From positions 1 through 51,174 of the forward strand of contig CACYSU010000017.1 of the NCBI GenBank assembly GCA_902777205.1: a DNA stretch of 51,174 bases, in the 5' to 3' direction. The stretch's first letter is position 1. The number at the start of each line of letters is the position of its first letter. This stretch comes from an uncultured Rhodospirillales bacterium (GTDB taxonomy: Bacteria; Pseudomonadota; Alphaproteobacteria; CAAGCB01; CAG-977). Both the position numbers and the translations under genes were made by a program. The notes beneath the pieces are model-generated. The model did no database searches, was not told where the DNA came from, and saw only the letters and a program-made list of their open reading frames with translations. Positions 1-51,174 of the stretch are shown piece by piece.

Positions 1-99
1 CTGATCACCCCGATCGCCATGGACGAAGGTCTGCGCTTCGCTATCCGCGAAGGCGGCCGCACCGTCGGCGCCGGCGTCGTTTCCAAAATCATTGAGTAA
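1..99 (+). CDS. tuf: Elongation factor Tu, C-terminal end (partial)
   Basis: Only the last 32 codons and the TAA stop lie in the window. The reading frame gives the classic EF-Tu C-terminus, with [20 protein letters not shown] followed by VSKIIE and stop. EF-Tu is the GTPase that carries aminoacyl-tRNA to the ribosomal A site. Its place directly upstream of rpsJ (15 bp gap) is the usual tuf-S10 arrangement in proteobacteria. The 5' part, including the GTP-binding domain, is outside the window, so I cannot tell whether this is tufA or tufB. Confidence 0.95.
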
Positions 100-114
100 C
101 AGAGGATATTGATC

Positions 115-423
115 ATGGAAGGTCAAAATATTAGAATTCGCCTGAAAGCCTTCGACCATCGGTTGTTGGATCAGTCGACTCGCGAGATCGTAAACACGGC
201 AAAACGCACGGGAGCGCAAATTTGTGGTCCTATCCCCTTGCCAACTCGCATAGAAAAGTTTACAGTAAACCGTTCGCCGCACGTTGATAAGAAGTCGCGC
301 GAACAGTTTGAAATCCGCACTCATAAACGGGTGCTTGACATCATCGATCCGACTCCGCAGACGGTTGATGCTTTGATGAAGCTCGATTTGGCTGCCGGTG
401 TTGACGTCGAAATTAAACTTTAA
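115..423 (+). CDS. rpsJ: 30S ribosomal protein S10
   Basis: The 102-residue product has normal S10 length and starts [16 protein letters not shown], the family N-terminus. S10 is in the head of the 30S subunit and doubles as NusE in transcription antitermination. An in-frame TTG six bases upstream (109) would add two residues, but the ATG at 115 has AGAGGA at 101-106 at good spacing and matches the family start. It is the first gene of the S10 operon, 14 bp before rplC. The 15-bp gap after tuf suggests at least partial co-transcription with tuf. Confidence 0.97.
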
Positions 424-437
424 AGGATAAAAGAGCC

Positions 438-1163
438 ATGCGTAGTGGTCTTATCGCTGAAAAAATGGGCATGACTCGCCTCTTTACGGAAGACGGGACT
501 CACGTTCCCGTCACCGTTCTGAAGGTTGAGGGATGCGAAGTCGTCTCTGTCCGTTCCAAGGACAAAGACGGTTATGTCGCGCTGCAGTTGGGTTTTGGTA
601 AAACAAAGGCAAACCGGGTTTCCAAATCGGTTCGTGGCCACTTTGCCAAAGCCAACGTCGAATTGAAGCGCAAATTGGTTGAATTCCGGGTTAGTGAGGA
701 TTGCGTCCTTAACCCCGGCGATGAATTGTCCGCGAATCATTTCATTGCGGGTCAGTTCGTCGATGTGGTCGGCACGTCCATCGGTAAAGGATTCGCCGGC
801 GGTATGAAACGTCATAATTTTGCCGGCCTTGAAGCTACACACGGTGTGTCCATTTCTCACCGTTCGTTGGGTTCCACGGGTAACCGTCAGGATCCGGGCC
901 GTGTCTTCAAGGGTAAGAAAATGGCTGGACATATGGGCGCCGAACGCGTCACCGTCCAGAACCTGAAAGTCGTCGCGACGGACGCCGATCGTGGTTTGAT
1001 CATGGTCAAAGGCGCCGTTCCGGGATTTGAAGGGGCTTATGTTTTGATTAAAGACGCTGTGAAGAAGGCTCTTCCGGAAAACGTTCCGATGCCTGCCGGT
1101 TTGAAAGCCAAGGCCGCGGTCGCGGAAGAAAAGGTCGCAGCTTCTGAAGAAGTGAAGGAATAA
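438..1163 (+). CDS. rplC: 50S ribosomal protein L3
   Basis: The product is 241 residues and starts [16 protein letters not shown], typical of L3. The central loop that reaches toward the peptidyl transferase centre is present ([21 protein letters not shown], about residues 136-156). L3 nucleates early 50S assembly. The protein is longer than the E. coli form (209 residues) because of an Ala/Lys/Glu-rich tail after about residue 215, which is commonly seen in alphaproteobacteria. AAAGGA lies upstream of the ATG, and rplD follows after 5 bp. Confidence 0.97.
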
Positions 1164-1168
1164 CGGCG

Positions 1169-1789
1169 ATGAAATGTGATATCGTCAATCTGGATAACCA
1201 GAACGTTGGTTCGATGGAACTGGCCGACAGCGTTTTCGCTGTTGAAGTCCGTACGGACATTTTGAGCCGCGTCGTCAACTGGCAGCTGGCGAATCGTCGT
1301 GCGGGAACGCACAAGACGAAAACGATCGCCGAAGTCAGCGGCACGACGAAAAAACCGTACAAACAGAAAGGTACGGGACGCGCCCGTCAGGGTTCTTTGC
1401 GCGCCACGCAGTTCCGCGGCGGCGGCATCAGCTTCGGGCCGGTCGTCCGTTCTCATGAACAGGATCTGCCGAAGAAAATCCGTCGTTTGGGTATGCGCTG
1501 CGCTTTGTCCGCGAAAGCCAAAGACGGCAAACTGGTTGTGGTCGATGCTTTGAAAATGCCGGAAGCCAAAACGAAAGACCTGCTGTCCAAAATGGAAAAA
1601 ATGGGTCTGTCTTCCGCTTTGTTCATCGGCGGCGCCGAATTGGACAACAACTTTTCGATGTCCGCGCGCAATATCGTCGGCGTTGACGTTTTGCCGCAGC
1701 AAGGTGCCAATGTTTACGACATCATGCGCCGCGACACGTTGGTTCTGACCAAAGAAGCCGCGGAAAACTTGGAGGCTCGACTGAAATGA
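1169..1789 (+). CDS. rplD: 50S ribosomal protein L4
   Basis: The 206-residue protein contains the L4 core and the extended loop near the exit tunnel ([20 protein letters not shown], about residues 62-81). In the cell L4 lines the peptide exit tunnel. In E. coli it also represses the S10 operon by binding its leader; the corresponding leader here would be upstream of rpsJ or tuf and is not visible. Its stop codon overlaps the rplW start as ATGA at 1786-1789, indicating translational coupling. Confidence 0.96.
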
Positions 1790-2097
1790 GTAAACCGGAA
1801 ATTAAAGTAACGGAAAAAATGTACGACACGCTGCTGCGTCCCGTCATTACCGAAAAGGCCATGAAGTCGTCCGAAAACGGACAGGTGACCTTTCACATTC
1901 CGTTGACGGCTACGAAAACCGAAGTCAAAGCGGCTGTTGAAGCTTTGTTCGGCGTTAAAGTTAAATCTGTCAACACCGTTCGCGTCGGCGGAAAAACGAA
2001 ACGTTTCCGCGGCCAGATCGGCAAACGCAGCGATTTCAAAAAAGCGATCGTTACGTTGGCAGAAGGTCAAAACATTGATTTTACGACGGGAGTTTAA
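1786..2097 (+). CDS. rplW: 50S ribosomal protein L23
   Basis: The 103-residue product contains the L23 signature [14 protein letters not shown] and a Lys/Arg-rich loop ([18 protein letters not shown]). L23 sits at the exit of the peptide tunnel and is the docking point for trigger factor and SRP. The length is typical of bacterial L23. The start codon overlaps the rplD stop by four bases (ATGA), so translation is probably coupled. rplB follows after 3 bp. Confidence 0.95.
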
Positions 2098-2100
2098 AAA

Positions 2101-2940
2101 ATGGCGTTAAAATCGTTTAAAGCGGTTACTCCCAGCCGCAGACATCTCGTTCTGGTTGAACGCGCTGATCTGTACAAAGGCGGGCCCGTTAAAGAATTGA
2201 CCGAAGGTCTGAATGGCACCGGCGGTCGCAACAATCAGGGTCGTATCACCAGCCGCCGCATGGGCGGCGGTCACAAACGCCGTTATCGTTTCATCGACTT
2301 CAGACGTGACAAGTTTGATGTCGCCGCGACGGTCGAACGTTTGGAATACGATCCGAACCGTACGGCGTTCATCGCGCTGATCAAATATGAAGACGGCGAA
2401 CGTTCTTACATTTTGGCTCCGCAGCGCCTGCAGGTCGGCGACACGGTCGTTTCCGGTGAAAAAGTCGATATCAAACCGGGCAACGCCATGTTGCTGAAAA
2501 ACATGCCGGTCGGAACGGTGGTTCATAACATTGAACTGAACCCCGGCCGCGGCGGTCAGGTCGCCCGTTCCGCGGGTTGCTACGCTCAGCTGATCGGTAA
2601 AGACGCCGGTTACGCCCAGCTGCGTTTGAACTCCGGCGAACTGCGTCTGGTTCGCGGCGAATGTCTGGCTTCCGTCGGCGCGGTTTCCAATCCCGACAAG
2701 CAGAACGAAAACGGCGGTAAAGCCGGCCGTTCCCGCTGGTTGGGCATCCGTCCCGCCGTCCGCGGCGTCGCCATGAACCCTGTCGATCACCCGTTGGGTG
2801 GTGGTGAAGGTCGTTCTTCGGGCGGTCGTCATCCGGTCACGCCGTGGGGCAAGTGCACAAAGGGCAAGAAGACTCGCACGAACAAGAAGACCAATGTCTT
2901 CATTATGCGCAGTCGCCATGCTTCTAAGAAAAAAGCTTAA
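2101..2940 (+). CDS. rplB: 50S ribosomal protein L2
   Basis: The 279-residue product is a full-length L2. It has the N-terminal region ending in [20 protein letters not shown] (about residues 42-61) and the conserved C-terminal segment with [15 protein letters not shown] and [10 protein letters not shown] near residues 225-250. The His in the VDHP motif lies close to the peptidyl transferase centre and is intact. L2 is needed for subunit association. A GGGAG element 8 bases before the ATG supports the start. Confidence 0.98.
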
Positions 2941-2958
2941 TTAGGAGGGTAGTAGATT

Positions 2959-3237
2959 ATGTCTCGTTCCGTTTGGAAAGGCCCCTTTGTTGACGGTTAC
3001 CTTCTCAAGAAAGCTGAAAAGGTACGTGAATCGGGTCGAAATGAAGTCATCAAGACTTGGTCGCGCCGTTCAACCATTCTTCCGCAATTTGTGGGTTTGA
3101 CTTTTGGCGTATATAACGGTAAAAAGTTTATTCCTGTCCTCGTTACCGAAAACATGATCGGGCACAAAATGGGCGAATTTGCCCCGACCCGCACGTTTAA
3201 CGGTCACGCAGGCGACAACAAAGCCAAGAAGGGCTAA
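2959..3237 (+). CDS. rpsS: 30S ribosomal protein S19
   Basis: The 92-residue protein starts [20 protein letters not shown] and ends with the basic [19 protein letters not shown] segment, both diagnostic for S19. It binds 16S rRNA in the 30S head next to S13. A strong Shine-Dalgarno (TAGGAGGGTAG) sits at about 2941-2951. The gene lies 18 bp after rplB and 4 bp before rplV, in the standard S10 operon order. Confidence 0.97.
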
Positions 3238-3241
3238 GAAC

Positions 3242-3607
3242 ATGGTAGCGAAAAAAGAAATGAAAACAGCAAAGGCCTGCGGCAGCACGATTCGCAGCAG
3301 CACGCGTAAATTGAACGTCGTCGCCGCTTCGATTCGCGGTATGGAAGTCGGGAAAGCTCTGACACAGCTGAGCTTTTCCCCGCGCCGCGTCGCAGGTGAA
3401 GTGAAAAAAGTATTGCAGTCCGCGATTGCCAATGCTGAAAACAACCACAACATGGACGTTGACAAACTGGTCGTTGCCGAAGCTTATGTCGGCAAAGCGC
3501 TGGTGATGAAACGTTGGCAGGCTCGCGCCCGCGGTCGTGCCGGCCGTGTTGAAAAGATGTTTTCCAACTTGACAGTTGTTGTACGCGAAAACGAGGAGAA
3601 CCGTTAA
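3242..3607 (+). CDS. rplV: 50S ribosomal protein L22
   Basis: The 121-residue product has the L22 motif order: [21 protein letters not shown], then [26 protein letters not shown], then the tunnel beta-hairpin containing [16 protein letters not shown]. The open frame extends upstream inside rpsS, but the ATG at 3242, four bases after the rpsS stop, matches family length. L22 lines the narrow part of the exit tunnel, where macrolide resistance mutations arise in other bacteria. rpsC starts one base after the stop. Confidence 0.95.
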
Positions 3608-3608
3608 A

Positions 3609-4280
3609 ATGGGGCAGAAAGTTAACCCGATTGGTTTGCGTTTGGGAATTAACCGCACGTGGGATTCCCGTTGGTTTGCTGACGCTGATTATGCGAAACA
3701 GCTTCATGAAGATTTCAAGATTCGCAATTTCTTGAAAAAGAAGCTGGCCGCCGCCGGTATCAGCCGCGTGATTGTCGAACGTCCGGCTAAAAAAGCCCGC
3801 ATTACGATTCATTCCGCGCGTCCCGGTGTCGTCATCGGCAAAAAGGGGCAGGATATCGACGTTTTGAAAAACGAACTGCAAAAAATGACCGGCGGTGAAA
3901 TCCACCTGAACATTGTCGAAGTCCGCAAACCGGAATTGGACGCTCAGTTGGTCGCCGAAAGCATTGCGCAGCAGCTGGAACGCCGTGTTTCTTTCCGCCG
4001 CGCTATGAAACGTTCCGTTCAGTCGGCTCTGCGTCAGGGGGCGGAAGGTATCCGTATCAACTGCGGCGGCCGTTTGGGCGGCGCCGAAATCGCCCGTACC
4101 GAATGGTACAGAGAAGGACGTGTTCCCCTGCATACGCTGCGTGCGGATGTGGATTACGGAACTTCGACCGCGCATACGACATACGGCGCTTGCGGTGTCA
4201 AAGTCTGGATTTTCAAAGGTGAAATTCTGGCTCATGACCCGATGGCGCAGGATAAACGTCTGTCGGACGCTCAACGCTAA
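3609..4280 (+). CDS. rpsC: 30S ribosomal protein S3
   Basis: The 223-residue product begins [20 protein letters not shown], the S3 N-terminus. It carries the KH domain GxxG-type loop ([19 protein letters not shown], about residues 75-93) and the C-terminal domain with [21 protein letters not shown]3 is at the mRNA entry tunnel and contributes to the ribosomal helicase activity. An upstream in-frame start at 3576 lies inside rplV and was rejected. It is slightly shorter at the C-terminus than E. coli S3 (233 residues). Confidence 0.97.
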
Positions 4281-4298
4281 GAAAGGACAAGAAGAGAG

Positions 4299-4721
4299 AT
4301 GTTAAGTCCTAAGAGAACAAAATTCCGCAAGCAGTTCAAAGGCCGTATTCACGGCGTGGCTAAAGGCGGAACGACATTGGCTTTCGGATCGTTCGGTCTG
4401 AAAGCGATGGAGCCCGAACGTGTGACGGCTCGTCAGATCGAAGCGGCACGTCGTGCGATCGTGCGCCACATGAAACGTCAGGGACGTTTCTGGTTGCGTA
4501 TGTTCCCCGATGTACCCGTTTCCAAAAAACCCCCTGAAGTTCGTCAGGGTAAAGGTAAAGGCAACCCCGAATTTTGGGTTTGCCGCGTCAAACCGGGGCG
4601 CATCATGTTTGAAATTGACGGCGTGTCCGAAAAGACTGCGCGCGAAGCTTTTGAATTAGCTGCCGCTAAGTTGCCGATCAAAGCGCGTTTTGTTTCCCGC
4701 AGCGTTGTTGAGGAGGCTTAA
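4299..4721 (+). CDS. rplP: 50S ribosomal protein L16
   Basis: The 140-residue protein starts [16 protein letters not shown], the conserved L16 N-terminus, and continues with [20 protein letters not shown] and the [20 protein letters not shown] segment. L16 organises the A-site finger and helps tRNA accommodation. AGAGAG precedes the ATG. rpmC starts 3 bp after the stop, as usual. Confidence 0.97.
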
Positions 4722-4724
4722 GTT

Positions 4725-4928
4725 ATGGCTAAAATTAAAGATTTGCGTGCTAAAACCGATGATCAGCTGAACGAACAGATCGTCGCTTTGAAAAAAGAAG
4801 GCATGAATCTGCGTTTTCAGCAAGTCAGCGGACAGCTGACCAATACCGCGCGTATGGGTCAGGTGAAACGCGAAGTCGCTCAGATCAAGACGATCTTGGC
4901 TGAACGTAAAACGGGGTCTAAGGAGTAA
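4725..4928 (+). CDS. rpmC: 50S ribosomal protein L29
   Basis: The small 67-residue helical protein starts [18 protein letters not shown] and contains the conserved [18 protein letters not shown] segment typical of alphaproteobacterial L29. It lies near the tunnel exit beside L23. A strong GAGGAGG sits 10 bases before the ATG, inside the end of rplP. rpsQ follows after 5 bp. Confidence 0.96.
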
Positions 4929-4933
4929 TAAAG

Positions 4934-5170
4934 ATGCCCAAACGTATTTTACAGGGTGTTGTCGTCAGCGATAAGATGGATAAGACCGTCGTGGTCAAAG
5001 TCGAACGCCGCGTCATGCACCCGATCTATAAAAAGTTTATTCGGCGTTCCAAAAAATACGCCGCTCATGATGAGCTCAACCAGTTCAAAGTCGGCGACGT
5101 CGTTCGCATCCGCGAATGCGTGCCGTTTTCCAAGACGAAAACTTGGGAAGTTCTGGTTGACGCCGGTTAA
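4934..5170 (+). CDS. rpsQ: 30S ribosomal protein S17
   Basis: The 78-residue product shows the S17 OB-fold sequence: [20 protein letters not shown], then [19 protein letters not shown], then [21 protein letters not shown]17 is a primary 16S rRNA binder in the 30S body. AAGGAG precedes the ATG by nine bases. The gene lies between rpmC and rplN, which starts 24 bp later. Confidence 0.97.
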
Positions 5171-5194
5171 TCGGGAAAGTAAAGGATTTATCCC

Positions 5195-5563
5195 ATGATT
5201 CAAATGCAAAGCAACCTGGATGTCGCTGATAACTCTGGCGCGCGCAAAGTGCAGTGCGTAAAGGTATTAGGTGGATCCAAACGTAAGACGGCATCTGTCG
5301 GCGACGTTATTGTTGTTTCTATTAAAGAAGCGATACCTCGCGGACGTGTCAAAAAGGGTGATGTTCACCGCGCAGTTATCGTGCGTACCAAAAAGGAAAT
5401 CCGTCGTGCCGACGGCAGCGCAATCAGATTTGATTCCAACGCCGCCGTTCTGATCAACAAAGACGGCGAACCGATCGGTACCCGTATTTTTGGCCCGGTG
5501 ACAAGAGAATTGCGTGCGAAGAAATATATGAAAATTATTTCTTTGGCGCCTGAAGTAATCTAA
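5195..5563 (+). CDS. rplN: 50S ribosomal protein L14
   Basis: The 122-residue protein has the family N-terminus [20 protein letters not shown] and the conserved [19 protein letters not shown] core. L14 forms part of the intersubunit bridge and is the anti-association target of RsfS. It is normally the first gene of the spc operon, but no separate promoter or terminator is evident in the 24 bp before it, so S10 and spc genes are probably co-transcribed. Confidence 0.97.
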
Positions 5564-5579
5564 GTTTTTGAGGGTCAAA

Positions 5580-5894
5580 ATGAAAATTAAAAAAGGTGAT
5601 CAGGTCATCGTGACGACCGGTCGTGACAAAGGCAAACAGGGTGAAGTCCTGCGCGCCATGCCCAAGACCAACAAGGTCGTTGTCCAAGGTGTGAACATGG
5701 TTAAACGTCATACGCGTCCTTCCCAGACGAATGCCGGCGGCATCATCTCGAAGGAAGCTCCGATTGACGTTTCCAACGTGGCTTTAATCGATCCGGAAAC
5801 GGGCAAGGCGACGCGCGTCGGCTTCAAAATCGTTGACGGCGAAAAAGTCCGCGTTGCGAAAAAGTCCGGCAAAGTCATTGCCGCGAAGAAATAG
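5580..5894 (+). CDS. rplX: 50S ribosomal protein L24
   Basis: The 104-residue product starts [20 protein letters not shown], a KOW motif, followed by [21 protein letters not shown]24 is an assembly initiator of the 50S subunit. The in-frame TTG at 5568 would give a non-family extension and overlaps the GAGGG ribosome-binding site, so the ATG at 5580 is chosen. rplE follows 11 bp later. Confidence 0.95.
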
Positions 5895-5905
5895 GAGTGA
5901 GTGGT

Positions 5906-6451
5906 ATGGCTAGACTGTATGATCATTACAAAAAAGTAATCCGTCCCAAACTGGAAAAAGAATTCGGTTACAAAAACCAGATGGAAATTCCCCGTTTGGA
6001 AAAAATCGTCATCAACATGGGCGTCGGCCGCGATGCCGTCGAAGATCGCAAGGCCGTTGATTCCGCCGTGCGCGATCTGACCGCGATCGCCGGACAGAAA
6101 CCCGTCGTGACGTACGCTAAAAAATCCATTGCCGCGTTTAAACTGCGCGAAGGCATGCCGATCGGCTGCAAAGTCACGCTGCGCCGCGAACGTATGTACG
6201 AATTTCTGGATCGTCTGGTCACGATGGCGTTGCCGCGTGTGCGAGATTTTCGCGGAATTTCAAATAAAAGCTTTGACGGCAAGGGAAACTATGCTATGGG
6301 TTTAAAGGAACAGATCGTTTTCTTGGAAATTGATTACGATTCTGTTGATAAAGTCCGTGGTTTGGATATAGTATTCTGCACATCGGCCAAGACCGACAAG
6401 GAAGCAAAAGCCCTGCTGTCCGGTTTTGATATGCCGTTTGCGAAAAACTAG
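5906..6451 (+). CDS. rplE: 50S ribosomal protein L5
   Basis: The 181-residue protein carries [20 protein letters not shown] at the N-terminus, the conserved [14 protein letters not shown] strand and a C-terminal [22 protein letters not shown] end. L5 binds 5S rRNA and the P-site tRNA elbow. A GTG three codons upstream (5897) is in frame but coincides with the GGAG ribosome-binding site at 5893-5897, so the ATG at 5906 is used. Confidence 0.96.
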
Positions 6452-6471
6452 AGCGATTGGAGTAAGATATT

Positions 6472-6777
6472 ATGGCAAAAACAAGCGCTGTCGAACGCAA
6501 TAAGAAACGTGAACGCATGGCTAAACAGTACAAAGCCCGTCGTGACGCTCTTAAGGCGAAAATCAAAGACCGCTCGGTTTCCGAAGAAGAACGCTTTGAC
6601 GCCGTGTTGAAGCTGGCCGAATTGCCCCGCAATTCGTCCGCCACGCGCGTTCATCTGCGTTGCGAACTGACAGGACGTTCTCGCGGCAACTACCGCAAGT
6701 TCAAACTGTCTCGTGTTGTGTTGCGGGATTTGGCCTCTTGCGGTCAGATTCCCGGCATGGTTAAGTCTAGTTGGTAA
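6472..6777 (+). CDS. rpsN: 30S ribosomal protein S14 (zinc-free form)
   Basis: The 101-residue product has [20 protein letters not shown] at the N-terminus and [19 protein letters not shown] in the core. It is the long form that lacks the CxxC pairs of zinc-binding S14. S14 is in the 30S head and is needed for late assembly. A TTGGAGTAA ribosome-binding site lies about 10 bases before the ATG. rpsH begins 27 bp after the stop. Confidence 0.96.
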
Positions 6778-6804
6778 CATCAAGTTAGGTAAGGAGATAC
6801 TACC

Positions 6805-7203
6805 ATGTCATTTTCCGATCCGTTGGGAGATATGCTGACCCGTATTCGTAACGGTCAGCAGGCTCGCAAGAGCGACATTACGGTGCCGGCTTCCAAGCTG
6901 CGCGAAAACGTGCTGGAAGTCCTGAAACGTGAAGGGTTCATTCGCGGTTATTCGCGCGTGAACGTCCGCAAAGGCATCGACGAAATCAAAGTTGAATTGA
7001 AATATTTTGAAGGCCGTCCGGTCATCAGCGAAATCGCCCGCGTTTCCACGCCGGGGCGTCGCGTCTATTCCCGTGTCAAGGATTTGCAGAAATTCTACAA
7101 CGGGCTGGGTATTTCTGTTCTGTCCACGCCGCAGGGCGTCATGTCCGATCACGAAGCTCGTCAGGCCAATGTCGGCGGCGAAGTTTTGTGCAAAGTGTTC
7201 TAA
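6805..7203 (+). CDS. rpsH: 30S ribosomal protein S8
   Basis: The 132-residue protein starts [20 protein letters not shown] and ends with the conserved [20 protein letters not shown] and [10 protein letters not shown]8 is a primary binder of helix 21 of 16S rRNA. In E. coli it also represses spc operon translation at rplE; no such site was verified here. AAGGAG is well spaced before the ATG. Confidence 0.97.
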
Positions 7204-7217
7204 GGGGGAGTTTACAT

Positions 7218-7754
7218 ATGTCTCGTGTTGGTAAATACCCTGTCATTGTTCCCGCCGACGTTACGGTTGACGTTAAAGGTCAGCACGTCAAAGTCAAAGG
7301 GAAATTGGGTGAATTGGAATATACGGCTGCGGACGATGTCGATCTGAAGCTGGAAGAAAACAAGCTGTGGGTCGCCCCGCGCAAATCCGAAACGGGGATC
7401 AACCGTTCCTCTTGGGGAACGACCCGCGCCCGTCTGAACAATCTGGTCAAGGGTGTCCATGACGGTTTTTCCAAGAAGCTGGAAATCAACGGCGTCGGCT
7501 ACAAAGCGCAGGTTCAGGGCAAGATCCTGAAAATGAGCTTGGGGTTCAGCCATGATGTCGATTTTGAAATTCCCGCCGGATTGAAAGTGACGTGCGCGAC
7601 GCCGACGAATGTCGAAATTTCCGGCGTTGACAAGCAGGTCGTCGGGCAGTTCGCCGCGGTGATCCGCGCCAAACGGCCGCCCGAACCCTATAAGGGCAAA
7701 GGCATCAAATACGAGGGTGAATACATCCTGCGTAAAGAAGGTAAGAAGAAGTAA
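7218..7754 (+). CDS. rplF: 50S ribosomal protein L6
   Basis: The 178-residue protein starts MSRVGKYPVIVPADVTVDVK and contains both L6 repeats, ending with the diagnostic KRPPEPYKGKGIKYEGEYI (about residues 155-173). L6 sits near the GTPase centre at the base of the L7/L12 stalk. An in-frame upstream start (7188) lies inside rpsH and is rejected. GGGGGAG at 7204-7210 supports the ATG at 7218. Confidence 0.96.
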   Translation: MSRVGKYPVIVPADVTVDVKGQHVKVKGKLGELEYTAADDVDLKLEENKLWVAPRKSETGINRSSWGTTRARLNNLVKGVHDGFSKKLEINGVGYKAQVQGKILKMSLGFSHDVDFEIPAGLKVTCATPTNVEISGVDKQVVGQFAAVIRAKRPPEPYKGKGIKYEGEYILRKEGKKK

Positions 7755-7766
7755 GGGGGAACGAAA

Positions 7767-8129
7767 ATGAGTAAGGCAAGATTGCAATTTGAAGGCCGTC
7801 GTATCCGTACCCGCGCTTCCCTGCGGCGTAAATCCGCCGGACGTTTGCGGTTGTCCGTATTCCGTTCGGGACAGCATATTTACGGGCAGGTCATTGACGA
7901 CAAGGAAGGTAAGACTTTGGCCGCCGCTTCGACGGTTGAAAAAGAAGTCAAAGCTTCCGTGAAAAATGGCGCCACGGTCGCCGCCGCCACTGTGGTCGGC
8001 AAGCTGATCGCGGAACGTGCTCTGGCAGCCGGTGTCAAAGAAGTTGTCTTCGACCGCGGCGGTTATGTCTATCACGGCCGTGTGAAGGCGTTGGCGGAAG
8101 CCGCCCGTGAAGCCGGTTTGTCATTCTAA
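7767..8129 (+). CDS. rplR: 50S ribosomal protein L18
   Basis: The 120-residue product carries the conserved [20 protein letters not shown] segment, an Ala/Val-rich helix, and the C-terminal [20 protein letters not shown] followed by AREAGLSF. L18 binds 5S rRNA together with L5. The length is close to the family norm (117-120). The gene lies 12 bp after rplF and 14 bp before rpsE. Confidence 0.96.
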
Positions 8130-8143
8130 AGGAAAAGGTAATT

Positions 8144-8761
8144 ATGGCACGCACACCTAATACAGAACGCCGCCGCGGCGGCGAAAAAGAACGCGAAAAC
8201 GATCGTGAACGCGCTGATCAGCGCAACGATCGCGACCGCGAAATGGACGAAATCGTTGATAAGCTCGTGTATGTCAACCGCGTTGCGAAGACCGTGAAAG
8301 GCGGTCGCCGCATGGCTTTCGCCGCTTTGGTCGTCGTCGGTGACCAGCGCGGCCGCGTCGGATTTGCTTCCGGCAAGGCGCGCGAAGTTCCCGAAGCGAT
8401 CCGCAAAGCGACGGAAAAGGCGAAACGCGAAATGATCCGCATTCCTTTGCGTGAAGGGCGGACACTGCATCATGACGCGCGCGGCAGATACGGCGCCGGT
8501 GAAGTTGTTCTGAGAACGGCTCCCGCCGGTACGGGTATCATCGCGGGCGGCCCGATGCGCGCCGTTTTTGAAACGATGGGCATTCAGGACATTGTCGCGA
8601 AGTCGATCGGTTCTCAGAACCCGCACAACATGATCAAGGCGACGTTTGCCGCTTTGAAAATGGTCTATTCCCCCCGTATGATCGCTGCCAAGCGCGGTAA
8701 GAAAGTCGGCGACGTCGTCGCCGCGCGCGACGGTGCGAACGCCGCGGTCGTGAAGGAGTAA
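8144..8761 (+). CDS. rpsE: 30S ribosomal protein S5 with long charged N-terminus
   Basis: The core matches S5: [20 protein letters not shown], then [18 protein letters not shown], and later [18 protein letters not shown]5 is important for decoding fidelity and mRNA entry. The protein is 205 residues against 167 in E. coli. Much of the difference is an N-terminal stretch of about 35 residues very rich in Arg, Glu and Asp (roughly residues 5-37). Extended S5 N-termini are common in alphaproteobacteria, but this one is notably repetitive. The ATG at 8144 has AAAGGA upstream, and no internal start gives a better family match. Confidence 0.95.
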
Positions 8762-8765
8762 GACA

Positions 8766-8951
8766 ATGGCTGAAAAAACGATTAAGGTCAAACAGACGGG
8801 CAGCATCATCGGCGCGACGAAAGTCCAGCGCGCGACGATGTTGGGTCTGGGTCTGAAAAAGATGAATGCCGAAAAAGTGCTGCAGGATACGCCTGCCGTG
8901 CGCGGCATGATCACTAAAGTCGCCCACCTGGTGACTGTGGTTGAGGAATAA
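8766..8951 (+). CDS. rpmD: 50S ribosomal protein L30
   Basis: The 61-residue product contains the L30 pattern [20 protein letters not shown] followed by [26 protein letters not shown]. It is a small 50S protein of the spc operon. AAGGAG is 8 bases before the ATG, overlapping the rpsE stop region. The following 64 bp before rplO contains a stem-loop rather than another gene. Confidence 0.95.
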
Positions 8952-8958
8952 TCGGCGG

Positions 8959-8986
8959 GTGCGCTGTTTGGAAACGGACGGCGCAC
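8959..8986 (+). other. Stem-loop in rpmD-rplO gap
   Basis: GTGCGCTGT (8959-8967) pairs with ACGGCGCAC (8978-8986) through nine base pairs including one G-U, enclosing a ten-base loop. No T-run follows, so it is not an intrinsic terminator. It may be an RNA-processing or translational control structure in front of rplO. The 12-mer GGAAACGGACGG (8970-8981) in its loop and 3' arm recurs exactly at 18939-18950 in the rpoA-rplQ gap. Confidence 0.5.
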
Positions 8987-9015
8987 AGTCGGTTTAACTA
9001 AAGCGAGTTAAGAAA

Positions 9016-9474
9016 ATGAAACTGAATGAAATTCGTGATAACGACGGCGCCCGCAAAGGCCGTATGCGCATCTGCCGTGGTATCGGCAGCGGCAAAGGCA
9101 AAACAGGCGGTCGCGGCGGAAAAGGTCAGACGGCTCGTACAGGCGTGGCGATCAACGGTTTTGAAGGCGGGCAGATGCCCCTTTACCGTCGTTTGCCGAA
9201 ACGCGGCTTTAATAACATTTTCGCGAACAAATACGCGGAAATCAATTTGGGACGTCTGCAGGCGGCGATTGACAAGGGCGTGGTTGACGCGTCCAAGGAA
9301 ATCAATGTTGACGTTCTGCGCGAAGCCGGCGTTGTGAAGCAGACTTTCGACGGTCTGCGTCTGTTGGGCAACGGTGAACTGACGGCGAAAGTGACCATCA
9401 AGGTCGCCGGTTCCACGGAATCCGCGAAAGCGGCTGTGGAAAAAGTCGGCGGTCAGGTTATCATCGCCGAATAA
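9016..9474 (+). CDS. rplO: 50S ribosomal protein L15
   Basis: The 152-residue protein starts [20 protein letters not shown] and contains the Gly-rich signature [20 protein letters not shown] and [19 protein letters not shown]15 binds 23S rRNA and joins late assembly steps. It is preceded by a structured 64-bp gap and followed by an intrinsic terminator at 9490-9525, which makes it the last gene of the upstream ribosomal transcript. Confidence 0.96.
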
Positions 9475-9489
9475 TCCGGACAAAAAAAT

Positions 9490-9525
9490 GCAAAAGAGGG
9501 GGAACCCTCTTTTGCGCGTTTTTAA
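9490..9525 (+). terminator. Intrinsic terminator between rplO and secY
   Basis: An 11-bp perfect stem, GCAAAAGAGGG (9490-9500) with CCCTCTTTTGC (9505-9515), closes a GGAA tetraloop. It is followed by GCGTTTTTAATTT. This fits a rho-independent terminator on the + strand. Its place inside the usual spc operon order, before secY, suggests that expression of secY and adk is reduced or separately controlled relative to the ribosomal genes. Confidence 0.85.
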
Positions 9526-9551
9526 TTTAGAAATTAGTGGAATTAAAGAAA

Positions 9552-10904
9552 ATGGCTTCTCAAGTGGATAGAATGGCTAGCGGTCTGGGATGGGAAACTT
9601 TTGCGAAAGCGACTGATTTGCAGAAGCGTCTTTTGTTTACGTTGGGCGCCATGATTGTTTATCGTTTAGGAACGTTCATCCCTCTGCCGGGGATCAATTC
9701 CATGGTGTTGGACGACATCTTCACCAGACAGGCCGGCGGCATTTTGGGGATGTTCAATATGTTTACGGGCGGCGCGTTGTCCCGTATGACGTTATTTGCT
9801 TTAAACATTATGCCGTACATTTCGGCGTCGATTATCGTGCAGCTGGCGGCGTCCGTGCTGCCCTCCCTGATCGCTTTGAAAAAAGAGGGCGAGGCGGGAC
9901 AGCGCAAAATGACGCAATATACGCGTTATCTGACGGTTTTGATCACGATCGTGCAGGCGTACGGTTTGGCGATCGGGTTGGAATCCATGGTCGGATCGGC
10001 CGGAACGTCGGCGGTTTTGAATCCGGGGACGTGGTTCCGTTTCACGACGGTCGTTTCCCTGTTGGGCGGCACGATGTTCATCGTCTGGCTGGGCGACCAG
10101 ATCACGTCGCGCGGCGTCGGCAACGGTTCGTCGCTGATCATCACGGCCGGTATCGTCGCCGGCATTCCGATGGGATTGGCGCAGACGTTTGAATTGGCGC
10201 GCGCGGGATCGCTGTCCACGTTCGCTTTGCTGACCGTTTTGGCGATCGCCGTGGCGTTGGTGTTCTTTGTCGTGTTTTTTGAACGCGCCCAGCGCCGCAT
10301 CCTGATCCAGTATCCGAAACGCCAGATGGCCGGACGCATGATGAACAGCGAAAGTTCGCATCTGCCGTTGAAATTGAACCCGACGGGCGTCATTCCGCCG
10401 ATCTTCGCCAGCTCTTTGCTGTTGCTGCCGATGACGATCGTCAATTTTTCCGTCAACAGCGGCAACAGCCCCGATTGGATCGTGACGCTGTCGTCGGTGC
10501 TGGCGCACGGGCAGCCGCTGTATCTGGCGCTGTACGCGGGTTTGATCATCTTTTTTACGTTCTTTTACACGGCGGTTGTGTTCAATCCCGAAGACACGGC
10601 GGACAACCTGAAACGCCACGGCGGTTTCATCGCGGGCATCCGTCCGGGGAAAAGCACGGCCGAATATCTGGATTACGTTTTGACGCGTCTGACGGTTTTG
10701 GGATCGCTTTATCTGGCGGTGATCTGCTGTTTTCCTGAAATCATGATCGCCAAGTATTCCGTTCCGTTCGTTTTGGGCGGCACCACTTTGCTGATCGTCG
10801 TTTCCGTCACGATGGATTTTGCGACGCAGATTCAATCCCATTTGATCGCGCACCAGTACGAAGGTTTGATGCGCAAGGCAAAGCTTAAAGGACGCCTGAA
10901 GTGA
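9552..10904 (+). CDS. secY: Protein translocase subunit SecY
   Basis: The 450-residue polytopic membrane protein is the channel of the Sec translocon. Features include the first helix region GAMIVYRLGTFIPLPGIN, the loop ending ALKKEGEAGQRKMTQYTRY, the GNGSSLIITAGIVAGIP segment, the cytoplasmic loop RRILIQYPKRQ (SecA and ribosome contact) and the C-terminal IAHQYEGLMRKAKLKGRLK. About ten membrane helices can be traced. A GTG at 9537 is in frame; the ATG at 9552 gives the more usual N-terminus, but neither has a strong ribosome-binding site. The stop overlaps the adk start. Confidence 0.96.
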   Translation: MASQVDRMASGLGWETFAKATDLQKRLLFTLGAMIVYRLGTFIPLPGINSMVLDDIFTRQAGGILGMFNMFTGGALSRMTLFALNIMPYISASIIVQLAASVLPSLIALKKEGEAGQRKMTQYTRYLTVLITIVQAYGLAIGLESMVGSAGTSAVLNPGTWFRFTTVVSLLGGTMFIVWLGDQITSRGVGNGSSLIITAGIVAGIPMGLAQTFELARAGSLSTFALLTVLAIAVALVFFVVFFERAQRRILIQYPKRQMAGRMMNSESSHLPLKLNPTGVIPPIFASSLLLLPMTIVNFSVNSGNSPDWIVTLSSVLAHGQPLYLALYAGLIIFFTFFYTAVVFNPEDTADNLKRHGGFIAGIRPGKSTAEYLDYVLTRLTVLGSLYLAVICCFPEIMIAKYSVPFVLGGTTLLIVVSVTMDFATQIQSHLIAHQYEGLMRKAKLKGRLK

Positions 10905-11563
10905 TCAGCAACGGCAAACACCTTGTTTTGATGGCTCCTCCGGGGGGCGGCAAAGGAACACAGGCGCGTTTGCTGCGTGACCGGCTGGGGATTCCCCATT
11001 TATCGACGGGCGAGATGTTAAGGAACGCCGGACGCGCGGGGACGCCGGTCGGTTTGCAGGCGAAAGCCTTGATCGACAAGGGCAATTTTGTTCCCGACGA
11101 AATGATCATTTCGATCATTTCCGAACGGCTGGACGAACCCGACTGCAAAGAGGGATTCATTCTGGACGGTTTTCCGCGCACGCTGCCGCAGGCCAAGGCT
11201 TTGGACGAAATGCTGTTTGAAAAAGGCCGCCGGCTGGATCATGTGATTGAAATCCAAGTGCCCGACGACATGATCATCCAGCGCATTATCGGCCGTTTTT
11301 CCTGCGCGGATTGCGGGGCGATGTATCACGATACGCTGAAACCGACCAAAGTGTTCGGCAAATGCGACGAATGCGGCGGATCGAATTTCGTCCGCCGGCC
11401 GGACGACAACTGGCAGACGGTGGTCAGCCGGTTGAAAACGTACCGCATGATGACGACTCCGGTTTTGCCGTATTACCAGCACGAAGGGCTGTTGGAAACG
11501 ATTGACGGCACGGGCGGCGTGGACGAGGTCGCCGAGAAGATCAAAAAAATCGTCGGACAATAA
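10901..11563 (+). CDS. adk: Adenylate kinase with Cys4 LID
   Basis: The 220-residue enzyme interconverts AMP + ATP with 2 ADP. The P-loop reads APPGGGKGTQAR (about residues 12-23); the NMP-binding segment LSTGEMLRNAG and FILDGFPRTLPQA follow. The LID carries two CxxC pairs (CADC and CDEC, about residues 136-160), indicating a zinc-type LID. The GTG start at 10901 overlaps the secY stop as GTGA, with AAAGGA 8 bases upstream; the ATG at 10931 would cut into the first strand. Co-occurrence with secY is the classical order, but rpsM does not follow directly. Confidence 0.95.
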   Translation: MISNGKHLVLMAPPGGGKGTQARLLRDRLGIPHLSTGEMLRNAGRAGTPVGLQAKALIDKGNFVPDEMIISIISERLDEPDCKEGFILDGFPRTLPQAKALDEMLFEKGRRLDHVIEIQVPDDMIIQRIIGRFSCADCGAMYHDTLKPTKVFGKCDECGGSNFVRRPDDNWQTVVSRLKTYRMMTTPVLPYYQHEGLLETIDGTGGVDEVAEKIKKIVGQ

Positions 11564-11590
11564 TTCTGTTTCCGGTAAAGGAGGGATGCC

Positions 11591-12889
11591 ATGGGGATTC
11601 TTGATGAAGCGAGAGAAGAACTGCGCCAGTCCGCGGCGTCCTTGAAATGGGAAGAACCGCTGGTCAAATTCGATTTGATCGGGGACAGTCAGGAACAAAA
11701 GAACCGGTTGTCGTATATCGTCAATACGGTCGCCAAAGGATCGCCGTTCGGCAAGAAGATTTTGCAGGAAGCCTGCGATGCCGGATATACGCTGGAAATG
11801 GAGCATATGTTCGGGGCGCTGGGGGCTTGCGAACCCGAAAACAAAAGGATTCTGCTTAACCCGTCCATGCCGAACGAGGATTTGATTTCGACGCTGGTTC
11901 ACGAAGCGCGCCACGCTCAGCAGGACATCCGCGCCCCTTGGAAAACGGAACGGGGAAACAGCGAGTTTTCAACGGAATTGAAGCTTTACCGCGCGGCGGA
12001 GGCTGACGCGCAGGCGGCCGCGGTCGCCGCGTGCTATGAAATCAAAAAGAACACGGGCAACAATGCGCCGTATTCCGCCAGCGCCGACAGGGACGCGCTG
12101 ATCGTTTCGGGATTCGCCGCCAAGGCCGATTCGTCGGGGAAAGTCACGCCCGCCATGCTGCGCGCCGCGTTTAACGGATGGTTTGAAGATCAGCCGATTA
12201 TCGAGGAATACGAACGTTCCTATCTGGTCGAGGAAATGGATGCCGTCGTCAAATCCGGCAATTTTTCCAAAATGCCCGGGGGACAGAAAATTTCGTCGCG
12301 CCAAATCGTTGAAACGTATTGCACGGACGCGGACGGCAACTGTTACTGGTCAACCGATCCCGACGTGATGGAAGAGCGCGACAAGCTGTCGGTCGGTTCC
12401 AAAACCCGCAAATCGGCGGAAAAGTTCTATCAGGCGCGCTTTGAAAAAACGGGGCGGGAACCGGATCAAACGTACGAGGATTTAAAGGTGCGCGACGGGG
12501 GAATTTCCGCCCGTGAAAGCGCCGGTTTGCTGAAACGTGTGTTTTCCGGCGAATACAAGCAGACGTTTTTCCGCGATTTAAAAGCGGAGGTCGATTTTGA
12601 AAAAGAGGGATCTTTGCTGGAAAAGCGGCGGCTGAATCACATTGTCAACAATGTTTGTCAGGATTCGCGCGCCAAAAAAGAGTTGGAAACGTTGCAAAAG
12701 GCGGGATATTCCCTTGCGATGGAAAGTCTGGGCAAGGCCGTGTCCGTCCGCGACCCGAAAAACAAAGTGATCGTTTTGGCACGCCGCGCTTCGGATCGCG
12801 AATTGCAGGGCGCGCTGCTGAAAGAGGCGCGCGGCGTCGCCGCCGTTCAAACCGCGATGATGCACCGCGCGGCGAACATTCGCGGCTGA
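11591..12889 (+). CDS. HExxH protein with internal duplication, DUF6782-like
   Basis: This 432-residue protein has no signal peptide or membrane helix. An HEARH motif (residues 104-108, in ISTLVHEARHAQQ) fits a zincin metallopeptidase site, and Glu137 in RAAEADAQAAAVAA could be a further ligand. From memory it resembles the putative metallopeptidase family DUF6782, but I cannot run a search. Residues about 37-115 and 345-424 are clearly homologous (KNRLSYIVNTV/KRRLNHIVNNV; AGYTLEMEHMFGA/AGYSLAMESLGKA; LVHEARHAQQ/LLKEARGVAAVQ). The second copy has lost both zinc histidines. GGAGGG precedes the ATG by 7 bases. It follows adk by 27 bp and is probably co-transcribed. Substrate unknown. Confidence 0.75.
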   Translation: MGILDEAREELRQSAASLKWEEPLVKFDLIGDSQEQKNRLSYIVNTVAKGSPFGKKILQEACDAGYTLEMEHMFGALGACEPENKRILLNPSMPNEDLISTLVHEARHAQQDIRAPWKTERGNSEFSTELKLYRAAEADAQAAAVAACYEIKKNTGNNAPYSASADRDALIVSGFAAKADSSGKVTPAMLRAAFNGWFEDQPIIEEYERSYLVEEMDAVVKSGNFSKMPGGQKISSRQIVETYCTDADGNCYWSTDPDVMEERDKLSVGSKTRKSAEKFYQARFEKTGREPDQTYEDLKVRDGGISARESAGLLKRVFSGEYKQTFFRDLKAEVDFEKEGSLLEKRRLNHIVNNVCQDSRAKKELETLQKAGYSLAMESLGKAVSVRDPKNKVIVLARRASDRELQGALLKEARGVAAVQTAMMHRAANIRG

Positions 12890-12917
12890 TTCTCCGTTAT
12901 CAATAAAAGGATTGAAA

Positions 12918-14306
12918 ATGGGCAAAGGGAAACTGGCGGCACTGCTGCTGACGGCTGTTTTGTTGTTTTTGGCCGAACCGCTTTATGTGGATTCCATGTA
13001 CAAGGCGACCGTGACAGCGGACGCGCCCGCGGGGACGGAAACGACGGTTTCATACCGGCCGGCCGCCGGCGCGCCGACGCGCGAAATCCCGTTCACCGTC
13101 AGAGAGGGCGGCCACGCTTCGTTCAGGATTTTTTCAAATGAAATCAATGAATTGTCATTTGCCGGAAACGCGCAAGTCCGTTCGGTTCATATTTCTGGAA
13201 AAGGGACGTTAAATCTGAATGTGGCGGACGGCGAATCGCTGAAAAATCTTTCCCTGAAACCGAAAATCCGTTTTGACATCAAAGTCTTTCTGCTGCTGGC
13301 GTTTTTCCTGTTTTGCGCAATCTATACCGTGACGGGGCGGAAAAGCGTTTTCGGCGACAAAACGCCGGCGATAAAAAACATCGAATTTTTGCGGTTGGTT
13401 TTCACCGTCGGTGTCGTGTGCGAACACACTTGCGGTGCGCTGAAACTGTATTCGGCCGGCTGGCTGGGGGTGGAGTTCTTTTTCATCCTGTCGGGATTTT
13501 TCCTGAGGCTGACGTTTAATCCCGCTAAGACGGTTTCCGAATTCGTCAAATCGAAATTCGCGCATTTCGCGCCGCTGACGCTGTTTTGCGTGATCGGAAA
13601 GCTGAAGCTGATTCCGCTGCTGCAAAGCCTGCTGTTTTTGCAGGTTTGGATCACGCCCGCGATGCCGGAGCAAAGCTGGTATCTGGGTGTTTTGTTCTGG
13701 GTGGGGCTGTTTTATTTTTGCATGATGAAAACGTTTCCGGAAAAATATAACGACATCGTTTTCGGCGTGCTGACCTTTGCCGCATACACTTGGATGAACA
13801 AATACGGCTGGGCGCGGCTGCCGCGCGGCATCGCGGGAATCGGACTGGGATATTTCGCGGCGCGCGTATTCCGGATCGAAAGCGCGAAAAACGCGTCCGA
13901 TAATCGGCCGAGCTTGATTTATTCGCTGGCGGAGGCGGGCGTCCTGTTCTATTCGGTCGGAACGGTTTTCGTCAAAGCGCTGTATCCGGAAAACACGATC
14001 ACGGCCATAGCGGCTTTTGCCGCGCTGATCCTGCTGTTCGTTCTGCGCCGCGGGGGTGTTTCCCGATTTTTTGAAAAGCCTGTGTTTGCGAAAATCGCGG
14101 CCTGTTCCTTTGCGATTTACATGACGCATATGCTGGTGGTTCACGACATGGTCGAAAACTGGCGGGCGAAGTATCCGGCCGTCGCGGCGGCGGATCCGGT
14201 GGCGACGGCGGTTTTGACGGTCGCATACAGCTGCGTTTTCGGCTGGGCGGTGTGGCGGTATGTCGAAATTCCGGCGTCCGCGTGGCTGAAAAACAAATTG
14301 CGTTGA
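12918..14306 (+). CDS. Acyltransferase-3 family membrane protein
   Basis: This is a 462-residue integral membrane protein. A first hydrophobic helix (about residues 5-24) is followed by about 95 residues of polar, beta-rich sequence (periplasmic if oriented as usual). A multi-helix region starts near residue 118. The acyltransferase-3 hallmark R-x10-H is present in FLRLVFTVGVVCEH, followed by the characteristic GVEFFFILSGFFL. Family members such as OafA transfer acetyl or other acyl groups to surface sugars; the acceptor here cannot be told. The ATG at 12918 is chosen over the TTG at 12912 because AAAGGA sits at 12906-12911. It lies between the HExxH gene and a uvrA-like gene, 12 bp before the latter. 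Confidence 0.85.
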   Translation: MGKGKLAALLLTAVLLFLAEPLYVDSMYKATVTADAPAGTETTVSYRPAAGAPTREIPFTVREGGHASFRIFSNEINELSFAGNAQVRSVHISGKGTLNLNVADGESLKNLSLKPKIRFDIKVFLLLAFFLFCAIYTVTGRKSVFGDKTPAIKNIEFLRLVFTVGVVCEHTCGALKLYSAGWLGVEFFFILSGFFLRLTFNPAKTVSEFVKSKFAHFAPLTLFCVIGKLKLIPLLQSLLFLQVWITPAMPEQSWYLGVLFWVGLFYFCMMKTFPEKYNDIVFGVLTFAAYTWMNKYGWARLPRGIAGIGLGYFAARVFRIESAKNASDNRPSLIYSLAEAGVLFYSVGTVFVKALYPENTITAIAAFAALILLFVLRRGGVSRFFEKPVFAKIAACSFAIYMTHMLVVHDMVENWRAKYPAVAAADPVATAVLTVAYSCVFGWAVWRYVEIPASAWLKNKLR

Positions 14307-14318
14307 CGCGGGGGCGCG

Positions 14319-16814
14319 ATGGATGACAAGGACAACCGGCCGGTTGCGGTGCAAATCCGCGGCGCGCGGGTGCATAATCTGAAAAACGTCGATGTGGACG
14401 TTCCGCTGAACAAAATCGTCGGCATAGCGGGCGTGTCGGGGTCGGGCAAGTCTTCGCTGGCGTTGGGCGTTTTGTATGCCGAAGGATCGCGCCGTTATTT
14501 GGACGCGCTGTCCGCCTATACCCGACGGCGCATGACGCAGGCGGCCAAAGCCGACGTTGACGAAGTGCTGTACGTTCCCGCCGCACTGGCTTTGCACCAA
14601 CGGCCGGCCGTTCCGGGGATGCGCTCCACTTTCGGCACGGGGACGGAGCTGTTGAATTCCGTCCGTTTGATGTTTTCACGGCTGGCGAATCATTGCTGTC
14701 CGAACGGGCATTATCTGGAACCGTCTTTGGCGGTCGCGGCGGGCAAGGAATTGGTCTGTCCCGTGTGCGGCGCGCGTTTTTACGCCCCGTCCGCCGAAGA
14801 GCTGTCCTTTAACGGGCAGGGCGCCTGTAAACGGTGCGGCGGCACGGGATCGGTCAGAACAGTGGACGAAACGACGCTGGTTCCCGACGATTCCCTGACG
14901 ATCGACGGCGGGGCGGTCGCGCCGTGGAACAGTTTGATGTGGTCGCTGATGACGGACGTGTGCCGCGCGATGGGCGTGCGCACGGATGTGCCGTTCCGCG
15001 ACCTGACCGATCGGGAAAAGGACATCGTTTTCCACGGCCCCGCCGAAAAGAAACACATCCTGTACAAAGCCAAATCGTCCAATCAGGCGGGCGAGCTGGA
15101 TTTCACCTATTACAACGCCGTCTATACCGTGGAAAACGCTTTGGCCAAGGTCAAAGACGAAAAAGGCATGAAGCGCGTTGAAAAGTTTTTGAAAGAGGAT
15201 GTCTGCCCCGATTGCGGCGGCACCCGCCTGTCCGACCGCGCGCGGCGTCCGAAATTGCGCGGCGTCGGATTGGACGAAGCGTGCAAAATGCCGCTGTCCG
15301 ACCTGACCGCGTGGGTCGCGGGCGTGCCGGACGCTTTGCCCGCCGAAATGCGGAAGATGGCGGAAAGCATTTGCGAATCCTTCGCCGTTCCGGCCAAGCG
15401 GCTGACGGAACTGGGGCTGTCGTACCTGTCGATGGATCGCGCGTCCTGCACCCTGTCAACGGGCGAACGGCAGAGGATGCAGCTGGCGCGCGCCGTGCGC
15501 AACCGGACGACGGGCGTCATGTATGTGCTGGACGAACCGTCCATCGGGCTGCACCCGCTGAACATCGCGGGGCTGAACGGCGTGATCCGCGATCTGGCGG
15601 CGGACGGCAACAGCGTCGTTCTGGTTGATCACGACACGCAAATCCTCAAAGAATCCGATTGGATCATCGAAATGGGGCCGCGGGCGGGGGCGGACGGCGG
15701 CCGCGTGATCGCCCAAGGGACGGTCGCCGGCGTCGCGGCGGACGGAAATTCCGTCATCGGCGCTTTTCTGAATGGACAACAGGCCGCGCGGGGCAGGCCG
15801 GAAACCGCCGCGCGCGATATGTTCGCCAACGGCCGGATCGTCATGGAAACTTCGCCGATCCATACCGTCAAGGCGTTGAAAGTCGAAATCCCCAAAGGCC
15901 GCCTGACCGTCGTGACGGGGGTGTCGGGATCGGGCAAGACGACCATGGTTCTGGAAAGCCTCGTTCCCGCTTTGGCGGCGAAAAACGGCGCGGGAAAAAT
16001 GCCCGAACACGTTGTTTCGGTTTCGGCGGACGGCATCCGGCAGGTCAAACTGATCGACGCGACGCCCGTCGGCGTCAACGTGCGTTCGACGGTCGCGACC
16101 TACGCCAACGTTCACGACGAACTGCGCAAGCTGTACGCCAAAACGCCGGACGCGAAACAGGCGGGGCTGACGGCCGGCGACTTTTCCTATAACACGGGAA
16201 GCCTGCGCTGTCCCGTTTGCGACGGAACGGGCGTCGTCAATCTGGACGTGCAGTTCCTGCCGGACGTGGAAATCCCGTGTCCCGAATGTCGCGGCGGCAG
16301 GTACGCGCAGGCGGCGTCCGGCATACGGCTGGCGAATAAAAGCGGAGCGTCGCTTTCCATGCCTGAACTGATGGCTTTGGACGTTTCGTCGGCGATGGAT
16401 TTTTGCAAGGATATGAAGAACGTTTATCCGAAACTGAAAACGCTGTCCGATTTGGGGCTGGGGTATTTGACGCTGGGCGAGGAAACGCCGGGGCTGTCCG
16501 GCGGCGAAGCGCAGCGGCTGAAACTGGCGGGCGAAACGGGCAGGGCGCAATCGGACGCCGTATTCGTGTTCGACGAACCGACGATCGGGCTGCATCCGGC
16601 GGACGTGCGGGTGCTGCTGGGCGTGTTCGACGCCTTGATCGGAAACGGGGCGACGGTGATCGTGATCGAACACGATTTGGACGTGATCCGGACGGCCGAT
16701 TACATCATCGACATGGGCCCCGCCGGCGGCGCGGCGGGCGGCGAAATCGTCGTCGCGGGAACGCCCGACGAGGTCAAAGCCTGTTCGGCGAGCGCGACGG
16801 GGCGTTTTCTGTAA
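14319..16814 (+). CDS. UvrA-like tandem ABC ATPase (short UvrA2 type)
   Basis: The 831-residue protein has two ABC ATPase halves. Walker A motifs are GVSGSGKSS (about residue 38) and GVSGSGKTT (about 534); signature and Walker B regions are LSTGERQRMQLARA with LDEPSIGLHP (about 378) and LSGGEAQRLKLAGE with FDEPTIGLHP (about 726). Cys pairs of UvrA zinc modules are present (CPVCGARF, CKRCGGTG, CPDCGGTR, CPVCDGTG, CPECRGGR). It is about 110 residues shorter than canonical UvrA. The spacing from the first Walker A to the first signature is about 117 residues shorter than in E. coli, which fits loss of the UvrB-binding domain as in UvrA2 and drug-resistance paralogs. It probably binds damaged or drug-bound DNA without being the main excinuclease subunit. 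Confidence 0.85.
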   Translation: MDDKDNRPVAVQIRGARVHNLKNVDVDVPLNKIVGIAGVSGSGKSSLALGVLYAEGSRRYLDALSAYTRRRMTQAAKADVDEVLYVPAALALHQRPAVPGMRSTFGTGTELLNSVRLMFSRLANHCCPNGHYLEPSLAVAAGKELVCPVCGARFYAPSAEELSFNGQGACKRCGGTGSVRTVDETTLVPDDSLTIDGGAVAPWNSLMWSLMTDVCRAMGVRTDVPFRDLTDREKDIVFHGPAEKKHILYKAKSSNQAGELDFTYYNAVYTVENALAKVKDEKGMKRVEKFLKEDVCPDCGGTRLSDRARRPKLRGVGLDEACKMPLSDLTAWVAGVPDALPAEMRKMAESICESFAVPAKRLTELGLSYLSMDRASCTLSTGERQRMQLARAVRNRTTGVMYVLDEPSIGLHPLNIAGLNGVIRDLAADGNSVVLVDHDTQILKESDWIIEMGPRAGADGGRVIAQGTVAGVAADGNSVIGAFLNGQQAARGRPETAARDMFANGRIVMETSPIHTVKALKVEIPKGRLTVVTGVSGSGKTTMVLESLVPALAAKNGAGKMPEHVVSVSADGIRQVKLIDATPVGVNVRSTVATYANVHDELRKLYAKTPDAKQAGLTAGDFSYNTGSLRCPVCDGTGVVNLDVQFLPDVEIPCPECRGGRYAQAASGIRLANKSGASLSMPELMALDVSSAMDFCKDMKNVYPKLKTLSDLGLGYLTLGEETPGLSGGEAQRLKLAGETGRAQSDAVFVFDEPTIGLHPADVRVLLGVFDALIGNGATVIVIEHDLDVIRTADYIIDMGPAGGAAGGEIVVAGTPDEVKACSASATGRFL

Positions 16815-16853
16815 AAAAGTTTGAAAAAACGGTAAAAAAAAGGCGCGGAAGTA

Positions 16854-16880
16854 TTGACTTTACGGGCGGTTGAGTATAGT
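16854..16880 (+). promoter_or_regulatory. Promoter candidate for rpsM-rplQ operon
   Basis: TTGACT (16854-16859) and TATAGT (16875-16880) resemble sigma-70 -35 and -10 elements. The spacer is 15 bp, shorter than the usual 16-18. The hexamers lie just after the uvrA-like gene and before a structured 100-base leader, where a promoter for the alpha operon is needed because three non-ribosomal genes separate adk from rpsM. Confidence 0.55.
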
Positions 16881-16884
16881 TTGA

Positions 16885-16955
16885 ACACCTCTGTAAGGTG
16901 TCCGCAGTATAACACCTTATGGTGAAGTGTGCCTGATTCCGTCCGGAATCTGGCA
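16885..16955 (+). promoter_or_regulatory. Structured 5' leader of rpsM operon
   Basis: ACACCT (16885-16890) can pair with AGGTGT (16896-16901). Alternatively the longer TAAGGTGT (16894-16901) can pair with ACACCTTA (16912-16919) in a perfect 8-bp stem; these two are mutually exclusive. A third hairpin, CACC-TTAT-GGTG (16913-16924), competes with the second. A separate hairpin pairs TGCC-T-GATTCC (16930-16940) with GGAATC-T-GGCA (16945-16955) over a GTCC loop and ends 16 bases before the AGGAG ribosome-binding site. This resembles an autoregulatory ribosomal leader, but no known class was recognised. Confidence 0.5.
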
Positions 16956-16983
16956 GGTTTTGATTTGTTATAGGAGATTAAAC

Positions 16984-17358
16984 TTGGCACGTATTGCTGG
17001 TGTGAATATTCCGACGAACAAGCGCGTGGAAATCGCTTTGACGTATATCCACGGCATCGGTCGGACTTTGGCCCGCGAAATCTGCGGGAAATTGAACATC
17101 GACGAAGCCCGTCGCGTTAATGAGCTGACGGACGACGATGTTTTGAAACTGCGTGAATTGATCGACCATGAATATCATGTCGAAGGCGAATTGCGCCGCG
17201 AAGTCGGTGTAAACATCAAACGCTTGATGGATCTGGGCTGCTATCGCGGTCTGCGCCATCGTAAAGGTTTGCCTTGCCGCGGACAGAGAACGCATACGAA
17301 CGCTCGTACGCGCAAAGGGCCCGCGAAACCCATCGCAGGCAAGAAAAAAGCTGTCTAG
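16984..17358 (+). CDS. rpsM: 30S ribosomal protein S13 (TTG start)
   Basis: The 124-residue protein has the S13 order: [38 protein letters not shown], and the C-terminal [20 protein letters not shown]13 contacts tRNAs and forms head bridges to the 50S. The family N-terminus starts exactly at the TTG at 16984, preceded by TAGGAGAT at 16971-16978. Upstream in-frame starts would extend into the structured leader with no homology. A TTG start for a major ribosomal protein is unusual and may be part of translational control. Confidence 0.93.
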
Positions 17359-17378
17359 TTAGGAAAGGCGATTAATTC

Positions 17379-17774
17379 ATGGCTAAAGCTACAACGACTG
17401 TTCGCACGAAAAAACGCGAACGCAAAAATATTACTTCCGGCGTTGCGCACGTCAATTCGACGTTCAACAACACGAAAGTGACGATTACGGACGCTCAGGG
17501 GAACGCAATTTCCTGGTCTTCTTCGGGCGCTCACGGCTTCAAGGGTTCCCGTAAAGCCACGCCGTACGCGGCGCAGGTGACGGCCGAAGACGCCGGTAAA
17601 AAAGCCGCTGAACACGGTATGAAAACTTTGGAAGTATGGGTCAAAGGACCGGGGTCGGGTCGTGAATCCGCTCTGCGCGCTTTGCAGGCCGTCGGTTTCA
17701 CCATTACGGCGATTCGTGACGTGACCGCAGTGCCGCACAACGGTTGCCGCCCCCGCAAACGCCGCCGCGTTTAA
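17379..17774 (+). CDS. rpsK: 30S ribosomal protein S11
   Basis: The 131-residue protein contains [38 protein letters not shown] and the C-terminal [18 protein letters not shown], all diagnostic for S11. S11 is on the platform near the E-site mRNA. TTAGGAAAGG precedes the ATG. The gene is 20 bp after rpsM; the 87 bp to rpoA contains two hairpins. rpsD is not in this operon, as is usual outside gammaproteobacteria. Confidence 0.97.
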
Positions 17775-17787
17775 TCGGGTCTGCCGG

Positions 17788-17829
17788 CCGGTTGAAAAAC
17801 CGGTTCGTCGGTTTGTGTCGTTTGACACA
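17788..17829 (+). other. Two consecutive hairpins before rpoA
   Basis: CCGGTT (17788-17793) pairs with AACCGG (17798-17803) over a GAAA tetraloop. TGTGTC (17814-17819) pairs with GACACA (17824-17829) over a GTTT loop. Neither is followed by a good T-run, so termination is not expected. They may stabilise or separate processed mRNA segments between rpsK and rpoA, or tune rpoA translation, whose GTG start lies 33 bases downstream. Confidence 0.5.
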
Positions 17830-17861
17830 TTGCTTTACTTTACAAAGTGGGAGTATTACTC

Positions 17862-18878
17862 GTGATTCAGAAAAATTGGCAAGACCTGATCAAACCCAGC
17901 ACCATCGAAATCGAACACGCCGACGGTGCCGCGCGCAAGGCCACCATCGTCGTCGAACCGCTGGAACGCGGTTTCGGTATGACGCTGGGCAACGCGTTGC
18001 GCCGCGTTTTGCTGTCGTCTTTGCAAGGGGCCGCCGTCACGGCGATCCACATTGACGGCGTGTTGCATGAATTTTCGTCCATCCCCGGCGTTCGCGAAGA
18101 CGTTTCCGACATCATTTTGAATGTCAAAATGCTGGCTTTGCGCTATGACGGCGAAGGAACGCGCCGCATGACGCTGAAGGCGGAAGGTCCGTGCGAAGTG
18201 ACGGCCGCGATGATCGAAACGGGACACGATGTCGAAATCATGAATCCGGATCTGGTCATCTGCACGCTGGACAAAGGCGCCGTTTTGAACATGGAGCTGA
18301 CGGTCGGAACGGGAAAAGGCTATGTGCCCGCTTCCCAGAACAGACCGGAAGACTGCCCGATCGGGTTGATCCCCGTCGATTCCATTTTCAGCCCGATTAC
18401 CCGTGCTGTCTATCAAATCGACAACGCCCGCGTCGGTCAGATCACCAACTACGACAAACTGTCTTTGACGGTCGAAACGAACGGGACTGTTTCTCCGGAA
18501 GACGCGGTCGCTTTGGCGGCGCGCATCCTGCAGGAACAGCTGAAACTGTTCGTGAACTTTGAAGAACCCGAAGAAGACGTCGAAGCCGAAAAGAAGGACG
18601 AATTGCCGTTCAACCGCAACCTGTTGCGCAAAGTGGACGAGCTGGAATTGTCCGTGCGTTCGGCGAACTGCCTGAAAAACGACAGCATCGTTTACATCGG
18701 CGATCTGGTTCAGAAAACCGAAGCCGAAATGCTGCGCACGCCGAATTTCGGGCGCAAGTCTTTGAACGAAATCAAAGAAGTTCTGTCGCAAATGGGATTG
18801 CATTTGGGTATGGAAGTGGTCGGTTGGCCGCCTGAAAATATCGAAACGCTGTCCAAAGGTTTGGAAGAACCGTTTTAA
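17862..18878 (+). CDS. rpoA: RNA polymerase alpha subunit (GTG start)
   Basis: The 338-residue product has the alpha N-terminal assembly domain ([20 protein letters not shown] at about residues 30-49; [13 protein letters not shown]) and the C-terminal domain with [20 protein letters not shown] and [20 protein letters not shown]. Alpha nucleates core RNA polymerase assembly, and its C-terminal domain contacts UP elements and activators. The GTG at 17862, 9 bases after GTGGGAG, gives the family start VIQKNW; the in-frame GTG at 17847 overlaps that ribosome-binding site and is rejected. Confidence 0.96.
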
Positions 18879-18885
18879 CAAAATT

Positions 18886-18987
18886 CCCGTCCGAGGGACG
18901 GGGCTGCGGCATACGGGGCGTTTTCGTTCACGGTGGGCGGAAACGGACGGTGCCGGAGGATCAATTATCGGTTTCGTGCGCGAAACC
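18886..18987 (+). other. Three stem-loops in rpoA-rplQ gap
   Basis: The 125-bp gap contains three hairpins: CCCGTCC/GGACGGG (18886-18902, loop GAG), CGTTTTCG/CGGAAACG (18919-18926 with 18938-18945) and GGTTTCG/CGAAACC (18970-18987, loop TGCG). The last one ends just before the ATAGGAGG ribosome-binding site of rplQ. No T-run follows any of them. The 12-mer GGAAACGGACGG at 18939-18950 matches the stem-loop before rplO. Autoregulation by L17 or RNA processing are possible roles. Confidence 0.5.
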
Positions 18988-19003
18988 ATGATAGGAGGAT
19001 AAA

Positions 19004-19426
19004 ATGAATCATCGTAACAGTAAGCGTAAGCTGAACAAATCTTATACACACCGCCGCGCGATGTTCGCCAATATGGCCAACGCGCTGATCAAACACGAAC
19101 AAATCAAAACCACGCTGCCCAAAGCCAAGGAACTGCGTCCTGTCTTTGAAAAGCTTATCACTGCTGCCAAAGTCGGTGATTTGCACAAGCGTCGTCAGCT
19201 GATTTCGTTCCTGCGTGACGAAAAAATGGTTGAAAAACTGATCGCGACGCTGGCTCCGCGTTACAAAGACCGCAACGGCGGATACGTCCGCGTGTTGAAA
19301 GCCGGTCTGCGTTACGGCGACTGCGCTCCGATGGCTTTCATCGAACTGGTTGACCGCGACGTTAAGGCAAAAGGACAGGATTCCGGTCCCGTCGTTGTTG
19401 CCGACGAAGCTGAAGAAACGAAATAA
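19004..19426 (+). CDS. rplQ: 50S ribosomal protein L17
   Basis: The 140-residue product begins [20 protein letters not shown], then [33 protein letters not shown] and the [22 protein letters not shown] segment, all typical of L17. L17 binds near the tunnel exit. TAGGAGGAT lies 5-6 bases before the ATG. A terminator follows at 19448-19484, closing the alpha operon. Confidence 0.96.
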
Positions 19427-19447
19427 CCTTTCGTTTTCTGAAATCAC

Positions 19448-19484
19448 AAAAAAGGGCGAATCGGAAACGGTTCGCTCCTTTTTT
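19448..19484 (+). terminator. Intrinsic terminator of the rpsM-rplQ operon
   Basis: AAAAAAGGGCGAA (from 19448) pairs with TTCGCTCCTTTTTT (19471-19484) with a single-base bulge, closing a loop that holds TCGGAAACGG. The 3' arm ends in a run of six T. Its position directly after rplQ supports rho-independent termination on the + strand. The A-run on the 5' side could also serve as a weaker terminator on the other strand. Confidence 0.85.
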
Positions 19485-19495
19485 ATGCGCGCTTG

Positions 19496-19524
19496 TTGCC
19501 AAAAAGCGGAAAGCGGGATATAAG
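19496..19524 (+). promoter_or_regulatory. Sigma-70 promoter of eptA
   Basis: TTGCCA (19496-19501) and TATAAG (19519-19524) are separated by exactly 17 bp, just after the rplQ terminator and 30 bp before the eptA ATG. The spacing and hexamers give a credible housekeeping promoter. No PmrA-type direct repeat was recognised next to it. Confidence 0.65.
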
Positions 19525-19553
19525 AACGAAGCTTTTTTACTGGAGAAACGGAT

Positions 19554-21203
19554 ATGTTGAAAAGCCCCTTTCAAAAAAACGGTGAAAGGCCGGTTGTCGC
19601 CGGTTCGGTTTTTATCGCGGCCGCCGCTGCTTGGTTCGCGTTCGTCCTGAATATCGCTTTTTGGCGTTTTGTGTTCAGAACGGTTGAGTACGAAGGATTT
19701 TCGACGGTTGTTTTCCTGATCGCCGTTCCCGTGATCGTCTTCTTTTTGATGTACCTGATTTTCAACCTGATCGTCGTTCCGTATGTCGGAAAGCCGCTGG
19801 TGATGATCCTGCTGTTCGCGTCCGCCGTCGCCAACTATGTGATGACGGGATTGGGGATATGTATTGACAGCGATACAATTCGCAACGTAATGGAAACGAA
19901 TGTGCGCGAAGCGACGGATATGATGACGGTGAACGCCTGTCTGACCGTGTTTTTCACGGGCGTTTTGCCGGCCGTTCTGGTCGGGGTTGTCAGAATCGGG
20001 TTCAAACCGTTCAAGCGGGAACTGATGTCGCGTCTGACGCGCGTTTTGGCCATGTTCGGGCTTGCGAGTGTATTTGCAGGAATGGCATACAAGGATATTG
20101 TTGTTTACGGGCGCAATTATCGCGAGGGGCGTAAACAGATCAACACGCTCAATTATATCCATTCCACGGTACGCTATTTCCGGCGCAAGGCGCAAGCCAA
20201 GCGGCATTTCACGACTTTGGATGAAAAGGCAAGGCTGATTCCGTATGAAAATGATCGCAAAACGGTTTTCGTTCTGATTGTCGGCGAAACGGCGCGCGCG
20301 GCGAATTTTTCGCTGTACGATTATGAACGGAAAACGAATCCCCGTTTGGAAAAGCGGAACGTCATCGCGTTTGATCACGTCACGTCATGCGGAACGGCGA
20401 CGGCGATTTCCCTGCCGTGTATGTTTTCCAATATGTCGCGCGCGAATTTTGACGTGGACGATGCCAAATTTACGGAAAATATGCTGGATCTGCTGAAACG
20501 CAGCGGGTACGATGTTCTATGGGTGGAAAACGACAACGGGTGCAAAGGCGTATGCGACCGTGTGGAAACAAAGGATGTCGTTGCTGAAAACGATCCGGAA
20601 TACTGTTTCGGCGATTATTGCCACGACGCGGTTTTGTTAAAGGATTTGCGTAAAAAACTGGCGAACGTCAAGCGGGACACGGTCGTCGTTTTGCATATGA
20701 TGGGCAGTCACGGGCCGGCCTATTACAAACGTTATCCCGATCAATTCAAGGTGTTCCTGCCGACGTGCGACACGACTGACATTCAGGGGTGTTCGCGCGA
20801 AGCCATTGTGAACACCTACGACAACACGATTTTATATACGGACTATGTCGTCAGTCAGGCGATCAAAGAGCTGAAGAAATATCCGCAGTACGAGGCCGGA
20901 TTGATGTATGTGTCCGATCACGGCGAATCTCTGGGGGAAAACGGCATTTATCTGCACGGCTTCCCCTATAAAATCGCGCCGAAAGAACAAAAGGGGGTGC
21001 CGATGATCCTGTGGCTGTCCGAAACGATGCGGCGCGAGGATCACATGGATTACGGCTGTTTGAAAAAGCTGGCCGGAAAGAACGCGTTTACGCACGACAA
21101 CCTGTATCATTCCCTGCTGGCGTTGTTGGAAATCAAAACGGACACCTATGAAAAGGGAATGGATATGTTCGACGCGTGCCGGACAAAGCCTTTGCCGTTT
21201 TAA
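19554..21203 (+). CDS. eptA: Lipid A phosphoethanolamine transferase
   Basis: The 549-residue protein has about five N-terminal membrane helices (residues about 15-180) and a periplasmic sulfatase-fold domain. The catalytic motif is GETARAANFSLYDYERKTNP starting at residue 244, with Glu245 as a metal ligand and Thr246 as the phospho-acceptor. The downstream metal motif is SDHGESLGENGIYLHG. This is the EptA/MCR architecture, which adds phosphoethanolamine to lipid A and in other species lowers polymyxin binding. Related transferases (EptB, EptC, Cpt) modify core sugars or other acceptors, so the exact acceptor is inferred. ACTGGAG precedes the ATG. It is monocistronic, with its own promoter and a terminator-like hairpin after it. 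Confidence 0.88.
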   Translation: MLKSPFQKNGERPVVAGSVFIAAAAAWFAFVLNIAFWRFVFRTVEYEGFSTVVFLIAVPVIVFFLMYLIFNLIVVPYVGKPLVMILLFASAVANYVMTGLGICIDSDTIRNVMETNVREATDMMTVNACLTVFFTGVLPAVLVGVVRIGFKPFKRELMSRLTRVLAMFGLASVFAGMAYKDIVVYGRNYREGRKQINTLNYIHSTVRYFRRKAQAKRHFTTLDEKARLIPYENDRKTVFVLIVGETARAANFSLYDYERKTNPRLEKRNVIAFDHVTSCGTATAISLPCMFSNMSRANFDVDDAKFTENMLDLLKRSGYDVLWVENDNGCKGVCDRVETKDVVAENDPEYCFGDYCHDAVLLKDLRKKLANVKRDTVVVLHMMGSHGPAYYKRYPDQFKVFLPTCDTTDIQGCSREAIVNTYDNTILYTDYVVSQAIKELKKYPQYEAGLMYVSDHGESLGENGIYLHGFPYKIAPKEQKGVPMILWLSETMRREDHMDYGCLKKLAGKNAFTHDNLYHSLLALLEIKTDTYEKGMDMFDACRTKPLPF

Positions 21204-21221
21204 TGCAAACAAATGAAAAAG

Positions 21222-21254
21222 CGGGCGCGGACGGATGGAAGCCGCGCCCGTTTT
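21222..21254 (+). terminator. Terminator-like hairpin after eptA
   Basis: CGGGCGCGG (21222-21230) pairs perfectly with CCGCGCCCG (21242-21250) around an 11-base loop, followed by TTTT. The T-run is short, but the GC-rich 9-bp stem 19 bp after the eptA stop is consistent with rho-independent termination. Confidence 0.65.
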
Positions 21255-21286
21255 CGTATGTCGGGAATTTATCCGGAAAAGCGGGC

Positions 21287-21314
21287 ATAAAAAAAAGCCC
21301 CCGAGGGGGCTTTT
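21287..21314 (-). terminator. Terminator of lpxC (possibly bidirectional)
   Basis: On the - strand AAAAGCCCCC and GGGGGCTTTT form a hairpin directly downstream of lpxC (core at 21293-21314), followed by a long T-run (the A-run at 21288-21296 on the + strand). On the + strand the shorter TTTT gives a weaker eptA terminator. It separates the convergent eptA and lpxC transcripts. Confidence 0.85.
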
Positions 21315-21330
21315 AAAGTTTGAACCTGTT

Positions 21331-22275
21331 TTACGCGCATTCCAACTGCATCAGGTCTTCATCCTCTTCGACGGCTTTGTGTTCCGCCAAAGACGCGTAG
21401 TACGTCGCCATATCGATGATTTCGTAGTTGCTTTCGTCGGCGAAAACGGCGGACAGCAGGGCGTTGGTGTCCGTATGGCCGGAACGGCTGCCGGAAAAGT
21501 CGGCGATCATCGGATAGCCGCACATATACAAATCGCCGACGGCGTCCAGCATTTTATGGCGGACGAATTCATTGGAATAGCGCAGGCCGTCCTTGTTCAT
21601 GATCGTGTTGTCGTTGACCAGAATGGCGTTGTCCAGCGAACCGCCGCGCGCCAAACCGATGGAACGCAGCATTTCGATGTCCTGCAAAAATCCGAACGTG
21701 CGGGCGCGGCTGAACATATTTTTGAAATTCGCCGCGGTCAGATCCAGATCGGCTTCCTGATGTCCAATGACGGACGCGGGAAAATCAATGGAAAAGTGCA
21801 TATTCAACCCTTTTTCGGCGGGGGTCAGAACCAATTCCTTGTCGCCGCTGGTGTAACGGACGGTTTTCAGGATGCGCAGAGCCTTCAGCGGCGCGCCTTG
21901 GGCTTTGATGCCGGCACATTCCAACAGGAAAACGAAAGGCGCGGAGCTGCCGTCCATGACGGGGGTTTCGGGACCGTCGATGTCGATCATCAGGTTGTTG
22001 ACGCCCATGGCGTGAATGGCGGCCATCAGGTGTTCGATCGTGGCGACCTTGACGCCGTCCTTGTTGCCGATGCAGGTGCACATCCGCGTGTCAACGACGT
22101 ATTCGTGGCGCGCGGGGATGTAAGCGTCGCGTCCTGCGGCGTCCGTGCGGTGGAATACGATGCCGGTGTTGATTTCCGCCGGTTTCAAAGTCATGGAAAT
22201 CTTGTTGCCCGTGTGCAGACCGATCCCGACGCATGAAATTTCATGCTTGATTGTCTTCTGCTGATATTTTTCCAT
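21331..22275 (-). CDS. lpxC: UDP-3-O-acyl-N-acetylglucosamine deacetylase
   Basis: The 314-residue zinc enzyme catalyses the committed step of lipid A synthesis. Diagnostic segments are HEISCVGIGLHTGNKISMTL near the N-terminus, VATIEHLMAAIHAMGVNNL with a zinc His (about residues 65-83) and EFVRHKMLDAVGDLYMCG (about 224-241) with the HKxxDxxGD zinc and catalytic motif. Length matches the family (about 305). It is the last gene of the division cluster, behind ftsZ, but a terminator and about 190 bp with operator-like sites lie between them, so it is probably transcribed separately. GAAAGGG precedes the ATG. Confidence 0.97.
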   Translation of the reverse strand: MEKYQQKTIKHEISCVGIGLHTGNKISMTLKPAEINTGIVFHRTDAAGRDAYIPARHEYVVDTRMCTCIGNKDGVKVATIEHLMAAIHAMGVNNLMIDIDGPETPVMDGSSAPFVFLLECAGIKAQGAPLKALRILKTVRYTSGDKELVLTPAEKGLNMHFSIDFPASVIGHQEADLDLTAANFKNMFSRARTFGFLQDIEMLRSIGLARGGSLDNAILVNDNTIMNKDGLRYSNEFVRHKMLDAVGDLYMCGYPMIADFSGSRSGHTDTNALLSAVFADESNYEIIDMATYYASLAEHKAVEEDEDLMQLECA

Positions 22276-22351
22276 GGCAAAGCCCTTTCATTCTTGAAAA
22301 ACTTTCTACCCTATAGTTCTAACAACCCCTCTGCTTTTTTTCAAATCAAGC

Positions 22352-22385
22352 TTTGTTACGTTTTGTTACATTAACCTTGCGTTAA
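22352..22385 (-). promoter_or_regulatory. CtrA-like box and tandem TTTGTTAC repeats upstream of lpxC
   Basis: TTAACCTTGCGTTAA (22371-22385) fits the CtrA half-site pair TTAA-N7-TTAA exactly. Next to it TTTGTTAC occurs twice (22352-22359 and 22362-22369), exactly one helical turn apart. Both lie 76-110 bp upstream of the lpxC start and downstream of the ftsZ terminator. CtrA is the alphaproteobacterial cell-cycle regulator; the box is seen in the sequence, the regulator's presence is inferred. The repeats may bind another regulator. Confidence 0.5.
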
Positions 22386-22410
22386 TAAAGGGAAACCAAG
22401 GGGGGGGCGC

Positions 22411-22444
22411 AAAAAAAACTCCCCGTCCGGAACGGGACGGGGAG
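22411..22444 (-). terminator. Intrinsic terminator of ftsZ
   Basis: A perfect 10-bp stem, CTCCCCGTCC (22419-22428) with GGACGGGGAG (22435-22444), is read on the - strand and followed by eight T (the A-run at 22411-22418). It lies 21 bp after the ftsZ stop. It shows that ftsZ and lpxC are not simply one transcript. Confidence 0.9.
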
Positions 22445-22465
22445 ACAAAGCGGATAACGCCGTTT

Positions 22466-24103
22466 TCAATGCTGGCGCAGAAACGACGGAATGTCGGATT
22501 CTTCGTCGGCGGAAACGGCCGGTTCGGGTTTGCGTTCTTCGGCCGCGCGGCGTCCCGTGACAAACTGGAACAGCGACGGGCGCGCCTTTTCCGCGGGCTT
22601 GACCGGCACGACGGGGGGCGCGGGCGGCATGAACAGGTCGTCCTGCGCCGCGGCGGGCGTTTGAACGGCGGCCGGCGCGGAAACCGGCTGGGGCTTCGCG
22701 GCCGGTTCGTGCGCGAACAGGGACTGCTGCGGTTTTTCCGGCGCGGTCATTTTCGGCGTGAACGTTTCAAATCCGGACGGCTGGCGGATCTCGCCGCCGC
22801 CGAACAATTCGTTCGGGGAAGGCATGGCCGGCAGGATGCCGCTGGTCGTTTTCGGCGCGAAAGAAACGGGCTGCGCGTTCAGCGTCGGGTGGACGGGCGC
22901 GGCGGGCGGCACGGCGATGTTGTCGTCAATGGCCAGAACGTCGTCGTCCTCTTCCTCTTCAACGGGAGCGGCGGGCGTCGCCAAAACGGGCGCCGGAGCC
23001 GGTTCGGGCTGGGGCGCGGGCGTTTCCGCGTGTTTCACGGCGCCGAATCCGGTCGAGAACGGTTTGGGTTGAGGCTGGGCGAAAATCGACGACGCCGTTT
23101 GCCCCATAAACGGATTTTGCGATTCCTGCGGGCGGGTGATGCCGGTCGCGACGACGGAAACGCGGATCGAACCTTCCAGCGATTCGTCGAACGACGCGCC
23201 GAAGATGATGTTCGCTTCCGGATCGACTTCGCGGCGGATGCGGTTGGCGGCTTCATCGACTTCGTACAACGTCAGGTCGGCGCCGCCCGCGATGTTGATC
23301 AGGATGCCTTTCGCCCCCGTCATGGACGCGTCGTCCAGCAGCGGGTTGGCGATGGCTTCCTCCGCGGCTTCCAAAGCGCGGTTTTCGCCCGAAGCCGTTC
23401 CCGTTCCCATCATGGCGCGTCCCATTTCCGCCATGACGGCGCGGACATCGGAAAAGTCCAGATTGATGATCCCCGGCGTGATGATCAGGTCGGTGATGCT
23501 GCGGACGCCGCCCTGCAGCACTTGGTCGGCGCGTTTGAACGCTTCGGCGAACGTCATTTTTTCATCGGCGACCAAAAACAGGTTCTGGTTGGGGATGACG
23601 ATCAGCGTATCGACGTACTGCGCCAGCTCTTCAATGCCTTTTTCGGCGATGGCCATTCTGTGGCGTCCCTCGAACGTGAATGGTTTTGTCACGACGCCGA
23701 CGGTCAGGATGTCGCGTTCGCGCGCCATTTTCGCAAAGACCGGCGCCGCGCCCGTTCCCGTGCCACCGCCCATGCCGGCGGTGATGAACACCATGTTCGC
23801 GCCGTCCAAAACGTTGGCGATGTCGTCCACGGCCTCTTCCGCCGATTCGCGGCCGACTTCGGGTCTGGCGCCCGCGCCCTGTCCCTTGGTGGTTTCGATG
23901 CCCAGCTGGATTTTCGTTTCCGCCAGCGAAGAATTCAACGCCTGCGCGTCGGTGTTGGCGACAACGAAATTGACGCCGCCCAGCTGCGTTTGAATCATGT
24001 TGTTGATCGCGTTGCCGCCCGCGCCGCCGACGCCGATGACGGTGATTTTCGGGGTTAACAGGACGATCGGTTGTTGTTCGGGAACGCTGATGTCTAAAGT
24101 CAT
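22466..24103 (-). CDS. ftsZ: Cell division protein FtsZ
   Basis: The 545-residue tubulin-like GTPase assembles the Z-ring at midcell. Its N-terminal domain has [20 protein letters not shown] (about residues 19-38) and the tubulin signature GGGTGTG (112-118). Residues about 330-530 form a long Pro/Ala/Glu-rich linker, as in other alphaproteobacteria. The end, [11 protein letters not shown], is the conserved C-terminal peptide that binds FtsA and other membrane tethers. Length is greater than E. coli FtsZ (383) because of the linker. GGAG sits 7-10 bases before the ATG. A promoter with a near-consensus CtrA box lies in the 115-bp gap behind ftsA. Confidence 0.98.
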
Positions 24104-24200
24104 GGGTCACTCCGTTGGAAATGGGACGGCCTTGGCGAATCGGCGCGGAATATGGGGTTTCCATAAAAAACGCGCCCGCGCGCCAAAGAGGTTTTCCCCT

Positions 24201-24233
24201 TTTATACCGTGAAAGTCTTTAAGAATTATCTAA
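24201..24233 (-). promoter_or_regulatory. ftsZ promoter with near-consensus CtrA box
   Basis: Read on the - strand, TTAGATAATTCTTAA (24219-24233) matches TTAA-N7-TTAA with one mismatch. It is followed after 12 bp by TATAAA (24201-24206 on the + strand), a good -10 element. No good -35 hexamer is present at 17 bp (ATAATT only); the CtrA-like box covers that position, as at CtrA-activated promoters. The first bases of the box overlap the ftsA stop codon. Distance to the ftsZ ATG is about 100 bp. Confidence 0.5.
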
Positions 24234-25475
24234 AAACCAGCGGAAAAATCGCACAAATTTGTTTCCGGCGGGGGCGGTGATGTCGCGCTGGTGCGTCGGC
24301 GTGTTCAATAAAACGCGCGTGGTGTAGCGCAGCATACCGATGCAGTTCATATAGCTTTGGTGCGCATGGGGCGGGATGATTTCCTGTTTGTCGAACAGCC
24401 GGACGGGATGCCCCGTGCGCACGTTGCGCCCCAAAACGGCGGCCGCCTTTTCGTTTATGCCGTGCAGCTGCGCGCCGCCGCCGGTCAAAACGAAGTTCAG
24501 GCAGATGTCGAAAAATCCGGTTTGTTCCAGCAAAACCTTTATTTTTTCAAACAATTCTTCGATTCTGGGGACGATCGCGGCGACGATTCGGGCGCGCGGC
24601 ACACGGATCAGGGAAACGTTTTCATCCTCGCCGATCAGGGGGATGGGGATTTCCTCCTGTTCATAAGTGGCGGAGGGCAGGGTGGAACCGTGCAGGGTTT
24701 TGACGCGTTCGGCGTTGTCCAGCGACGTTTTGAACAAAGTGGCGATGTCCTTTGTCAATATGTCGCCGCCGAACGGAATGCGCGCGGCGTAAACCAGCTG
24801 GTCTTCGTAAAAAACGCCGATGCCGGTCGATCCCGCGCCCAAATCAATGACGGCCGTCCCCTGCTTTTTTTCCTCGCGGGTCAGGCAGGCGTACCCCGCC
24901 GCGTACGGCGACGCCACTTTTTTAAAACAGCTGAGGTGGCTTTGTTCAAAAGCGGTGTTCATGTCGCGCACCGGATACGGCGGCGTGGTCACAACGTGCA
25001 TGGATAAAAACAGCGTGTTGCCGCTCAATCCCCGCGGGTCGGCGATGGAATGGCGGGAATCAAGGCTGTAGTCGATCGGGATGCAGTGCAGAACCTCGTC
25101 GGGGGTGACGGGGATTTTCGCCTGCGCGTTCGCGGTCAGGCGGTTCACGTCGCTTTGCGAAACCTCCGTTCCGCCCAGATCCAGCTTGTCCTGCACGATC
25201 ATGGAATTCAGCGACCCGACGCACGCCGTCGCGACGACGGTTTTAATGCGTTCGTTGATAAAGCTTTCCGCGTTGGCGACCGCGTGGCGCACCGAATCGA
25301 CCGTGGCCGCCAGATCGACGATCTCGCTTTTTTTCACGCCCGTGTTTTGGTGCGATCCCGCGCCGACGACGACGGCTTTGTCTTCGTTGACGGGATAGGC
25401 CAGTACGCAGCACGTTTTGGACGTGCCGATGTCCAGCGCCGCGATCAGGTTGTTGTCGTTCAGTACACGAGCCAT
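24219..25475 (-). CDS. ftsA: Cell division protein FtsA
   Basis: The 418-residue actin-fold ATPase starts with NLIAALDIGTSKTCCVLAY (phosphate-1 loop) and includes AVIDLGAGSTGIGVFYEDQL (about residues 194-213) and VLTGGGAQLHGINEKAAAVL (about 321-340). The C-terminal end, VRFFRWFLDNS, is an amphipathic membrane-targeting helix. FtsA tethers FtsZ to the membrane and recruits later division proteins. Length is typical (about 420). It lies 19 bp behind ftsQ and before ftsZ in the standard order. Confidence 0.96.
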   Translation of the reverse strand: MARVLNDNNLIAALDIGTSKTCCVLAYPVNEDKAVVVGAGSHQNTGVKKSEIVDLAATVDSVRHAVANAESFINERIKTVVATACVGSLNSMIVQDKLDLGGTEVSQSDVNRLTANAQAKIPVTPDEVLHCIPIDYSLDSRHSIADPRGLSGNTLFLSMHVVTTPPYPVRDMNTAFEQSHLSCFKKVASPYAAGYACLTREEKKQGTAVIDLGAGSTGIGVFYEDQLVYAARIPFGGDILTKDIATLFKTSLDNAERVKTLHGSTLPSATYEQEEIPIPLIGEDENVSLIRVPRARIVAAIVPRIEELFEKIKVLLEQTGFFDICLNFVLTGGGAQLHGINEKAAAVLGRNVRTGHPVRLFDKQEIIPPHAHQSYMNCIGMLRYTTRVLLNTPTHQRDITAPAGNKFVRFFRWFLDNS

Positions 25476-25494
25476 GGCGTCACGTCGAAACCGG

Positions 25495-26304
25495 TTAAGG
25501 AGCCGTTTTGGAACGCGGGGAGCGTTTTTTGACGGCGTCTTCTTCCAAATGGACGATCAGCTTGTCGGGTTGGCGCAGATCGACCATGGTGATTTTGCGC
25601 GACAGCAGCCCTTGCGTCCGGTTCAAATTCGCCAGCCGCCCCCACGCCGCCGCGGGGTCTTTTTCCGGCAGGCGGACGGTGATGCCTTTGTCGATGTCGT
25701 CCAGCAAAACGTTCCAGCGTCTGCGGCCGATCCGGACGGCGGCTTTGACGCGCGGGATCAGCTCCGGTTCCTGCGCGATGAAACGCAACAGGTCGGGCGT
25801 GCGTTCCGGCGCGTCCGATCCCAGAACCAGCGGCAGGCCGTCAAGCTTTTTGACAAAGGTTTCGACGGGCTGGCCGTCTTCGTCCACCGGACGGTAGAGG
25901 CCTTTGTTCTGCCAGACGGCGACGGGCGTGCGTTCGGTGATCCGGACGTACAGGATGTGCGGCAAACGGCGTTCGATATGCACCGTTTTGACCCACGGCA
26001 GGCGTTGGATGTTTTCGCGCGCCTGATTGATGTCGATGGCGGTGACGGGCATTCCGCGTTCCACTTTCAACACGTCCCGCAATTCCTTTGGCGACGTGCG
26101 GCCGCGGCCGCGCACATAAACCTCGTTCAGTTTCAAATCGGCGGACAGCGCCGTATTGTGCAGGAAAAAAGACAGACTCTCACGCTTTTCGGCGTAAAAA
26201 GCGCTGTTGACAAACCACAGAAAGGAAAATGCCGCGATCAATAAAACGGCGGCAGCCGCGAACGGGCTGATCCGTTTCATGTTCCGGATCTTCAATCCCC
26301 GCAT
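25495..26304 (-). CDS. ftsQ: Cell division protein FtsQ
   Basis: The 269-residue bitopic protein has a short cytoplasmic start, one membrane helix (ISPFAAAAVLLIAAFSFLWF), a POTRA domain (LKLNEVYVRGRGRTSPKELR DVLKVERGMP) and the FtsQ beta domain. It links FtsB-FtsL to the divisome. The ATG at 26304 overlaps the ddlB end (ddlB stop at 26292) and has GGAG 8 bases upstream; an alternative ATG at 26280 (MKRISPF) is also possible. The short basic C-terminus ends in RSPRSKTAP. Confidence 0.92.
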   Translation of the reverse strand: MRGLKIRNMKRISPFAAAAVLLIAAFSFLWFVNSAFYAEKRESLSFFLHNTALSADLKLNEVYVRGRGRTSPKELRDVLKVERGMPVTAIDINQARENIQRLPWVKTVHIERRLPHILYVRITERTPVAVWQNKGLYRPVDEDGQPVETFVKKLDGLPLVLGSDAPERTPDLLRFIAQEPELIPRVKAAVRIGRRRWNVLLDDIDKGITVRLPEKDPAAAWGRLANLNRTQGLLSRKITMVDLRQPDKLIVHLEEDAVKKRSPRSKTAP

Positions 26305-27218
26305 TTGGCGTGCTCCACCATCCAAACGACGATGTCCTGATACGAATAGCCGGCGTAGCGCGCGATGTCGGGCACCAGCGACAGCGAAGTCATCCCCGGC
26401 TGCGTGTTCGTTTCCAAAATCACCAGCCGCGGTTCCGCGCCCGTGTCGTCATAGCGGATGTCCGACCGCGATATGCCGCGGCATCCCAACGCTTTGTGCG
26501 CTTCGGCGGCGATGCGCATCGCTTCGGCGTAAACGGCCGCGGGAATGGCGGCGGGAACGACATGCCGCGCGCCGCCGTCGGAATATTTGGCGTTGTAGTT
26601 GTAAAACCCTTTGGACGGGATGATTTCCAAAACGCCCAAGGGGGTGCCGTCCATCACGGCGACGGTCAATTCGCGTCCGGCGACGTATTCTTCGGCCAGA
26701 ATTTCCGCGTCGTCGGCATAGGGGTATTCCGCGCCCTCGAACGGTTTTTTGCCGTCGTCATGATTGAAAATGAACACGCCGACGGACGATCCGTCGCAAA
26801 CGGGTTTCAAAACAAAGGGATAGGGCAGAACGTCGCCGGCCAGAATCTGTTCCTTCGTGACCAGACGATCCGCCGCGACGGGCAGACCGGCCGTCCGGTA
26901 CATCTTTTTCGCCGCGGCTTTGTTCATCGCCAGCGCGGACGCCATGCGCCCCGAATGGGTGTAGGGGACGCCCATGATGTCCAAAATGCCCTGAACGCAG
27001 CCGTCTTCGCCGTATTTGCCGTGCAGCGCGTTGAACACGGCGTCCGGTTTCTGCGTTTCGATCATGTCGATGAACGAACGCAGATTGCGCGTCAGGTCGT
27101 AATCGAAAACGTCGTATCCCGCCTGTTTCAGCGCGGCGGAAACGTTCGCGCCGCTGGCCAGCGACACTTCGCGTTCCGACGAAAGGCCGCCCATCAAAAC
27201 AACAACTTTTTTAGTCAA
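26292..27218 (-). CDS. ddlB: D-alanine--D-alanine ligase (TTG start)
   Basis: The 308-residue ATP-grasp enzyme makes the D-Ala-D-Ala dipeptide that the MurF domain adds to the UDP-precursor. Motifs include VVVLMGGLSSEREVSLASGA (start), ALHGKYGEDGCVQGILDIMG, the PFVLKPVCDGSSVGVFIF ATP-binding strand and VILETNTQPGMTSLSLVP with metal ligands at the C-terminal end. The TTG at 27218 directly follows the murB stop and has GGAGGC 7 bases upstream; the next Met would remove the first strand. It overlaps ftsQ by 13 bases. Confidence 0.94.
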   Translation of the reverse strand: MTKKVVVLMGGLSSEREVSLASGANVSAALKQAGYDVFDYDLTRNLRSFIDMIETQKPDAVFNALHGKYGEDGCVQGILDIMGVPYTHSGRMASALAMNKAAAKKMYRTAGLPVAADRLVTKEQILAGDVLPYPFVLKPVCDGSSVGVFIFNHDDGKKPFEGAEYPYADDAEILAEEYVAGRELTVAVMDGTPLGVLEIIPSKGFYNYNAKYSDGGARHVVPAAIPAAVYAEAMRIAAEAHKALGCRGISRSDIRYDDTGAEPRLVILETNTQPGMTSLSLVPDIARYAGYSYQDIVVWMVEHAKCGD

Positions 27219-28175
27219 TTATCTGCCTCCGAAACTGCTGAACCGTTTGGTTTTGACGCCGACGCGCCGCACTTCCCATTCCAGCATGATTTCGCTGGTT
27301 TCGTAAACGCGCCGCTGCACCGTTTCCCCCAGCGTTTCAAAATCCTGCGCCGTCGCTTTGCCCGTGTTGATGAAAAAGTTGCAATGCTTTTCGGAAACCA
27401 TCGCGCCGCCGATTTTCATCCCGCGGCATCCCGCCTTTTCAATCAGCTGCCAAGCTTTCAGCCCGATCGGGTTTTTAAACATGGAACCGGCCGTTTTGAC
27501 ACCGGTCGGCTGAGCCTTTTCGCGCAGTTGCTTGTATTCTGCCATACGTTTCTGAATATTTTCTTTATTTTCGGGCGTGCCTTTCAAAACGGCGCCGGTG
27601 AATATCCAGTTGTCGGGCAGGGCGTTCGCGCGGTAATCGAACGGGATTTCGCTTCTTTGCAAAACCATTTTTTTGCCGATGATGTCAAAAGCGGTCACTT
27701 CCGCGACGGTGTCGGCGGTGGAACGGCCGTGCGCCCCCGCGTTCATGCGGATCGCGCCGCCCAGCGTGCCGGGGATGCCGCACATGAATTCAAAACCGGA
27801 CAGGCCGGCTTCCATGGCGGCTTTGGCGATTTCCATATTGCGCACGCCCGCGCCGCAAACGATCGTGTCGCCCTTGATTTCCAGCGTGTTGAACGTTTTG
27901 CCCAAATGGACGACGATCCCCGGAATTCCGCCGTCGCGCACCAGCAGGTTCGACCCGCCGCCGATCACGGTCAAAGGGGCGCCGCGCCGGTTGGTCAGGA
28001 AATATTCCAAATCGTCCGCGTCCGCCGGCGTGTAAAGCACTTCGGCCGCGCCGCCGACGCCCAGCCACGTCATTTTGGCCAAAGGGGCGTTTTCAACGAC
28101 GGTGCCGCGCACGGCGGGCATCAGGTCTTTCAGGCTGGCTTGGTGTGAAAAGAAACGGCTGAGAAAAGAAAACAT
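27219..28175 (-). CDS. murB: UDP-N-acetylenolpyruvoylglucosamine reductase
   Basis: The 318-residue FAD enzyme reduces UDP-GlcNAc-enolpyruvate to UDP-MurNAc with NADPH. Seen are TWLGVGGAAEVLYTPADADD (FAD domain), LTVIGGGSNLLVRDGGIPGI (phosphate loop), GIPGTLGGAIRMNAGAHG and the catalytic region KTAGSMFKNPIGLKAWQLIE with Ser in GSMFKNP. The C-terminus has EVRRVG. Type II MurB of this kind lies in the cluster between murC and ddlB, as in many alphaproteobacteria. No gap to ddlB. Confidence 0.95.
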   Translation of the reverse strand: MFSFLSRFFSHQASLKDLMPAVRGTVVENAPLAKMTWLGVGGAAEVLYTPADADDLEYFLTNRRGAPLTVIGGGSNLLVRDGGIPGIVVHLGKTFNTLEIKGDTIVCGAGVRNMEIAKAAMEAGLSGFEFMCGIPGTLGGAIRMNAGAHGRSTADTVAEVTAFDIIGKKMVLQRSEIPFDYRANALPDNWIFTGAVLKGTPENKENIQKRMAEYKQLREKAQPTGVKTAGSMFKNPIGLKAWQLIEKAGCRGMKIGGAMVSEKHCNFFINTGKATAQDFETLGETVQRRVYETSEIMLEWEVRRVGVKTKRFSSFGGR

Positions 28176-28178
28176 ACG

Positions 28179-29618
28179 TCACCCTTTGTTTGAATTTTCA
28201 TACGCTTGCGTCAATTCCTGCGGCAAAGCCTTCGCCCACGACGAAATGCTGCCCGCGCCCAAACAGACGACGATGTCGCCCGCGGACGCTTCGTTTTTGA
28301 TTATATCCGCCAAATCTTCACGTTTGTTTAACACGATGACGTGGCGGTGGCCGTGGGCGCGCATCCCTTCGGCCAAAGCCTCCTTGTTCGCCGACGGGAT
28401 TTCCTTTTCGCCCGCGGAATAAACGTCCGCGACGATCACGCAATCGGCGTCGTTGAACGCCGTGCAGAACATTTCAAACAAATCGGCGACGCGCGTATAG
28501 CGGTGCGGTTGGAAAACGGCGATGACCTTTTTCGGGGCGACTTCGCGCGCGGCGCGCAGGGTGGACGCGATTTCGATCGGGTGGTGGCCGTAATCGTCGA
28601 TGATCGTGACGCCGTTCGCTTCGCCCGTTTTGGTGAACCGGCGCTGAACCCCCGTGAAAGCGGCCAGCGCTTTTTTCATATTGTCCTCCGAAATGCCCAG
28701 ACGCAGGCCGACGCCGATCGCCGCCAGCGCGTTCAAAACGTTGTGGCGGCCGTAAACGGGCAGGGAGAATCCCTCCATCCGCATCGTTTCGCCCGTCGGG
28801 CTCAGGTTGTCGGCGACCACGACATCAAACGTGATCAATCCGGGGGCGGCGTGGATGTTTTGCGCCGTGACTTCGGCCTGCGGCGTGAACCCGTAAGTGA
28901 TCAGCCGGCGGTCGGAAATCTGCGAAATCATATGCTGGACTTCGGGGTGGTCGATGCACAGGCACGCGAACCCGTAGAACGGAATATTCTGGACGAACGT
29001 CCGGTAGGCGTCCTTCATCTTGTCATAGGTGCCGTAATAGTTCAGATGCTCCGGATCCATATTGGTGACGATGACCGCCGTCGCGGGCAGTTTCAAAAAG
29101 CTGCCGTCGGATTCGTCGGCTTCGGCCACCAGCCAGTCGCCGTCGCCCAGATGCGCGTTCGTGCCGTAGGCGTTGATGATGCCGCCGTTGGCGACCGTCG
29201 GATCCAGCCCCGCCGTTTGCAGCACCTGTCCGATCATGGACGTGGTCGTCGTTTTGCCGTGCGTGCCGCCGACCGCGATCGACCATTTCAAACGCATCAG
29301 CTCGGCCAGCATTTCGGCGCGGCGCACGACGGGAACGCGTTTCAGGCGCGCTTCCCTGACTTCGACGTTTTCGGGGTCGATCGCCGACGAAACAACGACG
29401 ACGCCCGCGTGTTCGATGTTTTCGGCCGCGTGTCCGACGACGATGTGAATTCCCATGGCGCGCAGCCGTTTGACGTTCGAGTTTTCGGCGATGTCCGATC
29501 CTTGGACGGTGTAGCCCAGATTGTGCATCAATTCGGCGATGCAGCTCATGCCGCTGCCGCCGATGCCGACAAAGTGGATCGTTCCGATGGGAAAGGGGAG
29601 ATGTGTCTGCGTTTTCAT
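28179..29618 (-). CDS. murC: UDP-N-acetylmuramate--L-alanine ligase
   Basis: The 479-residue Mur ligase adds L-Ala to UDP-MurNAc using ATP. The N-terminal Rossmann domain starts IHFVGIGGSGMSCIAELMHN; the P-loop is VGGTHGKTTTTSMIG (about residues 118-132). Later come DPEHLNYYGTYDKMK, YGRHNVLNALAAIGVG, DDYGHHPIEIASTLRAAREV and FQPHRYTRVADLF, all typical for MurC. It lies 3 bp behind murG and 3 bp before murB, so translation is probably coupled. Confidence 0.97.
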   Translation of the reverse strand: MKTQTHLPFPIGTIHFVGIGGSGMSCIAELMHNLGYTVQGSDIAENSNVKRLRAMGIHIVVGHAAENIEHAGVVVVSSAIDPENVEVREARLKRVPVVRRAEMLAELMRLKWSIAVGGTHGKTTTTSMIGQVLQTAGLDPTVANGGIINAYGTNAHLGDGDWLVAEADESDGSFLKLPATAVIVTNMDPEHLNYYGTYDKMKDAYRTFVQNIPFYGFACLCIDHPEVQHMISQISDRRLITYGFTPQAEVTAQNIHAAPGLITFDVVVADNLSPTGETMRMEGFSLPVYGRHNVLNALAAIGVGLRLGISEDNMKKALAAFTGVQRRFTKTGEANGVTIIDDYGHHPIEIASTLRAAREVAPKKVIAVFQPHRYTRVADLFEMFCTAFNDADCVIVADVYSAGEKEIPSANKEALAEGMRAHGHRHVIVLNKREDLADIIKNEASAGDIVVCLGAGSISSWAKALPQELTQAYENSNKG

Positions 29619-29621
29619 TTT

Positions 29622-30713
29622 TTATCCCTTCGCGGTGTTTAAAACGGCGTCGGCGAACAGGCGCACGGCGTCGGGTTTACCCAAAGATTTCGCTTTTTCG
29701 GCCGTTTGCTTCAAAACGTCCGGATCGGCGGCCAGCTCTTGAATTTTCGCGGCGAGGTATTCGGGGGTGAAATCCGGTTCTTCGCACAAAAACGCGCCGC
29801 CGCTGCGCGCGACGTATCCGGCGTTTTTCAGCTGGTGCGCGTCGGGCGAACGCAAAATCGGCACGATCAGCGCGGGTTTTCCGGCGACGCACAATTCCGC
29901 GATGCTGGACGCGCCGGCGCGGCACACCACCAGATCGGCGGCGGCCAAACGGTCGGCCATATCCGTGAAAAACGGGGCGAGTTCCACTTGCAGCCCCGAA
30001 TTTTCATAGGCTTTTTCAACCTCCGGCAAATCGGCGGCGCGGCATTGCTGGGCGATTCGCAGGCGGGATTTCAGCGAATCGGGCAGGCGGGACAGAGCGG
30101 CCGGCACAACGCGGCTGAGGATGCTCGCCCCTTGGGAACCGCCGAAAACCAGCAGGTGGAAACAGTCGTCCGCGGCGGCGCGGGGACGGTCGCGCAAGGC
30201 CAGAATCTCCGGCCGGACGGGAACGCCGGTGTGGGCGGTTTTCAACCCCGCCGGAACGCGTTCGACCGCCGGAAAAGTGGTCGCGACCAGCGCGGCGCGC
30301 TTGGCCAGAACGCGGTTCGCGCCGCCCAGAACCGAATTCTGTTCGTGCAAAACCAGCGGAACGCCCAGCAATCCGGCCGCAAAAGAGGCGGGGAAGGCCG
30401 CGTATCCGCCGAATCCGACAACGGCGTCGGGCTTCATCCGGATGAAAATCCGCAGGCATTGCAAAATGCCCAGCATCATCAAAAACAGTGCCCACGCTTT
30501 TTTAATCAGCGGTTTTCCCGCATAGGCGCCGGCGAACACCCTGTATTCCCGCAGGTCCGGAAAACGGCCGGAAAACGAGTTGCCCCGCCGGTCGGTGACA
30601 AAGGCGACCCGAACGCCGCGCGCCGTCAATTCCTTGGCCAAGGCTTCGGCCGGAAAGACGTGGCCGCCCGATCCGCCCGCCGTCAAAACGATTTTTTTTA
30701 CCGATTCGCTCAT
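29622..30713 (-). CDS. murG: UDP-GlcNAc lipid-I GlcNAc transferase
   Basis: The 363-residue peripheral membrane glycosyltransferase converts lipid I to lipid II. The first G-loop is LTAGGSGGHVFPAEALAKEL (about residues 10-29); PLVLHEQNSVLGGANRVLAK and the donor-binding VVCRAGASSIAELCVAGKPA follow, with the C-terminal VPILRSPDAHQLKNAGYV. The start codon overlaps the ftsW stop (ATGA at 30710-30713). The gene follows ftsW and precedes murC in standard order. Confidence 0.96.
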   Translation of the reverse strand: MSESVKKIVLTAGGSGGHVFPAEALAKELTARGVRVAFVTDRRGNSFSGRFPDLREYRVFAGAYAGKPLIKKAWALFLMMLGILQCLRIFIRMKPDAVVGFGGYAAFPASFAAGLLGVPLVLHEQNSVLGGANRVLAKRAALVATTFPAVERVPAGLKTAHTGVPVRPEILALRDRPRAAADDCFHLLVFGGSQGASILSRVVPAALSRLPDSLKSRLRIAQQCRAADLPEVEKAYENSGLQVELAPFFTDMADRLAAADLVVCRAGASSIAELCVAGKPALIVPILRSPDAHQLKNAGYVARSGGAFLCEEPDFTPEYLAAKIQELAADPDVLKQTAEKAKSLGKPDAVRLFADAVLNTAKG

Positions 30714-31837
30714 TTGCTTTCCTTTACCGTGTTGGTGCTGCGCGTCAACGCCAGTACGATGCCCATGCCGAATCCCAGCGACACCAAGGACGACCCGCCG
30801 TAGGAAATGAACGGCAAAGTCATGCCTTTGGTCGGAATCAGGCTGAGCGTTGACGCCATGTTGATCAGCGCCTGCAATCCGAATTGAACCAATAAACCCG
30901 AAACAGCCAGCAGTGTAAACAGGTTTTTGTCTTTAAAAATCAAATAAAATCCGCGCAAAACGATGACCGCGAACAACGCCGTGATCGCCAGACAGATCAG
31001 CAGGCCGTATTCTTCGGCCGCGACCGCCATCACAAAATCCGTGTGCGCGTCCGGCAGGATGTTTTTAACGACGCCCTCGCCGGGGCCGCGCCCCAGAAAA
31101 CCGCCGTTCCGGAACGCTTCCATCGCCGTGCGCACTTGGAACGTGTCGCCCGTTTCGGGGTTCAGGTGCCGGTCGATGCGCGACCGGACGTGCGGGATCG
31201 TGAAGTACGCGACGACCGATCCGGCCGCGCCGCACAGCATCAGAATGTACGTCCAGATCATCGAAATGCCGCTGAGGAACAGTTCGGTGAAAAAGATCAC
31301 GGTGACGGTTACGGTCATGCCGAAATCCGGCTGGCTGATCAGCAGCGCCGCCAACACCAGATAAACACCGGCCGCGGCCAGCGTGCCGTGGAACTTTTCC
31401 TGCTTTTTGCCCAAAGCGATCAGCCACGCCGCCACGACGGCGAAAGCGGGCTTGGCGATTTCGGACGGCTGGACGGAAACGCCGAAGATTCTGATCCAGC
31501 GGGACGATCCTTTGATTTCCGCCCCGTGCGCCAACACCAAGGCCAGCAAAACGAACGCGCCGCCCAGCACCAGACAGCACAGGCGGCGGATCGTGCGCGG
31601 CGATTGCATCGAAACGCCCAGCATGACAAGAACGGACAGGATCAGGAACACGATTTGGTGTTTGATCAGGAAATACGTTTCCAGCTTCAGCCGTTCGGCG
31701 ATGGGCGGGGTGGCGGAAAACGACAGGACGATTCCCGTCCCCAGCAAAGCGAACAGCGCGCCCAGCAAAAAGCGGTCAACACTCCACCACCAGCGTCCCA
31801 AAACGCTGTTGTCGGTGCGCGCGATCGCCGTTTTCAT
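30710..31837 (-). CDS. ftsW: Peptidoglycan glycosyltransferase FtsW
   Basis: The 375-residue SEDS-family membrane protein polymerises septal glycan with its partner FtsI. About ten helices can be traced. Conserved segments are RWIRIFGVSVQPSEIAKPAF, the large periplasmic loop with ETGDTFQVRTAMEAFRNGGF and FLGRGPGEGVVKNILPDAHTDFV, and the C-terminal LSLIPTKGMTLPFISYGGSS. The catalytic Asp in the DAHTDF motif is present. Only 7 bp separate it from mraY, so murD is not in its usual place. Confidence 0.96.
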   Translation of the reverse strand: MKTAIARTDNSVLGRWWWSVDRFLLGALFALLGTGIVLSFSATPPIAERLKLETYFLIKHQIVFLILSVLVMLGVSMQSPRTIRRLCCLVLGGAFVLLALVLAHGAEIKGSSRWIRIFGVSVQPSEIAKPAFAVVAAWLIALGKKQEKFHGTLAAAGVYLVLAALLISQPDFGMTVTVTVIFFTELFLSGISMIWTYILMLCGAAGSVVAYFTIPHVRSRIDRHLNPETGDTFQVRTAMEAFRNGGFLGRGPGEGVVKNILPDAHTDFVMAVAAEEYGLLICLAITALFAVIVLRGFYLIFKDKNLFTLLAVSGLLVQFGLQALINMASTLSLIPTKGMTLPFISYGGSSLVSLGFGMGIVLALTRSTNTVKESK

Positions 31838-31844
31838 CGGGGGC

Positions 31845-32933
31845 TTACCTGATTTTTAACGTGGACAGCGCCAGCAATCCCAAAATGATCGAAATGATCC
31901 AGAACCGGACGACGACGGTCAGTTCCGGCCACCCCATCTTTTCAAAATGGTGATGGATCGGCGCCATTTTAAACACGCGCTTGCCGGTCGTTTTATAGGA
32001 CACGACCTGAATGATGACGGAAAAGGTTTCCAAAACGAACAGGCCGCCCGCGATCGCCAAAGCGATTTCGTGTTTGGTGATGATGCTGACCGTGCCCAGC
32101 GCGCCGCCCAGCATCAACGATCCCGTGTCGCCCATGAAAATCTTGGCAGGCGGGGCGTTGAACCACAAAAATCCCAGCCCCGCGCCGATCAGCGCGCCGC
32201 AGAACACGGACAATTCGCCCGCGCCGGCGATGTAGGCGATCTGCAGATACGTCGCGAACGCCGCGTGTCCCGCCACATAGGCGATGATCAAAAACACGCA
32301 TGAAACCACCATGGCCGGCATGATCGCCAGCCCGTCCAATCCGTCCGTCAGGTTGACCGCGTTCGACGATCCGACGATGACGAACATCGCGAACGGAATG
32401 TAGAACCAGCACAGGTTGACGGACAGGTTTTTGAAAAACGGAAACGCCAGAGTCGTGGCCGTCGGCGCGACGGTCGATTTCGTGACAACCCACACGGCGA
32501 CGAAAGCGCAGGCGAATTCAAAAACCAGTTTCAGCTTGCCGCGCATTCCGCCCGAATTTTTTTTCGACACTTTCAAATAATCGTCGGCGAACCCGATCAG
32601 GGAAAACGAAACGGTGATGCCCAGAACAACCCAGATGAACACGTTTTTCCAATCCGCCCACAACAGCGTGGACAAACACATCGACAGCAGGATCATCAAT
32701 CCGCCCATGGTCGGCGTCCCCTGTTTCGTTTTCAGGTGCGATTCGGGGCCGTCCGCGCGAATCGGCTGGCAGGCGTGCTGTTTGTCTTTCAGCCAGTGAA
32801 TCAGGACGGGGCCGGTCAAAAAACACAGGATCAGCGCCGTGAAAATCGCGCCGCCCGTCCGAAACGTCAGGTATTTGAAGATGTTCAGGACGGAATACTT
32901 ATCCGACAGGGGATAGAGGAGATTGTAAAGCAT
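31845..32933 (-). CDS. mraY: Phospho-MurNAc-pentapeptide translocase MraY
   Basis: The 362-residue polytopic membrane enzyme attaches phospho-MurNAc-pentapeptide to undecaprenyl phosphate, giving lipid I. Motifs are [17 protein letters not shown], the Asp pair [49 protein letters not shown] and the C-terminal [20 protein letters not shown] with the HHH motif. About ten helices are visible. It starts directly after the murE-murF stop (gap 0), pointing to coupled translation. Confidence 0.97.
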
Positions 32934-35762
32934 TTAAGGTGTTTCCTTTAACTTTTCGACAACGGCGGCCATTTTACTGCCGAAAGATCCTTTGACAAGG
33001 ATAATGTCGCCCGCCTTGATTTCCGGACGGATGACGGCCGCCAGTTCCGCGGACGTTTGTTTTTTCGCGCCTTGCATCGATTTGGGCAGGGCGTCGAACA
33101 GCAATCCGCAGTTTTCGCCGACGGCATATACGCGGTCGATTTTGTTTTCAACCAAGACATCCGCCAGCGATTCGTGGATTTTTCCGGCGTCTTTGCCCAA
33201 TTCCAGCATATCGCCCAAAACGGCGATTCTGCGCCCGCCGTTCGCGGGGGACAGGCCGCCCAGCACGCGGATCGCCGCCCGCATGGATTCGGGGTTGGCG
33301 TTGTACGCGTCGTCGATCAGCGTGAACGTTCCGCCGTCGCAAGGCAGGACGAACCGTTCGCCGCGCCCTTTGACCGGCCGCAGCTGCCTCAATGCCTGCA
33401 GCGCCGAAGCCATATCGACGTTCAGCGCGCGCAAAACGCCGGAGACCGCCAAACTGTTCTGCACTTGATGCATTCCCGCCAGACGCAGGGCGTAAGTGTA
33501 TGCTTCATCGTTGATTTTGACGGAAACGGTCGATTCGCCGTCCGTTTGCGCCGCGTTCAGCAAGGCGACATCGTCGTCCGCGTGCGAACCGAAGGAACGG
33601 ATGTCTTTCAATCCGCATTTCTGCGCCTCTTTTTTCAACAGGGCGAATTGCGAATCGTCGGCGTTTAAAAACACGGTGCCGTTTTCATCCATGCCTTTGA
33701 AAATCTCGGCTTTGGCGCGCGCGGTGTTTTCCAGCGTTTTGAAATATTCGCAATGCGCCGATCCGATCATGGTGATCACGGCGATGTCGGGACGCGCCAG
33801 CCGCGTCAGCTCCGTCATTTCGCCCGAATGGCTGATGCCCATTTCGATGACGGCGAAATCCGCGTCGGCCGGCATCCGCGCCAGCGTCAGCGGCATCCCG
33901 ATGCCGTTGTTCAAATTGCCCGGCGTCGTGTGCGTTTTGCCGACCGCGCCCAAAGCGGTTTTCAGCATTTCCTTGGTGCTGGTTTTGCCGGAACTGCCCG
34001 TCACTGCGATGATTTTCGCCTTTGTGCGGGCGCGGGCGCGGCGCGCCATATCCTCCAACGCCTTTAAAACGTCGGGAACGACGATCGCCTGTTCCGGATC
34101 GACATCCGCCGGAATGTAGGACACCAGCACGCCGGCCGCCCCTTTGGCGATCGCGGCGGCGGCGTAATCGTGGCCGTCCGTCTTTTCCCCCGGCAGCGCG
34201 ACGAACAGGTCGCCCGTTTTCAATGTGCGCGTGTCGATGCAAACGCCGGACACGTCGAAATCCGCCGCGATCCGGCCGCCGGCCGCTTCGGCGATTTCTT
34301 TTGCCGTCCACAGGGGGGCGTCGGCTTCGTCAATGGCTTTGCGCGCCTCTTCGCGGTCGTCGAAAGGATGCATGACGCCCTTGATCAGCTGGCCGGTTTC
34401 GTGACCTTTGCCCGCGATGACCAGAATGTCGCCCGATTCCAACCCCGCGACAGCCGTCCGGATCGCCAAAGCGCGGTTACCGATGTCGATTCCTTTGGGA
34501 CAGGCGGGCAGGATGGCCGAACGGATCGCGACGGGATCTTCGCTGCGGGGGTTGTCGTCCGTGACATAGACAACATCCGCCAGATCGTTGCAGATTTTGC
34601 CCATTTGCGGCCGTTTGCCCGTGTCGCGGTCGCCGCCGCATCCGAACACGACGTGCAGCCGTTTTTCCGTATGCGGGCGCAGGGCGTTCAAAACGGTTTC
34701 CAGCGCGTCGGGCGTGTGGGCGTAGTCAACGAAAACGGATGCGCCGTTTTTGCGTTCGCCGATGAATTCCAACCGTCCGGCCGCGCCTTTCAATTCGGCC
34801 AAAGCGGCGGTCGCCTGTTCGGCGTCTTCGCCCGCGGCGATCGCCAGCCCCAAAGCGCACAGCGCGTTCATGGCCTGGAACGTTCCGGCCAAGGGCAGGC
34901 GCACCGTCTGCGTCCGGCCGAAAACTTCCAGCGTCAGCATCTGGCCGTTGGTGTCCATCTGGCTGTCAACCAGTTTCAGGGCGTCCGCCTTTTTCCCGTA
35001 GTCGATGATCTTCAACCCTTTGGAACGGCAGTAATCCGCGATTTGCGGGTATTCGGGGATGTCCGCGTTCAAAACGGCGGTTTGCGACGACAGCGGGCGG
35101 TCGAACAGTTTCAGCTTCGCCTGCAGATAGTTTTCCATCGTTTTGTGGTAATCCAGATGGTCGCGCGTGATGTTGGTGAACGCCGCGGCCGCGATGCGCA
35201 GACCGTCGATGCGGTGCTGGTCCAATCCGTGGGACGACGCTTCGATCGCGGTGTGCTGGTATCCGCGGCGCGCCAGATCCTGCAATTCCGTGTGCAAAGT
35301 GACGGAATCGGGGGTGGTCAGCGAACCGTAGGCGGAAAAATCGTTCGTCACGACGCCCAAAGTGCCGACGCAGGCGGCTTTTTTGCCCAGAAATTCCCAA
35401 ATCTGGCGCGTGAAGTTCGCGGTCGAAGTCTTGCCGTTCGTTCCCGTGACGGCGACGACGACATCGGGCTGCGGGGCGTAAAATTCGCCGCAGGCCTTGG
35501 CCAAAGCCAGGCGCACGTCGTCAACGGGGATGAAAATCATCGGCAGGTCGGGCGGCGTCATTCCCGACGGGATGAAAGCGGCGGCGGCGCCTTTGGCGCA
35601 AGCGTCGGCCAGAAAATCCGCGCCGTTCATCTTGACGCCGTTCAGGGCGGCGAACAAAAACCCTTTTTCGACTTTGCGGGAATCGGGGGTCAATCCCGTT
35701 ATTTCAATATCCGTGAAAACGGCGGGCAAACCGCAAGCCGTTAAAATTCGATTTAAAAGCAC
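32934..35762 (-). CDS. murEF: Bifunctional MurE-MurF fusion ligase
   Basis: A single uninterrupted 942-codon frame encodes two Mur ligases. Residues 1 to about 480 are MurE: DSRKVEKGFLFAAL (28-41), P-loop TGTNGKTST (106-114), EASSHGLDQHRIDGL (174-188) and DNPR (403-406), the meso-diaminopimelate specificity motif. Residues about 485-942 are MurF: CIDTRTLKTGDLFVALPG (508-525), P-loop TGSSGKTST (588-596), PGNLNNGIGMPLTLA and DDAYNANPESMRAA. Each half has full length, joined by a short linker around residues 478-486. The fused enzyme would add DAP and then D-Ala-D-Ala to the UDP-MurNAc peptide. MurE-MurF fusions occur in some betaproteobacteria (from memory, Bordetella). The start overlaps no other gene; ftsI ends 16 bp upstream. 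Confidence 0.95.
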   Translation of the reverse strand: MLLNRILTACGLPAVFTDIEITGLTPDSRKVEKGFLFAALNGVKMNGADFLADACAKGAAAAFIPSGMTPPDLPMIFIPVDDVRLALAKACGEFYAPQPDVVVAVTGTNGKTSTANFTRQIWEFLGKKAACVGTLGVVTNDFSAYGSLTTPDSVTLHTELQDLARRGYQHTAIEASSHGLDQHRIDGLRIAAAAFTNITRDHLDYHKTMENYLQAKLKLFDRPLSSQTAVLNADIPEYPQIADYCRSKGLKIIDYGKKADALKLVDSQMDTNGQMLTLEVFGRTQTVRLPLAGTFQAMNALCALGLAIAAGEDAEQATAALAELKGAAGRLEFIGERKNGASVFVDYAHTPDALETVLNALRPHTEKRLHVVFGCGGDRDTGKRPQMGKICNDLADVVYVTDDNPRSEDPVAIRSAILPACPKGIDIGNRALAIRTAVAGLESGDILVIAGKGHETGQLIKGVMHPFDDREEARKAIDEADAPLWTAKEIAEAAGGRIAADFDVSGVCIDTRTLKTGDLFVALPGEKTDGHDYAAAAIAKGAAGVLVSYIPADVDPEQAIVVPDVLKALEDMARRARARTKAKIIAVTGSSGKTSTKEMLKTALGAVGKTHTTPGNLNNGIGMPLTLARMPADADFAVIEMGISHSGEMTELTRLARPDIAVITMIGSAHCEYFKTLENTARAKAEIFKGMDENGTVFLNADDSQFALLKKEAQKCGLKDIRSFGSHADDDVALLNAAQTDGESTVSVKINDEAYTYALRLAGMHQVQNSLAVSGVLRALNVDMASALQALRQLRPVKGRGERFVLPCDGGTFTLIDDAYNANPESMRAAIRVLGGLSPANGGRRIAVLGDMLELGKDAGKIHESLADVLVENKIDRVYAVGENCGLLFDALPKSMQGAKKQTSAELAAVIRPEIKAGDIILVKGSFGSKMAAVVEKLKETP

Positions 35763-35778
35763 AGGTCGGATCCTTCCT

Positions 35779-37518
35779 TTAACGCGCGTTCAAAGCAGCC
35801 TTTACATACGGGGCGATCTGTTTGGATTCGTAAGGTCTGGGCGTCACACCCAGTTGCGGGGCAACAGTCGCGATAATCTTTTCCGCCGTCGGAACCGCGT
35901 TCCACGCGGCGGTGTTCAGGTTGTACGTTTCTTTGATTCCCTTGGGCGCGTCCAACATCACCATCAAAACGTACTGCGGGTTGTCCATGGGAAAGGCGGA
36001 TATGAACGACGTACGCAACGTGTTTCCGACGTATTTGCCGTTGACCAGCTTTTGCGCGGAACCCGTTTTGCCGCCGACTTCGAACCCCGGAACGTTGGCT
36101 TTGCGTCCCGATCCTTCCGTCACAACCAAACGCATCATACCGCGCATTACGTCGGATGTCTTCTTAGAAATGACTCTTTTGCCGATTATTTCGTCGCCCG
36201 CGCGTTTCGACACCAGCGACGGCGCGTTGTAGATGCCGCCGTTGACCAACGCCGCCGCGGCCGCCGCCACATGGACGGGGGTCAGCGCGACGCCGTATCC
36301 GTATCCCGCCGTCGCCGTGTTGACTTCGCGCCATTTCGACGGCATCAGGGGATGTCCGCGTTCGGGCAGTTCGATGCCCGCCGCGTCGAAAAATCCGAAT
36401 TTGCGGAAGTATTCGCGCTGTTTTTCGGGACCGACGGCCAAAGCGATCTTGGCCGAACCGACGTTTGACGAATGGATCAGGATTTCCGGCACGCTCATTT
36501 CCCGCCGGTTTTTTGCTTCCGGTTCGGTGATCAGGCGGTTTGAAACCAAAACGGGCTTGCTGGCGTCGATTCTGTCGTTGACGGTGATTTTTTTGGTGTC
36601 GATGCCGATGGCGGCGTTGAACAGCTTCATAATCGAACCGACTTCGTAAACGCCCAGCGAAACCGTGTTGAACAGGTCTTTGCGCTTCGCTTTTTTCAAA
36701 TTGTTCGGGTCGTAATCGGGCAGGGACACCATGGCGACGATTTCGCCCGTTTTCGCGTTCATCAAAACGGCGGCCGCGCCCTCCGCGTTGTACTTTTCAA
36801 TGCTTCCTTGCAAAACGGCGTGGATGGAATCCTGCACGCCGACATCCAGCGACAGGCGGACGGTTTCCTTTTTGTCCGACAGTTTGCCGTTGAACGCCTT
36901 TTCAACGCCGGCGATGCCGTTGTTGTCGATGTCCGTCGTGCCGATCAGATGCGACACCAGCGGGCCTTGCGGATAGACGCGCGTTTCCGTCATTTGGAAA
37001 TTCAGCTGCGGAAACCCCAGACGGTTCACGTCGTATTGTTCCTTCGGCGTCAGGTTGCGCTTGACATAGATGAAATTCTTTTTGCTTTTCAGCTTTTTCA
37101 GCAAAGGCTTGTATTGCAGGTCGGGCAGGGTTTGCACCAACGCCTGCGCGATGGTTTCGGGGTTTTTGATTTTTTCCGCGTCAACGTACAAATCGGCCGA
37201 CGGCAGGCTGGTCGCCAGCAGTACGCCGTTGCGGTCAACAATGTCGGCGCGGTTCATTTTGATTTCAAGGGCGTAGGTCTTTTCGTCGGCGGCCTTGACG
37301 TGTTCGACGGGCGACGCGTTTAAAACCGTGACGGCGGTCAGCTGCGCCGCGATGACGCAAAACGCGGTGAAAAACAGCCCCATCGTGAACAACAGGCGGT
37401 TTTTGCCGCTTTCCAAACTGTCCGATGTTTTTTTGTCGGCCGCGCTGATCCGGTCGGGCAGGGGGATTTCCTGTCCGGGGGCGTAGAATATTCCGCTTTT
37501 GTTTGAAAAACGGAACAT
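35779..37518 (-). CDS. ftsI: Septal peptidoglycan transpeptidase FtsI (PBP3)
   Basis: The 579-residue class B penicillin-binding protein crosslinks septal peptidoglycan. There is one membrane anchor (about residues 42-66), a pedestal domain with MNRADIVDRNGVLLATSLPS (88-107), and a transpeptidase domain with the active-site motifs SIMK (Ser295, Lys298), SSN (350-352) and KTG (484-486). The context before the serine is EVG rather than the common EPG, but the catalytic residues are intact. Length is typical. It sits 5 bp behind ftsL. Its partner is FtsW, two genes further on. Confidence 0.96.
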   Translation of the reverse strand: MFRFSNKSGIFYAPGQEIPLPDRISAADKKTSDSLESGKNRLLFTMGLFFTAFCVIAAQLTAVTVLNASPVEHVKAADEKTYALEIKMNRADIVDRNGVLLATSLPSADLYVDAEKIKNPETIAQALVQTLPDLQYKPLLKKLKSKKNFIYVKRNLTPKEQYDVNRLGFPQLNFQMTETRVYPQGPLVSHLIGTTDIDNNGIAGVEKAFNGKLSDKKETVRLSLDVGVQDSIHAVLQGSIEKYNAEGAAAVLMNAKTGEIVAMVSLPDYDPNNLKKAKRKDLFNTVSLGVYEVGSIMKLFNAAIGIDTKKITVNDRIDASKPVLVSNRLITEPEAKNRREMSVPEILIHSSNVGSAKIALAVGPEKQREYFRKFGFFDAAGIELPERGHPLMPSKWREVNTATAGYGYGVALTPVHVAAAAAALVNGGIYNAPSLVSKRAGDEIIGKRVISKKTSDVMRGMMRLVVTEGSGRKANVPGFEVGGKTGSAQKLVNGKYVGNTLRTSFISAFPMDNPQYVLMVMLDAPKGIKETYNLNTAAWNAVPTAEKIIATVAPQLGVTPRPYESKQIAPYVKAALNAR

Positions 37519-37523
37519 GGCGG

Positions 37524-37853
37524 CTACTCCCGCGTCGGGGCGGCGAAAGAAACCCGAATGATGTTTTCGTTCAAACCGGATTTCACGGATTTAAAGGGAA
37601 TGGCGGAAAAAGAGATGATTTGTTCGCCGCGCAGCGGTTTCATGCGGGCATGGCGTTCCGACAGGGCTCGGATGCGCGCGGGGTCGTTCAAATAGCTCCA
37701 TTCGGCTTTTAAAACGTGTAGGGCTTTCTGGTCGTCCTTGATGCGGGCGTTGATGCGATCCAAATCGTTTTCCAGCGCGATGACTTTGTTTTTAATGACG
37801 AACATTCCCGTGGCCATTGCGGCGAAAATGACAATCAATGTGAAACGTGCCAT
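37524..37853 (-). CDS. ftsL: Cell division protein FtsL
   Basis: The 109-residue bitopic protein has a membrane helix at residues about 4-21 (FTLIVIFAAMATGMFVI) followed by a coiled-coil-like heptad region (KNKVIALENDLDRINARIKD) and the WSYLNDPARIRALSERH segment conserved in FtsL. FtsL with FtsB and FtsQ activates FtsWI. It is placed between rsmH and ftsI, the usual site. Sequence identity in this family is low, so the call rests mostly on topology, the NDPARI motif and position. Confidence 0.9.
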   Translation of the reverse strand: MARFTLIVIFAAMATGMFVIKNKVIALENDLDRINARIKDDQKALHVLKAEWSYLNDPARIRALSERHARMKPLRGEQIISFSAIPFKSVKSGLNENIIRVSFAAPTRE

Positions 37854-37865
37854 GTGAAACTCCCC

Positions 37866-38795
37866 CTACAAACGTTCCGCCGACCGCAGGCGGGCGGAAC
37901 GGGCGCGGGGGTTTCTTTGACATTCTTCCATAGAAGGGAGGATCGGTTTTTTCGTTAATTGGATCAGGGTCGCCGCCGTTTCCGACCGTTCGGGCAGATA
38001 GCGGGACGGGTTCGCGGTTTTGCCGCTTTTTTCCTGAATGAAGTTTTTGACGATTCTGTCTTCTAAAGAATGGAAAGAAACGACTGCCATTCTTCCGCCT
38101 TTTTTCAGAAGCGCTTCGGCTCCCGACAAACCGGAACGCAGCTGGCCCAGTTCGTCATTGACGTAAATGCGCAACGCTTGGAACGTCCGCGTTGCCGGAT
38201 CTATTTCGTCCCTTTTGCGCGGCATCACGGAACGGACGGCGGCCGCCAGCTCCAGCGTCGTTTTAAAAGGGGCGGTTTTGCGCGCGGCGACGATCGCCGC
38301 GGCGATGCGGCGGGAAAACCGTTCCTCGCCGTACAGGTAAATGATGTCGGCGATTTCCTTTTCGCCGTATTTGTTCACGACATCCGCGGCGGACAGGCCG
38401 CTTTGGCTCATCCGCATATCCAGAACGCCGTCCTTTTGAAAGGAAAATCCGCGTTCGGCGCGGTCGATCTGCATCGACGAAACGCCGATGTCCATCATCA
38501 CGCCGTCAACCGATTCGACGCCTTGCGCCGCCAGCAGATCGCGCATTTCGCCGAACGTGCCGTGCAGCAGTTTCAGCCGGCCGTCGTATTTTTCGACCAA
38601 CGCCTGTCCCTCGGCGATCGCGTCGGGGTCGCGGTCGATCGCGTAAACGGTGCATCCGGCCGCGTCCAAAACCGCGCGGGAATAGCCGCCCGCGCCGAAC
38701 GTCGCGTCAACATACACGCCGCCGTCTTTCGGGGCGATCTGTTCGACGACCTCGGCCAATAAAACGGGAATGTGCGGCGATTTTTGTCCGGTCAT
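37866..38795 (-). CDS. rsmH: 16S rRNA m4C1402 methyltransferase
   Basis: The 309-residue SAM-dependent enzyme (formerly MraW) N4-methylates C1402 of 16S rRNA. Seen are [20 protein letters not shown], the SAM loop [59 protein letters not shown] and [13 protein letters not shown]. The ATG at 38795 lies one base from the mraZ stop and has GGGAGGCG upstream; a longer frame into mraZ is rejected. The C-terminus [14 protein letters not shown] is characteristic. Confidence 0.97.
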
Positions 38796-38796
38796 G

Positions 38797-39273
38797 TCAC
38801 GCCTCCCGTCCCGTTTTGACGGAAAAATGCTTTTCAAGGGCGTTTTTGCGCATTTCGGATTCTTTGGCCTGATAGGTTTCGGGATTCCAAATCTGGAACG
38901 TGCGGCCTTTGCCCACGAACAGGGCTTTGTCCGTGATGCCCGCGTGTTTCAACAGCTTTTCGGTCAAAACGATGCGCCCCGTCGAATCGAACGGAAATTC
39001 CTTCGCGTCCGAAAAAATCAGGCCGGTCAGGTCGTCTTGTTCGTTGGAAAACGCGTCGAAAGCGTTGTCGATGTCGTTGGCCATTTTTTCCATCATTTCC
39101 GACGTGCGGCATTCGATGCAGGGCATCGTGAACGACCGGAACGCAACCAGCTCCGTTTCCTGCTGTTCCAGCAAAGCGCGGTAATCGGCGGGAATCGACA
39201 CGCGTCCCTTGGCGTCCACCTTGTTGACGGTGGCGTCCAGAAAAAGGCTGTACTTTCTCTGAAACTTGGCCAT
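38797..39273 (-). CDS. mraZ: Transcriptional regulator MraZ
   Basis: The 158-residue protein has two SpoVT-AbrB-type repeats. The first contains [20 protein letters not shown] (about residues 11-30) and the second [20 protein letters not shown] (about 90-109). MraZ forms a ring-like multimer and represses its own division operon in other bacteria by binding tandem short repeats. Such repeats are present at 39348-39404. The ATG at 39273 fits the family N-terminus; the frame continues upstream without homology. Confidence 0.95.
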
Positions 39274-39347
39274 GCGTGACGTTTCCTTTCGTTTTCGGCG
39301 TTCACGCGCGTTCTGCGCGCTAGGCAAATTTTTCCCCTTGGATACTT

Positions 39348-39404
39348 ATGGGATAGCATGGGATTTTATGGGCGTCAATGGGACTGAAGGGGGTATTTTA
39401 TGGG
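39348..39404 (-). promoter_or_regulatory. MraZ-box-like repeat ladder and mraZ promoter candidate
   Basis: On the + strand ATGGG occurs at 39348, 39358, 39368 and 39378, exactly 10 bp apart, then AAGGG at 39388 and ATGGG at 39400. MraZ of E. coli is known to bind TGGG-type repeats at 10-bp period. On the - strand, the direction of mraZ, TTGACG (39373-39378) and TATCCC (39350-39355) are 17 bp apart and lie inside the ladder, so bound MraZ would block the promoter. The -10 match is poor; the repeats are the stronger signal. Confidence 0.65.
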
Positions 39405-39674
39405 AATATGTGGAAAAAGTCACAGGATGAAAACCATATCTTGTATGTTTTTACACGGGCGCGCGGCATATGTTGGATTTTCACATGGCCGAAAAAAAAT
39501 CCGCCGGAAGCGGCGAAAAATGGAAACGGGCATGACGACTCTGAAAGGTGCTTTTTTTGTTCACGGGTTCACGGGGGACGCCGAGGAATCGGGCAAGACG
39601 GCGAAAAAGCGCGAAGCCCTTGTTTCAACGGGATTCGGGCGGCGAATCGATTCGCGATTGAATTTTGATGAAAA
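39405..39674. other. Gene-poor gap between mraZ region and rnpB
   Basis: No convincing gene lies here. Short frames exist on the + strand (for example from 39400) but run into rnpB and show no family motif. The stretch contains a perfect 14-bp palindrome, GCGAATCGATTCGC (39642-39655), about 20 bp beyond the 3' end of rnpB. No clean rho-independent terminator with a T-run was found for rnpB. Confidence 0.5.
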
Positions 39675-40040
39675 CGGTGCCGGACGATCTGTAAGCCGGG
39701 TTCTGTGATCGGCGATCATTCATCTGCGACGGTTGTTGCCAAACGTCTTTAGCGACCTACCTCTGGCGGGGACGGAAACATCCCGCGATACGAAAAGTAT
39801 GCCTTTCTTGGTCTTGCTTCCGATAGGGCTTGCCGTGCCTTTTCCGTTGCCGGAAAAGCGGTGCGCTCTTACCGCACCATTTCAACCTTGCCTGTCCGAA
39901 GACATCGGCGGAATTTTTTCTGCTGCGCTTTCCCTTGGGTTGCCCCAGCCGGACGTTATCCGGTATCGTGTTTCCGTGAAGCCCGGACTTTCCTCAGTAC
40001 GCACAAAGGCGCACCGCGATCGCCCGATCCTCCGGCACCG
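39675..40040 (-). ncRNA. rnpB: RNase P RNA, type A
   Basis: The - strand contains the universal RNase P core: GAGGAAAGTCCGGGCT near the 5' end (opposite 39980-39995) and ACAGAACCCGGCTTAC near the 3' end (opposite 39689-39704). The ends pair as helix P1: CGGTGCCGGA at the 5' end (opposite 40031-40040) with TCCGGCACCG at the 3' end (opposite 39675-39684), a perfect 10 bp. The RNA is about 366 nt, normal for type A. It is the catalytic subunit for tRNA 5' maturation. Open frames across this stretch are artefacts. Confidence 0.95.
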
Positions 40041-40046
40041 ACGGGG

Positions 40047-40075
40047 ACGGTACGGGGAAATCGCGGCAATGTCAA
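40047..40075 (-). promoter_or_regulatory. rnpB promoter
   Basis: On the - strand TTGACA (40070-40075) and TACCGT (40047-40052) are 17 bp apart. The predicted transcription start, seven bases after the -10, coincides with the first base of helix P1 of RNase P RNA. The TGA inside TTGACA is also the stop codon of the upstream HAD phosphatase gene. Confidence 0.7.
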
Positions 40076-40872
40076 TAAAAGATTTCGTTCAGTGTTTCGG
40101 CGATGCCGTCGTCGTCGTTCGTCGCCGCCACGCGTTTGGCGCATTCTTGAACGTCGGGCGCGGCGTTGCCCATCGCGACGCCCAACCCCGCGCGGCGCAG
40201 CATTTCCGTATCGTTGTAGCTGTCGCCGAACGCGATCGTTTCCGAAACGTCAATGCCGCAATGCGCGCATAAAACGTCCATTCCCGACGCTTTGTTGACG
40301 CCTTTGGCGACCGCTTCCATAATATAATGCTGCGATTTGTAAAAGTCGCACCGCGGAAACACCGGCGCCAGCCTGTTCATCAGTGCCGTCGTGCTTTCGA
40401 CCGTGCCGACGCCGATCATTTTCAGGATCGGGGCGTTTTCCGGCATGACGGTTTCAAGCTCGCCGACCAGCGGCGCGACCGGCATGACGTAACATTCGCC
40501 CCGCACGATGTCGGTCATCGCGTCGGCGATCCAATCGTCGCCCGCATAGACGATCGTTTCAACGTCCGGCGAAAAATCGCGGACGGCCGATTTCAACGCC
40601 AGCGTTTCGGCAAGGGACAACGTCCGGCGGTAAACGGAAACGCCGTTTTCGTCGAACACCTCCGCGCCGTTGCAGGCCAGAATGAAAACGGGAAAGCCCA
40701 GCGCGTCGGCGACGGGGCGGATGCCCGCGCGGCCGCGTCCGGACGCCAAAGCGAAACGCACGCCCTTTTCAAAATGCAGGCGGCGGCAAACGTCCAGCGT
40801 GGCGGGCGAGATTTTCTTTTCAGAGTTTAAAAACGTGCCGTCGATATCCGACACGACCAGTTTGAAAGACAT
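40072..40872 (-). CDS. Cof-type HAD phosphatase (second of a tandem pair)
   Basis: The 266-residue protein has the HAD motifs: I VVSDIDGTFLNSEKKIS with nucleophile Asp9 and Asp11, II ALASGRGRAG, III Lys near KGVNKASGMDVLCAHCGI, and IV IAFGDSYNDTEMLRRAGLGV AMGNAAPDVQ. The C2B cap marks the Cof/YidA group, which dephosphorylates sugar phosphates and flavin or pyridoxal phosphates; the substrate cannot be named. It starts 3 bp after its paralog at 40876-41679 and is probably co-transcribed with it and the amidase gene. Confidence 0.9.
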   Translation of the reverse strand: MSFKLVVSDIDGTFLNSEKKISPATLDVCRRLHFEKGVRFALASGRGRAGIRPVADALGFPVFILACNGAEVFDENGVSVYRRTLSLAETLALKSAVRDFSPDVETIVYAGDDWIADAMTDIVRGECYVMPVAPLVGELETVMPENAPILKMIGVGTVESTTALMNRLAPVFPRCDFYKSQHYIMEAVAKGVNKASGMDVLCAHCGIDVSETIAFGDSYNDTEMLRRAGLGVAMGNAAPDVQECAKRVAATNDDDGIAETLNEIFY

Positions 40873-40875
40873 TGC

Positions 40876-41679
40876 TTATTTTCCTTGCAGCAGGGAATCC
40901 AAAACGACGGCCAGCCCGTCTTCGGCGTTCGAGGGGGCGACCAGATCGGCCGCGGCTTTGACGGCGTCGGGCGCGTTGCCCATGGCGACGCCCGTTCCCG
41001 CGAATTGCAGCAAATCGACATCGTTGAAATTGTCGCCGAACGCGACAACGTCGCCGCGGCCGATGCCGTACAGGTCGCACAAAGCGGCGGCGGCGGCCGA
41101 TTTCGACGCCGCGCGCGCCATGATTTCCAGATACCGCGCCTGCGATTTGAAAATCGTGCATTGCGGAAATTCCGGCTTCAGGCTGTTTTCCAGCGCGTCA
41201 ATCAGGGCGGGTTCGCCCGCACACAGGATTTTATGCACGGGATCGGACGGTTTCAACACCTGTTCGGGCTGTCCGACCAGCGGCCGTTTTGCGGTTGTTT
41301 CCTTTTCCAGATACAGGGCGGCCGTCCCGTCGTCAACGTCGGTGATCCAATCGTCGTTTGAAAACGTGTAGCTGACGATTTCGGGAAAGCCCGACCGGAT
41401 TTTTTCACGCAGGGAAACGGCGGTCGCCAGCGTCATCGCCTTGTCGTACAAGACCGCGCCGTTTTCGTCCCACGCCAGCGCGCCGCTGTACGCGATCAGG
41501 GGCGCGCGCAATCCCGTTTCCCGCTGAATCGTGCGGATCGACGTCGGCATCCGGCCGGACACCAGAATGAACGGAATGTCCGCGTGTCGCGCGAGACAGG
41601 CTTTCGTTTTGTCCGAAACCGTTTGTTCGGGGGTCAGGAATGTGCCGTCGATATCGCTGAAAATGATTTTGCAGGTCAT
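40876..41679 (-). CDS. Cof-type HAD phosphatase (first of a tandem pair)
   Basis: The 267-residue protein carries IIFSDIDGTFLTPEQTVSDK (motif I, Asp9 and Asp11), ILVSGRMPTSIRTIQ (motif II), ARAASKSAAAAALCDLYGI (motif III Lys region) and VAFGDNFNDVDLLQFAGTGV AMGNAPDAVK (motif IV). It is clearly homologous along its full length to the adjacent gene at 40072-40872, pointing to a tandem duplication that has since diverged. It lies 3 bp behind the amidase gene. Substrate unknown. Confidence 0.9.
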   Translation of the reverse strand: MTCKIIFSDIDGTFLTPEQTVSDKTKACLARHADIPFILVSGRMPTSIRTIQRETGLRAPLIAYSGALAWDENGAVLYDKAMTLATAVSLREKIRSGFPEIVSYTFSNDDWITDVDDGTAALYLEKETTAKRPLVGQPEQVLKPSDPVHKILCAGEPALIDALENSLKPEFPQCTIFKSQARYLEIMARAASKSAAAAALCDLYGIGRGDVVAFGDNFNDVDLLQFAGTGVAMGNAPDAVKAAADLVAPSNAEDGLAVVLDSLLQGK

Positions 41680-41682
41680 TGT

Positions 41683-42354
41683 TTATTCCTTTGCGTGAAA
41701 AAGGGCGCGGACGGCCGCCATCCGCTCCGCCACCCCGCTGACGCCGTCGGGCGGGGACTGCGGCAGGAAATGACGCCGGAACGCCGTCAGCGCGGCGGAT
41801 TCGTCGGTCGTGTCGTATCCGATGTCCGCCAGCATTTCCCTGACGCCCCGTTCGGGCAGGGCGAATTCGTCCGTCCACAGGCCGACGCCGTTTTCCGCCA
41901 GCTTTTTCCACGGGAACAGCTCCCCCGGATCGGTTTTGCGCGTCGGGGCGACATCGGAATGGCCGACAATGTTGTTCGCGGGGATGTTGCGGCGGCGGAT
42001 GATGTCCTGGCACAATTCGATGACGGATTCGATTTGTTTGTCGGGAAAGGGGCGATAGCCGAATTCGTGTCCGGGGTTTGTGATTTCGATGCCGATCGAC
42101 CGGCTGTTCGTGTCCGTCACGCCGCGCCAATACGAAACGCCGGCGTGCCACGCGCGCGATTCCTCGTCCACCGGATTGTAAATGTCGCCGTTTTCAAAAA
42201 CGACGTAGTGCGCGCTGACGCCGGACGACGGGTCGGCCAGCCTGTCCAGCGCGGCCTGTTCCGATTCCATGCCGGTGTAATGCAGGACGATCATGTCGAT
42301 CGGCGACAAACGCCTGTTGAAATTCGGCGACGGGTAAATCAAAACGGGACGCAT
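41683..42354 (-). CDS. N-acetylmuramoyl-L-alanine amidase, AmpD/AmiD type
   Basis: The 223-residue protein has the amidase_2 fold. Zinc ligands are expected at His25 in IVLHYTGM, a His in SRAWHAGVSYWRG or the GHSDVAPTRKTDPGELFPW motif, and Asp in the latter. It cleaves the MurNAc-L-Ala bond of peptidoglycan or its recycled fragments. No signal peptide is seen, so an AmpD-like cytoplasmic recycling role is likely. The ATG at 42354 has AAAGGA 7 bases upstream; the open frame extends far upstream through unrelated sequence and was trimmed. It heads an operon with two HAD phosphatases. Confidence 0.9.
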   Translation of the reverse strand: MRPVLIYPSPNFNRRLSPIDMIVLHYTGMESEQAALDRLADPSSGVSAHYVVFENGDIYNPVDEESRAWHAGVSYWRGVTDTNSRSIGIEITNPGHEFGYRPFPDKQIESVIELCQDIIRRRNIPANNIVGHSDVAPTRKTDPGELFPWKKLAENGVGLWTDEFALPERGVREMLADIGYDTTDESAALTAFRRHFLPQSPPDGVSGVAERMAAVRALFHAKE

Positions 42355-42388
42355 GAAAAAATCCTTTCGTTTCCGGATGACGCGGACT

Positions 42389-42416
42389 ATTTTAAGGGCG
42401 TTTTTCATTTTTTCAA
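42389..42416 (-). promoter_or_regulatory. Promoter candidate of the amidase-HAD operon
   Basis: On the - strand TTGAAA (42411-42416) and TAAAAT (42389-42394) are separated by 16 bp, and the predicted start lies about 28 bases before the amidase ATG. The elements lie in the 90-bp divergent gap shared with the ProXp-like gene on the + strand. Confidence 0.45.
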
Positions 42417-42444
42417 ACAGGTATTTGATATGGAAGAAAAGGTT

Positions 42445-42948
42445 ATGCCGACATCGTCCGAACGGCTGTTGGAATATTTGGGCGAATTGGGGATCGAGTA
42501 CGTCAACACCCCGCACGCCGCGGTCTTTACCGCCGAAGAGGGCGAAAAGGTCTGGAAAGGCATCGCGGGGATGCATTGCAAAAACCTGTTTTGCAAAGAC
42601 GCCAAAGGCAAACTGTGGCTGATCGTCGCGCCCGCGATGAAACGCGTCGATCTGAAAACCGTTCCCGCGCGGATCGGGTCGAAACGCCTGTCGTTCGGCA
42701 GCGCGGAATTGTTGTTTGAAACGCTGGGCGTGTTCGGCGGTTCGGTCACGCCCTTTTCCGTCGTCAACGACACGGAAAACCGCGTCACCGTCGTTTTGGA
42801 CAAGGAAATGATGGAACAGGAGAAAATCAATTTCCACCCGCTGGTCAACACGGCGACGACGACCGTCACGCCCGACGGGCTGATGAAATTCCTGCGCGCC
42901 TGCCGCCACGAACCGGTGATCGCCCCCGTGTGCGAAGGCGAAGCTTGA
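42445..42948 (+). CDS. YbaK/ProX-type tRNA deacylase (ProXp-ala-like)
   Basis: The 167-residue single-domain protein matches the YbaK/aaRS-editing superfamily, PrdX/ProXp-ala group: LGELGIEYVNTPHAAVFTAE, GMHCKNLFCKDAKGKLWLIV, KRVDLKTVPARIGSKRLSFG, GVFGGSVTPFSVVNDTENRV and FHPLVNTATTTVTPDGLMKF. Such proteins hydrolyse Ala-tRNA(Pro) or similar mischarged tRNAs. The KNLF and HPL-NT segments are conserved in the group. An in-frame ATG at 42430 is also possible; 42445 has GGAAG upstream. It is divergent from the amidase operon. Its stop TGA is contained in the -35 hexamer of the next promoter. Confidence 0.85.
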   Translation: MPTSSERLLEYLGELGIEYVNTPHAAVFTAEEGEKVWKGIAGMHCKNLFCKDAKGKLWLIVAPAMKRVDLKTVPARIGSKRLSFGSAELLFETLGVFGGSVTPFSVVNDTENRVTVVLDKEMMEQEKINFHPLVNTATTTVTPDGLMKFLRACRHEPVIAPVCEGEA

Positions 42949-42973
42949 CAAACGCGTAAAAATATTACATAAT
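42945..42973 (+). promoter_or_regulatory. Strong sigma-70 promoter before the terminase
   Basis: TTGACA (42945-42950, consensus) and CATAAT (42968-42973, one mismatch) are exactly 17 bp apart. This is the best promoter match in the window. The predicted start is near 42980, only 8 bases before the terminator stem beginning at 42988. The TGA inside TTGACA is the stop codon of the ProXp-like gene. Confidence 0.75.
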
Positions 42974-42979
42974 GTGATA

Positions 42980-43024
42980 TTGTTTCGGGTCTTCGGGGCT
43001 GATTGCTCCGGAGGCCTTTTTTTT
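42980..43024 (+). ncRNA. Predicted short transcript (about 45 nt), sRNA or attenuator
   Basis: The interval runs from the predicted start of the strong promoter to the T-run of the terminator at 42988-43024. The product would be little more than an 8-base 5' end plus a 12-bp hairpin. It could be a decoy or sponge RNA, an attenuated leader controlling the terminase gene 20 bp downstream, or a transcription roadblock. No known RNA family was recognised. The existence of the transcript is inference. Confidence 0.4.
42988..43024 (+). terminator. Intrinsic terminator directly before the terminase
   Basis: GGTCTTCGGGGC (42988-42999) pairs over all 12 positions (three G-U) with GCTCCGGAGGCC (43005-43016) around a TGATT loop, followed by eight T (43017-43024). 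It is a strong rho-independent terminator placed between the promoter at 42945-42973 and the terminase ATG at 43045. Confidence 0.85.
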
Positions 43025-43044
43025 ATGCTTTGAACGGGGGAAAA

Positions 43045-44358
43045 ATGGTCGATATCAAAATACCTTATAAATGGAAGCCCAGAAAATACCAGCTGGATCT
43101 GTGGCGTTATCTGGAAAACGGCGGAAAGCGCGCGGTCGCCGTGTGGCACCGGCGCGCGGGAAAGGACAGCCTGTCCCTGAATTGGACGGCGGTGGCGGCG
43201 ATGCAGCGCGTCGGCGTGTACTGGCATATGCTGCCGCTGCAGACGCAGGCGCGCAAAGTCGTTTGGGACGCGATCGACAAACAGGGCAGGCGCGTGATTG
43301 ATCAGGTGTTTCCGAAAGCGCTGCGCAAATCCGTCAATTCGCAGGAAATGAAAATCGAGCTGCTGAACGGGTCGATCTGGCAATGCGTCGGGTCGGACGG
43401 GTACAATTCGCTGGTCGGGTCGAATCCCGTCGGCGTCGTGTTTTCGGAATATTCGATCGCCGATCCCGCCGCGTGGGACTTTATCCGCCCCATTTTGGCG
43501 GAAAACGGCGGGTGGGCGTTGTTCATCTATACCCCGCGGGGACGCAACCACGGGCTGAAACTGTTTGAAACGGCGCAAAATTCGCCCGATTGGTTCGCGC
43601 AGAAACTGGGCGTTTCGGAAACCAAGGCGATTCCGATGGCCGCGGTGGACGCCGAACGCGCGGCCGGCATGGACGACGGCATCATCGGGCAGGAGTTTTT
43701 CTGTTCTTTCGACGCCGCGCTGAAAGGCAGCTATTACGGAACATTGCTGAACGATCTGGAAAACGGCGGGCGGATCGGGAACGTGCCGTTCAATCCGGTT
43801 TTGCCCGTGACGACCGCGTGGGATTTGGGCGTCGGGGACAGCACGGCGATCTGGTTTTACCAGCAAAACGGCGCGGAGGTGTTCGTCATCGACTATTACG
43901 AATCAAGCGGCGTCGGGTTGGATCATTATGTCAAGGTGCTGAAAAGCAAACCGTACATCTACACCGACGACAACATCTTTCCCCACGACATCCGCGTGCA
44001 TGAACTTTCCAGCGGCAAAAGCCGGCTGGACATTCTGGCGGGGCTGGGGGTGCGCGGCCGCGTTTTGGAACGGGCGAGCGTTGAAAACGGCATCGCCGCC
44101 GTCCGGCTGCTGCTGCCGCGGTGCCGGTTCGACAAGGAAAAATGCGCCAAGGGGTTGGAGGCGCTGCGCCAATACCAGCGGGCGTGGGACGACGCGCGCA
44201 AAGATTTCCAGCCCCGCCCTTTGCACGATTGGACCAGCCACGCGGCGGACGCGTTCCGGTATCTGGCCATGGGGATCAGGGAGCGGGCGCAGGCCATGGA
44301 ACGCCCGTACCGTCAATCGGCGCGGGATTACAGGGATTACGACCCGCTGGCGGATTGA
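43045..44358 (+). CDS. Phage terminase large subunit (solitary, intact)
   Basis: The 437-residue protein is a TerL-type packaging motor. ATPase features are the Walker A variant HRRAGKD (35-41), Walker B around GVVFSEYS (130-137, Ser instead of the usual Asp before the catalytic Glu) and coupling motif TPRG (163-166). The C-terminal RNase H-like nuclease has acidic residues Asp260 and Asp265 in TAWDLGVGDS, Asp283 and Asp402 in HAADAFRY. The ATG at 43045 has GGGGGAAAA upstream; the longer frame overlaps the terminator. No small terminase, portal, capsid or integrase gene is nearby, which is unusual. It may be a relic, a domesticated gene or part of a split gene-transfer system. Composition resembles its neighbours. 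Confidence 0.88.
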   Translation: MVDIKIPYKWKPRKYQLDLWRYLENGGKRAVAVWHRRAGKDSLSLNWTAVAAMQRVGVYWHMLPLQTQARKVVWDAIDKQGRRVIDQVFPKALRKSVNSQEMKIELLNGSIWQCVGSDGYNSLVGSNPVGVVFSEYSIADPAAWDFIRPILAENGGWALFIYTPRGRNHGLKLFETAQNSPDWFAQKLGVSETKAIPMAAVDAERAAGMDDGIIGQEFFCSFDAALKGSYYGTLLNDLENGGRIGNVPFNPVLPVTTAWDLGVGDSTAIWFYQQNGAEVFVIDYYESSGVGLDHYVKVLKSKPYIYTDDNIFPHDIRVHELSSGKSRLDILAGLGVRGRVLERASVENGIAAVRLLLPRCRFDKEKCAKGLEALRQYQRAWDDARKDFQPRPLHDWTSHAADAFRYLAMGIRERAQAMERPYRQSARDYRDYDPLAD

Positions 44359-44439
44359 ATTTCCAATCACCCGATCCGAACAGTCGCCACAAGGCGTATA
44401 GTGACGCCCCCCCCCGAACGCCAAAAACGATAACATCAA

Positions 44440-44529
44440 CGTCATTGCGAGGAGTGTAACGACGAAGCAATCGGTTTCATATATATTTTTGGGGATTGCT
44501 TCGCCCGCTGTTGCGGACTCGCAATGACG
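44440..44529. repeat. REP-like imperfect palindrome
   Basis: CGTCATTGCGAG (44440-44451) and CTCGCAATGACG (44518-44529) are exact inverted repeats. Inside, CGAAGCAATC (44463-44472) and GATTGCTTCG (44494-44503) are again exact inverted repeats, giving a 90-bp cruciform-capable element. The same sequence type, known from Rickettsia, Geobacter and others, is a dispersed palindromic repeat. A run of nine C lies just outside at 44407-44415. No gene was found in 44359-44690. Confidence 0.85.
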
Positions 44530-44630
44530 GCCGAGGGGGGATAATGCTTTATAATATATCAATCATCAACCAATCGTCGCTGCGGTTCCGTCGGTGTTTT
44601 CCCGTTTCCGTCGGACGGCCGTTCAAAACA

Positions 44631-44657
44631 GAAAGACCGGCAGGATGCCGGCCTTTC
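44631..44657 (-). terminator. Terminator-like hairpin after the 213-residue gene
   Basis: CCGGCA (44637-44642) and TGCCGG (44646-44651) form a tight stem extended, after one mismatch, by GAAAG (44631-44635) with CTTTC (44653-44657). It lies about 33 bp after the stop of the - strand gene at 44691-45332. The T-rich 3' side is short, so termination strength is uncertain. Confidence 0.55.
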
Positions 44658-44690
44658 CATGTCATACTTCTTGGAGGAAGTTAAAAATTT

Positions 44691-45332
44691 TCAGCGCGAT
44701 TTGTTGGCCGCGGCTTTTTGCAAAACGATCTGGCGGGCGGCCAGCTGGTGTTCAATCTTGTCCATCGTTTTGGCGGACGGCTGCCACCCGAAGCGGATGC
44801 CGGTCGCTTTGTGGATTTTTTCGGCTCTGTCCAGAACGGCGAAGTTTTTCCGTCCCGTGCGGACGTTGTGCAGATAGGCGTTGATGTCGTCAACGTTGTA
44901 TTGCGACGTGATGCCGATCAGCGTGCGATAGCTTTCGATCAGGTTGTTCGGATTGTGATTCAAATCCTTCAATTCCGGATTCAGCTTTGTCAGTTTGCCG
45001 ATTTCGGCGTTGATTTCCTTCAAAGCGGCGGGGATTTCGGATTTCAGCGTTTCGCCGGCCTGCCGCGTCACGGGATCCTGCGACGCCATAAAGCTGGACG
45101 CGATCGAATATTTCAAAAAGCGTTTGCGGTAATCGTATTCCGCGAAAGCGGCCTCTTTCCCGTCAACGAATTTGTACCGGCCGGCAATGCCCTTTAAACC
45201 GGTTTCATCCTCCATCCTGACGGCGTGGGCGGTATAGCGCGGACGCCCGTCCACCAGATACCTGCCGCCGCGGTCGTAGGCTTTTTCCATATAAGCGGCC
45301 GCTTCTTGAACCGAAGAAAATCTTTCAACCAT
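44691..45332 (-). CDS. Hypothetical protein, 213 residues
   Basis: I do not recognise this family. The product starts MVERFSSVQEAAAYMEKAYD, is soluble with no signal peptide or membrane helix, and has mostly helical, charged sequence with several Asn-rich loops (KDLNHNPNNLIESYRTL). The C-terminus ends AARQIVLQKAAANKSR. The ATG at 45332 has GAAAGGG 9 bases upstream; a TTG six codons earlier is in frame but overlaps that site. A consensus-like promoter precedes it (45362-45390), so it is a real, monocistronic gene. It lies beside the REP-like element and the terminase. Confidence 0.7.
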   Translation of the reverse strand: MVERFSSVQEAAAYMEKAYDRGGRYLVDGRPRYTAHAVRMEDETGLKGIAGRYKFVDGKEAAFAEYDYRKRFLKYSIASSFMASQDPVTRQAGETLKSEIPAALKEINAEIGKLTKLNPELKDLNHNPNNLIESYRTLIGITSQYNVDDINAYLHNVRTGRKNFAVLDRAEKIHKATGIRFGWQPSAKTMDKIEHQLAARQIVLQKAAANKSR

Positions 45333-45361
45333 AATTGTTTGCCCTTTCAAACTTTTTAAGA

Positions 45362-45390
45362 AACATAAATCCGAAAGATTGATTTGTCAA
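45362..45390 (-). promoter_or_regulatory. Promoter of the 213-residue hypothetical gene
   Basis: On the - strand TTGACA (45385-45390) and TATGTT (45362-45367) are separated by 17 bp, placing the start about 25 bases before the ATG. Both hexamers are close to consensus. Confidence 0.7.
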
Positions 45391-45411
45391 ACATTTTTTC
45401 AAAGCGATATC

Positions 45412-45447
45412 AAAAAACGGCGGGGAATGGTGTTTCCGCCGCCGTTT
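45412..45447 (-). terminator. Terminator of the 110-residue gene
   Basis: On the - strand AAACGGCGG with CCGCCGTTT (outer arms around 45415-45423 and 45439-45447) form a GC-rich hairpin, followed by six T (the A-run at 45412-45417). It lies about 18 bp after the stop of the gene at 45465-45797. Confidence 0.75.
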
Positions 45448-45464
45448 CAAGCAAGGAAAAAGGA

Positions 45465-45797
45465 TTATTTCGATTTTTTCTTTTTGCCCGTTTTTTTGCG
45501 CATCGCGGCGAATTCGGACAGATCCAGCGAAGCCAGTTTTTCAACGCTGTCCAGAATTTGGGAAATCGTGATGAAATTGATGATTCTGTCCCGAACGGCT
45601 TCGTTGTCTTCGACTTCGTCCAACAGCGGTTTCAACGCCAGAATGTTGTCGTTGCAGAAATGCTGCAGCGCGGCGATGACGGCGGACAATTCCTCTTGGC
45701 TGTCCGGCGAAAACAGATCGGACGGATCGTTTTCCATTTCGATTTCATCGAATTCGTCCTGTTCGGCGGCAAATTTTTCTTCTTTTTTCTTTCCCAT
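45465..45797 (-). CDS. Hypothetical acidic protein with Lys-rich tail, 110 residues
   Basis: I do not recognise this family. The product starts MGKKKEEKFAAEQDEFDEIE, has a very acidic first third, a helical middle (SAVIAALQHFCNDNILALKP) and a basic C-terminal tail with KKTGKKKKSK. No membrane helix or signal peptide is present. The ATG at 45797 has AAAGGA upstream; a TTG seven codons earlier is also in frame. The gene has its own promoter, whose -10 lies in a 17-bp palindrome, and its own terminator. Confidence 0.7.
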   Translation of the reverse strand: MGKKKEEKFAAEQDEFDEIEMENDPSDLFSPDSQEELSAVIAALQHFCNDNILALKPLLDEVEDNEAVRDRIINFITISQILDSVEKLASLDLSEFAAMRKKTGKKKKSK

Positions 45798-45829
45798 GGC
45801 GGCGCGTCCTTTGTTCAAAGTGGAATATG

Positions 45830-45863
45830 TTCATATTACATATGAAAACGGTTGAAAAATCAA
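45830..45863 (-). promoter_or_regulatory. Promoter with palindromic operator over the -10
   Basis: On the - strand TTGATT (45858-45863) and TGTAAT (45835-45840) are 17 bp apart. The perfect palindrome TTCATAT-TAC-ATATGAA (45830-45846) is centred on the -10 hexamer. This layout is typical of a repressor operator. The regulator is not identified. Confidence 0.6.
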
Positions 45864-45928
45864 GGAGGGAGGTAAAACGGAAAAAAGATTTTTCAAAAGG
45901 GTTCTCGCCCCTCCGCTTTTCCCGCGCA

Positions 45929-45962
45929 CAAAAAAAACCACCTTTTCAGGTGGCTTTTTTTT
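45929..45962 (-). terminator. Terminator of tRNA-Asp
   Basis: On the - strand GCCACCT and AGGTGGT (45938-45943 with 45948-45953) pair around a GAAA loop, followed by eight T. It directly follows the tRNA-Asp 3' end. Confidence 0.9.
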
Positions 45963-45964
45963 AA

Positions 45965-46042
45965 TGGCGGGAGCGACGGGGCTCGAACCCGCGACCTTCG
46001 GCGTGACAGGCCGACGCTCTAACCAAACTGAGCTACGCCCCC
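45965..46042 (-). tRNA. tRNA-Asp (GTC anticodon)
   Basis: The - strand folds as a cloverleaf. The acceptor GGGGGCG pairs with CGCTCCC, the D-arm is GCTC/GAGC, the anticodon stem TCGGC/GCCGA encloses CTGTCAC with anticodon GTC, the T-arm has GTTCGAG, and the discriminator G is followed by encoded CCA. The anticodon GTC reads Asp codons. A promoter lies upstream at 46055-46083, and a terminator follows. Confidence 0.96.
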
Positions 46043-46054
46043 GCAACAAAAATG

Positions 46055-46083
46055 TTTATATAGATATCCGTCGGTCATTGCAA
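46055..46083 (-). promoter_or_regulatory. tRNA-Asp promoter
   Basis: On the - strand TTGCAA (46078-46083) and TATAAA (46055-46060) are 17 bp apart, with the tRNA 5' end 12 bases after the -10. It lies directly after the glk stop. Confidence 0.7.
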
Positions 46084-46093
46084 GCGTTTTTTT

Positions 46094-47065
46094 TCACTTT
46101 TTCGCATTTTTTTGAATTATTCCCGAAAGCCCCAGAAAAGCCGGATATTCGGATACCATGACGTATGTCGGAATGCGCGACAGATAAGAGGCGAAGCGTC
46201 CTTTGGCTTCAAATCTGACGCGGAATGACGATTCTTTGAACATATCCAACAAACCGTCGCGCGGAATGATGCCGCCCGCGATGTAAACGCCGCCCAACGC
46301 GCCGGCGGTCAATGCCAGATTCCCCGCCAGCGTCCCCAGCAGGCCGAACATCATCTGAACGGATTCGCGGCACAGCGGATCGCCGCCGATCGCTTTGCCG
46401 GAAATTTCCTCCGGCGTCAGGGAAAGGGGCTGTTCCCCGCGCAAAGTCAGCAGCGTCCTGTACAAATTCGTCAATCCCATGCCGGACACGACGCGTTCGG
46501 CGGAAACGTGGCCGTATTCCTGACGCAAGGCGGCGATGACGCGTTCCTCTTCGGGATAGGGGGCGGGCATTGTCGCGTGGCCGCCTTCGCTGGCCAGCGC
46601 TTTCCACGATCCGTCCGATTCGGGGACGAGAATCGACACGCCCAATCCCGTTCCGGGGCCGACGACGACGATCGGAAATCCCGCGGCCGGATTTCCCGCG
46701 CCGATTTTGACTTTCTGGCCGTCCGTCAGCAAAGGCACGGCCAGCGCTTGCGCGACGAAATCGTTGACGACGGTCAAAGAGTCGAACCCCAGTTCTTTTT
46801 TCAAAGCGGAAATCGAAAAGCTCCAGTTGCAATTCGTCAGGGAAACCGTGTCGTCCAAAACGGGGCAGGCGACGGCGAACGCGCCGGCCGATACGTTTGC
46901 CGGCGATCCGGCGCGTTTCAAATATTCTTTGGCGGCCGCGGCGGGCGAATCGTAGTCGCCGCCGTGCAGCGTCATGGGGGCGGAGATTTCGCCGTCGGCG
47001 GAACACAAGGCGAAACGGGCGTTCGTGCCGCCGATGTCGGCGATTAAACCTAAAAATTCGGACAT
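46094..47065 (-). CDS. glk: Glucokinase
   Basis: The 323-residue ATP-dependent hexokinase-fold enzyme phosphorylates glucose. The N-terminal phosphate loop is GLIADIGGTNARFALCSADG; further motifs are LTVVNDFVAQALAVPLLTDG, IVVVGPGTGLGVSILVPESD, ASEGGHATMPAPYPEEERVI and GALGGVYIAGGIIPR. This is the Glk (PF02685) rather than ROK family. The ATG at 47065 has AAAGGA 6 bases upstream. A weak TTGATC/TAACCG pair is visible upstream. tRNA-Asp follows 51 bp downstream. Confidence 0.95.
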   Translation of the reverse strand: MSEFLGLIADIGGTNARFALCSADGEISAPMTLHGGDYDSPAAAAKEYLKRAGSPANVSAGAFAVACPVLDDTVSLTNCNWSFSISALKKELGFDSLTVVNDFVAQALAVPLLTDGQKVKIGAGNPAAGFPIVVVGPGTGLGVSILVPESDGSWKALASEGGHATMPAPYPEEERVIAALRQEYGHVSAERVVSGMGLTNLYRTLLTLRGEQPLSLTPEEISGKAIGGDPLCRESVQMMFGLLGTLAGNLALTAGALGGVYIAGGIIPRDGLLDMFKESSFRVRFEAKGRFASYLSRIPTYVMVSEYPAFLGLSGIIQKNAKK

Positions 47066-47132
47066 ATTCGTTCCTTTCATTCGTTTTAAGGAAAGAATGA
47101 CACAATGCGGTTAAAAGTAAACAGAAAACGGA

Positions 47133-47375
47133 TCAAATGTTCGCGTCGGAAACGCCGCCGCCGGCCGAACTGCCGTCGCGAATCTCCGCCCAAGCCGATT
47201 TGACGGCCCATAAATAAACGCCGTCGTCGGGCGGGGCGGGCAGGTCTTTCGCCTGATCCAAAGCCGACATCATCCGCCGCAATTCGCCGTCGGACAGGGA
47301 AAGCAGATCGGCGCGCGGATGCCGTTCGGCCAGCGCGGCCGCCCAAAAACGCACGTTTTTCCAATCAGCGTTCAT
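47133..47375 (-). CDS. IscX-like Fe-S assembly protein
   Basis: The 80-residue protein matches the IscX/YfhJ pattern: a Trp near the start (DWKN), ALAERHPRADLLSLSDGEL like the family ALYDAYPDLDPKTVRFTD, and WAVKSAWAEI like ILLVWLDE. IscX binds IscS and modulates Fe-S cluster synthesis. It has an extra 12-residue Gly/Ser tail. The start overlaps the RNase J-like gene end by 11 bases with GGAGGA before the ATG, so the pair is coupled. No isc or suf genes are near, and the similarity is modest. Confidence 0.55.
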   Translation of the reverse strand: MNADWKNVRFWAAALAERHPRADLLSLSDGELRRMMSALDQAKDLPAPPDDGVYLWAVKSAWAEIRDGSSAGGGVSDANI

Positions 47376-48969
47376 GCTTCCTCCGGTCGATCAGGGAAAC
47401 GGGGCGGACGTGCTTGCGCCGCCAATCGGCGATTTTTTGCGACGCCCGCTGTTGACGCATCATCAAAAGGTCTTTGCCGGCCGGACAGCTGTATCCGTTG
47501 TCGGACGTTTTAACAAAAGCCGTCGCGATCGAACCGTCGGCGTTCCGGCCGTGCGTCAATCCGAACCAGTTCGGGCTTTTTTCCGAAACGATCCGGCATC
47601 CCTGACGGTCAACGGCGACGGTTGATCCGTTGTGCGGATAATCGGGCAGGGTTTGAAATCCGTACCGCGTCGCCAAAGCGTTTAAAACATCGGCTTTTTC
47701 ACGGGAACAATGGATCGGCGCGACCGTTCGGGGATTGATGTTGTTGGCGATTTTGACGAAATCGTCCGTCTGCGCGTGTCCCGACCCGTACAGGCGCGGG
47801 TATTGGTCGCCCGTGACGACGGTCAGGGTGGAAAATTGGTCTTTTTTCAAAAAGAACTGCAGCTTTTCGTTTTTATCGCCGCTGGTCGGCGTGATGACGA
47901 CGGCGTCCTTTTCCAACGGAAAATCGGATTTTTCCCCCGTCAGGCGGCGGATGAACGGCGAAGCGGGTTCCATGTAAATGCCCGTCGTGATCGTGACGGC
48001 GGTTTTCGGATCCAGCCCGCCGTTCGCGCCCGCGATTTTGATGTCCGGACATTTGCGGTGCAGGTCGTATCCCGACAGCGGCAAAGCCAGGACGTTGCTT
48101 TCCATAAACGCGCCGCCGTTGACGATCACGTTTTTGCCGGCCGCCGCGGCCGCGGAAACCACGGACGCCAGCCGTTCCATGTGCGCCGCGGGCAGAACGG
48201 CGACGATTTGTTTGTCTTTGTGTTTTTGAAACAACAGCTTGTAAGTGTCGAACACTTCGGATTCGTATGTGGCGTGGCCTTTTAAATGCGTGGCCGTCGC
48301 GTCAAAGGTCATTAAATCGACGCCGCCGTTTTTGCCGATTTTTTTACAAGCGTTCAAATCGACGCCGCGTCCTAAAAACGACGTTTCGTCGGCTTTGGTG
48401 TCGCCGGAATGGAAAATCGCCCCGTTCGGATCGGATATTTTAAAGCTGAAACATCCGGGGACGGAATGCGACGCGGGGAACGCTTCGACGGTCATATTGC
48501 CGATTTTGACGGCGTCGCCCGCGTGCAGCATTTTCATTTCCGGCCATTGCGACGGGGAAAATCCGTTGTCGATCAATCCCTTTTTCAAAACGTTCAAAGT
48601 GTGCCGCGACCCGTAGATGTCGGGCAGCTTCGCCCCCATGTGCAGGTATTCGTAAACGCCGGCGATGTGGTCGGAATGACAGTGGGTCAGGAAAATCGCG
48701 GCGGCGGGCGTTTCGGGCGCGGTTTGCCCCGGAACGTTCAGGCAGTCGTCCAAAGCGGGGACGACCTTGTCGAACCGTCCGGCGGCGAAATCGCGCGGGA
48801 CTTCGTGCTGGCCCATGTCAACGATGACGGTCGCGCGTTCGGTTTCGCCCGTTTCCGCGTTTTCGCAAACCGATGAAAAAGTGTGGCAACTGGCCCAGAT
48901 GTCCGCCGCGTTGTTTCCGCCGCGCGGCGTCCAGAACAATCCCGACTTGCCGTTTCGATTACCAGACAT
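47365..48969 (-). CDS. RNase J-like beta-CASP metallo-beta-lactamase protein
   Basis: The 534-residue protein has the metallo-beta-lactamase metal motif FLTHCHSDHIAGVYEYL (HxHxDH, about residues 94-100), SHSVPGCFSFKISDPNG, IFHSGDTKADETSF and the C-terminal SGHAQTDDFVKIANNINPRT with APIHCSREKADVL, in RNase J order. The central beta-CASP part includes VNGGAFMESNVLALPL. RNase J proteins act as 5'-3' exo- and endonucleases on mRNA and rRNA. This one is divergent (HCS instead of HGE in the late motif, plus a charged C-terminal tail), so a different RNA or nucleotide substrate is possible. A good promoter lies upstream; it is the first gene of an operon with the IscX-like gene. Confidence 0.75.
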   Translation of the reverse strand: MSGNRNGKSGLFWTPRGGNNAADIWASCHTFSSVCENAETGETERATVIVDMGQHEVPRDFAAGRFDKVVPALDDCLNVPGQTAPETPAAAIFLTHCHSDHIAGVYEYLHMGAKLPDIYGSRHTLNVLKKGLIDNGFSPSQWPEMKMLHAGDAVKIGNMTVEAFPASHSVPGCFSFKISDPNGAIFHSGDTKADETSFLGRGVDLNACKKIGKNGGVDLMTFDATATHLKGHATYESEVFDTYKLLFQKHKDKQIVAVLPAAHMERLASVVSAAAAAGKNVIVNGGAFMESNVLALPLSGYDLHRKCPDIKIAGANGGLDPKTAVTITTGIYMEPASPFIRRLTGEKSDFPLEKDAVVITPTSGDKNEKLQFFLKKDQFSTLTVVTGDQYPRLYGSGHAQTDDFVKIANNINPRTVAPIHCSREKADVLNALATRYGFQTLPDYPHNGSTVAVDRQGCRIVSEKSPNWFGLTHGRNADGSIATAFVKTSDNGYSCPAGKDLLMMRQQRASQKIADWRRKHVRPVSLIDRRKHER

Positions 48970-49002
48970 TCCTTCGTCCCGTTATGATACCGGATGAATG
49001 AA

Positions 49003-49031
49003 AGTATAAGGGGGGCGCGCGGGTTTGACAA
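49003..49031 (-). promoter_or_regulatory. Promoter of the RNase J-like operon
   Basis: On the - strand TTGTCA (49026-49031) and TATACT (49003-49008) are 17 bp apart, with a GC-rich spacer. The predicted start is about 28 bases before the ATG at 48969. Confidence 0.7.
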
Positions 49032-49052
49032 GGAAATTTTGTCTAAAATCCG

Positions 49053-49862
49053 TCAATTTTTCCGGACGGCGGCCTTGTCGGCGGCGGGGGCGTCTTCAAA
49101 CACGGGTTCGTCGGACGCGGCGGCTTTTTTGGCGGCCATGTACGCTTCCAGCTTCGCTTTGCGCCATTGCGCCGCCATTTCGCGGCTTTCCGGCGATCCG
49201 GGTTTGATCGTATCTACGTTTTTCTTGCGCGCTTTCTTTTTGATGCGTTCGACTTTTTTGTTCAAGCGGGCGACCGTTTTCTTGGACACGTCCCGCGCTT
49301 CGGCCTTTTGATCCGGCGCGGCCGGATTGCCGTATTCGGTCAGGCGTTTCCACGTTTCCAGCAGCTTGTCTTCGTACCGGAAAGCTTTGTGCGCGGTTTT
49401 GGAATGGTATCGCGTGGCCGCTTCGCCCCACGATTTCGTTTCGCGGTAGTTGCGCTTTAAAAATTCGGCGGCGTAGGCGACGTTTTTCGCGGGATCCAAG
49501 GCGTCCTCAAGGCTTTTGAACGCGTCGGGGTGGTATTTCAGGTTGATTTGCATACACCCGACATCCACGTTGTCCACGCCTTTTTCTTGCAGGGCGCGCA
49601 CGGCGTCCAAAGCCTCTTGTTTCGAGGGATAGAATTTGCCGTTTCCCTCCGCCGTCACCGTCCACGGCCACGAAACGCCGGTCGGATAGGCTTTGGAATA
49701 CCGGCCGCTTTCGACCAAAGCGATCGCCCCCAGCAGGTTGGTTTGGATGCCTTCGCGCTTTTCCAGCCGCACGGCCTCTTTCAAACACAGCAGCGAATCG
49801 TCGGCCGCGGCGCAAAACGGCGCGGCGCACAGGCTTAAAGCGAACAAAAAAAGGCGTTTCAT
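49053..49862 (-). CDS. Exported lytic transglycosylase (SLT domain)
   Basis: The 269-residue protein has a signal peptide (MKRLFLFALSLCAAPFCAAA, cleavage near residue 20) and an SLT goose-lysozyme-like domain. The catalytic Glu51 lies in AIALVESGRYSKAYPTGVSW; VDNVDVGCMQINLKYHPDAF and NVAYAAEFLKRNYRE, AATRYHSKT follow. It cleaves the MurNAc-GlcNAc bond and leaves 1,6-anhydro ends in the periplasm. The C-terminal 70 residues are Lys/Arg/Ala-rich and of unknown function. It follows the amidohydrolase gene by 7 bp. Confidence 0.9.
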   Translation of the reverse strand: MKRLFLFALSLCAAPFCAAADDSLLCLKEAVRLEKREGIQTNLLGAIALVESGRYSKAYPTGVSWPWTVTAEGNGKFYPSKQEALDAVRALQEKGVDNVDVGCMQINLKYHPDAFKSLEDALDPAKNVAYAAEFLKRNYRETKSWGEAATRYHSKTAHKAFRYEDKLLETWKRLTEYGNPAAPDQKAEARDVSKKTVARLNKKVERIKKKARKKNVDTIKPGSPESREMAAQWRKAKLEAYMAAKKAAASDEPVFEDAPAADKAAVRKN

Positions 49863-49869
49863 CGTTTTC

Positions 49870-50772
49870 CTACAGCGGCAGGGTCGGCAGAACCCGTAAA
49901 AATCGTTCCATGAACAGGGACAGCTTACGCCACAACGTGTTAAAATTTTCCGAAGGCAGGTAATGTTTGCAATCCCAATACAAATGACGCCCCGTTTCGA
50001 TTTGCAGCGCGTGGCTGTGCAGGGCGGGGCGGCCGTAGTGCAGAGTCGTGTACGCCCCGCTGTAGGGCAGGTTGATCGTGACGGAAAATCCGGCGTCCCG
50101 CAGCAATTCGGCGGCGGCGATCGCGATTTGCGGGGCGCAGGCGGCGCCGTCCCCCGTCCCCAAAACGAAATCCGGCATCTTGCCGTTTGTCAGCCGTTCC
50201 GGCGGCAGCAAAGGCATGGAATGCAGGTCGATCAGCAGCGATTTGCCGAAAACGGCCAGATTCTTTTTAATCAGGCTTTCCAACGCCGCGTGATAGGGCA
50301 GGTGAACGTCGGTCAAACGTTCCTGTTCGACCGCGAACGACAGCTTTTTACGGTAAATCAGTTTGTTCGCGTTCAGCTGGCGCGCGATGACGCCGAATCC
50401 GTTTTTGACGCGCGGCGAATCGGTTTGCGACTGGCTGGGGATCGAATCGGAAAACATGGTCGGATCCAATTCCAGCGGGTGGCGGTTCAAATCGACCCAC
50501 ACCCGCCCGTAAACCGCGGACAACAGCGGGATTCCCATGGCCGGCGCGAACGAAAACAGCCGATCGACGGCGGTATCTTCGTATTGTTGGAAATCCGTCA
50601 GTTTCAAATCCGTCAAATGGAACAGCCGTTCGGGATAAAACGTTCCGCTGTGCGGCGACGCCAAAACGACGGGAACGGACGGTTTTCCGGACTTTTCCAA
50701 CAAAAACGGCGGATAGTTTTTCAGCGTCGTCAATTTTTTTTCACCTGTCGTGTATTTTTTTGTTGCATTCAT
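49870..50772 (-). CDS. N-formylglutamate amidohydrolase family protein
   Basis: The 300-residue protein matches the FGase family: VVLASPHSGTFYPERLF, the metal-site region DTAVDRLFSFAPAMGIPLLS, GRVWVDLNRHPLELDPTMFS, LLIDLHSMPLL and NLPYSGAYTTLHYG, with HALQIETGRHLYWD near the end. Such enzymes release glutamate from N-formylglutamate at the end of histidine degradation. No hut genes are present, so the substrate is uncertain. The ATG at 50772 has a weak ribosome-binding site; a later start near KLTTLKNYPPF is possible. It is co-transcribed with the lytic transglycosylase. Confidence 0.85.
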   Translation of the reverse strand: MNATKKYTTGEKKLTTLKNYPPFLLEKSGKPSVPVVLASPHSGTFYPERLFHLTDLKLTDFQQYEDTAVDRLFSFAPAMGIPLLSAVYGRVWVDLNRHPLELDPTMFSDSIPSQSQTDSPRVKNGFGVIARQLNANKLIYRKKLSFAVEQERLTDVHLPYHAALESLIKKNLAVFGKSLLIDLHSMPLLPPERLTNGKMPDFVLGTGDGAACAPQIAIAAAELLRDAGFSVTINLPYSGAYTTLHYGRPALHSHALQIETGRHLYWDCKHYLPSENFNTLWRKLSLFMERFLRVLPTLPL

Positions 50773-50789
50773 CAAAAGAAATCTATAAA

Positions 50790-50818
50790 AGCATAAATCA
50801 TCTTGTTGAGATAAGCAA
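50790..50818 (-). promoter_or_regulatory. Promoter candidate of the amidohydrolase operon
   Basis: On the - strand TTGCTT (50813-50818) and TATGCT (50790-50795) are 17 bp apart, with a start about 12 bases before the ATG at 50772. The short distance would give a nearly leaderless mRNA. Confidence 0.45.
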
Positions 50819-50825
50819 CAACAAC

Positions 50826-50900
<75 letters not shown>

Positions 50901-50904
50901 TTTA

Positions 50905-50946
50905 AACCCCTGAAAACATTGAAGTTTTCGGGGGTTAAATTTTTTC
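50905..50946 (+). terminator. Terminator of tRNA-Val
   Basis: AACCCCTGAAAAC (50905-50917) pairs over 13 positions (one G-U) with GTTTTCGGGGGTT (50924-50936) around a 6-base loop, followed by AAATTTTTT. It starts 5 bases after the tRNA CCA end. Confidence 0.9.
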
Positions 50947-50974
50947 AGAGCAGTCCGTTTTTATGCCCGTAGCT

Positions 50975-51140
50975 AACAAATAGCTAACACGAAAACGTCG
51001 TTATCATCGGCTCAAAAAAATTTTCATATCGAATCGGTAAAATCGGATAAAAATCCCTTCCGGTTCACGGTTTCTGTTTTTGAATCGGGAAAAATGTTAA
51101 TCAAAAGCAATAAAAAGCAATTAAACGCAATTAACGGCAA
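50975..51140. repeat. Two short direct-repeat families downstream of tRNA-Val
   Basis: TAGCTAACA occurs twice, separated by two bases, at about 50971-50990. Further on, four consecutive 10-base units ending in GCAA or GGCAA occupy 51101-51140 (TCAAAAGCAA, TAAAAAGCAA, TTAAACGCAA, TTAACGGCAA). No gene was found in 50947-51174. Repeats of this kind next to an intact tRNA resemble arm-type sites of a tyrosine integrase, but no integrase is inside the window. Confidence 0.45.
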
Positions 51141-51174
51141 ACGTCGAAAATACAAACACTTGCAAGGCGTTTCA

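Follow-up and report, generated by a model that had tools for sequence, protein, structure and literature searches.

A solitary terminase gene that probably belongs to a domesticated, multi-locus, podovirus-type gene transfer agent in rumen Alphaproteobacteria

An intact gene for the large subunit of a phage terminase (TerL) that stands alone behind a near-consensus promoter and an intrinsic terminator raises the question of what such a gene serves and how it is switched on. In the window (i.e., the whole stretch of 51,174 nucleotides analysed, contig CACYSU010000017.1 of an uncultured Rhodospirillales bacterium), this terL gene occupies positions 43045..44358 of the forward strand and encodes a 437-aa protein matching the terminase large subunit family PHROG 2 (E 3e-26). 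From its ATG at 43045, located 20 bp beyond the T run of the terminator, the frame is open through 44358, and the Walker A (HRRAGKD), Walker B (VVFSE), and nuclease (WDLGVGD, PHD, and ADAFRY) motifs are all intact. The original prediction, made from the window sequence alone, of an apparently functional and solitary TerL was therefore borne out on both points, as the catalytic motifs are complete and no other recognisable phage gene was found near terL within the window; its partner genes were located elsewhere in the genome.

Upstream of terL, a –35 box (TTGACA, 42945..42950, forward strand) is separated by 17 nt from a –10 hexamer (CATAAT, 42968-42973), and this promoter (42945-42973) agrees with the consensus at 11 of 12 positions, in line with the near-consensus promoter of the original prediction. 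The –10 hexamer is spanned by the palindrome ATTACATAATGTGAT (42964..42978, forward strand; family consensus ATAACA-www-TGTkAT), a probable operator or loading site of a shared regulator. The predicted leader transcript of about 45 nt (42980..43024, forward strand; start placed from the position of the –10 hexamer) ends in the T run and folds at –23.5 kcal/mol (z –5.9), with none of 200 shuffles being as stable. Its intrinsic terminator hairpin (42987..43017, forward strand) is followed by eight T up to 43024, so that the hairpin and T8 of the original prediction stood while its 12-bp stem had to be corrected to 13 bp. Simple scans returned 6 promoter-like sites in the region (vs. 2.7 ± 1.5 in shuffles, by consensus counts) and 15 terminator-like sites (vs. 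14.7 ± 3.9); since such strings are common, the case for the terL sites rests on their conservation.

This conservation was evident in the relatives of the window's genome (G000), which are mostly MAGs of rumen Alphaproteobacteria. The hairpin and T run before terL were kept in all nine genomes with readable upstream sequence (i.e., the window and eight relatives), with compensatory changes at 5 of 13 and 3 of 10 stem pairs in two groups of TerL leaders (and at 5 of 11 in the leaders of the particle cluster described below), so that structure rather than sequence is maintained. The –35 box was not recognisable before terL in G004. In three sister species (leaders L029, L031, and L032) the T run is down to 4-5 T, which should make the terminator leakier.

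The promoter overlaps the end of a gene for a YbaK-type aminoacyl-tRNA editing protein (42430..42948, forward strand; PF04073, E 2e-28), whose stop codon (42946-42948) falls within the –35 box. Because that gene ends inside the box, the promoter is not its own. In relatives, too, the YbaK-type gene anchors terL on its upstream side: synteny of the upstream block was seen in four of the six relatives from the same genus, as well as in G008, a member of a third genus, with contig ends hiding the block in the other two same-genus relatives. Upstream of terL, those five genomes carry the YbaK and amidase genes, as well as HAD genes and rnpB where the contig is long enough; within the window, the class A RNase P RNA (39676-40035, reverse strand) marks the same landmark. 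A lack of synteny in close relatives is hereby excluded.

Across 61 genomes searched, terL was found as a single copy in 10 of the 12 genomes of the family, i.e., in all seven genomes of the genus (with 83-87% identity to the window copy in the six relatives) and in three family genomes outside it (76-79% identical). In the remaining two, G010 only carries a TerL copy of about 57-58% identity inside a prophage, and no terL was found in G009. A search for a second TerL copy in G000 returned none. In a phylogenetic tree, the solo TerLs form one clade (support 100/98) separate from phage and prophage TerLs. Outside the family, a class-wide search of 385 genomes yielded only divergent or partial matches. 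One of these, in another family of the class, is a 194-aa piece (G148:C9:229104-229679) that is 68% identical to the window TerL and has no other element gene nearby.

Searching the rest of the genome for the missing partners revealed portal, capsid, and small terminase (TerS) candidates at other loci. A podovirus portal (PF12236) is present in 11 of the 12 family genomes, on contigs other than that of terL, and in nine genomes it resides in a conserved syntenic cluster. In G000 this cluster covers about 8 kb (C13, about 29.3-37.3 kb) and, as annotated by PHROGs and Pfam, holds a roughly 110-aa protein, the portal, scaffold, capsid, tail tubes A and B, and a small internal-protein homologue, followed by a lysis end with a holin-like protein, a lysozyme, a small protein, and an Rz-like spanin. 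The capsid is 80-90% identical among carriers. No integrase, replication gene, TerL, or TerS was found within the cluster. The scaffold gene of G000 includes a run of N, and the G008 contig breaks off behind the portal.

The cluster is flanked by host genes, with ATP synthase, DsbA-like, and tgt genes at one end and, within the genus, a DsbD-like gene at the opposite end. The atp-dsbA-tgt array is present without the cluster in G009 and G010, and these genomes without the element TerL also lack TerS and the scattered fibres. In G003 both the cluster and the neighbouring tgt are missing, so that the absence probably reflects an assembly gap.

Host, particle, and TerL trees were congruent on well-supported groups. 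Nei-Gojobori dN/dS estimates, for which synonymous sites were near saturation, amounted to 0.056 for TerL, 0.042 for MCP, 0.086 for the portal, and 0.08-0.09 for the tail tube, next to 0.044 and 0.049 for the host comparators atpB and tgt (scaffold and lysozyme were left out, as their coding regions were misassigned). Such a value for TerL rules out that this copy is decaying while a full prophage resides elsewhere.

An HK97/RcGTA-type portal (PF04860) was absent from 11 of the 12 genomes, and the HK97-type portal and structural cluster that define Rhodogtaviriformidae/RcGTA-like membership are thus not a property of the element; the sole example in the family (G005:C5:4159-5157) probably belongs to an unrelated prophage. 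Podovirus-type prophages distinct from the element (G001:C8:76164-77621, G002:C60:27731-29185, G003:C23:16787-18325, and G010:C54:77001-97000) were set aside, since most of their genes are only 20-38% identical to those of the element and phage genes surround them. The G010 prophage is closer for two genes, i.e., MCP (52%) and the TerL mentioned above.

The TerS candidate has the size of a GTA TerS (100 aa) and is present in exactly the 10 TerL genomes. Its homology is weak, the alignment being confined to residues 112-195 of a phage TerS of 201 aa (33%, E 3e-4), and its top fold match is likewise a small terminase, weakly. The N-terminal helix-turn-helix (DNA-binding) region is missing, and absence of a DNA-binding domain is a feature proposed for TerS of the GTA type (PMC6854486).

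Each carrier genome furthermore contains one to four scattered genes for T7-type fibres (prophage fibres left out), recognised by a PHROG tail protein (E 2e-34) and by the T7 tail-fibre N-terminus (E 4e-5, just under the cut-off). In G000, the C9 copy looks frameshifted and the C8 copy runs off its contig. At least six element loci were thereby located in G000, i.e., TerL on C17, the cluster on C13, TerS on C24, and fibres on C3, C8, and C9. When one neighbour gene was considered per fibre locus (n = 19), 12 were clear surface-polymer enzymes, 5 were compatible but unspecific, and 2 had no match. The surface-polymer neighbours comprise GT2, GT8, Glyco_trans_1_2, Capsule_synth, a pyruvyl transferase, a CDP-glycerol transferase, and an acyltransferase with NeuB. 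The position of the fibre genes beside surface-glycan clusters suggests glycan-matched delivery, and in RcGTA, too, head-spike genes adjoin co-regulated capsule genes (PMC10218006).

The upstream region of the particle cluster proved to be built like that of terL. A pattern derived from the TerL and cluster leaders (TTGAC, 14-21 nt, ACAwwnTGTkA) was therefore scanned over all 12 family genomes, and retrieved 34 promoter-plus-palindrome sites in the 10 element genomes and none in G009 and G010; the reversed pattern yielded 3 sites over all 12. The 34 sites precede TerL (8), the cluster (8), fibres (12), a gene for a 77-81-aa protein (3), TerS (1), and other genes (2), while a looser palindrome search placed the palindrome directly 5′ of terS in 8 of the 10 genomes. 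TTGAC thus recurs at TerL, cluster, fibre, and TerS loci, at a variable spacing to the palindrome (14-19 nt after TTGACn). A terminator follows this switch in 9/9 TerL, 8/9 cluster, and 11/12 fibre leaders, at about 5-30 nt from the palindrome. No terminator was found at terS or at the 77-81-aa gene, where the palindrome is nevertheless present. The latter gene (L101:4019-4252, L216:4151-4393, L210:1093-1323, and L219:4464-4706) lies near nusB/nrdR/glyA, and its product was found by sequence in 7 of the 12 genomes, plus a likely homologue in G007, all of them element carriers. In G008 only, the switch motif also occurs before a 283-aa ORF with a LysM-like C-terminus (L110, C24:5488).

A search for DUF6456 revealed a candidate regulator pair in 9 of the 10 carrier genomes, in which a Cro/C1-type (XRE) helix-turn-helix protein (HTH_19, E 7e-15) is encoded divergently from a DUF6456 protein of ~150 aa. 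All eight aligned DUF6456 proteins match PF20057 and no other family, by weak matches (best E 4e-6, one above the curated cut-off), and a PDB fold search with the predicted structure gave no match. The palindrome also precedes the DUF6456 gene in two genomes. In G000, which is a MAG, the search did not retrieve the pair (E > 0.01), and a match in G010 was rejected as it looks like an ECF sigma factor by sequence. Homologues of GafA are annotated as DUF6456 (PMC9638019); GafZ, a homologue of the GafA C-terminus, is an antiterminator that requires a promoter palindrome (PMC11150451), and the cI-like RogA represses gafYZ (PMC9632790). By analogy, the XRE protein may act as repressor and the DUF6456 protein as antiterminator. 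On this reading, an antiterminator of the GafZ type would have been taken over for the control of a particle of unrelated descent.

At the Q-dependent late promoters of lambdoid phages and in the AlpA system of Pseudomonas, a factor loaded at the promoter enables read-through of a terminator that lies behind it. No Q or AlpA homologue was identified with the element, whose candidate factor is of the DUF6456 (GafZ) kind. The switch is probably controlled by antitermination, the more economical of two mechanisms and one of the options offered by the original prediction for terL; it is now well supported at the sequence level by the conserved block, its recurrence at cluster and fibres, and the DUF6456 gene in relatives. 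The other mechanism would do without antitermination, with the XRE protein acting through the palindrome to repress every locus and the terminators serving only to damp leak from the repressed promoter. The palindrome indeed covers the –10 region in the manner of a typical dimer site, and the XRE gene is a conserved neighbour of the DUF6456 gene. Moreover, the TerS and 77-81-aa genes have the palindrome without the terminator, so that initiation may be the step at which the palindrome acts, with the terminators perhaps constituting only part of the control. However, a strong terminator 5-30 nt past the palindrome would waste a derepressed promoter unless the polymerase were let through, and a GafZ-type gene is present; repression alone thus appears to us somewhat unlikely.

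Taken together, the sequence evidence strongly argues for a selected, co-regulated, multi-locus particle system, and the window terL probably belongs to a domesticated, podovirus-type GTA that is vertically inherited in this family of rumen Alphaproteobacteria. The features by which GTAs are recognised (PMC9662315) include caudoviricete-derived particle proteins, found here by PHROG/Pfam as portal, MCP, tail tubes, fibre, and TerL, with homology to phage HTVC010P; full endogenisation, often at several loci, as in G000; and vertical inheritance with co-diversification with the host, found here as congruent trees and syntenic sites. With its loci dispersed, the element would not be packageable as one piece. 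The suggestion that TerL could serve a dispersed prophage or a GTA is accordingly well supported by the co-occurrence of TerS and particle genes with TerL, and the element likely moves host DNA between cells.

In the mechanism that we propose for antitermination control of this probable GTA, the Cro/C1-type repressor would keep the divergent DUF6456 (GafZ-like) gene silent. On release, the DUF6456 protein would load at the palindrome-bearing promoters and take RNA polymerase through the terminators, raising the expression of motor, shell, fibres, and lysis genes together. With a TerS that lacks its DNA-binding part, the motor would be able to load heads with host DNA; cell lysis would fall to the lysozyme, spanin, and holin-like genes, and the fibres would deliver the DNA to cells with matching surface glycan. 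As a tentative extension, which we would back with less than even confidence, each glycan cluster might have its own fibre gene under the common antitermination switch, with particles aimed at cells of the same glycan and receptor and ligand genes travelling together.

Alternatively, the particle might be a PBSX-like weapon that packages host DNA, or little DNA at all, and delivers no genes but kills relatives on adsorbing to them, with the fibres setting its kill range. Both the fibre diversity and the position beside surface-glycan clusters would suit a bacteriocin, the cluster yielded no counterpart of the large ejection proteins that T7-type phages carry, and the same doubt has been raised for FpGTA of Faecalibacterium prausnitzii (PMC12946183). 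Nevertheless, the constraint on TerL is as strong as that on the capsid and TerS is kept in all carriers, indicating that packaging matters; no immunity gene was recognised either, and we judge a weapon to be improbable. To our knowledge, podovirus-type particles are not known as tailocins.

The original prediction had also allowed that the promoter makes a tiny abundant RNA. On such a reading, the promoter-terminator unit would exist for a small trans-acting RNA, with TerL downstream by accident, and elements so close together would indeed give a hairpin RNA that is stable and only about 45 nt long. However, leader and loop sequences vary freely across species and loci while only the pairing is kept, and the terL leader has no Rfam match, leaving a functional RNA unsupported and very improbable. 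That the scattered genes are what is left of an old podovirus split by rearrangement is hardly credible, since their spread over several contigs and the lack of integrase and replication genes are outweighed by intact frames, dN/dS values of 0.04-0.09, a co-occurrence that is fixed across 9-10 species and cleanly lacking in two, and one regulatory motif and terminator architecture retained across loci.

Known GTA lineages are few and nearly all long-tailed, and the first podovirus-like one, from a Gram-positive gut bacterium, was reported in 2026. In the literature searched, no such element was described for Alphaproteobacteria, the nearest report being that on this FpGTA (PMC12946183). Set beside it by its description, the present candidate GTA is similarly podovirus-like, with split loci, no replication genes, and a TerS without obvious DNA-binding domain. 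FpGTA differs in its Gram-positive host and in its layout of two operons, one with TerS, TerL, portal, scaffold, and capsid and the other with receptor-binding and lysis genes (vs. at least six loci here, with TerS and TerL outside the main cluster), and no shared promoter-terminator switch has been described for it (PMC12946183).

CcGTA of Caulobacter crescentus (PMC11150451, PMC9632790) is likewise multi-locus and alphaproteobacterial, and its cI-like RogA stands over the GafZ antiterminator, which needs a promoter palindrome to bypass terminators, much as the XRE/DUF6456 pair presumably does here. Its particle, in contrast, is RcGTA-like, with a structural gene set unrelated to the present one. 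The action of GafZ is confined to the main cluster of CcGTA, whereas the present palindrome occurs at every locus type. The GafZ palindrome lies between –35 and –10; the present one lies over the –10 region, with terminators following. Moreover, no counterpart of the DnaA-like GafY of CcGTA was seen with the element. RcGTA of Rhodobacter capsulatus (Rhodogtaviriformidae) shares dispersed loci, a GTA-type TerS, and head-spike genes beside capsule genes (PMC10218006), but has another phage ancestor and one spike/capsule locus, vs. one to four fibre loci here.

The closest whole-particle relative is Pelagibacter phage HTVC010P, with the same gene order and identities of 55% for MCP, 40% for the portal, 32-41% for the tail tube, 38% for TerL, and 36% for the fibre N-terminus. 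HTVC010P differs in being a free phage whose 64 genes share a single 34.9-kb genome, in which TerL and portal are close together. By this comparison, the GTA would be derived from an HTVC010P-like phage. If so, uncultured rumen Alphaproteobacteria would harbour an independent podovirus-type GTA, brought to light by a shared regulatory signature, and this promoter-palindrome-terminator signature could offer a route to other scattered GTAs overlooked by prophage finders. The fibre genes beside glycan clusters provide an unusually direct hypothesis for recipient choice by GTAs, which, if the glycan-matching reading is true, would amount to serotype-matched gene exchange.

Finally, convergent host-type genes (about 490, 1039, and 390 aa), rather than phage genes, lie downstream of terL in most relatives, and this side is rearranged in the window's species. 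Two ORFs 3′ of terL in the window (44691-45350 and 45465-45818) had no family hits and no homologues in the relatives' downstream regions. Immediately 3′ of terL, the window carries one copy of a palindromic repeat (44441-44530; GTCATTGCGAG...CTCGCAATGAC).
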